Positions 1-40,552 of a DNA stretch of 40,552 nt are shown here, piece by piece. Position 1 is the stretch's first letter; each line of letters opens with the position of its first letter. The DNA is taken from positions 1 to 40,552 of IMG/VR virus record IMGVR_UViG_3300030104_004692; one strand, 5' to 3'. Both the position numbers and the translations under genes were made by a program. A model generated the notes under the pieces. That model did no database searches. It was not told the DNA's origin and saw nothing but the letters and a program-made list of their open reading frames with translations. Source of the stretch: a virus.

Positions 1-314
1 CGCCTTCTATTGTCATTTAAATATTTTTGCCTTTGTTTAAGATATGTGATTTGTGGTTGAGTAAACTCGTACTCTCTCCTGCTTTTGATTTCATAGAATT
101 TGTCGGAAACATATTGAGGATCGTAGTCTGCGAAGAGACAAACGTGTTGGAAGTCCCAACTACCCCCAAGAAACCATTTTCTAGATTCACTTTTTGCAAC
201 GATGAGGGTGTGTTCCAAACCTCTGTAGAATAGATCGTCAAATGCTCTCCACAAAACTGCTTTCCACAGTCGAGATTCTGGTTCCGCTGGTGTAGATTCG
301 TACTCTGTATACAT
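1..314 (-). CDS. Hypothetical phage protein, C-terminus beyond window
   Basis: The reading frame runs from an ATG at 314 to the left edge without a stop, giving 104 residues starting MYTEYESTPAEP. An AGGAG lies just before the ATG, although the spacing is short. Recognisable protein-like stretches are WKAVLWRAFDDL and a later segment KWFLGGSWDFQHVC followed by ADYDPQYV. This layout (helical N-terminus, then dF..vC..A..dP..v) resembles small hypothetical proteins common in phages, but I know no function. Two other frames are also open here (17-445 on the same strand and 27-233 on the plus strand). Their translations look compositionally random, so I treat them as shadows. It is the last gene seen in the leftward cassette that starts at 1825. 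Confidence 0.68.
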   Translation of the reverse strand, partial: MYTEYESTPAEPESRLWKAVLWRAFDDLFYRGLEHTLIVAKSESRKWFLGGSWDFQHVCLFADYDPQYVSDKFYEIKSRREYEFTQPQITYLKQRQKYLNDNRR

Positions 315-387
315 CGCTCCTGTTTTTGACAGGAGACAGTTCCTTGGAAGATCGATGATGGTAACTCATTGATGAAGCTGCCTCCTA

Positions 388-567
388 TCATTTTGAGTTT
401 GTCCCTGGTCCGTTGTCCGTGTTCGTGGCATCTGGTTTGATGCATATAGGACAGTTAATATAGTTATTTTCATCGGAATACAAGTAAAGAGTTGGCTCAT
501 TAACTACTTTTACCTTAGCGACATAGTGATTCCCGTTACAGACACTACAACTACTTTTTTCTGCCAT
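388..567 (-). CDS. Small zinc-ribbon protein
   Basis: 59 residues. An N-terminal CSVC knuckle and a later CPIC knuckle (about residues 7-10 and 38-41) form a four-cysteine zinc ribbon with a short beta-rich middle. The start is placed at the second of two in-frame ATGs, because GGAGGA lies about five bases before it and the first ATG (579) overlaps that ribosome site. The gene overlaps the end of the upstream RHH-like gene by 17 bases. Its 3' end carries one copy of the GGAC-heptad element described separately. Specific role unknown; such ribbons often bind nucleic acid or stabilise small phage proteins. Confidence 0.7.
   Translation of the reverse strand: MAEKSSCSVCNGNHYVAKVKVVNEPTLYLYSDENNYINCPICIKPDATNTDNGPGTNSK
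407..426 (-). repeat. GGAC-heptad element, copy A
   Basis: On the minus strand this reads ACACGGACAACGGACCAGGG, three imperfect seven-base units ending in GGAC. It lies in the last codons of the zinc-ribbon gene, about 90 bases before the gene that runs off the left edge. Copy B is at 12255-12274. The two copies agree at 18 of 20 bases although they encode unrelated peptides in different contexts. Confidence 0.5.
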
Positions 568-778
568 TTTTTCCTCCATTATCTTTCATATCTTTCATTA
601 TTTTATTTAAGTATGCTTCCTGAGTCATACCTCTTTCTTTAGCTCTTCTCGAAACTTCTTTATCAATCAGAAGTTCTATATACTCGGCTGGTTTACGATA
701 CTCCTTCAAACACAAAGCCTGCAGCACAGTATGAGATTTTTTTCTTACTGCAACTGACTTCCATTTATTTATATCCAT
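551..778 (-). CDS. RHH-like small DNA-binding protein candidate
   Basis: 75 residues: a short strand-like N-terminus (KSVAVRKKSH), two helices (TVLQALCLKEY and PAEYIELLIDKEVSRRAKERG) and a lysine-rich tail. The strand-helix-helix order and the PAEYIELLI segment suggest a ribbon-helix-helix (Arc/MetJ) type DNA-binding protein, which would act as a small transcription regulator. That is inferred from the pattern, not from a defined motif. It overlaps its neighbours by 14 and 17 bases, which suggests coupled translation in the left-end cassette. Confidence 0.65.
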   Translation of the reverse strand: MDINKWKSVAVRKKSHTVLQALCLKEYRKPAEYIELLIDKEVSRRAKERGMTQEAYLNKIMKDMKDNGGKNGRKK

Positions 779-1040
779 AAGTTATCCCTTCTTTGTTGGT
801 TTTAAATTTAACAATGTCACCCAGTTCCAGACCAACTAGAATAGGTACATTATTTATTTTGCCCACACCTTTTTTACGATCCCCTTTTGTAATTTTTACC
901 CACATCTTTTCGTTTTGCTCGCCATCGGTAAACCAAACATAAACATAGTCATCAGGAAACAATTTTTCCTGAGCTTTAATTGTGAAATACATTTCTTTGC
1001 CATGTTTAGGGCAGCTCCACGCTATATTATTTTCTTCCAT
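765..1040 (-). CDS. DUF2314-like protein
   Basis: 91 residues. The core QNEKMWVKITKG, then KINNVPI, then LGDIVKF matches the order seen in DUF2314 proteins (E-x-MWV, G.L.N.P, GD.V). DUF2314 has no assigned biochemical function, and in phages it occurs in early accessory cassettes. The ATG at 1040 is preceded by GGAAAA, seven bases after the stop of the tiny membrane gene upstream. Family assignment is by eye and moderate. Confidence 0.65.
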   Translation of the reverse strand: MEENNIAWSCPKHGKEMYFTIKAQEKLFPDDYVYVWFTDGEQNEKMWVKITKGDRKKGVGKINNVPILVGLELGDIVKFKTNKEGITYGYK

Positions 1041-1047
1041 ATTTTTC

Positions 1048-1155
1048 CTATACTACCCACCACCATAAAAAAACTACAAGACAAGCTAAACTAACTCTTG
1101 GTAGAAAAATTCCTAACACAAGAGCCATAATTAAAATAGTTTTTATAACAATCAT
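1048..1155 (-). CDS. 35-residue membrane peptide
   Basis: The ATG at 1153-1155 overlaps the TGA of the upstream gene (ATGA), which suggests re-initiation. The product starts MIVIKTILIMALVLGIFLP and ends in a hydrophobic VVFLWWWVV tail. It is therefore almost entirely hydrophobic with a central PR break, giving one long or two short membrane spans. The stop lies eight bases before the next gene. No family is recognised. The tight coupling and uniform hydrophobicity favour a real small inner-membrane protein, for example of the superinfection-exclusion or holin-accessory type; that function is only a guess. Confidence 0.6.
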   Translation of the reverse strand: MIVIKTILIMALVLGIFLPRVSLACLVVFLWWWVV

Positions 1156-1430
1156 GGTTTTAAATTGTTATTTTTTCTTCTTTTCATTTCCGATTCGATT
1201 AGCTGGTTAGCTAAATCATCATCAAAGAAATGATATCCTCTGTCTCCACCGCTGGGTTCGAGGACCGTGTTTTTAAGTCTTCTGACCGCGTAAGCCCAAC
1301 GATAGTCTTCCTTTGTAAGTTCTAATCCATCAGCACCAATGGTTGGAATCTCTTTCAGAATTGTATGCACAGCCTTTGAGTATACAGACCAGTTGCAATG
1401 AAACTCTGTTTCGCCTTCTCTTCTGCTCAT
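1152..1430 (-). CDS. Hypothetical protein (92 aa)
   Basis: I start this gene at the ATG at 1430, which overlaps the upstream stop as TAATG, giving 92 residues beginning MSRREGETEFHCNW. An upstream start at 1463 would add 11 residues inside the previous gene. The sequence is soluble and mixed alpha/beta with a basic C-terminus (KRRKNNN). No domain recognised. Confidence 0.6.
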   Translation of the reverse strand: MSRREGETEFHCNWSVYSKAVHTILKEIPTIGADGLELTKEDYRWAYAVRRLKNTVLEPSGGDRGYHFFDDDLANQLIESEMKRRKNNNLKP

Positions 1431-1825
1431 TAGTTCTTTTCTTTTGTAGCAGTTGCATTCCAACTTGAAAATTGATCTTTGGCTTGCATCAACAGTTGTT
1501 CAAACTTAATTGCTGCAGCCGTAGAAGTGTGCTTACTTCTCTCCTCATTATCAACTAACAAAGTTAGAGTATTATTTTCTTCATCGATTTTAACTGTAAA
1601 TGACTTTGCATTCCACGGTTTTATTGGTGGCATGACAGGATGAGGATCTGAACCCTCAGGTTTGTCGCTTCCAAGAACTGAAGTAATAGTTAAGTTATTA
1701 CTATCGGTTGTGACAGATCCACTCGTGAAGATTTCACCAGCTTCATGTAAACCTTTCTTTTGTCCTGTGATGTAGAGCATTTCTACAAGTGTATTTATTT
1801 TTGATATTATTTCATTTTTTTCCAT
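1430..1825 (-). CDS. Hypothetical protein, first gene of the left cassette
   Basis: 131 residues: a helical N-terminus (about 1-28), a low-complexity middle rich in Ser, Thr and Pro, a beta-rich section (KSFTVKIDEENNTLTLLVDNEE, split here as two strands) and a helical C-terminus. AAGGAAGG lies about eight bases before the ATG, and the gene follows the promoter at 1853-1880 with a leader of about 20 bases. Function unknown; being promoter-proximal, it is probably expressed early. Confidence 0.6.
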   Translation of the reverse strand: MEKNEIISKINTLVEMLYITGQKKGLHEAGEIFTSGSVTTDSNNLTITSVLGSDKPEGSDPHPVMPPIKPWNAKSFTVKIDEENNTLTLLVDNEERSKHTSTAAAIKFEQLLMQAKDQFSSWNATATKEKN

Positions 1826-1852
1826 GAGTTACCTTCCTTTTATTATCCCATG

Positions 1853-1880
1853 AATATAGTATATATCCCATTACAGTCAA
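1853..1880 (-). promoter_or_regulatory. Sigma70-like promoter of left cassette
   Basis: On the minus strand, TTGACT (1875-1880) and TATATT (1853-1858) are separated by 16 bases. Both match the bacterial consensus at five of six positions. The predicted start is near 1846, leaving a leader of about 20 bases that contains AAGGAAGG before the ATG at 1825. It lies back to back with a candidate rightward promoter. Confidence 0.6.
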
Positions 1881-1886
1881 GACATA

Positions 1887-1915
1887 TTTACATATAGAAA
1901 TAAAAAATATATGGT
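1887..1915 (+). promoter_or_regulatory. Candidate start-codon-proximal promoter for gene at 1922
   Basis: TTTACA (1887-1892), a 17-base spacer and TATGGT (1910-1915). The expected transcription start, seven bases after the -10 box, falls on the A of the ATG at 1922, so the mRNA could be leaderless. GGTGG (1913-1917) would alternatively act as a ribosome site on a longer transcript. The -10 box matches only four of six positions. Confidence 0.35.
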
Positions 1916-1921
1916 GGATGA

Positions 1922-2146
1922 ATGAAGTTTATTCTAACAATGATAGTTTGTTCCAACCTTACAGGACAATGCATTCCGCCTCTTACACAAGGTATTTATG
2001 AGGATCCATACACTTGTTTAAACGCCGGTTATCATGAATCTATCAAAATAGCTCAAAATCTTGGTGCAGAACACGTAAATAAGTACTATACTGCTATCAG
2101 ATTCTCTTGCGACCAATACCAAGAAGAGCCTAAAACGGACACTTGA
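1922..2146 (+). CDS. Small Cys-containing protein, possibly exported
   Basis: 74 residues. A hydrophobic start (MKFILTMIVCSN) is followed by spaced cysteines (CIPP, CLNAGY, FSCDQY) that may form disulfides. The order (short hydrophobic strand, then CL...GY, then irFsC) recalls small hypothetical proteins of marine phages, and is loosely echoed by the protein encoded at 38546-38755. No function known. It is the first of three short rightward genes placed between two leftward operons. Confidence 0.6.
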   Translation: MKFILTMIVCSNLTGQCIPPLTQGIYEDPYTCLNAGYHESIKIAQNLGAEHVNKYYTAIRFSCDQYQEEPKTDT

Positions 2147-2172
2147 CAGGATAACATAAAAATGCATAGTAT
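2143..2172 (+). promoter_or_regulatory. Candidate start-codon-proximal promoter for gene at 2179
   Basis: A perfect TTGACA (2143-2148) spans the stop codon of the previous gene. With an 18-base spacer it pairs with TAGTAT (2167-2172), and six more bases lead straight to the ATG at 2179, so the predicted +1 is the start codon. No ribosome site precedes this ATG. A better -10 match, TATATT at 2170-2175, would need a 21-base spacer. Confidence 0.4.
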
Positions 2173-2178
2173 ATTCCC

Positions 2179-2442
2179 ATGAAAGCTTATCGGTTTAAAT
2201 GCTGGGCTTTCAATCTTTACTTTGATTGTATTGTAAAGGCCGAAAATGACGACCATGCTCAGCATTTAGTGGCTGATGGTCTGTCTTCTGGTAAAATAAA
2301 ATTACAAGAAACAGGTTCATTTAGACGAGATGATAGGCTTTATTTAACTTATGAGGAGATAGCTAATGAGCCTGAACGAGTTAGTACAGAAAAAGTTAAA
2401 GTTGGAGCATCAGTGGGCGAAGCAAGTGTTACAACAGAATAA
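2179..2442 (+). CDS. Hypothetical protein (87 aa)
   Basis: 87 residues, beta-rich at the N-terminus (KAYRFKCWAFNLYFDCIVKAEN), then a helix (DDHAQHLVADGL), then a basic strand and an acidic tail. The pattern looks like a compact alpha/beta fold, but I recognise no family. No Shine-Dalgarno sequence precedes the ATG; see the promoter at 2143-2172. The last 77 bases overlap the next gene in another frame, so its C-terminus is composition-constrained. Confidence 0.55.
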   Translation: MKAYRFKCWAFNLYFDCIVKAENDDHAQHLVADGLSSGKIKLQETGSFRRDDRLYLTYEEIANEPERVSTEKVKVGASVGEASVTTE

Positions 2443-2563
2443 TGTAACGCCTGAGATGAAGTGGATTGACATTGAGATCAAAGATATAAAAGTTAGAATC
2501 AATGATCAAACTGTTAATAATGCTAGAGCTGAAGTAATCAAAGATATAAACAGCGAACTTTAA
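2366..2563 (+). CDS. Hypothetical coiled-coil-like protein (65 aa)
   Basis: 65 residues, mainly helical and charged (MSLNELVQKKLKLEHQWAKQ, then EIKDIKVRINDQTVNNARAE). A strong GAGGAG ribosome site lies about eight bases before the ATG, inside the preceding gene. The stop TAA at 2561-2563 shares bases with the stop of the opposing gene. Function unknown; may oligomerise through the helical N-terminus. Confidence 0.55.
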   Translation: MSLNELVQKKLKLEHQWAKQVLQQNNVTPEMKWIDIEIKDIKVRINDQTVNNARAEVIKDINSEL

Positions 2564-2751
2564 CTGTCAATAATAATACCTGGAAGTGTAACTTCTTTAT
2601 AGAGAACTTTTCCGTTTATTTTTTGCTCGACCAATTCTTCACAAATTGCACAAGTAAAATATTGAGATTTTTTGGTAGGGTTAAAATGTGTGTGTTCATT
2701 ACACAAAGGACATTGACCTAAATTTATTTGTTCTTTAACTTTTAAAGTCAT
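2560..2751 (-). CDS. Zinc-ribbon protein
   Basis: 63 residues with two cysteine knuckles, CPLC (about 14-17) and CAIC (about 34-37), separated by a basic loop. This is a typical zinc-ribbon spacing. It overlaps the end of the DNA polymerase gene by 17 bases and is the last gene of the replication operon, so it may bind nucleic acid or a replication protein. Its stop forms a TTAA with the stop of the rightward gene, so the two operons converge with no terminator between them. Confidence 0.68.
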   Translation of the reverse strand: MTLKVKEQINLGQCPLCNEHTHFNPTKKSQYFTCAICEELVEQKINGKVLYKEVTLPGIIIDS

Positions 2752-4618
2752 CTGTATATCCCCAGTTCATACCAGTAGCTATATCTACTTTAGAAGGAAC
2801 TTTCAACTCAGGTATACAGTGCTCCATAATTTCTTTTATTTGTTTACACGCAGGTTCTAATCTCTCAAAAGGAATACTAAAACAAAGTTCATCGTGTATT
2901 TGTATTAAAGGTATGAAATTTTGTTTTGCACATTCTATCATAGCTTTTTTGACTTGATCAGCTGCAGATCCTTGTATTAATCTGTTCAATGATTTGTATG
3001 TTCCAGCTCTTTTGATTGCATTTTTTCCATACTTGTTGACCGCGTCTTCAAATGATGTGGATTTATGTAAACCAAATGAACTCGGCTCCCACATATTAAA
3101 TCTACATTTACGACCTTTGATGGTCCAAATTGCTCCATTCTTATCTGCAGAGTCCATAGCTCTGTTTGCAAGTTGTTTAACAAATGGAACTTTTTGATTG
3201 TACTCTGCTAAAATTTGTTCTGCTTGTTCTTTACCAATGCCTAATTCTTTAGATAGTTTGTTTTTACCCATGCCATAGAATATTCCAAGATTAATTGTTT
3301 TAGCTTGTGATCTAGGAATTCCTGCCATGTCAGCAACTGTCTGATGAAAGTCTGTGTTTTCATTTTCATAAGCTTGTATTAATTCTTCTGTACCATTAAA
3401 TCCTATACTTGCTGCATAGTGTACAACGAGTCTTGGTTCTTGTTGACTGTAATCAAACGAAGACCATCTACCCATTTTATCTGGTAAAAATAATGATCTT
3501 ATCTTTGGCCCCAGGTCCTTGTTCCGTGCTGGAATTTGCTGTAAATTTGGGTGAGCATAAGAGAGCCTGCCTGATACAGTCCCTCCTGCATCACCCTTCA
3601 ATTGATTTATTTCCGCATGTATCCTCCCATTGTGTTCAAATTTAAATATTGAATCAATAAAGGTAGAGTGAAATTTGTTTACTTCTCTAGCCTCACGAAT
3701 CAATTGTGCAATCGGCTCTTTACAATTCGTTAACCAGTTTTGAGTAAAAGATGGTTCCTTACTTTTTTCTGTTAAAGTATAAGGTATCTTTAATTTATCA
3801 AAAGCTTTAGCTATCGATCTTGCTGCCCATATATCTACATCTATACCCGCGGCTTTTTTAATTTTAAACAGTGCTTTCTTTTCTTTTTCTAAAAATTCTT
3901 TTTTAAGTTTATCTGCACCATTTAGATCTACTCTGACTCCGTGTGCTCTCATTTGTATCAACAAAGGCAGAAGCTCCATTTCCATTTCCCAAACATCAGT
4001 TAGATCTTGCCTGGTAATCTCAGTTTTAAATCTTTGCCAAAGTTTATATGTAAGAACTGCATCTTGCTCTGCATAAGGACCAACAAATTTAGCTGGTAGT
4101 TTATACATTTCACCTTTAGCATCGATACCCCAATCTTCTGCAGCTTCTCTCAGCCCAGCTTCAGATTTCAACTCAGAGAGGTAATCAACCGATAAGGCGT
4201 TTAAGCTGTACGTACGTCGGTTTTCGTCTATTAGGGCTGCTGCTATCATAGTATCGGCTATTTGGCCGTATACGACCACTCCATGGGCCCTTAACCACCC
4301 AATATCGTAAGAGGCATTGTGAAAGACCTTTATTGCATCAGATCTACAAATATCCTGCACCCAATTTAGAACCATTCTAATGTCCATATTACCACCAGCT
4401 TCGTGTGCAACTGGGTAATAACCTTTGAAATTATCGGTTGCCACTGATACTCCAATGACATTGCCATTCATAGTAGGCCATCCTGGTCCTTTAACTTTTA
4501 TATCAGGATCCTTAGTTTCTAAATCTATGGCTACTTCTTTTGCATTTCTTAGATCTGGAAATCTAGAGGGAGGAGTCCAGTCGCTTTCTTGAAAGGTAAA
4601 GTTAATTTGATTGGTCAT
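2735..4618 (-). CDS. polA: Family A DNA polymerase (Pol I type) with 3'-5' exonuclease
   Basis: 627 residues: a 3'-5' proofreading domain followed by the polymerase domain, with no 5'-3' nuclease domain. Exonuclease motifs are DLET (D32, E34), HNASYD (D105) and YAEQD (D186). Polymerase motif A is DYSQQEPR (D389), against the DYSQIELR of E. coli Pol I. Motif B is AKTINLGIFYGMG (K440, Y448), and motif C is QIHDEL (H575, D576, E577). All catalytic carboxylates are present. The residue matching E. coli Phe762 is Leu444 (codon at 3287-3289). This is the replicative polymerase of the phage; it is transcribed after the primase and helicase and overlaps both neighbours by 17 bases. Confidence 0.97.
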   Translation of the reverse strand: MTNQINFTFQESDWTPPSRFPDLRNAKEVAIDLETKDPDIKVKGPGWPTMNGNVIGVSVATDNFKGYYPVAHEAGGNMDIRMVLNWVQDICRSDAIKVFHNASYDIGWLRAHGVVVYGQIADTMIAAALIDENRRTYSLNALSVDYLSELKSEAGLREAAEDWGIDAKGEMYKLPAKFVGPYAEQDAVLTYKLWQRFKTEITRQDLTDVWEMEMELLPLLIQMRAHGVRVDLNGADKLKKEFLEKEKKALFKIKKAAGIDVDIWAARSIAKAFDKLKIPYTLTEKSKEPSFTQNWLTNCKEPIAQLIREAREVNKFHSTFIDSIFKFEHNGRIHAEINQLKGDAGGTVSGRLSYAHPNLQQIPARNKDLGPKIRSLFLPDKMGRWSSFDYSQQEPRLVVHYAASIGFNGTEELIQAYENENTDFHQTVADMAGIPRSQAKTINLGIFYGMGKNKLSKELGIGKEQAEQILAEYNQKVPFVKQLANRAMDSADKNGAIWTIKGRKCRFNMWEPSSFGLHKSTSFEDAVNKYGKNAIKRAGTYKSLNRLIQGSAADQVKKAMIECAKQNFIPLIQIHDELCFSIPFERLEPACKQIKEIMEHCIPELKVPSKVDIATGMNWGYTDDFKS

Positions 4619-4841
4619 CTAATTCTATTCCAAGTTTTGCATAATGAATAATTTTATTATATCTTTGTTTTGCAGTTTCGCCAGGCTTTCTTCTTGTTGC
4701 GTATTTAATTATATTAGAGTCTATTGTATTTAATTTATTTTTCATACAATAAACTACAGGCTGAATAGCGTGTTGAACGTAATGTTTTCCACCTTCTTGA
4801 TATTCTAATGCCTTTTTTTTAGACCCCACACATCCCTTCAC
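4602..4841 (-). CDS. DUF3310-like protein
   Basis: 79 residues. The order GGKHYVQHAIQPVVYC, NIIKYATRR and NKIIHYAKLGIE matches DUF3310, a small helical family often found near phage nucleotide-metabolism and replication genes and sometimes labelled nucleotide kinase without proof. The start at 4841 is a GTG; the first ATG in frame lies well inside the conserved region, so a non-ATG start is needed. It overlaps the PP-loop gene by 23 bases and the polymerase gene by 17. Confidence 0.72.
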   Translation of the reverse strand: MKGCVGSKKKALEYQEGGKHYVQHAIQPVVYCMKNKLNTIDSNIIKYATRRKPGETAKQRYNKIIHYAKLGIELDDQSN

Positions 4842-5694
4842 ATTCTTCGTTAAATAAATCTAGTTGTTCTTCTGTTGGCTTTTGTTTTTTTAATAATTCT
4901 TCAAAATCTACATCTCTAAGAGGAATTCCTTTTCTATGTAAGAATCTTGTGTACTCTTTGTTACGTGCTGAGTGTCTAATCATATCATCAATTTTACAGG
5001 CCTCTTCAAACTCTTTTGGAGACTTGGTTTTAATCTCATGCCACAAAGTATTATCATGATAAGGACAACCTATACAAGAACTTTTTTCTGGAGTTCTATA
5101 ATCTTTACCTCCATACCAATCTAAACAATCTTGTCTTGACATTTTTTTATCTATAAGTGGCCAAGTATTTTTAATCCATTTTTCTCTAGATGGTTTTATT
5201 CTCATCATCTCATCTGTTGAAATACCAACCCACACTTCAACCCAAACATTTCTTGGAAATCTTTGTCTAGCTTTTAAACCAACAAGCTCACGTATCTTTT
5301 TGTTAATAGGTGTGATTTTATAATTTCTTGTACATAGTCTAGGACCTAAACTTGTTTTACCAGTTACAGAATTTTTTGCATAAAAAGGAATAAATAAAAA
5401 ACCGCGTTTACTAGATATTTCATTTTCTATATCTGTTTTAATATTACCTGAGTGTAAATGATTTTTAACAATATGAACTGGGTAGCTTAATTTACTTTTT
5501 AACCATTCAAGATGATCCATTACTTTTTCTGGTTCCCAACCAGTATCCGCAAAGATAGCACAGTCAGGCTTGGGGCCAAAGGCACCCTCATCAGCCATGA
5601 GCGCCATCGTAGAAGATTGCACGCCGGCTCCCAAAGATAAGATCCGAAATTTAGGATCGCCCGAATAGTCCCATGTGCCTTTAACCTCTGCCAT
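4819..5694 (-). CDS. PP-loop PAPS-reductase-like protein
   Basis: 291 residues of the adenine nucleotide alpha-hydrolase (PP-loop) superfamily. The nucleotide loop is LSLGAGVQSST (about 19-29), a variant of SGGxDS, and FADTG (48-52) forms the second conserved strand. Later conserved features are C121 in RLCTRNYKI, the GISTDEMMR segment, C190, and C207/C210 in SSCIGCPYH, which could hold a metal or Fe-S cluster. True PAPS reductases act in sulfate assimilation. This phage group lacks a clear substrate, and a nucleotide, tRNA or DNA modification role is equally possible. AAAGGAG precedes the ATG. It sits between helicase and polymerase genes, which favours a nucleic-acid role (inference). Confidence 0.82.
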   Translation of the reverse strand: MAEVKGTWDYSGDPKFRILSLGAGVQSSTMALMADEGAFGPKPDCAIFADTGWEPEKVMDHLEWLKSKLSYPVHIVKNHLHSGNIKTDIENEISSKRGFLFIPFYAKNSVTGKTSLGPRLCTRNYKITPINKKIRELVGLKARQRFPRNVWVEVWVGISTDEMMRIKPSREKWIKNTWPLIDKKMSRQDCLDWYGGKDYRTPEKSSCIGCPYHDNTLWHEIKTKSPKEFEEACKIDDMIRHSARNKEYTRFLHRKGIPLRDVDFEELLKKQKPTEEQLDLFNEECEGMCGV

Positions 5695-7282
5695 AATTCT
5701 CCTTTATAAACTGATTATACAGTCTTGCCAATGGAAAGAAATACTCATGATGAGTCCTCAATATATGTAAAGTTTCTTGTGCTCTTGTAACTCCAACATA
5801 CCAGACTCTAGCTTCAGAACTTCTTGCCAATCCTACTTTGTGTCCAAAATGTGCTGGCCAATTAGCTTTTTCATAAACGCACACATTCTGCGCCTCACCA
5901 CCCTTTATAGAGTGTATTGTGTCAATTGTCACTCTGGAGGACATGTCTAAATCAACACCTGCCTCTAAAACTTTTTCAAAATACATTTTATCTTTTTCTG
6001 GAAAATTTCTGTTAAATACTTGCTGCCAAGGTCCTGGATCAGCTGTCAAACCTGCAAAGGTTCTAAGAAAGTCTATGCTCATTTCTTTAGAACTATCGAT
6101 GTTCATCCATCTTTTGCTTTCAATGGATCTCCACCCGAACGCGATCTCATTAACATAAGCATACAATATACCAGCTTGCTCCTTATTTACAAGACCATTA
6201 TTCATCAATTTATTCCAATATTTTATAGCATTCCATTTGTTCAAATCGAATGATGTCTTACCTTTTGTGTTTTTAAAAAACAAACCAAATTGTCTAGCAT
6301 GATCCTCAAGCTCTTTCACTATCTCTTGTGTTCTTCCCAAAATAATCCAGCTCCCTGGTAATGTATTTACAGCGTCGACTAGATCAGTAAATCTTGGATG
6401 AGTTAGAATCTCTCCATGTTTGTCAGAGGGTAAAAACTTTTTAACAACTCTTGGTTTAATCATATCGGATATGTGTGTACTAAAATTGTGAACTATCTTT
6501 GGTAGTCTATGAGATTGTGTAAGCACATAATCTTTTCCAGGAAAATTTATGTAATCAATAACATTAGCGCCATTCCACTCAAATATTGCTTGGTCATCAT
6601 CGCCCGCGATGTAAACTCTGTCGGAGTTCTCTGCTATTTTGTAAATCATCTTCCATTGAAGAGGTGTAAGATCCTGAGCTTCATCAACAATTAATATTTT
6701 TAAGTGGGGCGAGCTTTCATGTTCAATAAAATGTGTGATCATGTCTGTAAAATCTACTCTATGATCTTCTTTAAATAATTCGTACTGTTGATAAATTAAT
6801 TTAAATCTAGGAAGTGTTGCTCTTTTAAATGTTTCTGAAACAAACTGTTGTTCTGGTGTTATTAATTTGTTTCTAGATTTATCGTAAACTCTCAAAGACC
6901 AGTCGTTAAATACTCTAACACCATCATAATTTTCATATGCAGGTTTAGCCATACCAAGATTTTGTGCAAACTCAACCATGTCTATCTCTGGATCTATGAC
7001 AGGAACTTGTTTTCTAAACTTTCTACAAAAACTATGAATAGTTCTAAAATTACCCAGATCTTCATCATTACAGTCAGGAAACTTTTTGTTAGCTCTATTT
7101 CTTGCTTCATCAACTGCTTTGTTTGTAAAAGATAAATAAGCAACTTCTCTTGGTAGGACCCCTTTATCAAACCATTTTTCTAGTCGATCCAACAAAGTTG
7201 TAGTCTTTCCTGTGCCAGGAGGACCAAATATTTTAATTGTTTTTCTTTTCAAATGGCGCTTGCTTCCGTTGGAATACAACAT
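5681..7282 (-). CDS. UvrD/Rep-like superfamily 1 helicase
   Basis: 533 residues with the full SF1A motif series: Walker A GPPGTGKTT (20-28), LSFTNKAVDEA (motif Ia region), DEAQDL (200-205, motif II), AGDDDQAIFEWNGA (motif III), LTQSHR (motif IV), TIDTIHSIKGGEA (motif V) and VGVTRAQETL (motif VI). It should be an ATP-driven 3'-5' or Dda-like DNA motor. It is shorter than UvrD (about 720), so accessory domains 1B/2B are reduced. It overlaps the primase gene by 50 bases, using a separate frame. The ATG at 7282 has AAAGG four bases upstream. Confidence 0.95.
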   Translation of the reverse strand: MLYSNGSKRHLKRKTIKIFGPPGTGKTTTLLDRLEKWFDKGVLPREVAYLSFTNKAVDEARNRANKKFPDCNDEDLGNFRTIHSFCRKFRKQVPVIDPEIDMVEFAQNLGMAKPAYENYDGVRVFNDWSLRVYDKSRNKLITPEQQFVSETFKRATLPRFKLIYQQYELFKEDHRVDFTDMITHFIEHESSPHLKILIVDEAQDLTPLQWKMIYKIAENSDRVYIAGDDDQAIFEWNGANVIDYINFPGKDYVLTQSHRLPKIVHNFSTHISDMIKPRVVKKFLPSDKHGEILTHPRFTDLVDAVNTLPGSWIILGRTQEIVKELEDHARQFGLFFKNTKGKTSFDLNKWNAIKYWNKLMNNGLVNKEQAGILYAYVNEIAFGWRSIESKRWMNIDSSKEMSIDFLRTFAGLTADPGPWQQVFNRNFPEKDKMYFEKVLEAGVDLDMSSRVTIDTIHSIKGGEAQNVCVYEKANWPAHFGHKVGLARSSEARVWYVGVTRAQETLHILRTHHEYFFPLARLYNQFIKENYGRG

Positions 7283-8765
7283 TAGACCTTTCTATGATTG
7301 GCTCATCAATTTTTTTGCACAACCAAATATATTTTAATTTAAGTTTATCAAAGTAATCATGTTTAGTGCACCCATTTTTTTTGAGCATACTAATAATTTC
7401 AAATTTTTTAGCTGCTTTATCAGATTTTTTTATAAATCTTTCAAAAGTTCTATATTTAAATACGATTATGTTTTCGTGTAGATACCACATCTCTGCTTCA
7501 ACTTGAGATGGATTGTCTGCTTGTTGAGTTTCTTGTGTAAACTGTATCATTGTATCTTTAAACTCCTCTTCAGCCTCATTGTTTTCATCGTATCCTTCGA
7601 TTGGCTGTTGCATAGATTTAAGTTTGTTAAGAAATACTCTATAATCTTTATCTTTTACTTTTTGCCAAACAATATCTGCTTGATCAAATAGTTGCTCAGA
7701 TAGTAATTGTTGTTGATTAAGTTGTTTACCGGTCAGCTCCACAGTCTTTTTATCTATGGTTAAAAAATATATAGGTGGTTTTGTTTTTAAAACTTGAAAC
7801 GAATCAATCGTTGGCATGTAATCTATACTATCAATACCATACTTAAGTGTCTTACAAATAGCTGAATTACAATGGTTTTTAAGCGGAGCATCATTACATT
7901 TGTATTGGTAATCTTTTTTTTCGTATTGAGATATCAAAGCTTGTACTTCTCTATCAGGAAGAGGTGCAGAAAAACCTTCATTCCGTTCCCATACTTCTTT
8001 TTGCCAACCCTCAGGATTTCTTTTTTTTGCTAGAGATGCAAAACCTGTAAGAGCATTATTCCTGAAACCATCTGCACAACCGTTTCGTATCAACGCTTGT
8101 AGACAGGGAGGGAATTGATCAAACTCTTCTTCTTCTGGAAAACCATCAGATACAATTTTTATACTATGAAATTGTTCTGCATTAATTCTATAATTTTGGA
8201 CCCATTGCAAGAATTCATTTATTGGAACTCCCATACCATTATCATAGATAGCATGTCTCGTTGTTCTAGCTGCTTGTTGGTAAGGAATATTTAACCAGTT
8301 ACCTAAATCATTCTTATGCACCATTATTTTTCTTTGTTTAGGAAATATTTCACAACCAGATAAACCAAGATCTGCAGCTATCTCATGAAGTTTATCAATC
8401 ATATCAGAAGCACTCACTGGTTCTAAAGTATGTAAAAATAAATGTAAGCCACCAGATTTGGATCTATAAGGTACCAATGGATAACCTTTTGCTCTAAATT
8501 GTTTAATTAAAAGTTTGAAATCAATATCGTATTTATCAACATCAATGCACCCCCAAGTGCAAGTGTTGTCGGATCTAATAGGTATTATACCTAAATTTAT
8601 TTCACCGTTTATATGTCTTTGAAATAGTTCGTCAGTGACAGGGCCACGTTTAGTTGTGGCCCTCCCTTTTTCTTTGCCGGTCTTGTTATCTCGCTCACCA
8701 TTGAGATAGTATTCTCCGTAAGCAACATCAAGTCCGCAGAACAGCTCCTTGAATTTGTCCAACAT
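7233..8765 (-). CDS. AEP-type primase (TOTE-like primase-polymerase)
   Basis: 510 residues. The archaeo-eukaryotic primase motifs are visible: GCIDVDKYD (catalytic D75 and D77), YRSKSGGLHLFLH (about 100-112, the sGGxH motif) and CEIFPKQ (138-144), followed by GNWLNIPY. C290, C299 and C304, in KCNDAPLKNHCNSAIC, may bind zinc, as in other primase C-terminal regions. The N-terminal order (IGIIP-like, iDvD, RSkSGGlHl) resembles primases of TOTE conflict systems and related phage replication primases. No helicase domain is fused to it. It probably makes primers for the family A polymerase. Its ATG overlaps the upstream stop as TAATG. Confidence 0.85.
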   Translation of the reverse strand: MLDKFKELFCGLDVAYGEYYLNGERDNKTGKEKGRATTKRGPVTDELFQRHINGEINLGIIPIRSDNTCTWGCIDVDKYDIDFKLLIKQFRAKGYPLVPYRSKSGGLHLFLHTLEPVSASDMIDKLHEIAADLGLSGCEIFPKQRKIMVHKNDLGNWLNIPYQQAARTTRHAIYDNGMGVPINEFLQWVQNYRINAEQFHSIKIVSDGFPEEEEFDQFPPCLQALIRNGCADGFRNNALTGFASLAKKRNPEGWQKEVWERNEGFSAPLPDREVQALISQYEKKDYQYKCNDAPLKNHCNSAICKTLKYGIDSIDYMPTIDSFQVLKTKPPIYFLTIDKKTVELTGKQLNQQQLLSEQLFDQADIVWQKVKDKDYRVFLNKLKSMQQPIEGYDENNEAEEEFKDTMIQFTQETQQADNPSQVEAEMWYLHENIIVFKYRTFERFIKKSDKAAKKFEIISMLKKNGCTKHDYFDKLKLKYIWLCKKIDEPIIERSNVVFQRKQAPFEKKNN

Positions 8766-9604
8766 TAGAATGTTTGATTAGCTCTACTCGCATTCTGTGT
8801 CGGTTCCGTCACTGGTTTCGCGGTCGAGGATTCGTTCTCATACTTGACATTTACATTACCCTTCATGCAACTGTCATAGAATCCCATAGCAGCATCAAGT
8901 GTCATTTGATTTTGCACAGGACCAACGTGAGATATTTTCCAACCATACCAAGTTCCTTTAGCATTTTTTTCTAAAACTGTGTTTAACAAATATCTTTGTG
9001 TAAACATAGCTGGTGTATAGAAACCTTTGCCATCGGATCTCTTTTCTTTGACACTTCTCATCATTGAATTCCACATCTTAGATTTTTTTCTTTGAGTGGC
9101 TTTCATACTCATGAGAGCAGTCTCTTGTGGTTGACCATCCTCGACTCTCAATACAAAGTGAGATGCAGTTTCTTGAATATAATTACCGTTTGGTAATCTA
9201 TCTAGATTCTGTTCATCTCTTTTGGTTTGAGAAAGAATATCCGAATCAGCTGGATAGGTGTTGACTGGTGCATTAGCACCCTCTTGTCTATCTGGCCATT
9301 CAAGGTATTCAAGTTTATAATAACAAGGTACAATCTCAATGCCTCGCTGACCATCAAATAGATCTTGAGTTACACTGTTAAAGATCATTCCTGGTCTAGC
9401 ATCAGCTATGAATGCAGGATCACCTTGTGTTACTTGAGGAGATAATTGACCTAACACTTTCAAAAATGGTAGGGCTAAATCATTAGCACCCATCTGCTCA
9501 AAGCCTTTATCAGCCATGTCTTCTGACGCGGCTGCAATGCTAAAAGATTGCTTAGGTGCTACCTCTTGTTTTACTTCGTTCGTTTTTCTCTTTCCGTTTG
9601 CCAT
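8765..9604 (-). CDS. Conserved phage protein, possible ssDNA-binding/recombination role
   Basis: 279 residues. The N-terminal third contains GANDLALPFLKVLGQLSPQV, then ADARPGMIFNSVT, then a beta-rich section with GIEIVPCYYKLEYLEWPDR. The tail is Ser/Thr/Asn-rich and probably disordered. This architecture recurs in marine and other phages beside replication genes and is sometimes labelled ssDNA-binding. That label is an inference here from position (operon start, upstream of the primase), the beta-rich core and the flexible tail. GAAGGA precedes the ATG. Confidence 0.62.
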   Translation of the reverse strand: MANGKRKTNEVKQEVAPKQSFSIAAASEDMADKGFEQMGANDLALPFLKVLGQLSPQVTQGDPAFIADARPGMIFNSVTQDLFDGQRGIEIVPCYYKLEYLEWPDRQEGANAPVNTYPADSDILSQTKRDEQNLDRLPNGNYIQETASHFVLRVEDGQPQETALMSMKATQRKKSKMWNSMMRSVKEKRSDGKGFYTPAMFTQRYLLNTVLEKNAKGTWYGWKISHVGPVQNQMTLDAAMGFYDSCMKGNVNVKYENESSTAKPVTEPTQNASRANQTF

Positions 9605-10170
9605 TATATTTTTTCCTTCGTTTTTATTTTCGTTCTATTAGCTACGTAGACGTTAAACAATTCAGAAGGTATTGTTTTACCTTCTTCTATTTGTTCCCTT
9701 ACAAACTGCTTAAGTTGCATGGCGTTCACCTCTTGTTTTTGAACGGGTCTATAGTTTGCCTTACTCAAAAGCTCCAGAACGTGTTGAGCTTTATCATCGT
9801 CACCAGCAGTAAACGATACTCCAACATTGTTACGAATAAGATCAGCATGACCTTCAGTTCGAAGCCATTGAAAAGCTTCTTCCTGACGATCTTTGGATAT
9901 TCTCGCACCATAATAAGGAGTTATTTTTACTGATGAGCCATCGGCCAAGTCTAAAGATTTGATTCCAGCTTCAGTAAGTAGATTAGGAATAGTTTCTTCT
10001 GAGAGAAACAACGCATCTTTTTTAGCTTTCTTTAGTTGCTCTTCGATAATCGTTATCTCTTTTTCTTTTTCCTGAAGTTCTACACACTTCGCTGAGATCT
10101 TATTGACTTGTTCGTCGGATGCTTTAAGAAAAGCACCAGACACTTTTTGTATGTCTATTGTATTGTTCAT
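9604..10170 (-). CDS. Coiled-coil protein, first gene of replication operon
   Basis: 188 residues from the ATG at 10170, chosen because GGAGG sits five bases upstream. Two earlier in-frame ATGs lack such a site, and 10245 would overlap the SNF2 gene. The N-terminal half is a long charged helix (about 20-65, rich in K/E/L), then a small beta section (SSVKITPYYGARISK) and a basic C-terminus. The coiled coil next to a putative ssDNA-binding protein recalls host-nuclease inhibitors of the Gam type, but no signature confirms this. The first residues overlap no other gene. Confidence 0.62.
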   Translation of the reverse strand: MNNTIDIQKVSGAFLKASDEQVNKISAKCVELQEKEKEITIIEEQLKKAKKDALFLSEETIPNLLTEAGIKSLDLADGSSVKITPYYGARISKDRQEEAFQWLRTEGHADLIRNNVGVSFTAGDDDKAQHVLELLSKANYRPVQKQEVNAMQLKQFVREQIEEGKTIPSELFNVYVANRTKIKTKEKI

Positions 10171-10187
10171 ATCGACCTCCACAGACA

Positions 10188-10215
10188 TAAATAAACTATT
10201 GATTTTTAATGTCAA
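10188..10215 (-). promoter_or_regulatory. Promoter of the replication operon
   Basis: A perfect TTGACA -35 box on the minus strand (10210-10215) and a weaker TATTTA -10 (10188-10193) lie 16 bases apart. The predicted start is near 10181, only about ten bases before the ATG at 10170, so GGAGG would lie at the very 5' end of the mRNA. The -35 box sits inside the spacer of the rightward promoter, so the two cannot easily be occupied together. Confidence 0.5.
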
Positions 10216-10227
10216 GTATTTTATTAT
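10199..10227 (+). promoter_or_regulatory. Promoter of SNF2 helicase, near-leaderless
   Basis: TTGATT (10199-10204), a 17-base spacer and TATTAT (10222-10227). The predicted +1 is about 10234, two bases before the ATG at 10236. GGGAG directly abuts that ATG with no spacing, so it cannot act as a normal ribosome site. The promoter overlaps the leftward promoter at 10188-10215. Confidence 0.5.
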
Positions 10228-10235
10228 CATGGGAG

Positions 10236-11660
10236 ATGGTAACAAAATATAATTTTAAAACAGAGCCTTTTGCTCATCAAAAAGAAGCATTAGATAATAG
10301 TTGGGATAAAAAAACCTACGCTTTATTTATGGAAATGGGTACCGGTAAAACAAAAGTTTTACTTGATAATATAGGTATGTTGAGATCAGAAAACCTTATA
10401 AATGGTGCATTAATTATTGCCCCTAAATCAGTTTATACCGTTTGGTACAACACAGAAATACCAAAACATTTAAATATAGAATATGAAATTATGTTGTGGA
10501 AAAGCACAACTGCACGTCAAAAACTGTTGAATTTTATGGAAAAACCATCAGATAAATTAAAAATATTTGTAATAAATATTGAAGCATTTTCTAGTGACAA
10601 GGGATTTATGTGGGCTCATGAGTTTTGTAGAAGACATAATAATTTAATTGCAGTAGACGAATCAACTTGCGTAAAAAATTATCAAGCAAAGAGAACTCGT
10701 AACATAATAAAGTTAAGAAAGTTTTCTAATTACAGAAGAATTTTATCTGGATTTCCTACACCAAAAAATCCATTAGATTTATATACTCAATGTAATTTTT
10801 TAGATCCAAAACATTTAGGATTTAATTCCATTGTTGCATTTAGAAATAGATATTGTCATTTTGAAACATTATATCTTAGTGGTAGACAAATCCAAGTACC
10901 AGTAGGTTTTACAAATCTTGTAGAAATAGAAGCAAAGTTAAAAGAGTTTGCGTATAGAAAAACAAAAAAAGAATGTTTAGATTTACCTGACAAAGTTTAC
11001 ACAAAAAGAATTATACCTTTGAGCGATGAACAAAAATTAATTTATGAAGATATTAGAGTAAGAGCTAGAGCACTTCTGCATGGCCAGGAGCTAACTGTAA
11101 CAAATGTTGTATCAGAAATTTTAAGATTACATCAAGTAACCTGTGGTTATTTTAAAAGCAGAGAGGGTGACATACAAACAGTAAAAAACAAAAGATTAGA
11201 TGCATTAGTTGAGATATGTGAAGACACAGATCAAAAAATAATAATTTGGGCAACCTATGTTCATAACATCGAACAAATAAATAAAGAGCTTATTAAAAAG
11301 TTTGGAGCAGATTCTGTAGTTACATTTTATGGATCTACAAGTTCTGAAAAAAGAACTGAGGCAATAGAAAGATTTCAAAACGATCCTAAGTGCAGATTTT
11401 TTATTGGTAATCCATCAACTGGTGGTATGGGTATTACACTCACTAAAGCTGGTATAGTTGTTTATTATTCTAATAGTTATAATGCAGAACACAGAGTTCA
11501 ATCAGAAGATAGAGCGCATAGGATAGGTCAAGATCAAAAAGTAACATATATAGATTTTGTTGCTGAAAAAACTATTGATGAAAAAATTTTAAATGCTTTA
11601 GACAAAAAATTTAAACTTTCGGCAGCGACTCTTGGCGAGGTTGTGCGTGATTGGTTTTAA
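10236..11660 (+). CDS. SNF2-type superfamily 2 helicase
   Basis: 474 residues from the ATG at 10236. An in-frame ATG at 10209 would add nine residues but lies upstream of the predicted +1 and inside the -35 box of the opposite promoter. Motifs: FAHQKEAL (Q-motif region), Walker A MGTGKTK (about 34-40), DESTCVKN (DEAH-box equivalent, 141-148), LSGFPTPKNPLDLY (motif III), GNPSTGGMGITLT (motif V) and QSEDRAHRIGQ (motif VI). It is a compact SNF2/RapA-like DNA translocase, common in phage replication regions, perhaps remodelling protein-DNA complexes or origins. It is the only long rightward gene, and its last 50 bases overlap the opposing nuclease gene. Confidence 0.95.
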   Translation: MVTKYNFKTEPFAHQKEALDNSWDKKTYALFMEMGTGKTKVLLDNIGMLRSENLINGALIIAPKSVYTVWYNTEIPKHLNIEYEIMLWKSTTARQKLLNFMEKPSDKLKIFVINIEAFSSDKGFMWAHEFCRRHNNLIAVDESTCVKNYQAKRTRNIIKLRKFSNYRRILSGFPTPKNPLDLYTQCNFLDPKHLGFNSIVAFRNRYCHFETLYLSGRQIQVPVGFTNLVEIEAKLKEFAYRKTKKECLDLPDKVYTKRIIPLSDEQKLIYEDIRVRARALLHGQELTVTNVVSEILRLHQVTCGYFKSREGDIQTVKNKRLDALVEICEDTDQKIIIWATYVHNIEQINKELIKKFGADSVVTFYGSTSSEKRTEAIERFQNDPKCRFFIGNPSTGGMGITLTKAGIVVYYSNSYNAEHRVQSEDRAHRIGQDQKVTYIDFVAEKTIDEKILNALDKKFKLSAATLGEVVRDWF

Positions 11661-12309
11661 ATTCTTCTACTCTTTGCCACCACTTTTCTTTATACTCATC
11701 TAATCTACTGCCAGATATTTCAAACTCTTGAAAGTTAAGACCAACTGATGCCATAAGTATGTTACCTTTTTTTATCTCACCATATTGTTTTTCGTGAGCA
11801 CAAATATAAGCGGTTAATTGAAGATAGTAATCCTCTACCCACTCTTCACGTTTAGGTTTATTTGTTTGTTTGAAATCTAATATTGTAGGTTGATTTTTGT
11901 ATAAACCAACACAGTCAATTGTGCCTGCATACTCGCCTGGGTATATAATATTCTGTTCTATGCCCCAAACTTCATCTAAATAGATAAATCCCTTAGATAT
12001 TATTAAGTTTGCCATTTTATGGGCTATAGGAGCATCGTGTGCGGGCGTATCGAATTTTTGAGTATGAACATATCTTTCTATCAATTCATGCATCTGAGAG
12101 CCTCTATCGGCTGCTTCTTTCATTATTCTTTGAGCTTCAGCCTCACCAACCCTCTCTCTCCACTTTTTTAAGCCCTCTGAATCTTTTTTTGTTTTTGAAA
12201 GTATAGTTGTTACAGAGGGTAATTTATTTTTGCCATCTAAATAGACTCTTTTCCCCTGGTCCACTGTCCGTGTGTATTGTTTGTAGTTATATTTGCTGAC
12301 GACCTTCAC
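11611..12309 (-). CDS. PD-(D/E)XK nuclease, RecB/Cas4-like exonuclease fold
   Basis: 232 residues. LPSVTTILS (about 30-38) is the usual N-terminal signature of phage RecB-like nucleases. H74 in SQMHELIE, E118, D132 in AGTIDCV, then D145 and K147 in ILDFKQ, and Q164/Y168 in LQLTAY together form the nuclease site. It is likely an exonuclease for recombination, replication-end processing or host DNA breakdown. The start at 12309 is a GTG without a clear ribosome site. It is the last gene of the late operon and overlaps the SNF2 gene tail to tail by 50 bases. A GGAC-heptad element lies inside its first 60 bases. Confidence 0.88.
   Translation of the reverse strand: MKVVSKYNYKQYTRTVDQGKRVYLDGKNKLPSVTTILSKTKKDSEGLKKWRERVGEAEAQRIMKEAADRGSQMHELIERYVHTQKFDTPAHDAPIAHKMANLIISKGFIYLDEVWGIEQNIIYPGEYAGTIDCVGLYKNQPTILDFKQTNKPKREEWVEDYYLQLTAYICAHEKQYGEIKKGNILMASVGLNFQEFEISGSRLDEYKEKWWQRVEEFKTNHAQPRQESLPKV
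12255..12274 (-). repeat. GGAC-heptad element, copy B
   Basis: On the minus strand this reads ACACGGACAGTGGACCAGGG, inside the first 60 bases of the nuclease gene. It differs from copy A (407-426) only at the two bases between GGACA and GGACC. It may be a binding site, a promoter part or a transferred sequence. Confidence 0.5.
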
Positions 12310-12322
12310 AAATGAAGTGGTA

Positions 12323-12526
12323 TCATATAGATGTATTAAGTAAAGAAAAAACTAAGGTACAAAGACCTATAATTACTGCACCTGCGATACCGATTAGAAT
12401 TCTCTCGATACGAGTAACTGATTGTTGTAAATCTGTAATTTTATCATGAGTTTGTTTCTGCATAATACGACAAAGCTTTTCGTGACTATCTATTCTGTTA
12501 TGTGCTACTTCTGCTGATCTAGACAT
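12323..12526 (-). CDS. XhlA-like small membrane protein, holin candidate
   Basis: 67 residues: a helical, charged coiled-coil segment (about 5-45, IDSHEKLCRIMQKQTHDKIT then LQQSVTRIERI) followed by one membrane span (ILIGIAGAVIIGLCTLVFSL). This matches the plan of haemolysin XhlA-type holin-associated proteins. AAAGGA lies before the ATG, inside the end of the upstream gene. It is about 25 kb from the endolysin gene, so a lysis role is likely by architecture but not by neighbourhood. Confidence 0.65.
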   Translation of the reverse strand: MSRSAEVAHNRIDSHEKLCRIMQKQTHDKITDLQQSVTRIERILIGIAGAVIIGLCTLVFSLLNTSI

Positions 12527-15425
12527 TCTCTTTCCTTTGTGAAATTAGATTACCTAATGGATCAAATGGAAACAGATTACTATAATCAACTGGATTTACA
12601 CCGGATCCAGGCATTCTTAATCCTTGAACTCTTGGTAAAGTTTGTTGATTTATTTCTTGATTTTCAGGCATAGTGTTTATTGCTCTAGCCATCATTGCTT
12701 CTTCTTCAGCATTTATTGGTGGCCCACCTATTTTATCAAACAAGTATTCTGGTGGAGGTAATGTATCAATGCTTTGTTCGTATTCAGCATCGGTTAGTTT
12801 AGGATAAAGTCTTTCTTCTTCATCTGGATTCATAGATAGATTATTTAAAGGATCTATTGGAGTTGGCTCACTTAGTTTTCTAAATATCTCTTCCATTGAT
12901 GCATCACTTTCATCAAATTTAAAATCATCAGGATACTCTCCTGCAAAAGCTTGATTTGCAATTTTTGCAAGAGCTATTCTTGATTGAGTTGATAAACCTA
13001 ATCCTTTACCTGGATTTTCAAGAAAATTTTTGAAAGATGAGTTGATTACTTCCATTGCGTTTGGATTAGATAAAATTTTATTTGCTCTGTTACCTAAAAA
13101 TAACATCGCTGCCATAGGAAAAAATCCCATACCATACGCACCAGCCCCAACTGCTATATTAGGACCAGATAAAACTAATCTTCTTGCTAAAAAAGTAGAC
13201 GCTTCAGGAACAACATAAGACTTAACCATGTCCATGTAAGATAACATATCATCATATTGTTTTAATAACTTGTTAGCTTTTTCATTTCCAAAAATTGTTC
13301 TCATTTGAACAGCTGCTGCTTCATTAGGTATGACCATTTTTCTAAATATATCAGCATCAAAATAAACATTTCCTGGACCTATGTTTTGAGCTGGTAAACC
13401 ATTAGGCATTGTCATTTCATCAAGTGTTTTGTATGGATTACCTGCTTGCGCAGCTTTACTTTCTCTTTGCATCCAACCTTGTATCCAGTCACCCATTTGA
13501 TTTTTATCGACTGGTCTAAATGACATTTGATAAGCGTTACCTACGTGGGCACCCCATAATCTTCGTAAAGTTTCGTTTCCATCTCTTGTGCCTTTTTTGA
13601 TTAAATCTGTTTTAAATGTAGTATTACCTTGAGCATCCCTTATTGCTTTGATTGCATATTCATCTGCACCAATTAATTTTTGTAAATCTTGCACAGCATT
13701 AAAACTAAAATCATTTTTCATTTGAAAAATATTTTTACTCATTTTAGCTAATACTTGATCCCTTTCCATCGAACCTGCTCTAATAAAACCTTCAACTTGT
13801 TTAAGAGATAATGCATTTTCATCAAAAGCAGATATTTTTCTGGCAGTTATTGAATCAAATGTTTTCATATTGTCTCCATAAAATTTATTTGCAAATTCTA
13901 TGTCTTCTTTAATTTGTTTTTTTGCTGCTTCTGTTAAACCTGTTTCTGCTATTGTAGAAGTTTTTTCTATATTTGTTAAGTTACCGCCTTTTGCTATTAC
14001 GTCTAAACTTTCAACAGGAAATCTTTGTGTGATTTTAGTTCCTGGATTTAAATCCATTTTTGCAAAATCAGTTTCTAATGCATTTTGTAATTTAGTATAA
14101 GTTGCAACTCCAGCGTCATTTTTATTTAAATAATCTGTAGTCTGATTTAACAATCTTCTTAAATCCATATATTCTGTAATAGAAATTTTTCTATTAGATG
14201 CTACCAATTTTTCGTAGGCATCATAAAACTGTCCGAAAGGTGTTCTTAATCTTTGAAATTCTTCAAATCCTGCCTTTATCTCTGGCGGAGCTAAAGCATC
14301 TCGTCTTAAAGAATTCATAAGAGATCTTACTTGATTTAATTCTATTACTCTTGGGTCGCCGTAAGTCTTCGCAAGGTTAATTACACGTTGATAATTTATA
14401 TCATTCATTCTTCTAAATCTTTCATAATTTTTAAGGACAGCTTGAGCAGTTCTTTCGGATGCAGAGGCAGCTGTTGCTAAATGCATACCAGGTTGTAATT
14501 CAAATACCTGTCTTGACATTTGGTTAAAATGTTCAATCGCTCCAAGTTGTGCTTCTTTAGCTGGTTTACCTATGTATGGAAGCTGACCAAAAATTCTATT
14601 TATCCCTTTTAATATTTTCCCTCCTGCAGAATTAGGATCTGCAAGCATTATATAAGTAGCTTTTAAATTATGGCTTTTAGCTATCTCAGCCATTTGTCTT
14701 GAATACTGTGACTCAAGTCCCATTATTTTTCTAAGTCCATACATACTGTCACTTGTAAGTGGACCTAATAGTTCTGCACCGGCATTGAATGTAAGAGCAA
14801 TTCTAAAATCATCTAGAGATCTTAGTAATTGATTTTTACCCATCATTTCTTTATAAGTTTTGTCTCCAACTTTACCTTTTAAATCTAATTGATCTCTTGC
14901 TATTTCATCTGCTAAATCATAAGCTAGTGCTCCACCAGTGTAACCCAGACTCCCAGATAAAGCAGTTCTTAAAGCTTGTTGCCCAGCTGTGGGACCAAAC
15001 CCTTTAGCCATGGCCACTATTTGTTTTAAGCCAACAACAGCTTTATTTAATAAAGGGTTTTTAAAATTAGAAGTTATTTTTTCTAACTCTGCAACATATT
15101 TTGTAGGATTTAAAAAAGCCTGAGCTAATCTTTTTCTGTCGTATAGAAGTTGCGCCATCATCATACCAATATCAGTATACATAGCTACTCTGTCTCTGTT
15201 CAAAGTATCAGATGTCATGGCTTTAATTGGATCTTGATACATGTTCTTATCTTTAGCTACTTTTTTAGCAGCTTCATTCTGTTCGTAGATCATTGTATCT
15301 AAAGGTTTACTTTCGATTACACCTTCACCAATCAAAGTATCTAAAAAAACTTTTTGTTGAGTATTAAGATTTCTTAAATCTATTCTGTTACTATTTATTA
15401 AATCCTGTAATTCTTTAGTGTCCAT
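12519..15425 (-). CDS. Large internal virion / DNA ejection protein candidate
   Basis: 968 residues. Mostly helical, with hydrophobic small-residue-rich segments at about 140-172 (FGPTAGQQALRTALSGSLGY region) and 756-778 (NIAVGAGAYGMGFFPMAAML region). The tail is long, acidic and Pro/Asn-rich. Large helical proteins with membrane-active patches at the end of a podovirus late operon are usually injected internal virion proteins, comparable in position to T7 gp15/gp16. No lysozyme or transglycosylase motif is evident. The ATG overlaps the upstream stop (TAATG). Confidence 0.6.
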   Translation of the reverse strand: MDTKELQDLINSNRIDLRNLNTQQKVFLDTLIGEGVIESKPLDTMIYEQNEAAKKVAKDKNMYQDPIKAMTSDTLNRDRVAMYTDIGMMMAQLLYDRKRLAQAFLNPTKYVAELEKITSNFKNPLLNKAVVGLKQIVAMAKGFGPTAGQQALRTALSGSLGYTGGALAYDLADEIARDQLDLKGKVGDKTYKEMMGKNQLLRSLDDFRIALTFNAGAELLGPLTSDSMYGLRKIMGLESQYSRQMAEIAKSHNLKATYIMLADPNSAGGKILKGINRIFGQLPYIGKPAKEAQLGAIEHFNQMSRQVFELQPGMHLATAASASERTAQAVLKNYERFRRMNDINYQRVINLAKTYGDPRVIELNQVRSLMNSLRRDALAPPEIKAGFEEFQRLRTPFGQFYDAYEKLVASNRKISITEYMDLRRLLNQTTDYLNKNDAGVATYTKLQNALETDFAKMDLNPGTKITQRFPVESLDVIAKGGNLTNIEKTSTIAETGLTEAAKKQIKEDIEFANKFYGDNMKTFDSITARKISAFDENALSLKQVEGFIRAGSMERDQVLAKMSKNIFQMKNDFSFNAVQDLQKLIGADEYAIKAIRDAQGNTTFKTDLIKKGTRDGNETLRRLWGAHVGNAYQMSFRPVDKNQMGDWIQGWMQRESKAAQAGNPYKTLDEMTMPNGLPAQNIGPGNVYFDADIFRKMVIPNEAAAVQMRTIFGNEKANKLLKQYDDMLSYMDMVKSYVVPEASTFLARRLVLSGPNIAVGAGAYGMGFFPMAAMLFLGNRANKILSNPNAMEVINSSFKNFLENPGKGLGLSTQSRIALAKIANQAFAGEYPDDFKFDESDASMEEIFRKLSEPTPIDPLNNLSMNPDEEERLYPKLTDAEYEQSIDTLPPPEYLFDKIGGPPINAEEEAMMARAINTMPENQEINQQTLPRVQGLRMPGSGVNPVDYSNLFPFDPLGNLISQRKENV

Positions 15426-17464
15426 TATTCAATTACCTTCAATTTATCAAATCCTAATTGATCTATAAACTTGTTTAATAATTCTGGATCTGATCCTATT
15501 ATTGCCTCTATGTTGGATTTAAATTCTGCATTTTTTTTATCTGCTTCTAAATTAGTTAATTTATAAGCTTGGTCGTAATCTATTATATCTTCTGGCATAA
15601 TACCAATATTTTCTGCAACTTTAATATCACTTTTAATTGAGCTAACTAATTGTTGTTCAAGAATTAAATATCTTGCTATGACTTCTGTAGGAGATGTAAG
15701 CAGTCCAAATTGATTTGTTAATTTTTCTGCTCTTTCAATATCTCTAACTGCTAATCTATCCTTATCTTTTAAAATGTTTGCTAAGGCATAAGAGGTTAAC
15801 AGTTCAATAGTCTTTAATTTAGCTTGTTTTTGTAAATCAGTTCCTTCTCCTTCTTTTAAACCTTTTTTAATTTGGTCAAGTCCTTTGTCAAAATAATTGT
15901 CTGCTGTTTTTATTGCTTCATTGTAATCTTCTTCACTTATTTCACCATCATCTAGTCTCATTTTTTGTTCTACTAAAAACTGTTCTTTTTGTGCATCTAA
16001 CTCAGTTCTTAAATCTGAAAATTTAGATTTTCCTATATATGATTTTAAAATATCTCCAGCTATTGCAGCAGTTCTTTGAATTGTACCTGGAGAACCAATC
16101 AGTGATGGATCTTTTACTGAAATGTCCAAGGCTTCTCTTACACCTTTTAAAGCTCTTGTTTTTAAACCAATTTTATTGTTGGTAGCTAAAATATCATCTT
16201 TATCCGGAGCATCCAATATTCTCATTGGTAAATCTGTAACATTTCTATATCTCGGATTGCCACCATCTCTATCAGTCATCATCGCAAATATATTACCAAA
16301 TTGATCAGTTTTTATTCTAGCTGTCGTAGTTTGTGAGTCTCCTGGTATTGTAAATTTTGCTATTTTATCTGGTAAAGAAAATTTTGATGTTTCATTATTT
16401 TTTTTCATGTTGGCTAATAAAGCCTTTTTAAGTTCAATTTCATCATCTCTTCTTTGAGCTTCTAAACTTAAAGCAAGCGGTATTACCTGTTGTCCTGATT
16501 GACCTAAAACATCTAGAAACCCTCTAAAACCGCCTTGTGTAGTTTTGTTACTTAATAACCCAGCAGCTAATTGTAATAAAAGTAATTTATTTGATTTTTT
16601 ACTACCCTCACCCATTAGATCTCCAACTGTTTTGTCTAATGATAATGCTAACAAACTTTTATCTCCACCTTGATTAAAATATTCATCTATATATAATTGA
16701 TTAGCTTTGAGTTCTTGATTATCTCTACTTTTATACTCTTCATCAATTGTTACATCGTCAACCACTATACCCTCTCCTTCAGGTCCTTTTTGAGCGTCAA
16801 CAGTTTGTTCCTCTATTATATCTTGGCTAGGTCTTCCATCCTCTTCATTAATATTCGTAAGCATTACATCAGGAGCTAACATCTGGTTTTGTTCATTTGC
16901 ATTATTAATATTTTCTATTATTGCATCAGGCTCTATCTTGATTCCTGTATCTTCTGCTTGCTGATTTACCGTTTCAATAATTTCTGAACCTGTCATACCA
17001 GGAAAATCATCTTCTAAAGTTCTTTTTTCTTTTGTTACTATATTTGAATCATCGGGTAACGATACTTTTGGTTCTGGTAACCCTTCTCCAAAAACACTTA
17101 TGTCTTTTCCAATTATTAATTGTTTTGTATTTGTCGGATTAGCAGCATTTATTCTGTCTATAACAGTTTTTTCTGATGGGTTAAGTGCATTTCTTAATCC
17201 TTCTATACCACCTACTGCACCTAATGCGGTTCCGCCATAGACCACTGCTTTGCCCATTGGTGTTCTTGGAAAAACAACACGTCCAGCAAAATTTAAAGGA
17301 CCTCTGACTGAACCTGGTAATCTATTATATAAACCTCTAGCTGTTTCTGCTCTCTGTCTTAGCCCTTGTCGTGAAAATAAAGGGGCTTGTTCAAATGGAG
17401 CTGGTGGCATTCCTCCACTTTGTAGCTTAGTGCTAGTTACTTTTCTTCGCAAACGATTAATCAT
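15425..17464 (-). CDS. Internal virion protein candidate (679 aa)
   Basis: 679 residues: an Arg-rich N-terminus, a small hydrophobic segment (AVVYGGTALGAVGGIEGL, about 73-90), a long acidic low-complexity region (about 110-260) and a helical C-terminal half rich in K/E/D with GDILKSYIGKSKFSDLR-type helices. GGAGG lies eight bases before the ATG. By size, helical content and position between two other predicted internal proteins, it is likely packaged in the virion and ejected with DNA. No sequence family is recognised. Confidence 0.55.
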   Translation of the reverse strand: MINRLRRKVTSTKLQSGGMPPAPFEQAPLFSRQGLRQRAETARGLYNRLPGSVRGPLNFAGRVVFPRTPMGKAVVYGGTALGAVGGIEGLRNALNPSEKTVIDRINAANPTNTKQLIIGKDISVFGEGLPEPKVSLPDDSNIVTKEKRTLEDDFPGMTGSEIIETVNQQAEDTGIKIEPDAIIENINNANEQNQMLAPDVMLTNINEEDGRPSQDIIEEQTVDAQKGPEGEGIVVDDVTIDEEYKSRDNQELKANQLYIDEYFNQGGDKSLLALSLDKTVGDLMGEGSKKSNKLLLLQLAAGLLSNKTTQGGFRGFLDVLGQSGQQVIPLALSLEAQRRDDEIELKKALLANMKKNNETSKFSLPDKIAKFTIPGDSQTTTARIKTDQFGNIFAMMTDRDGGNPRYRNVTDLPMRILDAPDKDDILATNNKIGLKTRALKGVREALDISVKDPSLIGSPGTIQRTAAIAGDILKSYIGKSKFSDLRTELDAQKEQFLVEQKMRLDDGEISEEDYNEAIKTADNYFDKGLDQIKKGLKEGEGTDLQKQAKLKTIELLTSYALANILKDKDRLAVRDIERAEKLTNQFGLLTSPTEVIARYLILEQQLVSSIKSDIKVAENIGIMPEDIIDYDQAYKLTNLEADKKNAEFKSNIEAIIGSDPELLNKFIDQLGFDKLKVIE

Positions 17465-17467
17465 CGT

Positions 17468-18331
17468 TTACCTCCCACCAAATGCTGCGTAAGCTCCAAG
17501 ACCTGTGCCTACAGCTTGACCTATAGGACTAGGTTGTGGTGACGCTGATTGAGTGAATCTAGCTTGAGAAGCTGATGGCACACCTGATTGTATATCTGAT
17601 ACAAAAGCAACTCTTTGATATGGCTCTTGTATTTGTTGTAATGCTGTTTGTCTTGCTGCTTCTAGACCAGCTTGACCAATACCTCTTTGTAATCCACCAA
17701 GCCCTGCGAGACCTGATAGTTGTGACTCTCTTTGTTGTAAAGCTGTTCCTGCTAATTGACCTTGAAGTTGACCAGCACTTAAACCTGTTTGTGTTGCAAG
17801 ATTTCTTTGAGATTGCAATTCTCCTAATGCTGATTCAAAACCTTGACCATATACTCCACCAAGCACATCTGATTTTTGTCTCTGGAGTTCTGCTATACCA
17901 ACACCTTCTCTACCTCCACCAAAGTTACCTGATGCAACAGCTCTAGCTGCAAGATCTGCTTCTTTTTGTGCATAGCTTTCATCAATTCTGTTCACAACAT
18001 TTTGTATAAAAGGATTCATCGCAGCTTGAACATCTGCTGCACTAAATGTTTTACCGGCCGCGGTCTGCGCTCCTTGAATAGCTGACGCTGCATCAGTCAT
18101 TTGTTGCGTTCCTGCAGGTCCAGATCTAGCTAAAGTCAAAGCTTCTGTTTCTGCAGTAGACATGGGTTGCACTTGAAAAGCTGGAGGAGTGGTTTGTTTT
18201 ACAGCTAATTCTCTAGCTGCATCCATTAAACCAAGTCTTCTTGCCTCTATTTCAGGTGCTTCTCTAATTGTTTGGACGTTAGTTGTATCCGCTGGGACAT
18301 TTCCTCCGCCACCTCCGCCGCCACTACTCAT
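17468..18331 (-). CDS. Virion protein rich in Ala/Gln/Gly, injection apparatus candidate
   Basis: 287 residues. It starts with seven consecutive glycines, then a long helical region rich in Ala, Gln and Gly (TDAASAIQGAQTAAGKT, GELQSQRNLATQTGLSAGQL) and a Ser/Pro tail. Such Ala/Gln-rich helical proteins are typical of podovirus internal core or tail-tip injection proteins. AGGAG precedes the ATG. It overlaps the GNAT-like gene by eight bases and is three bases from the next gene. Confidence 0.55.
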   Translation of the reverse strand: MSSGGGGGGGNVPADTTNVQTIREAPEIEARRLGLMDAARELAVKQTTPPAFQVQPMSTAETEALTLARSGPAGTQQMTDAASAIQGAQTAAGKTFSAADVQAAMNPFIQNVVNRIDESYAQKEADLAARAVASGNFGGGREGVGIAELQRQKSDVLGGVYGQGFESALGELQSQRNLATQTGLSAGQLQGQLAGTALQQRESQLSGLAGLGGLQRGIGQAGLEAARQTALQQIQEPYQRVAFVSDIQSGVPSASQARFTQSASPQPSPIGQAVGTGLGAYAAFGGR

Positions 18332-18755
18332 TTGTTTCTCCTATAAATTTATCTAGTTGCACGTGTGTTTTTTTATAACCTTTTGTTTTTAAAAATCTTT
18401 CCCATCCAGGTCGAGCATAATATTCCATTTTCTTAACTCCTTGTGTTTTAGCCCATTCTTCCATTGGTTTTAAAAAATGAACCCACTTACTCATTTGTTC
18501 TCCTGTTAGTATCCTAAAATTCATTGTGCGATATTTAGGGTACTGTTTTAATTCTGTTACTCCTACTGCGTAGACTTTTTGTTCTTTTTCTTCAAAAGCT
18601 ACCCAAAGTTGCATCATGTTTTTCTTAACCTGATCTTTTATATGATCATGATCAGCATAGCTACCAGAGCTATCTAATGCTTTTTGTATGTAGTCTTTTA
18701 CAAAAATCCAAACTTTGTCTACCTCTTCACTTTCCCACACCCTTATTAAATTCAT
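18324..18755 (-). CDS. GNAT-like protein (gp13-like position)
   Basis: 143 residues. The central strand-helix order (QLWVAFEEKEQKVYAVGVTEL, then MNFRILTGEQM, then WAKTQGVKKMEYYARPGWERFLKTKGYKKTH) matches the C-terminal part of GNAT acetyltransferase folds, ending in the typical GYK beta strand. T7 internal protein gp13 has a related fold and a similar place in its operon. An acetyl-CoA-binding R/Q-x-x-G-x-G/A loop is not evident, so it may be structural rather than enzymatic. The start overlaps the upstream stop (TAATG). Confidence 0.6.
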   Translation of the reverse strand: MNLIRVWESEEVDKVWIFVKDYIQKALDSSGSYADHDHIKDQVKKNMMQLWVAFEEKEQKVYAVGVTELKQYPKYRTMNFRILTGEQMSKWVHFLKPMEEWAKTQGVKKMEYYARPGWERFLKTKGYKKTHVQLDKFIGETNE

Positions 18756-20002
18756 TACGATGCCATTCTTTTCGCTAATTTGTCAAAGTCTGCCATCTGT
18801 TTATAAAAAAATCTTGCGCCTAATTCTCTTTGTTGTTTTTTGTTTTTTGGGTTTGCACCTAAAGCGATACCTGCGCCTCTTACTGCTTTAGATTTTGTTA
18901 CAAACTCTCCGTCAGCTAATTGAGCTAACATAGTATCTTTTTCCTCGTTACCTTTACCAGCTGCATCAACAACTAATTTACCTGAGGTTCTTTTGTAATT
19001 TTTAGGATTGTTCTCATCTGTGTTTGACATGCTTGGTAATTTGTCAACCAATGCACCAGTCTTCATTCTCATGACTCCACCCAAAAGTCCTCCCATACCT
19101 GGCATCGGAGTTGGCACAGGCATATTAGGATCCTGAAAAGGAATTCTTGGTAGACCTTGAGGAGGAGGAGTAGTTTCTTCCTCATCTATTGTTGTTTCTT
19201 CAATAGATTCAATTGGTTGATTACTTGCTCTACCACCAGCTGCAAGTTGCATTATACCACCACCTTTTTTATTTTCTTGATCTGCTAAATATTTATCAAG
19301 CGCGTCTCTTTCTTCTGGTGTCGGTCTATAACCTTCCATCATAATCTTTTTAAATAGTTCTGCTGGATCTAAATTTATATTTTTAACGGGTCCTCCGTCA
19401 TCAAATGATGCGATACCACCTTGATTCATGTTGCTGTAAGGTTCATCTGGATATTTACTGTAATCAATTGGATCAATATCTGGATCATCATAAGGCATAA
19501 ACATGCTTGGGTCAGCTGCATAAAATTTATTGTATCCTGGTATTTTTGGTTTTTCAGGTGGCTTAGGGTCGAATGCTCCAAGACCTAGTCCTGCTAAAGC
19601 TGCACCACCAGCACCAATTCCCACTTTAAGTGGATCGTAAACGTCTGGACCAATGCCCTTTGGATTTGGTCTTTTGAAAACATCTGTAAAACTTGTTAGT
19701 GATTCAGAAAACGAAGGAGTTTTAGTTGGAAGCTCGCTAGCACCAATCGGCATTGTCTGCATTTGCTCCATAATTCCTGCTTTTGTAATAGGGCTATCTA
19801 CCACTGGTTGATTAACACCCATAAATGCAAAATCTTTTGCTAAAGGATTAGCTGGTTGTCCCATAGCTAAATTAGTCCCGCCCATCAATGCTGCTGACAT
19901 TGCGGTATCCATGACTGTTGATTTTAATAGATTTGAGCCTCTTTTACCTTGTAAGGCATTAATACCTCCAGATATAAGAGCTGACATTAAAAGTGGATGC
20001 AT
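18755..20002 (-). CDS. Virion-associated protein with GG-patch repeats
   Basis: 415 residues. The N-terminus is small-residue rich (MHPLLMSALISGGINAL). The middle holds NQGGIASFDDGGPV and MQLAAGGRASN, short GG patches of a kind seen in many marine phage virion proteins. The C-terminus has LAQLADGEFVTKSKAVRGAG followed by a basic helix. The DGEFV..AV.GAG signature is familiar from pelagic phage late operons, with no known function; a role in the internal core or tail is inferred. AGGAG lies before the ATG. Confidence 0.55.
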   Translation of the reverse strand: MHPLLMSALISGGINALQGKRGSNLLKSTVMDTAMSAALMGGTNLAMGQPANPLAKDFAFMGVNQPVVDSPITKAGIMEQMQTMPIGASELPTKTPSFSESLTSFTDVFKRPNPKGIGPDVYDPLKVGIGAGGAALAGLGLGAFDPKPPEKPKIPGYNKFYAADPSMFMPYDDPDIDPIDYSKYPDEPYSNMNQGGIASFDDGGPVKNINLDPAELFKKIMMEGYRPTPEERDALDKYLADQENKKGGGIMQLAAGGRASNQPIESIEETTIDEEETTPPPQGLPRIPFQDPNMPVPTPMPGMGGLLGGVMRMKTGALVDKLPSMSNTDENNPKNYKRTSGKLVVDAAGKGNEEKDTMLAQLADGEFVTKSKAVRGAGIALGANPKNKKQQRELGARFFYKQMADFDKLAKRMAS

Positions 20003-20034
20003 ATTTCTCCTGTAAAAACTTTATTCCCACCAAT

Positions 20035-20880
20035 TTACTTAATTTTTGCTCCTTCGTCAATAAACCTTCCACGATAACTATAGTCACCATGATGTGTAAT
20101 ATAAGCATCAACATTAGCATATATCTTACCTCCTATGTCTGTCCATTTTTTACAGAAGGCAAAGTCCTCGCCCATGAAGGTCCCTTTTTCTGAGTTAAAA
20201 TCTGTGTCCCAAAAGTTCCAAAAATGCTCTGTTTCTCTCATTTGTTGGTTTAACATAGTTTGTTGTTTTATTTTAAGATGAGGGTAAGCCTCAGCCATTT
20301 TAACAAATACATTTCTTTTTATTAACATAAACCCAGCCGGTCCTCTTTTTATCTCTGTGATTCCATTATTACATTCTATGTTTTCTGGATCAACAAAACC
20401 CATTGGATAATAATAACCACACTTACTTATGTGTCTTCCAGACTTTTCACTTATGTTTTTTGCTTTATCCCAATCTATTACTTTCATAGGATAAGGTGTT
20501 AAAACAATATCTTTATCAGCTTTAAGCATAGTCAATATAGATGTTTCGTCAAACTCTACATCCGTATCTACAAATAACATGTGAGTACAATTAGATTTTA
20601 AAAAAGCTGATGTACATAAATTACGCCCTTGAGTGACTATTGAAGATTGTATTAAATGAAATGTTACTGGTATCTTGTGTCTTTGTAACATTGCTTGCAT
20701 TTCAAGAGTTGCTCTCATGTAGTGAATATCTACACCTCCATGACAAGGAGATGTAAAAAATAATTTTATTTGTTTTGGATCTTCCTCTGTCCAATTTAAT
20801 ACATCGTTACCTTTGTTTGTATTTTGACCAAATATATTTTTTTCATTTATTATACTGCTTTCGTCTATCTTGTATGTCAT
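20035..20880 (-). CDS. GT-A fold glycosyltransferase (GT2-like)
   Basis: 281 residues. The nucleotide-sugar-binding DxD is FVDTDVEFD (D105, D107) at the end of a hydrophobic strand. Upstream QGRNLCTSAFLKSNCTH is the typical GT2-like helix, and KRGPAGFMLIKRNVF with FMGEDFAFCKKW is the acceptor/ED segment. It should transfer a sugar from a nucleotide donor. It overlaps the next gene upstream by four bases (ATGA), so the two glycosyltransferases are co-translated. Substrate unknown; virion protein or host envelope are candidates. Confidence 0.85.
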   Translation of the reverse strand: MTYKIDESSIINEKNIFGQNTNKGNDVLNWTEEDPKQIKLFFTSPCHGGVDIHYMRATLEMQAMLQRHKIPVTFHLIQSSIVTQGRNLCTSAFLKSNCTHMLFVDTDVEFDETSILTMLKADKDIVLTPYPMKVIDWDKAKNISEKSGRHISKCGYYYPMGFVDPENIECNNGITEIKRGPAGFMLIKRNVFVKMAEAYPHLKIKQQTMLNQQMRETEHFWNFWDTDFNSEKGTFMGEDFAFCKKWTDIGGKIYANVDAYITHHGDYSYRGRFIDEGAKIK

Positions 20881-21818
20881 GCCATTCCTTTTATTTTTAA
20901 TAGTTGATCAAATAGACTTACCCATTCTTTGGCTCGCATATCCCAATTGTAAAAAGTTTTATAAAATTTTACTTGATCTTTTAATCTGTCGTGTAACACT
21001 GGCTCATGATAGTTGTCTGCAACGAACTCGATCACCGCTTTGAATTTTTTAGCTAAAGTGTACATATTTGTTTCGTAATTTACATAATGTGCATATTCTG
21101 TGCATGTTTCATAAAGTGCACCAAAGTTAGTAACAATAGCCATGTTACCAGCTGCCATTGCTTCTATTGCTGAAATACAAAATGTTTCTTCCCATATTGA
21201 AGGATAAGCAAATATATGGGTGCTTTGCATAGCTTCTATTACTTCAGTATTAGGTTTGTATCCTATATTGTTTACATTTGGTAAGGTGTTCATTTTATCG
21301 TACATAGGTTGAAATTGATCTTTGTTTTGTTTATCAAATTCATCACCATATATTTTAGTTGAGCTATAAACATCTAATTCTATGTCATCTCTTTTAATGA
21401 GTTCCATAGCTCCAAGTAATACATTTAAACCACGCCATGGTGTTGATGTATGAATTAATTTTATTTTATCACCTTTTTTCCATGTAGGTCTTGGCTTCCA
21501 ATCAATATCAGGTAATGCATTTTTAATCACACAACATTTGTGAGTAGGTAAACCATAAGCATATCTAAATTTTTCATAAGTCCAATGAGAATTAAATACG
21601 TACCAGTCATACTTTCTATGATTTTCTTTCTCTTTAAACCAAGGGGCTATATTTGGTTGGTCATAAGAATTCTTCATCCATAATATGCTTATCTTATCTG
21701 GATCTATTGGTTCTTTTTCTGGTACTGATGTTGTTATTTGAAATTTTTTAAAGTAAGAGGAGTCTATTCTTTTTCTTAACTCTTCGAACTGTAGCTCTGT
21801 TCCACCTTTTGCTTCCAT
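20877..21818 (-). CDS. GT-B fold glycosyltransferase (GT4-like)
   Basis: 313 residues. The N-terminal half carries VFNSHWTYEKFRYAYGL and VIKNALPDIDW. The C-terminal Rossmann half has LIHTSTPWRGLNVLLGAMEL and the GT4 donor-site signature AYPSIWEETFCISAIEAMAAG, with the EX7E pair E211 and E219. It is a retaining glycosyltransferase by family. It is somewhat short and starts close to the first Rossmann region, so part of the usual N-terminus is reduced. The ATG overlaps the upstream stop (TAATG). Confidence 0.87.
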   Translation of the reverse strand: MEAKGGTELQFEELRKRIDSSYFKKFQITTSVPEKEPIDPDKISILWMKNSYDQPNIAPWFKEKENHRKYDWYVFNSHWTYEKFRYAYGLPTHKCCVIKNALPDIDWKPRPTWKKGDKIKLIHTSTPWRGLNVLLGAMELIKRDDIELDVYSSTKIYGDEFDKQNKDQFQPMYDKMNTLPNVNNIGYKPNTEVIEAMQSTHIFAYPSIWEETFCISAIEAMAAGNMAIVTNFGALYETCTEYAHYVNYETNMYTLAKKFKAVIEFVADNYHEPVLHDRLKDQVKFYKTFYNWDMRAKEWVSLFDQLLKIKGMA

Positions 21819-22027
21819 TATTTTAAGGGTTCTTTACCAAAAACATCAAAGCCTTCTGGAATAATAATCTTCACATCTCTTTGAATGTCTTTTGAATCCA
21901 CTCCTTCCTTTTTTATTTCTTCTTCTGATTGATATATTTTACCTGTTTTTTTATTTTTAAGTGTAGTGACAGAATCACACTTTATTCTAGGAACTTTCTC
22001 ACCGTTTATTGTTACATACTCAACCAT
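21818..22027 (-). CDS. Hypothetical small late protein (69 aa)
   Basis: 69 residues, beta-rich N-terminus (MVEYVTINGEKVPRIKCDSVTTLKN split across two strands) and a charged Lys/Glu section, ending in IIIPEGFDVFGKEPLK. It is coupled on both sides by TAATG overlaps. Small proteins like this accompany tail genes in marine phages; no function known. Confidence 0.55.
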   Translation of the reverse strand: MVEYVTINGEKVPRIKCDSVTTLKNKKTGKIYQSEEEIKKEGVDSKDIQRDVKIIIPEGFDVFGKEPLK

Positions 22028-22356
22028 TATGTTCTATCCTGTTCAAGTATTGCAACTGTTCCTGAAATTACATTCGAATGACTAGCTGTTAAATTTAAAA
22101 CATCACTTTCTTCAAATACTTTTATACCCGTTACTACATCTGTGGTTGTAACTGTAGGCATGGTTCTTCTAGAAAAATTAAAGGTAGCACTTGCTGAGTT
22201 ATCAGTAATTGAAGCAGATACACTAACTGATCCAGCACTAGCATTGAAAGCTTGTATACTTTTTATCATAGCTACAGTTTCTGCTGGCACGGTATAAACT
22301 GCAACAGCATTTGTAGTTGTTAAATTAAATTGTTTATTTATAAATTTATTTGCCAT
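22027..22356 (-). CDS. Small beta-rich virion protein
   Basis: 109 residues, almost entirely beta-prone (VAVYTVPAETVAMIKSIQAF, then SVSVSASITDNSASATFNF, then ISGTVAILEQ). This resembles a jelly-roll or Ig-like decoration or tail protein and is similar in style to the products at 31872-32261 and 39436-39741. A structural role is inferred from composition and from its place in the late operon. Confidence 0.6.
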   Translation of the reverse strand: MANKFINKQFNLTTTNAVAVYTVPAETVAMIKSIQAFNASAGSVSVSASITDNSASATFNFSRRTMPTVTTTDVVTGIKVFEESDVLNLTASHSNVISGTVAILEQDRT

Positions 22357-22496
22357 TATCTGCCTTGACGATTGTAGGGTTTATAATCTCTTTTTTCCGA
22401 TTTTGAAAGGTTTTTCTTATGTCTTCCTGGTCTTTTTTTTGGCTTAGGTCTGTCGTACCAAGCTGTACCAAATTGAGATTTTTTTTTCTTAGCCAT
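22356..22496 (-). CDS. 46-residue basic protein
   Basis: The ATG at 22496 overlaps the upstream stop, and the stop overlaps the next ATG (TAATG on both sides). The product is very basic: it begins MAKKKKSQFGTAWYDRPK, then has KPKKRPGRHKKNLSKSEKR and ends YNRQGR. The RPGRHKK...KS.KR...YNGQGR-like pattern is familiar from small proteins in marine phage late operons. About 17 of 46 residues are Lys or Arg, so DNA or nucleoprotein contact is plausible but unproven. Confidence 0.72.
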   Translation of the reverse strand: MAKKKKSQFGTAWYDRPKPKKRPGRHKKNLSKSEKRDYKPYNRQGR

Positions 22497-22663
22497 TAAT
22501 TATTTAAAAAGAAAGCAGTTGCCTCCGAATCATCTTTAATATCCTGTGGATATGTTGTATTTAATTTTTGCACGATATTATTTATATCTCTTGCAAATTG
22601 ATTTAAGTTCTCAGCTTGATATGTTGGTGTTGCTTGAGACACTATTTGATTTACTTTTGCCAT
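22496..22663 (-). CDS. 55-residue small late protein
   Basis: The frame starts at the ATG at 22663, overlapping the stop of the tail gene (TAATG), and ends at the TAA at 22496-22498. The product begins MAKVNQIVSQATPTYQAENL and ends SEATAFFLNN, with a helical middle. The coupling on both sides and the protein-like sequence support a real gene. No known function; probably a small virion or assembly protein. Confidence 0.7.
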   Translation of the reverse strand: MAKVNQIVSQATPTYQAENLNQFARDINNIVQKLNTTYPQDIKDDSEATAFFLNN

Positions 22664-24849
22664 TATCTTCTACCTCCTGCTTGTATGTCTGCTCTAAATG
22701 TTCCAAAACGCCATGTCTGTCCTGTTCCAGTATTTGCTATCTTGAAAGATGCAGCTCTTCCTCTTGATCTACAAAATACCTGAGTGGTGCTAGTTGTGAC
22801 AGTAAATGGTCCAGTTATTAAAGGACCGCTTGTTGAAGATGTCCTAGCGTCTGTTGGAAAATCTCTTAAAAAAATAGTCACTTGTGCATCACCTGTTTGG
22901 TTTTTAAAATCTGGTATAAATCTAGATATTCTCATCATGTATTCTCCACTACCTTCTCTGTCAATATCAAAATCACCAGATTCTATTTGTGCAGGTATCG
23001 CTGTCGTTCCTGCAGTATTGACTTGATCAGTTCCAACTTCATGAGCATAATATCTAGTAGCACCATTAGAAACACCGCTAATAGATCCTTGAGTGGGTGC
23101 TTCTGATGATTCAAACGCTGTAGCATAAGGCGCTCCATACACTCCTTGATCAACCCAAGTTGTTCTATTCAATAAAGTGCCAGTATTAGTTGTCCATACA
23201 CCTCCAGGTATATTTTGACCATCTCTAGTGTTGTAAGTTACCGATCTATCAATAAGGTCAGAAGTTGAAGAAGGATAAAACCAAGTTATTTCATTAAACT
23301 TATCGTTCACACCCGCGTGCACAATTAATTCTGAATTATTATTTATATTACCAAATACATCATCTTCTACTAAACATGGTAATTTTTTTACTGAAGCACC
23401 ATCAAAATAAAAGAAACTATCTTCTGACATCCAATATATAATACCATCAACTTCGATAGCTGCATGTTGTCCAATCAAACCACAGTTTGTACCCACTTGT
23501 TCAAAACCAAAAGTAAAAGGAGCTCCAATAAATCTCATTGTAAATAGTGCAGTATCTGACCAAATGTAATTACCATTTCTACCTCTTAGTGTTCCTATAA
23601 TTTTAGATCCGTCTGCAAGTCTTTGAGTACCTGCAGTATTAGTTGCTGTTGGTGTGTATGAATTTATATTCTCTTGATCAGAAAATCTAATAAACATATC
23701 ATCTTGTGACGTGGTTGTTCCTATAGATGTTTCAGTTCCAAAAAAACATAAGTGTCTGTCAGGAGTTGATACTAATAAATCTCGTGAAGCTGTTGGTGCG
23801 CCTGAAATTAATGTGGCTCTTAAAGGTGTGCTTATAGCTCCTGTAGCTGATGGATCCCATTCTACTGCTACACTGTTAAAAATTAAAGCTATAAGTTTTT
23901 GTCCAAAGTTTGTTAATCTCCATTGTCCTGGTTCAATATCTACTCCCAAACCACTAGCTTGTCCCCAAGGGACAAAGTTAGTTGCATCTTTTACAGTCGA
24001 TCCATCGGCATGAGTTGCATCAGTAGTACCTTGTGCACCTCTACCTAAAGTTTGCAAAACATTTCCTGCTTTATTAGCATAAGTTATTAATTCTGTGCCT
24101 ATTAAGACTGTCCCTGAGTTTGGAAAAAGTGTTGCATCTGTTAAAGTCACAGAAGTGGTATGACCAGCTGCTAACGTTCCACCATTATTCATTGTTGTGG
24201 TAGCAGGATTAAGAGTTGTACCACCAAAATAACCTGTACCAAAACCAAAACCAGGGACCTGAGTTGTATTACCAACTACATAATAAAAATCTAAAGTTGC
24301 AGATCCGGTGGTCGTGAATGCTGATGACGCTCCTTCATTAGAAGGCATTTGAATTGTAAATGTACTTGTTGTAGGTGTGGTTTTTACCTCAAAAGTAGCT
24401 GTAAAACTTGCTGCTGTAAATGCTGATGATCCAGGTATACTACTTACATTAGAAAATACTACTAAATCACCTACATTCAAATCAGTTGTAGAAGGACATG
24501 TAACAGTAACAATATTAGAATTATTTGTTGTAGTAAAACAACTTGTCAAAGATTGTTGTCTTGATGCATCGAGAGGATGAATATCATAAAAAGCACCCTC
24601 ATAATAAATATATAAAATTTTGTTTGTGCCAATAGCTGCATACCTGTTGCCTTTAAGATCAAACCAAGTATGTTGATCTCTAGCTGCACCAACCAAAGTT
24701 GTCGAACCTAATTGTTCCCAGCCACCTATTTTTTCTGGTAATCCATATCTAAATCTAACATACTGACCGTCAATCCAACGACCTTCTGCTCCTGTTTCAG
24801 TGACTTGTTTATCAAATCCGGGTATCAATTGTACTTTTGCTAATGCCAT
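22663..24849 (-). CDS. Large tail hub / stabilisation-type protein
   Basis: 728 residues. The N-terminus PGFDKQVTETGAEGRWIDGQ followed by VRFRYGLPEKIGGWEQL is a signature of large podovirus tail proteins of marine phages (GrW.dG..VRfr.G...kIGGW). The rest is beta-rich with repeated WxxP and YYAHEV-like strands, consistent with a propeller or hub. P22 gp10 and T7 gp12 occupy comparable positions, but I cannot claim homology. The ATG has no ribosome site, and a consensus TATAAT ends six bases before it. Confidence 0.68.
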   Translation of the reverse strand: MALAKVQLIPGFDKQVTETGAEGRWIDGQYVRFRYGLPEKIGGWEQLGSTTLVGAARDQHTWFDLKGNRYAAIGTNKILYIYYEGAFYDIHPLDASRQQSLTSCFTTTNNSNIVTVTCPSTTDLNVGDLVVFSNVSSIPGSSAFTAASFTATFEVKTTPTTSTFTIQMPSNEGASSAFTTTGSATLDFYYVVGNTTQVPGFGFGTGYFGGTTLNPATTTMNNGGTLAAGHTTSVTLTDATLFPNSGTVLIGTELITYANKAGNVLQTLGRGAQGTTDATHADGSTVKDATNFVPWGQASGLGVDIEPGQWRLTNFGQKLIALIFNSVAVEWDPSATGAISTPLRATLISGAPTASRDLLVSTPDRHLCFFGTETSIGTTTSQDDMFIRFSDQENINSYTPTATNTAGTQRLADGSKIIGTLRGRNGNYIWSDTALFTMRFIGAPFTFGFEQVGTNCGLIGQHAAIEVDGIIYWMSEDSFFYFDGASVKKLPCLVEDDVFGNINNNSELIVHAGVNDKFNEITWFYPSSTSDLIDRSVTYNTRDGQNIPGGVWTTNTGTLLNRTTWVDQGVYGAPYATAFESSEAPTQGSISGVSNGATRYYAHEVGTDQVNTAGTTAIPAQIESGDFDIDREGSGEYMMRISRFIPDFKNQTGDAQVTIFLRDFPTDARTSSTSGPLITGPFTVTTSTTQVFCRSRGRAASFKIANTGTGQTWRFGTFRADIQAGGRR

Positions 24850-24854
24850 AGCTT

Positions 24855-24883
24855 ATTATACAATATATTTTTTATTGTTTAAA
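24855..24883 (-). promoter_or_regulatory. Internal late promoter, start-codon proximal
   Basis: On the minus strand, TTTAAA (24878-24883), a 17-base spacer and a perfect TATAAT (24855-24860) precede the ATG at 24849 by only five bases. Transcription would begin at or next to the start codon, with no room for a Shine-Dalgarno sequence. The box lies in the short gap after the third oxygenase gene. Confidence 0.5.
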
Positions 24884-25498
24884 CCCTTTGAACCAAGCTG
24901 GGAGACCTAATAATGGCCTTTTATCTAAATAATTTTCTTTAGCAGTTTTGGATGATGATTTATTATAGTGTAAAAATACTTGTCCACAATCATCACCTTT
25001 AAATTCTTCTCTCCAATGCTCCAAATCACAACCAGAATAAATTAACATATCTCCAGGTTTTAAATCTACCTTAATACCTGCTTGCCCTTTTTTACCTGTG
25101 GGGTCTAAGTATATTGGCCATGGGTCACCACCTAAATTTAATGTGGTAGATATTTCGCAAGAATATCTATCTTTGTGCCTAGCTAACACATCTCCTTTTT
25201 TATAAATTCTAGCATATGAATATGTTTCAGATAATTTTAATCCTGTGTGTTTTTCCATTACAGGTTTTACTTCTTGTAACAATGTTTCCATTGCCAAATC
25301 GGCGTAATGTGAATATGTGTTAGGAACTTGTTCATCATTCCATACCCCCCAATACTCAGTAAAGGGTGATATAAATCTTTGATCAAATAAAAATCTAGCT
25401 GTATTTTTTTTATTTGTAAAATATTTATATACAAAATTTGCAAGATCTTTTGAAATTGCATTTTTTAAAACAGTGTATTTATTTTTTTTAAACGACAT
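24872..25498 (-). CDS. 2OG-Fe(II) oxygenase, prolyl 4-hydroxylase-like
   Basis: 208 residues. The iron site is H108 and D110 in LARHKDRYS and H161 in DLEHWREE, set in a double-stranded beta-helix layout (YSYARIYKKGDVLARHKD, then LKPGDMLIYSGCDLEHWREE, then QVFLHYN). The usual basic residue that holds 2-oxoglutarate is not obvious near QVFLHY, so cofactor binding needs checking. It is the last of three adjacent oxygenase genes and overlaps the middle one by 11 bases. Confidence 0.85.
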   Translation of the reverse strand: MSFKKNKYTVLKNAISKDLANFVYKYFTNKKNTARFLFDQRFISPFTEYWGVWNDEQVPNTYSHYADLAMETLLQEVKPVMEKHTGLKLSETYSYARIYKKGDVLARHKDRYSCEISTTLNLGGDPWPIYLDPTGKKGQAGIKVDLKPGDMLIYSGCDLEHWREEFKGDDCGQVFLHYNKSSSKTAKENYLDKRPLLGLPAWFKGFKQ

Positions 25499-26162
25499 TT
25501 AAAACTCCTTTTGGTATTGCTTGACAGTTCCAGTGTATGAACCTAAAGGGTTCATATCCCATATCAACTACGTATTGATGCGGTAAGTATGAGGGAAAGA
25601 ATATTATTCTACCTGGTTTAACTTTATAATTAATTTGAGAGGATGCATGTGTTACTTTTGCTTTATCTTTTTCTGGTAACAAATTCATTATGTTGCCTGG
25701 TCGCGGGTCCTCGAACAAAGGTAAAGAAGTTTTTTCACTAGCTTTAAGAAAATAGAATCCTGATATATGTCCATTCCAATGAGTATGTAAAGTATGATGT
25801 CCTCCTCCTTGTTTAGCAAACTCTTGAACCCACATTTCTGTTATAAATACTTGATAGTTTGTTAAATCAAAACCCATTTCACTTAGTAAATTATGCGCGG
25901 TTGCTCCTATATAGTTTTGTAAATCTTTAAATTTTGGATCACCAATCAATGATGTTGAATGAAACACATGACCCATATCTCCCTTATTACCAAATTTTTT
26001 ATTGCGTTCATCAATTGATTTTTTTAAATTTTTTTGTGATGTTTTTATGTAAGAGTCGGATGCTTTATTTAATTTATTTACGAATTTTGGTTGATCTGCC
26101 CACCAAATAGGGCATTTAAAATATTCTTCTAATACTAATTGTTTTGGAAATGTCATACTCAT
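25488..26162 (-). CDS. 2OG-Fe(II) oxygenase of the HxHWNGHxSG type
   Basis: 224 residues from the ATG at 26162, which overlaps the upstream stop as ATGA. AGGATGG lies about eight bases upstream; a TTG at 26186 would be the only longer choice. Motifs are LHTHWNGHISGFYFL (H126, H128), LFEDPRPG, FFPSYLPHQY (H195) and FRFIHWN (R207). These match the putative 2OG-Fe(II) oxygenase family common in marine phages (PF13759 type). Substrate unknown. Confidence 0.87.
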   Translation of the reverse strand: MSMTFPKQLVLEEYFKCPIWWADQPKFVNKLNKASDSYIKTSQKNLKKSIDERNKKFGNKGDMGHVFHSTSLIGDPKFKDLQNYIGATAHNLLSEMGFDLTNYQVFITEMWVQEFAKQGGGHHTLHTHWNGHISGFYFLKASEKTSLPLFEDPRPGNIMNLLPEKDKAKVTHASSQINYKVKPGRIIFFPSYLPHQYVVDMGYEPFRFIHWNCQAIPKGVLNVV

Positions 26163-26785
26163 TTGAAAGGCCATCCTAAATTCCAAATAACTAAACTATA
26201 TCTAGTTCCTTTTTTTACCGGACATACTCTATGCCAAACAAAACCTGGAAATACTACTAAAGATCCTTTAGGTAATATTTCTTTACATTTAACAGGTTTT
26301 CTAGGTTTATCAGGATCTAAATTTCTAAAATCAAATTCTAATTCTCCACCTTTATATTCTTTAGGGTCAGATAATGTAACAGTTACAGATAACTTTCTAA
26401 TTTTATTATGTGTAGGATCACCTTCTTGTCTTTGATAAGGTTGATCCCAACTATCACAATGCCAATCATAAAATTGATTTTTAGTATATTTTGTAAACTG
26501 ACAACTTTCTGAAAAATCCCATTGAAAGTTCCAACCAGCCATTGCATTTGCTTGATGAACATATGGTTGTATTTCTTTATAAATCCATCTATCATTCATC
26601 CACGCAATGTTTGAATCTCTTTTTTCTTTTAAATCTTTTGTTTGTTTTTCATTTAATTTTTGATTACCATATCCACCAGTAACTGCCATTTGATCTTGTA
26701 TAGATTTTCCATACTTTACAATGTCATCACAGATACGTTCAGGTATTGCAGACTGAAAATACCAATAATAATTTGTTAAGTTCAT
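26159..26785 (-). CDS. 2OG-Fe(II) oxygenase, PKHD-type
   Basis: 208 residues from the ATG at 26785. A longer start at 26806 adds seven unlikely residues (MCFIETY). The catalytic set is WHCDSW (H109, D111), H185 in VVFPGFVWHRV and R195 in KKGTRYSLVIWNLG. YKGGELEFDF and LPKGSLVVFPGFVWH are typical PKHD-type hydroxylase strands. It begins the three-gene oxygenase block, right after the glycine-rich adhesin genes. Confidence 0.87.
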   Translation of the reverse strand: MNLTNYYWYFQSAIPERICDDIVKYGKSIQDQMAVTGGYGNQKLNEKQTKDLKEKRDSNIAWMNDRWIYKEIQPYVHQANAMAGWNFQWDFSESCQFTKYTKNQFYDWHCDSWDQPYQRQEGDPTHNKIRKLSVTVTLSDPKEYKGGELEFDFRNLDPDKPRKPVKCKEILPKGSLVVFPGFVWHRVCPVKKGTRYSLVIWNLGWPFK

Positions 26786-26803
26786 ATATGTCTCTATAAA
26801 ACA

Positions 26804-26832
26804 CATATAACTGAGTTATATATTAAAGTAAA
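26804..26832 (-). promoter_or_regulatory. Candidate promoter with 17-base palindrome
   Basis: The palindrome at 26805-26821 has perfect eight-base arms (ATATAACT and AGTTATAT) around one central base. On the minus strand, TTTACT (26827-26832) and TATATG (26804-26809) are 17 bases apart and the palindrome fills the spacer, as an operator would. The expected start is near 26797, about 12 bases before the first oxygenase ATG. The -10 match is weak, so an RNA hairpin is the alternative reading. Confidence 0.35.
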
Positions 26833-26846
26833 CATATAAAAATTAA

Positions 26847-28625
26847 TTATGAAATTGTAACTGTATTAGTTCCTGAAACTGTAAAAGTAGCTACCTTACA
26901 TCCTCCAGCAGGAGCTGGTAATGTTGCAACAGTATTAGTACCTGGACTGACTGAAACACTAACACAACCTGGAAATCTTAAAACTACAATTCCAGATCCA
27001 CCTGACCCACCAGTTGATACACTACCACTTGCTGGATTTCCTCCAGCTCCACCACCACCGCCAGCACCAGTATTAGCACTTGCTCCGGTTCCTGGATTAG
27101 CATTTACGTTACCACCTGCTCCACCTCCTCCAGGTCCACCTGCAGCACCATTAGCCGTACCACTTGGTCCTGGACTATTTGGTCCACCACCACCTCCACC
27201 ACCACCTGCTCTTGTAACAGGTGAATTTGTTATTGAAGAAGCTAAACCTGAACCACCAACACCACTAACACAACCAGGATTTCCTGCAGTTGAAGCTCCA
27301 CCACCTCCACCACCTCTTTGGTTATTTGGACCTCCTTCTCCACCATCATTTCCTTGAGGAGGATCAGTTGGAGGTGTATTACCTGAACCATTACCACTAG
27401 CTAATCCTCCAGCTCCACCACCTGATCCACCAGATAAAGCTGCACCTTGGTTTTGTCCACCGCCACCACCACCGTTAGACGTTATACATGAAAAACTTGA
27501 ATTACTTCCGCTAGTACCTTGAAAAGGTGAAGGACCTCCTCCAGCTCCACCTGCTCCAACCACAACGTTAAAAGTTCCTGTTTCAAATTCTATTGCATCA
27601 GCAGGTCGACAAAAAGATTCTCTGTAACCACCAGCTCCGCCACCACCGCCACCGACAGTATCAAAAGCACTTCTAGCACCACCTCCACCACCGCCAGCTA
27701 ATACTAAATAATCTAATGTAAGCAAAAATCTAGGCCATGTTCCTTGTTGCAAGGAATTAAATTGACTTTGCATTGACCATACACCACTTGCTTTGTTTAA
27801 TTCTTTTGTTACGACAGCACCACCGCCACCTGAACCACCTGCTTGACCTGGTGTTCCTGGTGTTGAGTTAGCTCCACCACCACCTCCACCTGTTCCTGGA
27901 CTTCCTGATACTCCTTTAGGCACAGCTCCACATGGTCCTGGTGATTTCGATCCTGGTCCACCTCCACCTGATCCACCACAACCTCCATCTGCTCCTGTTC
28001 CTTCAGCACCACCGCCACCTCCTGCATATGTTGTGCATTCAAAAGATGATCCTGCTCCACCATTACCACCAGCGCTTGAAGTTGAATTTGATCCTACTGC
28101 TCCAGCTCCACCTCCGCCACCACCAGTAAAAGAAGGGTGTCCATTTCCACCATTATTTCCAAGAGGTCCACCAGTACCACCACATCCTGCTCCTCCTGGT
28201 CCTGATCCTCCTCCACCACCAGAAGCTCCTGGATTAGCAGCAAGTGAACCTTGACCACCACCAGCACCTCCACCTGGGCTTGTTAAACAAAATCCAACAG
28301 TACTACCTCCATCAGTCCCTTTACCATCACTATTTGCTCCGGCACCACCGCCACCAATAGTTACTGGATAAGCTGTGTTTCCACTTACAGAAACACAATT
28401 AGAAAATTGAAAACCACCAGCTCCACCACCGCCACCTCCTCGTGTGCCTCCAGCTCCACCACCTGCACCGGCACCAACGACTGCAACATTTAGTACAGTT
28501 GTGCCTGGTTGTGTTGTAAAATTTCCTGTAGATGTAGTAGATGTAATTTTATCTTTTCCAAAAGAAGTTTTATTGGTTTTTCCAATTACTCCACCGTTTG
28601 ATGAGCCAATTTTTGATCTTGGCAT
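26847..28625 (-). CDS. Glycine-rich modular adhesin, two modules
   Basis: 592 residues with two Gly-rich modules at about 44-276 and 303-553. Each begins with a hydrophobic strand (VLNVAVVGAGAGG; LDYLVLAGGGGGG), contains a V-x-V/I-G-x-GG strand, and ends in a VVxKEL or IVVLRFP strand. Between them lies KELNKASGVWSMQSQ...GTWP. The C-terminus (VATLPAPAGG, KVATFTVSG) is beta-rich. The N-terminal 40 residues resemble those of the larger adhesin at 29169-31859, suggesting a shared attachment site. Gly-rich receptor-binding tips of T-even phages form polyglycine-II sandwiches; a similar receptor-binding role is inferred here. AGGAGG precedes the ATG. Confidence 0.8.
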   Translation of the reverse strand: MPRSKIGSSNGGVIGKTNKTSFGKDKITSTTSTGNFTTQPGTTVLNVAVVGAGAGGGAGGTRGGGGGGAGGFQFSNCVSVSGNTAYPVTIGGGGAGANSDGKGTDGGSTVGFCLTSPGGGAGGGQGSLAANPGASGGGGGSGPGGAGCGGTGGPLGNNGGNGHPSFTGGGGGGAGAVGSNSTSSAGGNGGAGSSFECTTYAGGGGGAEGTGADGGCGGSGGGGPGSKSPGPCGAVPKGVSGSPGTGGGGGGANSTPGTPGQAGGSGGGGAVVTKELNKASGVWSMQSQFNSLQQGTWPRFLLTLDYLVLAGGGGGGARSAFDTVGGGGGGAGGYRESFCRPADAIEFETGTFNVVVGAGGAGGGPSPFQGTSGSNSSFSCITSNGGGGGGQNQGAALSGGSGGGAGGLASGNGSGNTPPTDPPQGNDGGEGGPNNQRGGGGGGASTAGNPGCVSGVGGSGLASSITNSPVTRAGGGGGGGGPNSPGPSGTANGAAGGPGGGGAGGNVNANPGTGASANTGAGGGGGAGGNPASGSVSTGGSGGSGIVVLRFPGCVSVSVSPGTNTVATLPAPAGGCKVATFTVSGTNTVTIS

Positions 28626-28634
28626 AGTGTCCTC

Positions 28635-29135
28635 CTATTCGGACACCCAAGATGTGCCATTCCAATCGTATTTGGCTGGTGTTTCCGATTCGTCGTTTGA
28701 TTTAGTTGCTTCCCAACCTTTAGTGTTGTCAGCGTTATATTTTGTTTCGTTCCATGAAATAATATAATTTACATCACCTTCACTTGTAATCGAAGGATAT
28801 GTTATTGGCGATTGCCAATCATCGTTAGAATCTAACGACCATGACGCGTAAGGTTGTGATGCTAAAAATTTATCTTTTACAGGATCATAAATCATTCCAA
28901 TACCTGCATATTGTTTTCTAAAATTGTGATTGTAAGAAGTTTGTTTCCAAATACCGCCATTAAAAAAATTAATACACCATGTTTCTCCATCTACATGCAT
29001 ATCATTTTCTCCTAAATTTCCTGCTGCTGTATTAACATCATTGCCCACCACAACAACTCTTTGTACCACTTGATGTGAATCTGACGTAAATCCTGTTGGA
29101 TCTGTCATTGCTTTTAACTCTGCAAAATGTGCCAT
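28635..29135 (-). CDS. Conserved marine phage structural protein (166 aa)
   Basis: 166 residues. MAHFAEL, then VVQRVVVVGN, then GGIWKQTSYNHNFRKQYAGIG followed by YD..KD.F..SQPYASW form a signature I associate with small virion proteins of marine phages (MAHFA...rV.VV...WkQTSYN..FRk.yAgiG). It lies between the two glycine-rich adhesin genes and may be a fibre chaperone or connector. AAGGAG precedes the ATG. Function inferred from context only. Confidence 0.65.
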   Translation of the reverse strand: MAHFAELKAMTDPTGFTSDSHQVVQRVVVVGNDVNTAAGNLGENDMHVDGETWCINFFNGGIWKQTSYNHNFRKQYAGIGMIYDPVKDKFLASQPYASWSLDSNDDWQSPITYPSITSEGDVNYIISWNETKYNADNTKGWEATKSNDESETPAKYDWNGTSWVSE

Positions 29136-29168
29136 ATCTTTTCTCCTTATCTCATTTATATTTTAATT

Positions 29169-31859
29169 TTAACTTATAGTCAATGTACCTGTTACTGTAA
29201 ATGTTGCTACTTTACATCCTCCAGCTGGTCCTGGTAAAGTTGCTACTGGATTAGCTGGGCTAGGACTTGCTGCTACACATGTTGGTCCAGGGAATCTTAA
29301 AATTACAACTCCTGGTCCACCTGCAGCTCCGGCTCCTGACGCACCACCTCCAGCTCCACCACCTCTATTAGTTGTTCCTGCTGTTCCTGCTCCTGGTCCA
29401 GTTGCTCCTGCTCCACCTGTTCCACATGGAGAGGCTCCTCCAGCTACATCTTCTCCTGCTCCACCTCCACCACCTGCGTATGAAACATCAGATCCTGTAA
29501 TAGTGCTTGGTATTCCAACACCACCAGCTCCTCCATTTCCTGAACCACATGAAGTTCCACATGCTCCTGCTCCACCAGCTCCACCACCACCTCCTGCTGA
29601 TACGTTACCTGAAGTAAATCTACCTCTTCCACCTGCATTTCCTTGAGGTGGACTAAATGGAGGTGTGTTTCCTGAACCACCATTAGCTGCACAACCTGGT
29701 GGTATAGTTGTTCCACCACCACCAGATCCTCCGGAAGCACCAGATGTTAGACCACTTCGTCCTGGTCCATTTTGCATTCCTGATCTTCCACCACCGAATC
29801 CTATAATTCCATAAAAAGATGAGTTTGATCCAGAAGTAGCTGTGGCTGATCCACTTGGGGCACCAGATCCACCTGCACCTATTACTACTCCATAACTTCC
29901 TGGGTGAACTGTAACAGGTGATTGACCTGGAACTCCAAAAGAATGTCTTACACCTCCAGCTCCACCTCCACCAGAAAAGTCATTAGCTGATCCTCCACCA
30001 CCACCTATAACTAAGAAATCTCCTGCTACACCACATGCTATTGATTTTAATGTTCCTGTTCCTGATGCAACAAATCTTGCACCTTGTGCTCCACAAGGAG
30101 CCATAAATCCTTCGTTAGTTGTTGGAGTAGACGACGGTGATGCACTTGGTGTTGTTGTTGAAAAAATATAACTAGAAGGTGCTCTAAGTATAACAATTCC
30201 TGATCCACCAGATCCAGATGAAGTGTTGCAAACATTTGCTCCACCACCTCCACCACCAGTGTTAACAACTCCTGGAGTACCTGATGCACAACTTGCTGGT
30301 TGAGGTCTTCCTTTTCCTCCACTACCACCTGTTCCACAAGGAGAAGTTCCTCCACCTGCAGACTCAGCAGCACCTCCACCACCACCTGCATATGAAATTC
30401 CATAACCACCATAAATACTGTTAGGTGCTCCTGCACCTCCATTTCCGCCAGGTTGTCCAGCCACAGCGTTTGATGCGGCTGCTGTTGCTCCACCACCACC
30501 GGCTCCAGTTCCATTTCCACTACTGTGTGCTCCATTACCACCAGCATTACCTTGAGGGGGATCTGTCGGAGGTGTGTTTCCAGTACCTCCAGGATTGCTA
30601 TTGCTTGCTCCACCACCACCACCAGAACCTCCAGGGGCTGCGGGTGAGCTTGTAGGAGTATTATTCTTACCGCCTCCACCACCTGTTGATGTTATTGTAG
30701 ACATACTTGGACTTGCTAGAACAGAGTCACTTCCTCTAGATCCATGACCACTCGGTGCACTTGGATAAGGATAACCTGCTGCTCCAGCACCAACTGTTAC
30801 TGTAAATACTTCTCCAACTGAAAAATCTAATGTACATGCTTGTAATGGGGATGGTCCAAAACCAGTAGCTCTATAACCTCCAGCTCCGCCACCACCACCT
30901 TCTCCTACACCACCTGATCCACCACCAGCGACTACCATATAATCAACTAATGCGAATGGTGAAGGCCATGTACCTTCACTTACTGCATCTAGTTGTTCAT
31001 TAATACTCCAGACTCCTGAAGCTTTATCTAATTCTTTTATTACTACAACTCCTGACCCACCTTGACCGCCTTCAGCACCACCAGGTCCTCCTGAAGTTGA
31101 TCTTATTCCACCACCTCCACCACCAGTATTTTCTCCTCCGTCAGTTCCATCATTGTCGGCAGTTGCTCCTGCTCCACCACCACCTGATCCTCCAGCTCCG
31201 GGGGAATCTCCTCCACCACCTCCACCACCTGCGTAAGTAGTTCCGTTGAAACATCCACCAGCACCACCAGCTCCACCTGTTGGTCCAGAACCACCTCCAC
31301 CAGTTCCGGTTGCTCCACCACCACCACCTCCACCAGTGTTAGTTCCTGGATTTCCTGCAGTTGGTCCACCATCACTACCTTGAGGTGGATCTGTAGGAGG
31401 TGTGTTACCACATCCTTTAGCTCCTGGTCCTCCATAAGCCTGACCAGGTCCACCACCTCCAGATCCGCCTGGACCAGCTACATAAACTGCAGCAGAGGCA
31501 CCTCGTCCTCCACCTTCAGAAGTATAAGTTGTACCGTTAAATACAAAAGATGAGTTGTTTCCATCTACACCATTTGAACATGGAGAGAAATTTCTACCAG
31601 CTCCACCACCTCCAATTGTAACTGCTCCTAAAACTGAATTTCCTGAAACAGGTTGACATTCAAATTTTCTAAAACCACCGGCTCCAGCACCACCAGCGTG
31701 TCCACCACCTCCTCCACCACCAACAACTACATAATCAATTAATCTTGTTCCTGTTTGAGTTGTGCCCGCACTTGGTGTGTTTGATGTTTTTGTTGTAACT
31801 TTATTTTTTCCAAAAGACGTTACGTTTACAGGTCCAATTATTCCGCCATTACCAGCCAT
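29169..31859 (-). CDS. Glycine-rich modular adhesin, three modules
   Basis: 896 residues with three Gly-rich modules at about 41-274, 305-556 and 614-856. Module boundaries are marked by strands (DYVVVGGG, DYMVVAGGG, DFLVIGGGG) and by exit strands (VVVIKEL, IVILRAP, VVILRFP). NTPPTDPPQG or NTPPFSPPQG occurs once per module (152-161, 428-437, 731-740). Linkers and the C-terminus (VATLPGPAGG) repeat those of the 592-residue paralogue. The N-terminal 40 residues also align, so both may attach to the same tail site. Polyglycine-II-type receptor-binding function is inferred. GGAGG lies before the ATG. Confidence 0.82.
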   Translation of the reverse strand: MAGNGGIIGPVNVTSFGKNKVTTKTSNTPSAGTTQTGTRLIDYVVVGGGGGGGHAGGAGAGGFRKFECQPVSGNSVLGAVTIGGGGAGRNFSPCSNGVDGNNSSFVFNGTTYTSEGGGRGASAAVYVAGPGGSGGGGPGQAYGGPGAKGCGNTPPTDPPQGSDGGPTAGNPGTNTGGGGGGGATGTGGGGSGPTGGAGGAGGCFNGTTYAGGGGGGGDSPGAGGSGGGGAGATADNDGTDGGENTGGGGGGIRSTSGGPGGAEGGQGGSGVVVIKELDKASGVWSINEQLDAVSEGTWPSPFALVDYMVVAGGGSGGVGEGGGGGAGGYRATGFGPSPLQACTLDFSVGEVFTVTVGAGAAGYPYPSAPSGHGSRGSDSVLASPSMSTITSTGGGGGKNNTPTSSPAAPGGSGGGGGASNSNPGGTGNTPPTDPPQGNAGGNGAHSSGNGTGAGGGGATAAASNAVAGQPGGNGGAGAPNSIYGGYGISYAGGGGGAAESAGGGTSPCGTGGSGGKGRPQPASCASGTPGVVNTGGGGGGANVCNTSSGSGGSGIVILRAPSSYIFSTTTPSASPSSTPTTNEGFMAPCGAQGARFVASGTGTLKSIACGVAGDFLVIGGGGGSANDFSGGGGAGGVRHSFGVPGQSPVTVHPGSYGVVIGAGGSGAPSGSATATSGSNSSFYGIIGFGGGRSGMQNGPGRSGLTSGASGGSGGGGTTIPPGCAANGGSGNTPPFSPPQGNAGGRGRFTSGNVSAGGGGGAGGAGACGTSCGSGNGGAGGVGIPSTITGSDVSYAGGGGGAGEDVAGGASPCGTGGAGATGPGAGTAGTTNRGGGAGGGASGAGAAGGPGVVILRFPGPTCVAASPSPANPVATLPGPAGGCKVATFTVTGTLTIS

Positions 31860-31871
31860 AATTTAAACCTC

Positions 31872-32261
31872 CTAGTCGTCTAATACATCATAAGAAATGT
31901 ATAGTGTTGCATCCGAGTTTGCACTAGCTCCACCTTTTAATACATCACCTTCTTCTAAATATATGGGTGTGTCTGATAAAACTAGAACTGCATCAGCTGG
32001 CACAGATACTGTGTTAGCTAATTTAAATGTTGCTCCTGAAATTGAAGATCCAGTTGCTGCTGAAGTTCTAGTAGCTTTTGTAACTTGAATTGTTACATCA
32101 ACTGCACTTGAGCCGTCAATGTTTGCAATTTGCATTCTGTTTATTTTAACTAATTTACCTGAAGCTACAGTCATTAAAGATGTGGTTAAAGTCGTATCTA
32201 ATTCATATCCTTGCGACTCTCCGTTAATTGTTGCTACATTTACTATATTTGGTGCTGCCAT
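31872..32261 (-). CDS. Small beta-rich tail/fibre protein
   Basis: 129 residues, almost wholly beta-prone with many Ala, Ser, Thr and Val residues (LMTVASGKLVKINRMQIANI, then AVDVTIQVTKATRT, then SVPADAVLVLSDTPIYLEEG). Similar in style to the products at 22027-22356 and 39436-39741. Probably a fibre-base or decoration protein, inferred from the adjoining fibre and adhesin genes. Confidence 0.6.
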   Translation of the reverse strand: MAAPNIVNVATINGESQGYELDTTLTTSLMTVASGKLVKINRMQIANIDGSSAVDVTIQVTKATRTSAATGSSISGATFKLANTVSVPADAVLVLSDTPIYLEEGDVLKGGASANSDATLYISYDVLDD

Positions 32262-32273
32262 AATTTACTCCTT

Positions 32274-32948
32274 TTATCCAAAAATCATTGCCATTGCAAT
32301 AGCTTTACCTGTTGTTATACCTGCATCTGCGAATGATAAATTCCCAGAAGAATCTGAAACTAACGCTTGTCCTGAAGATGATGCATCAGCAGTCGGTAAG
32401 TTTAACGTAAAACTTGACCCCACAGTTGCTGCTGCTCTTAATCCAACGTATTGATTACCAGTTGCATCTTCAAATCTTACTTCATTTCTGTTCACTAAAT
32501 TTATTTGTGAAAACTGTGAAAACACATCCACAATATTAGGATTAGTTCCATCATCTGCTTTTGCATATACTATTTTTGTACCTTTATCAGTTGAAGACCA
32601 TGTAACACTTGTACCTGATCCACTTGTATATTGAAATTCTACAGAGAATGCCCCACTTGTACTATTTTTAATTATATAAAAATTTTCTACGTCTAAAGGA
32701 ATTGATACTGTTATTGCACCAGTTATAGTGCCTGTTAATTCTATTACTCTTGTTGCTAACGCTGAACCAGTAGATCCATCATTAACAGTTATATCTGTAT
32801 TTCCTGTTCCACTTACAGCTTGAGTTGTAAAGCCACCAGAAATTTGACTAACTATTTGTAAATTTGTATTTGTTTTATCACCCCACAAACCAGCTTGTTC
32901 GCCGGTTACCATTAATTCGACACCTAAAGGTGTATAACTTGAAGGCAT
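32274..32948 (-). CDS. Tail fibre protein
   Basis: 224 residues. The N-terminal ELMVTGEQAGLWGDKTNTNL is a signature of fibre proteins in cyanophages and other marine phages (lelmatGEnaGtWGd.tN.Nl). The rest is beta-rich with GTITGAITVSIP and a C-terminal SGQALVSDSSGNLSFADAG, a fibre-tip-like motif. It probably forms trimeric fibres near the adhesins. Confidence 0.75.
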   Translation of the reverse strand: MPSSYTPLGVELMVTGEQAGLWGDKTNTNLQIVSQISGGFTTQAVSGTGNTDITVNDGSTGSALATRVIELTGTITGAITVSIPLDVENFYIIKNSTSGAFSVEFQYTSGSGTSVTWSSTDKGTKIVYAKADDGTNPNIVDVFSQFSQINLVNRNEVRFEDATGNQYVGLRAAATVGSSFTLNLPTADASSSGQALVSDSSGNLSFADAGITTGKAIAMAMIFG

Positions 32949-32962
32949 ATTTTATCTCCTGT

Positions 32963-33763
32963 TTAAGCTGCAATATCTGTCCACGTTACCGTAGAACCAG
33001 TATTTACATCACTATAAGTTACAGTTGAGCCAGTGTCAACCTTCGCCCATGCTTGAGCATTAGCCTGACCTAACTCTACATTTAATGTTATCCCATCTGG
33101 TTTTACAACTGCCGTTTGTTTAGTAGTAACAGTACCAATACTAGATGTAATTTGTTGTCCTGTAACATGTGCTGTAATAGAAGGCGTTGCAACAACAGTT
33201 CCTAGTCCCACAGATATAGCAAATCCAGTAGGTCTTATTGTAATATCAGCAAAAGGAACAACAGTTCCAAGCCCTACATTAACAGCTATTCCATCAGGTT
33301 TAATAATTATACCTGAAACAACACCTGCACTTCCAATTGCAGAAGTAATTGATTGACCAGTAAGTGATACAAATTCATTATCAGATACGATTGGTGTACC
33401 AACTGCACTATTAATTTGTGGTGCATGAGTATGAACAAATGTAGCGTCAGCTTCAATATCAACTACACCGATACCAGACGTAATTAAATTATTAGAAACT
33501 GAGGCTTTAGCTCCAGCTTGTGCAACAGCAGTTCCTAATGAAATAGTTGTTTGCAATCCAGTAGGTGCTACTGAATAAGCAACTCCCCAAGCAAAGCTAC
33601 CCCATTCTTGTCTGCCCCAACCTACATTTAATTCAGCTGTTGTATTAACAGATCCAATAGAACTTGTTACTGATAATCCAGATACTCCTACAGTAGTAGA
33701 ATTTTGTTGACCCCACGCAAGTTGACCCCACTGTCCGTTACCCCAACTATCTGGTGCAGCCAT
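32963..33763 (-). CDS. Repeat-containing tail fibre protein
   Basis: 266 residues. A short motif, tG..it.siGtv, recurs about nine times (VSGLSVTSSIGSV, PTGLQTTISLGTA, LTGQSITSAIGSA, PDGIAVNVGLGTV, PTGFAISVGLGTV, VTGQQITSSIGTV and looser copies), implying a stacked beta structure. The N-terminus holds Trp/Gly-rich segments (GNGQWGQLAWG, GWGRQEWGSFAWG), and the C-terminus has a doublet TGSTVTYSDV/TGSTVTWTDI. Fibrous virion role inferred. Confidence 0.68.
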   Translation of the reverse strand: MAAPDSWGNGQWGQLAWGQQNSTTVGVSGLSVTSSIGSVNTTAELNVGWGRQEWGSFAWGVAYSVAPTGLQTTISLGTAVAQAGAKASVSNNLITSGIGVVDIEADATFVHTHAPQINSAVGTPIVSDNEFVSLTGQSITSAIGSAGVVSGIIIKPDGIAVNVGLGTVVPFADITIRPTGFAISVGLGTVVATPSITAHVTGQQITSSIGTVTTKQTAVVKPDGITLNVELGQANAQAWAKVDTGSTVTYSDVNTGSTVTWTDIAA

Positions 33764-33773
33764 ATTCTACCCC

Positions 33774-34211
33774 CTATGCTAATCTGATAATAGCTAATGT
33801 GTCAGTAAAATTTGGAAATTGAATTGTAAAAGTCCCTGATGTTGATACTTTGTTTGAAACAAAGTCTAAAACTGCAACCGATTTGTTTGCTTGTGATGTA
33901 TTATAAATTAATGCACCCATAGCAGTAATTGTAGCAGTTAAGTATGATAGATCTGCAAAGTCTACTATAGCTGTAGTTCCAGAAAGTTTATGCGTTTGAC
34001 TTTGTAAAACTTTACCACCAGTTGCGTAGTCTCCTGTTGAGTCTGTAACTTGACCGGCAGTTGTAAAGGACGCTAATGATGGTCCTATTACTGCTGAGTC
34101 GGTATATAAAGCTAATTTAAATTTGTTTCCGCCTGTAGCGTTAAAATTGTGTGTTCCACTTAAAAGTTGATCTTTAAATGAACTTGTGATTGCACTTGTT
34201 GTTATTGCCAT
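33774..34211 (-). CDS. Conserved phage virion protein (145 aa)
   Basis: 145 residues. SFKDQLLSGTHNF, then KFKLALYTDSA, then DYATGGKVL, then IVDFADL, then GALIYN and AVLDF form a pattern seen in many phage late regions (sfk.elL.GvHnF...fKiALYt...ytaGG). Predicted beta-sandwich, perhaps a tail or decoration protein. No biochemical role is known to me. Confidence 0.68.
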   Translation of the reverse strand: MAITTSAITSSFKDQLLSGTHNFNATGGNKFKLALYTDSAVIGPSLASFTTAGQVTDSTGDYATGGKVLQSQTHKLSGTTAIVDFADLSYLTATITAMGALIYNTSQANKSVAVLDFVSNKVSTSGTFTIQFPNFTDTLAIIRLA

Positions 34212-34226
34212 AATTTAATCTCCTGT

Positions 34227-34883
34227 TTATGGTGACGGTGAATCTATTTTTATTCTTATCGCACCATTGAAATAATCGTCTCTTCTTCTTCTACCAATTT
34301 GCTCGACAGCATACTTGGATATAGCATTTGTATACTGTTTTTCGTAATATTGCAACATATCCATAGGACCTTTTAAATAACCAAAAGCTTCTATTAAACA
34401 TGCATATAACAAACCATTAGGAAATCTTTGACTTAGATAAGTTTGAGTATTAGATGATGATAATCCATCTGGTTTTGCCACATAACTAGCTTGGATGGCA
34501 AATGTAGTATTTGGTATAGGTGCAAACATTAAAGTGTCATCGTCAAAGTTAGCGTAGTATTTTGGCACACCAGTAGCGCTAGCTGGGTTAAACTCATCAA
34601 TAAAAGTAGTATCTCTTTTTTCTAAATAAATTTTATCAGATCCACTTGTTATTTGTAATGCTCTTATAACTAATGCTCCAGTTGGAAAATTTAAATATTT
34701 TTGTGATGTCACCATAGTTGACGTTGCATATCTTCTATCCGCATCAGTATTTACATCTCTTAATATTCTCTCCTCGGCATCTAATATAAAACCGTTGACA
34801 ATAGTATCTGTAAATACAGTGCTGTCTACTTCTGTGTAATTTCTAATTTTTGTAACTAAATCTGAATAAGTTATTCCTGCCAT
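34227..34883 (-). CDS. Head-tail adaptor-like protein
   Basis: 218 residues. The helical start (YSDLVTKIRNYTEVDSTVFTDTI then FILDAEERILRDVN) is followed by strands and a C-terminal helix bundle (CLIEAFGYLKGPMDMLQYYEKQY). This matches adaptor proteins of short-tailed phages (T7 gp11 or P22 gp4-type plan), which connect portal and tail. It adjoins two other connector-region genes. Confidence 0.72.
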   Translation of the reverse strand: MAGITYSDLVTKIRNYTEVDSTVFTDTIVNGFILDAEERILRDVNTDADRRYATSTMVTSQKYLNFPTGALVIRALQITSGSDKIYLEKRDTTFIDEFNPASATGVPKYYANFDDDTLMFAPIPNTTFAIQASYVAKPDGLSSSNTQTYLSQRFPNGLLYACLIEAFGYLKGPMDMLQYYEKQYTNAISKYAVEQIGRRRRDDYFNGAIRIKIDSPSP

Positions 34884-35230
34884 TATGTAACTACCGTGAC
34901 CTTTCCTATTCTACTTATAACATCTAATCTTCTTCCAGGAGCTAAAGGCATCATACCATTAGAACTAAATGTTGGTATTCCTAAAGTTCCTTGAAAAGAT
35001 CCTACATCTACTGTCATGTTTCCAATATTATGTTGTACTCTTGTGTTTCTTAAAGCCTGTGGATCTCCTCCATAAACCTTTGGATCTAATTGAGGTGATT
35101 TAGGTTCATACTCAGAAATGTGAACCAAAGCACCATTCCACTCTTTAACCATTTCAAGATATGGAAAAGCTTGTCCTGATCTATCTGATATAGATAACGC
35201 ATATTTACCTTTTGCAAAAACATTAGCCAT
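34883..35230 (-). CDS. Conserved connector-region protein (115 aa)
   Basis: 115 residues. KYALSISDRSGQAFPYLEMVKEWNG and then EPKSPQLDP is a recognisable signature of small proteins lying between adaptor genes in marine phages (KyAisDRSG..fp...m..EWNG). The remainder is beta-rich. TAATG overlaps couple it to both adaptor-like neighbours. Role unknown but likely at the head-tail joint. Confidence 0.68.
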   Translation of the reverse strand: MANVFAKGKYALSISDRSGQAFPYLEMVKEWNGALVHISEYEPKSPQLDPKVYGGDPQALRNTRVQHNIGNMTVDVGSFQGTLGIPTFSSNGMMPLAPGRRLDVISRIGKVTVVT

Positions 35231-35940
35231 TATGTTACCGTTGGGTAGTATTGTGCTGGTGTTATAAATGTACTGGATCTTGATCCATCTTCATCTAAAG
35301 CACGTTTAATTTCATCCTCATAGTATAGTTTTAAAGCTTGAGTCCTTTCTGGAGTATACTTTTGAGAAAGATAAAAAGCTAAACCAGATATCATGCATGG
35401 TATCCATCTAAATGGCACATCAGCATTATTTGTGTAGGCTCCCGCGTCTTGTATTCTTTGTAAAGAATAATATTTTAAATGAGTATAATTTTGTGCATCA
35501 GGCGTAATGTATAAAGTAATTAAAGGCGTAGCAGTTCCTGTTGTAACTCTTTCTACAAAATACTGAGATGGAGTTCCTGTTGATCCTTTATTAGGCAGTG
35601 CTGCATAAGTTGATCTATCTATTTTTGTTATAGATACATCTGTGGTAGCAGATCCAGGATTTACAGTTGTTCCACTATTAGAAATAAAAGCTTCTAAGAC
35701 ATCGCTTGCACCAGCAACCGTTGAATATTGAGATTGACTAGCTACAAGAGCTACTGCATTTAATTGAATTTTCCAAAGATGAACACCACGGTTACCCCAC
35801 TCAGAAAATAAAACATTAAGAGATCTTCTTGCTTTTTTTAAATCATAACCAGAGTTAGTTTGGATTCCGCATCTCTCGTATGCTTCCTCAACTATTTCAT
35901 CGATTGATAAATCGAATGTTGCTGTTCCACTGGTTGCCAT
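35230..35940 (-). CDS. Head-tail adaptor-like protein (236 aa)
   Basis: 236 residues. The N-terminus has DEIVEEAYERCGI and KKARRSLNVLFSEWGNRGVHLW, the typical helix pair of short-tail adaptors (dEI.eEA.eRcGi...ArrsLN.l..eW.nrg..LW). The centre is beta-rich and the C-terminus returns to helix. It resembles the SU10/P22 gp4 adaptor group. It is probably the gene nearest the portal in this window. Confidence 0.76.
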   Translation of the reverse strand: MATSGTATFDLSIDEIVEEAYERCGIQTNSGYDLKKARRSLNVLFSEWGNRGVHLWKIQLNAVALVASQSQYSTVAGASDVLEAFISNSGTTVNPGSATTDVSITKIDRSTYAALPNKGSTGTPSQYFVERVTTGTATPLITLYITPDAQNYTHLKYYSLQRIQDAGAYTNNADVPFRWIPCMISGLAFYLSQKYTPERTQALKLYYEDEIKRALDEDGSRSSTFITPAQYYPTVT

Positions 35941-35951
35941 TCAAACATATC

Positions 35952-36557
35952 CTACTTTTTAAGTTCTCTTACTATTCTTCTTTTTTCAGCTCTTAGATTT
36001 CTTTTGCCTTTTGAAGTTCTTGCTCTCTCAGCATCAACTCTTCCAAGCTCTTCTAATCTATTCATTCTTCTAGTGTTACCACCTTTTTTCATTTTTTGTG
36101 GTTTTATTGGTGCAGGAGAATGTTTTGGTTTGTTTAATAAATAGTACTCATAACTTCCTGGCTTAGGTGTTTTACCACCTTTTTTCATTTTAGAAGCTCT
36201 TACTTTTCTTGCAGCTTCCGCAACTCCACCACCCATTCTATTTATTTTTTGATTAGGTCTTCTACCAAATTTACCGTATGACTCATTTCTTCTGTCAGCC
36301 ATAGTTTGTTTTTTGCCAGACTCTTTACCTCTTCTCATACCTAAAGATTCATCTTCTCTAGCTTTGTATCCTTGTTTCATTCCACCTTTTTTCATATTTG
36401 TTGGTCCTCTATCTTTTAACATAGTAGGCATTCTTTTTGATTTCTGACCAACACCATAACCTCTTGAGTACATCATATCACCAGTTCTACCACCCATACC
36501 ACCAGCTCTCATACCCATGGCCATTCTTTTGTGCATATTTATTTTTGATTTATCCAT
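35952..36557 (-). CDS. Very basic MKKGG-repeat protein
   Basis: 201 residues, extremely rich in Lys, Arg, Gly and Met. The motif MKKGG recurs (about positions 55-59, 122-126 and 155-159), with Met/Gly-rich (GMRAGGMGGRTGDMM) and Arg/Lys-rich stretches. No folded domain is obvious. Polycationic virion-associated proteins with KKGG patches are common in marine phage late operons. DNA neutralisation or core scaffolding is possible but not shown. Confidence 0.62.
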   Translation of the reverse strand: MDKSKINMHKRMAMGMRAGGMGGRTGDMMYSRGYGVGQKSKRMPTMLKDRGPTNMKKGGMKQGYKAREDESLGMRRGKESGKKQTMADRRNESYGKFGRRPNQKINRMGGGVAEAARKVRASKMKKGGKTPKPGSYEYYLLNKPKHSPAPIKPQKMKKGGNTRRMNRLEELGRVDAERARTSKGKRNLRAEKRRIVRELKK

Positions 36558-36566
36558 AATATCTCC

Positions 36567-37145
36567 TTAAAATATTCCTTTGAATCCAGTACCTCTAGTT
36601 GCAGCACCAGAACCAGGAACCCTTTTTTCTCCACCAAATGGAACCATTCCGCCTTCTGCTCTATTGTAAACTGTTTTTTTATAAACATCCATGAAAGATT
36701 TACCTTTACCTTTTACACGAATTCCTTTTTTAGATGTCTTACCTTGTTTTTGTAAGTCTATAACTCTAACATTTTTATCAATGCTACCACCATTTTTTTT
36801 CTTGATGACACCTTTTCCTATTAATACATCTTTCATCGTAGTTTTTCCATCTCCTGATAAATCTGGAAAACCACCTTTTTTATATTTAAGCATACCGCCC
36901 CCCATTTTCTTCTTTTTATCTTTTAGTTTTCTTAAGAACTCTTCAGTTTTTTTTCTGCCTAAAGTTGGTTTGACAGATCTAATAACTTTAGATGGATCTT
37001 TCATCCCACCTTTTTTCATGCCAGGTAATTTAGGTTGTGTTCTAATAGGTTTATTTTTTTTACGTTCTTCACGCTCTTTTTTAATTCTCTCAATTATTTT
37101 TTTAACTTCATCACCTATTGGTCTTAGTCCTTGTTGTCTTGGCAT
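36567..37145 (-). CDS. Second very basic MKKGG-repeat protein
   Basis: 192 residues with a charged helical start (DEVKKIIERIKKEREERKKN) and MKKGG or YKKGG copies (GMKKGGMKDP, LKYKKGGFP), plus KKKNGG. The middle contains DLSGDGKTTMKDV, a calcium-loop-like segment (D-x-S-x-D-G-K-T-T), and the C-terminus has AEGGMVPFGG. Paralogous in style to the neighbouring 201-residue protein; the two probably act together in the virion. Confidence 0.62.
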   Translation of the reverse strand: MPRQQGLRPIGDEVKKIIERIKKEREERKKNKPIRTQPKLPGMKKGGMKDPSKVIRSVKPTLGRKKTEEFLRKLKDKKKKMGGGMLKYKKGGFPDLSGDGKTTMKDVLIGKGVIKKKNGGSIDKNVRVIDLQKQGKTSKKGIRVKGKGKSFMDVYKKTVYNRAEGGMVPFGGEKRVPGSGAATRGTGFKGIF

Positions 37146-37160
37146 ACCTACTCCTGTTAT

Positions 37161-37172
37161 AAAGGGCCCTTT
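37161..37172. other. 12-base perfect palindrome
   Basis: AAAGGGCCCTTT in the 44-base gap between two basic-protein genes, with flanking GTTAT/ATAAC-like arms further out on both sides. It may be a protein-binding or RNA-folding site. There is no U-tract after it on the transcribed strand, and the centre has no loop, so an intrinsic terminator is unlikely. Confidence 0.4.
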
Positions 37173-37189
37173 TGACGTTATAACTAATG

Positions 37190-37318
37190 TTATCTCGTCT
37201 TTACTTTATACCTTTTCTTTGGCTTTCTGTCTACTCTCTTACGCATAGCTCTGGATGGTCTACCACCTCTTAATTGTCCGCTTATTTGTTTTGATATTTG
37301 TGCTCTTGAAATTGGCAT
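37190..37318 (-). CDS. 42-residue basic protein
   Basis: The ATG at 37318 overlaps the stop of the endolysin gene (TAATG). The product begins MPISRAQISKQISGQLRGGR and ends KPKKRYKVKTR, with about 17 Lys/Arg in 42 residues. The gene precedes the two MKKGG-repeat genes and is separated from them by a 44-base gap holding a palindrome. It probably belongs to the same basic virion-protein set. Confidence 0.68.
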   Translation of the reverse strand: MPISRAQISKQISGQLRGGRPSRAMRKRVDRKPKKRYKVKTR

Positions 37319-37794
37319 TATACTAAGTTTCTAGCTGAACCTATAACAGGTTTATATTTTGTTTTACCCTCTGATTTGAAAGCATGTAAAAATTGTTTTC
37401 TAGGTTGATTTGGCGTATAGCTGCAGTGTATCCACCCAGAATTGGGCTCTCCAGGTGTGTAAAATTCTAATATTAATTGGTCAAAGTCTAAGTTCTTATA
37501 AATCCAGTCAGCTAATTCAGCATTATCTGTACCCATAACTTCGAAGTCTGCTGCCTCAGCTTTTGCGTGCTGGCTCTTTGCTGAACTTTTTATGGCAAGG
37601 CACAAATCTACACTACGAAAGCAGCTAGTGACCTTTACTCTGCCAAAGTGATCTCGCACCGGCTGTAAAATATTTTCACACAATGCTTTTAATTTTTCTA
37701 CTTGTTCTGCACTAGGATTATTATTTATACCCATCCTAATAGCTGTATCTGATTTAATAAGCTCTTGAAGGCTAAAATTACGACTAATCTGCAT
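37318..37794 (-). CDS. M15A peptidase endolysin
   Basis: 158 residues. FSLQELIKSDTAIRMGI and ILQPVRDHFGRVKVTSCFRS are the standard start of peptidase M15A (D-Ala-D-Ala carboxypeptidase-like) endolysins. Zinc ligands are H76 and D83 in SQHAKAEAADF and H123 in GWIHCSY. The usual Gly between the first two ligands is Ala79. It should cleave peptidoglycan peptide stems at lysis. It overlaps the upstream gene by 11 bases. No signal peptide is visible, so it needs a holin or other pore. Confidence 0.88.
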   Translation of the reverse strand: MQISRNFSLQELIKSDTAIRMGINNNPSAEQVEKLKALCENILQPVRDHFGRVKVTSCFRSVDLCLAIKSSAKSQHAKAEAADFEVMGTDNAELADWIYKNLDFDQLILEFYTPGEPNSGWIHCSYTPNQPRKQFLHAFKSEGKTKYKPVIGSARNLV

Positions 37795-38437
37795 CTTTTT
37801 TCTCCTCTATTTGGTAAAACATTTTATCTGTATCCTCTGTAGTCCATCCTTTATCTTCGACAGACCAGTAAGTAGTTTGGACTTTATAGTCAGGCCAATC
37901 GTTGCTAACAGTGTAATTAGCAATATGCCACAAAATACGATTATTAGGCTGAGCTGCATAATTGCCGTTATCAAGCTCCAATATATGATGACACTTATGT
38001 TCATCAGGTATTTCGGAATGTTCACAATCAATTTCATTAACTTCTGGTGTAGCCCAATCAATCGTAAATAAATATTGTCCATGATAAAATTTTTTATTTT
38101 TTCCTAAATATTTTCCTTTTGCACCACCTAAAAAATCAAACTCAGTGCAACTAGGATAATAACTAAAGCAATTCCACAATTCCAACTCGTCGACTGACAT
38201 ATCTGGCACTTTGGATCTGTCAAAGTTTTTTTGAAAAAACGCTGATATAGGCAAACGCCAGTAGCACGCACCATTTGGTAACATGCAGTGAAATAAGAGG
38301 GAACGTCCTGTAACCGCTGCCATCCCAAAGATAACACACTCCATACTTTGTCCTTTATATTTGTCATCCATGTCATATAAGTACTCCTTTCTGACATTAG
38401 CGTAAATCGTCGGTATGTTTATATTTAAGTAAGCCAT
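37784..38437 (-). CDS. Conserved marine phage protein (217 aa)
   Basis: 217 residues. The sequence INIPTIYANVRKEYLYDMDD, then IFGMAAVTGRSLLFH, then WRLPISAF, then ELWNCFSYYPS, then DEHKCHHILELDNGNYAAQP is a long distinctive pattern that I associate with a strongly conserved family of pelagic phages, with no assigned function. It is rich in Trp, Tyr, Cys and His. It lies between the lysis gene and the small membrane-protein cluster. Soluble, with no signal peptide or membrane span. Confidence 0.72.
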   Translation of the reverse strand: MAYLNINIPTIYANVRKEYLYDMDDKYKGQSMECVIFGMAAVTGRSLLFHCMLPNGACYWRLPISAFFQKNFDRSKVPDMSVDELELWNCFSYYPSCTEFDFLGGAKGKYLGKNKKFYHGQYLFTIDWATPEVNEIDCEHSEIPDEHKCHHILELDNGNYAAQPNNRILWHIANYTVSNDWPDYKVQTTYWSVEDKGWTTEDTDKMFYQIEEKKDAD

Positions 38438-38549
38438 TTTTTCTACTATATAACTTTTTACTATTTATTCTACGTTGACGAAACCGCGCATCTCTTAACT
38501 TTTTTGCAAACTTATTCAAATAAGTTAAATTTGTAAAGACCTGATTCAT
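38397..38549 (-). CDS. 50-residue basic protein
   Basis: The ATG at 38549 overlaps the upstream TGA (ATGA), and the last 41 bases overlap the start of the next gene. The product begins MNQVFTNLTYLNKFAKKLRD and has an Arg/Lys-rich middle (RFRQRRINSKKLYSRK). No Shine-Dalgarno sequence is clear, so translation would rely on coupling. The long overlap lowers confidence. Confidence 0.5.
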   Translation of the reverse strand: MNQVFTNLTYLNKFAKKLRDARFRQRRINSKKLYSRKNGLLKYKHTDDLR

Positions 38550-38755
38550 TCTATTATTTTAATTATTCTTTTTCTCTCTTGGTAAACCTCTGTTTCTGCC
38601 TTTACCTTTTTACATTTAAAGACTACTCGCTCTGGATTTACTTCTTGTTTAGCTACGCGCTTTGAATAAAGGCACGCTTGTAAAGAATCTTTGTAAACGT
38701 GTTCTATCATTTTTCCGTTTAGTTCTAATATCAATGCAAATACAATCTCTATCAT
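38546..38755 (-). CDS. Small hypothetical protein (69 aa)
   Basis: 69 residues: MIEIVFALILELNGKMIEHV, then SLQACLYSKRVA, then VVFKCKKVKAETEV. Two Cys lie in the same relative places as in the product of 1922-2146. ATGA overlaps link it to both neighbours. A short hydrophobic start might be a strand rather than a signal. Function unknown; the family is common beside lysis genes of marine phages. Confidence 0.62.
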   Translation of the reverse strand: MIEIVFALILELNGKMIEHVYKDSLQACLYSKRVAKQEVNPERVVFKCKKVKAETEVYQERKRIIKIIE

Positions 38756-39153
38756 TGATGACCGTTTCCATTTCTAATTAATGCTTCTACATCTTCTGTA
38801 AGTTTCTCTGTTCTAGATTTTAAAAACTCTATGTTTACCGCATTGTTTCTCATACCCTTAATTTCATCTTCAACATCAGATACCACACCCGCTAAATGCT
38901 CTACTAACATGAAAAGTTCCGCCTCCCCACTTGACTGACCAAGTTCTCCACGGGGATATTTGATTCTAAATTCTGAATTAGCTTCTAAATCTTTTTGCAT
39001 TAACTCTATCTTTGTCGAGTGTGCATTGAGCGTCTCATGCAATCCGAAATAAGCCCAAGTGCCAATTGCGACGAGCATAATTAAACTGGCAACCGTTTTC
39101 ATCGGCATCTGCACGGCAGCTTGTTCAGAAATTTTTAAGGGTTTATTGGACAT
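38752..39153 (-). CDS. Membrane-anchored coiled-coil protein, lysis-cassette candidate
   Basis: 133 residues from the ATG at 39153, chosen because GGAGG sits five bases upstream; an ATG at 39183 has none. KISEQAAVQMPMKT precedes one membrane span (VASLIMLVAIGTWAYFGL), then a long helical outer part (SRTEKLTEDVEALI). RIKYPRGELG in the middle is a conserved-looking loop. One N-terminal span plus coiled coil suits an i-spanin, pinholin partner or other envelope protein. Position two genes upstream of the conserved 217-residue gene and the endolysin supports a lysis link. Confidence 0.65.
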   Translation of the reverse strand: MSNKPLKISEQAAVQMPMKTVASLIMLVAIGTWAYFGLHETLNAHSTKIELMQKDLEANSEFRIKYPRGELGQSSGEAELFMLVEHLAGVVSDVEDEIKGMRNNAVNIEFLKSRTEKLTEDVEALIRNGNGHQ

Positions 39154-39235
39154 GTGGTCCTCCGCAGAAAGCCAAAACAACAAACATTATAATTAATAAA
39201 CCTGTAAAATAATAATTCATCTTGGCAGTCTCCAT
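39143..39235 (-). CDS. 30-residue membrane peptide
   Basis: The frame begins METAKMNYYFTGLLIIMFVV and ends LAFCGGPHVQ, overlapping the start of the next gene. It has one membrane span and a Cys after LAF; this is not a proper lipobox because the residue before Cys is Phe. An ATG at 39220 (MNYY) with GGAG eight bases upstream is an alternative start. Small size is typical of o-spanin or holin accessory peptides; no family can be named. Confidence 0.55.
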   Translation of the reverse strand: METAKMNYYFTGLLIIMFVVLAFCGGPHVQ

Positions 39236-39241
39236 GGTTAA

Positions 39242-39319
39242 TTATCCTTTAAGCCAATTATGAATTTTTCTAAATGGCCATTTGATCCAATGCCAAATAT
39301 CTTTAAGTAATTTTTTCAT
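39242..39319 (-). CDS. 25-residue Trp-rich cationic peptide
   Basis: A GAGGTG ribosome site lies five bases before the ATG at 39319. The product begins MKKLLKDIWHWIKWPFRKIH and ends NWLKG, with four Trp and eight Lys/Arg in 25 residues, placed as in an amphipathic helix with a Pro kink. The start lies inside the preceding metal-binding gene (17-base overlap). Such a composition suits membrane-surface binding. No homologue is known to me. Confidence 0.6.
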   Translation of the reverse strand: MKKLLKDIWHWIKWPFRKIHNWLKG

Positions 39320-39434
39320 TTTTCACCTCTTTACATGAACATTTTGAACAAGTGCATAAATCACCATCATAATGATGTGGATGAAGTTCTTCATCACAAT
39401 GACAATTACAGTGGCAATCTTTGCACTTAGACAT
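39303..39434 (-). CDS. 43-residue Cys/His-rich metal-binding peptide
   Basis: Nine Cys and five His in 43 residues. The N-terminal half reads MSKCKDCHCNCHCD, the centre LHPHHYDGD, and the C-terminal half CTCSKCSCK. CxC and CxxC spacings are those of metallothionein-like metal-thiolate clusters. The ATG begins two bases after the stop of the upstream virion gene, with no clear ribosome site, so translation is probably coupled. Likely binds zinc or copper. It could be structural or buffer metal in the infected cell; the role is inferred. Confidence 0.68.
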   Translation of the reverse strand: MSKCKDCHCNCHCDEELHPHHYDGDLCTCSKCSCKEVKNEKIT

Positions 39435-39435
39435 T

Positions 39436-39741
39436 TTATTTACTATGAAATACTGTAGCTTCTATTACGTGTTCAGTAGTAAAATTACAGTAAACATCAT
39501 TCTCAAATAGAATAGGTCCTGGAAAGTTTATAGTTATTCCACCGACAGCTGCAGGTGTTTTAACCTTAAATTTTAAAGCTCCACCAGATCCTCCGTCTCT
39601 TAAATGAAAATCACCAGATGCAGTACCACTATCTAGATAAACTCCAAAAACTCTTGTTCTTCCAGATCTAATCGTACCAGTTTCAGTTGTTTGCGCTGTT
39701 GCTGATATATCTTCTGCAGATCCAAATATATTTGCTGACAT
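39436..39741 (-). CDS. Small beta-rich virion protein (101 aa)
   Basis: 101 residues. SGRTRVFGVYLDSG, then DFHLRDGGSGGALKFKV, then INFPGPILFENDVYCNF form a small beta-barrel-like pattern found in virion proteins of marine phages (grtRv.gvy...G.f.lrDGgsGG). It follows the predicted lectin-like virion protein, so it may be a head decoration or head-fibre protein. AAGGAG lies before the ATG. Confidence 0.65.
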   Translation of the reverse strand: MSANIFGSAEDISATAQTTETGTIRSGRTRVFGVYLDSGTASGDFHLRDGGSGGALKFKVKTPAAVGGITINFPGPILFENDVYCNFTTEHVIEATVFHSK

Positions 39742-39759
39742 ATAATCTCCTTTTAATTA

Positions 39760-39777
39760 GTGGGTCCGAAGACCCAC
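39760..39777 (-). other. RNA hairpin with cUUCGg loop
   Basis: On the minus strand, GTGGGTC and GACCCAC form a perfect seven-base stem around TTCG, closed by C-G. This is the extra-stable cUUCGg tetraloop. It lies between two virion genes in the late operon. Downstream is TAATTAAAAGG, not a U-run, so it is a weak intrinsic terminator at best. More likely it stabilises mRNA or sets expression ratio between the two genes. Confidence 0.65.
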
Positions 39778-39784
39778 ATAATTA

Positions 39785-40552
39785 TTAGATGTTGTTAATT
39801 AACTCTGAAGCATTTCTGTTCTGAGTCGCTGTAATGTAATCTAATTTAGTTACTCTTTGACCAGATGCAGAAGCTGAAACAGAAGCAGCAAACATTTGCA
39901 TATCATCAGTGTTGATATTTGCAGTATGTGTAGCAGCTAATGTTCTGTTAACAAAAAATTGTACATTTTTTGCTCTATCAACTCTAAAACCTACAGTGTC
40001 ATATGCACTATCAGTAATAGTGTATGCAGTGTATGAAGTTTGAGTTGTTCCAGATCCATTTCTAGTTACAAATCTGTAGAATTGTTCACCGTTATTAGAC
40101 TCAATAGAGATTCTATTTGCAGATCTCCATCCAGAAGTTCCAGTAAAAGTTTCTACTAAACCTGTTCCATAGTCAGTTGCATTTGCATCGTTGTTTTGTA
40201 TTCTTGCTTCATACCAAACAACTGTTCCCGGGTTTGTAACAAATCCAGATGCATCAGTCACTTCTGCTACAGCTTGAAAAGTATTAGCAGTTTTAACAAG
40301 AGCTAAACCATTATTATCTGTTGTGTTAGCTGAAGTTAAAGTTACTGCTCCGCCTACTTCATTAGATATACCAGCTGATGCACCACCATCCGTAATGGAT
40401 GTTGACCATTCTGCTGAAGGTAAAGTGTTATAAATAAAATCATCTTTATAACAAATGTAATTTGGATTATTGTCTACTGGTAAATCCTTAAACCATTTTG
40501 TGTTGTTAGCTAATCCAGCAAACATTACTGGATTTCTAAAGTGTGTTCCTGC
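39785..40552 (-). CDS. Virion protein with lectin-like beta domain, N-terminus beyond window
   Basis: The frame remains open through the right edge (upstream residues AGTHFRNPV precede an internal Met at 40525), so the true start is outside. The 255 visible residues have CYKDDFIY followed by beta-rich segments: WYEARIQNND, RISIESNNGEQFYRF, DTVGFRVDRAKNVQFFVNRTLAATH. These match the concanavalin A-like jelly-roll plan (a VwyeArI strand, then gfrvd...v.ffvng). Probably a head decoration or structural protein near the capsid gene. Right-edge truncation prevents full classification. Confidence 0.65.
   Translation of the reverse strand, partial: AGTHFRNPVMFAGLANNTKWFKDLPVDNNPNYICYKDDFIYNTLPSAEWSTSITDGGASAGISNEVGGAVTLTSANTTDNNGLALVKTANTFQAVAEVTDASGFVTNPGTVVWYEARIQNNDANATDYGTGLVETFTGTSGWRSANRISIESNNGEQFYRFVTRNGSGTTQTSYTAYTITDSAYDTVGFRVDRAKNVQFFVNRTLAATHTANINTDDMQMFAASVSASASGQRVTKLDYITATQNRNASELINNI

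Follow-up and report, generated by a model that had tools for sequence, protein, structure and literature searches.

The 40,552-base IMG/VR virus record analysed here (the window), which at the DNA level is closest, among cultured phages, to the Pelagibacter phages HTVC033P and HTVC023P, carries on its minus strand a real ORF for a 43-aa Cys/His-rich peptide, part of an uncatalogued virus family with more than 100 members that is carried by many marine phages, including several infecting SAR11. The peptide very probably binds several metal ions, as judged from the conservation of its Cys and His residues, and a new feature of the family is that in much of it the putative metal domain is tied to a predicted amphipathic helix, which is fused at the N-terminus, fused at the C-terminus, or encoded in an overlapping ORF. 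We favor, at a probability of about 0.5, the reading that the peptide is a metal-binding, helix-coupled, membrane-proximal accessory of the late/lysis programme, in which the metal would be structural and zinc buffering a by-product or a second role.

Translation of the ORF gave nine Cys and five His in 43 residues, in exact agreement with the preliminary description of this DNA. Sixty second-order Markov simulations of the window produced 10,404 ATG-initiated ORFs of 30–80 aa, none of which combined ≥9 Cys with ≥14 Cys+His within at most 50 aa; the real window contained exactly one such ORF, that of the 43-aa peptide. All near relatives (L048, L087, L123–L126, L200, L202, and L205) kept the reading frame and all nine Cys residues, the ORF was intact in 4/4 neighbour-selected loci holding both window flanks, and no broken copies of the family gene were seen. 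The refuting conditions named in the preliminary description, a disrupted frame in relatives or unconserved Cys/His positions, were therefore not borne out. The median dN/dS was 0.19 with all 690 pairs below 1, indicating purifying selection, and all nine Cys codons alternated between TGT and TGC with the residue unchanged.

Table 1. The Cys/His-rich peptide and neighbouring genes in the window.
Feature	Position	Strand	Remarks
101-aa upstream gene	39436..39741	-	TAA one base before the start codon of the Cys/His ORF; neighbour cluster 15
43-aa Cys/His-rich peptide, MSKCKDCHCNCHCDEELHPHHYDGDLCTCSKCSCKEVKNEKIT	39303..39434	-	Family conservation, purifying selection
Predicted ligands of the 43-aa peptide			C4 C7 C9 C11 H12 C13 H18 C27 C29 C32 C34 (9 Cys + 2 His)
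25-aa Trp/Lys-rich amphipathic peptide, MKKLLKDIWHWIKWPFRKIHNWLKG	39242..39319	-	ORF and Shine-Dalgarno conserved; amphipathicity
30-aa hydrophobic (membrane-type) peptide, METAKMNYYFTGLLIIMFVVLAFCGGPHVQ	39143..39235	-	Conserved next gene
Membrane/coiled-coil protein, phrog_20984	38752..39153	-	Weak Rz-like spanin similarity
69-aa conserved small protein, phrog_24646 type	38546..38755	-	
phrog_3704 protein, PurM-like	37784..38437	-	
Peptidase M15 endolysin	37318..37794	-	PF08291, E=1.7e-13; phrog_894 endolysin, 5.7e-40

Alignment of 73 relatives showed that C4, C7, C11, H12, C13, H18, C27, C29, and C32 were invariant. Because the search pattern had itself fixed some of the alignment columns, the column counts were redone with a looser expression in which columns 8, 9, 10, 12, and 34 could vary, and which yielded 102 distinct cores. 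Among these cores, column 12 was His in 102/102, column 9 was Cys in 82 and His in 20, column 34 was Cys or His in 101, and the unconstrained column 10 varied widely. Column 8 held His chiefly in one subfamily; in subfamily 1 the substitutes for H8 are K, N, or Q, and in subfamily 2 they include E, G, and N. Column 18 was His in subfamily 1, where the first expression had partly required it, and in much of subfamily 2 a linker Cys took its place. Across the family, eleven positions are nearly always occupied by Cys or His; in the window peptide they comprise nine Cys and two His. Of the His-rich centre noted previously, only H18 is conserved: core types of 29 and 34 residues have lost H20/H21. 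H8, too, is dispensable.

The exchange of Cys for His at three positions (9, 34, and linker 18) pointed to metal coordination rather than disulfide bonding, and since eleven ligands cannot be divided into four-ligand sites, bridging thiolates are likely. The ligand count together with the Cys/His swaps suggests d10 metal ions in thiolate clusters; we infer zinc as the metal, and the cluster stoichiometry likewise. AlphaFold modelled the metal core with low confidence (pLDDT 60, pTM 0.29).

With nine Cys in 43 aa, the peptide fits the broad chemical definition of a metallothionein as a small protein with a high content of conserved Cys. The core of the bacterial metallothionein SmtA is Zn4Cys9His2 (PMC10119931), with eleven ligands, nine Cys and two His, the same count as predicted for the phage peptide; bacterial metallothioneins bind 3–4 Zn (PMC10612145). 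SmtA and BmtA (PF02069, Metallothio_Pro) are likewise small and Cys-rich and share with the phage peptide a CxCxxCxC knuckle, which is N-terminal in the SmtA-type proteins and C-terminal in the phage peptide. However, ligand order and spacing differ, the YCxEAC finger segment of SmtA/BmtA is absent, and the PF02069 order of an N-terminal CxCxxCxC followed by YCxxxC...H was not found in the phage peptide, which contains no CxxxC...H segment. Unlike SmtA/BmtA, the phage family is also often helix-linked and was not found in cells by the searches made. PF02069 matched none of 73 family members at E up to 10, and hhalign of the family against seven PF02069 proteins returned a Prob of 1.8% over 12 columns, covering the CxCxxCxC knuckle only. 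By these tests the peptide is not a PF02069 member, although it may function as a metallothionein does: the metal binding by the ligand set that the preliminary description implied is strongly supported by the conservation pattern, but nothing was found to place the peptide in the bacterial metallothionein family. Small phage zinc-finger proteins share with the peptide CxxC pairs, short length, and a presumably cytoplasmic location, and differ from it in that the phage peptide packs eleven ligands into ~31 residues. The hallmark of c-type cytochromes is an invariant CxxCH with an export signal; this identity was rejected because H8 is not conserved and the highly charged window peptide lacks an N-terminal hydrophobic segment. 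No export signal was apparent on the window peptide.

The distribution of the family was examined by running a degenerate DNA pattern that covered just the N-terminal half (C..CHC.CHC) against IMG/VR and GTDB genomes, the two samples being comparable because ~120 matches were listed for each. Among the matches listed, the C-terminal half H...C.C..C.[CH], which had not been asked for, was present in 105 of 120 IMG/VR contigs, with 2 more contigs incomplete, and none of the 120 GTDB matches was a genuine member, although two low-complexity frames fitted the C-terminal half. For 24 further GTDB pattern candidates, tblastn confirmed no relatives, and a profile search gave no match in 385 Alphaproteobacteria genomes. 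We use “virus-specific” in the sense of not found in cells here, because the pattern counts cover the ~120 matches listed per database and one host class was sampled. The window peptide itself gave no meaningful tblastn match to phages and plasmids (a short query under a low-complexity filter), and the family had no significant match in Pfam, PHROG, NCBIfam, or PDB. No phage metallothionein-like family was found in the literature searches; in the one phage paper naming a metallothionein, the gene sits in the section on bacterial genome analysis (PMC3974807). A profile search detected a family member in 4 of 20 phage records, all four of which had been picked for a weak match, and in 0/16 of the others. 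Members of either subfamily occurred in 7/80 neighbour-selected and 24/80 phrog_3704-selected loci; the family gene is an accessory with a patchy distribution.

Several architectures were distinguished. Type A, that of the window clade, consists of the core with a short tail. Type B carries an N-terminal MIDKIIYKLFGYLD-type helix and a Lys/Arg-rich linker ahead of the core, as in HTVC106P gp36 (QGZ18079.1); AlphaFold placed its helix 2–24 in a block of pLDDT 77–82 and left the core uncertain. Types C and D extend the core at its C-terminus with a tail (RTYKYQKDHATDMSFENEVKYD or VIDDTNECESCQ, for example), and many of their members lack a fused helix. The divergent subfamily 2, defined by CxxCxHxCHC...CxCxxCx[CH] with a Trp/Lys-rich helix behind it (for example, KKWWQFWK), directly follows the phrog_3704 gene and looks homologous by profile comparison (hhalign Prob 89%, E 2e-6). 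Tandem genes of both metal-domain subfamilies were observed in a single contig (L018, plus strand, ~9,960–10,374). At the same genomic position, the N-terminal helix was also found with a minimal metal domain or none at all, for example in Skadi4_24, HTVC022P gp48, and HTVC121P gp52, the C-terminus of the last being a minimal CKCKGKCKCK tail. MIDK-type helices without a full metal domain occur in cultured pelagiphages (L410 2494–2628, L414 2527–2667, and L406 2502–2621), where their slot lies ahead of a phrog_20984-type gene. The amphipathicity of some family helices was not above that of composition-matched shuffles.

The window clade seems to encode the helix in a gene of its own. The 25-aa ORF overlaps the final 17 nt of the Cys/His ORF, within which lies its Shine-Dalgarno sequence AAAGAGGT, ending five bases 5′ of the ATG. 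Both the ORF and the Shine-Dalgarno sequence were present in every near relative compared (10 rows, of which some share a contig, representing 6 distinct sequences), and the L123 copy of the ORF had synonymous changes only. The 25-aa peptide has a net charge of +6 and a hydrophobic moment of 0.713, which was reached by 12 of 5000 shuffles. In character it is similar to cationic lysis or antimicrobial peptides. The disruptins, of phage PhiKT type, are amphipathic cationic lysis peptides (PMC12819732), and the predicted 25-aa peptide is likewise short, cationic, amphipathic, and located beside lysis-type genes; with regard to spanin/disruptin lysis proteins, the observations comprise its position and its amphipathicity. 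Disruptins have no counterpart of the phage metal domain.

Gene context was assessed across 114 family loci. A phrog_20984 protein was the commonest neighbour, lying within four genes in 83/114, a phrog_24646 protein neighboured 65/114, and at least one of the four membrane or small lysis-type neighbours was present in 90/114. The nearby endolysin was a Phage_lysozyme in 39 loci and an M15 peptidase in 22, with both in none and neither in the available sequence of the remaining 53. Some members lie away from recognised endolysins, which runs counter to a lysis reading; in Autographiviridae pelagiphages, for example, the family gene is immediately upstream of the major capsid gene. The earlier placing of the gene in a virion region was only partly apt, the locus being a junction of capsid-type and lysis-type genes. 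The phrog_3704 protein of this neighbourhood (in the window and in L202–L281) is labelled “ferredoxin” in PHROGs, and many phage records call it “PurM” or “phosphoribosylaminoimidazole synthetase”; neither label looks reliable.

In the reading that we favor, the 43-aa ORF would encode a small stand-alone metal-binding domain, most likely holding three or four Zn(II) ions in a thiolate/imidazole cluster on nine Cys and two His. Expression from this capsid/lysis region would presumably be late, and the amphipathic helix, whether N-fused, C-fused, or encoded by the overlapping ORF as in the window, would place the domain at the cytoplasmic membrane. Its most likely role would be that of a compact metal-folded accessory near the membrane in the late or lysis phase, with structural use of the metal, any zinc buffering being incidental or secondary. 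Whereas the family, its conservation, the selection on it, the Cys/His swaps, the helix coupling, and the gene context are shown here, we infer the late expression, the membrane placement, and the lysis-phase role of the Cys/His peptide. A more elaborate version, which we regard as a long shot, is that marine phages possess a metallothionein-class cluster of their own, unrelated to the cellular ones, which is tethered to the host membrane by the amphipathic peptide and acts as a metal-responsive lysis timer, metal loading, for example, setting the moment at which the amphipathic peptide acts.

As the main rival, the peptide could function as a true metallothionein, acting as a soluble Zn (or Cd/Cu) buffer capturing host metal during infection, by which late assembly would be shielded from metal freed by host metalloprotein breakdown, or the host starved. 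In SAR11 hosts, whose metal uptake is reduced, we consider this plausible, if on the whole rather unlikely. The nine Cys and two His of the peptide equal the Zn4Cys9His2 ligand set of SmtA (PMC10119931), bacterial metallothioneins hold 3–4 Zn (PMC10612145), and SAR11 metal uptake is minimised except for high-affinity zinc (PMC4771312); however, a free buffer would not be expected to be fused or coupled time and again to amphipathic helices and polybasic linkers, the fixed spacing in both halves fits a structural fold, and no Metallothio_Pro homology was detected by the tests made. A nucleic-acid- or protein-binding zinc domain with a part in capsid assembly or in the control of late genes, rather than in lysis, would suit the location in the Autographiviridae relatives, where the major capsid gene follows directly, and the polylysine linker of type B, but the peptide has no similarity to known zinc-finger families and most loci adjoin lysis-type genes, which makes this explanation improbable.

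A metal chaperone passing zinc to the M15 endolysin or iron to 2OG-Fe(II) oxygenases, as previously proposed, would draw on the M15 gene ~1.5 kb downstream in the window and on oxygenase-type genes elsewhere in it. As a family role this delivery was rejected, since the distribution of the family speaks against it: the endolysins recognised nearby are mostly lysozymes, with a Phage_lysozyme in 39 loci, an M15 enzyme in 22, and both in none; an Fe oxygenase was present in the available sequence of just 3/114 loci; and several M15-bearing pelagiphage records lacked the peptide in an HMM search. We regard it as very unlikely. Still less probable is the thiol redox sink also raised in the preliminary description, or a disulfide-linked peptide; the high thiol content would suit either, but the Cys/His exchange at columns 9, 34, and linker 18, the conserved His, and the apparent lack of an export signal on the window peptide all disfavor them.

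SAR11 bacteria are among the most abundant in the ocean, and the family adds an uncatalogued, strongly conserved, putative metal-binding group to marine phages, including those infecting SAR11. Should each copy of the peptide really bind several metal ions, zinc partitioning at lysis could shift with infection, in hosts with stripped-down metal uptake to which high-affinity zinc uptake is the exception (PMC4771312). The idea is directly testable because cultured carriers exist, namely, HTVC106P (gp36), Gjalp EXVC020P, and HTVC041P. Members also lie unannotated in public phage records (L283 4887–5096 and L286 3944–4114; KT997847.1, OR420753.1), and HTVC023P (L417 3353–3748) contains a divergent CFECHHDCHCDKICPKCSCYTC core, likewise unannotated, after its PurM-like gene.
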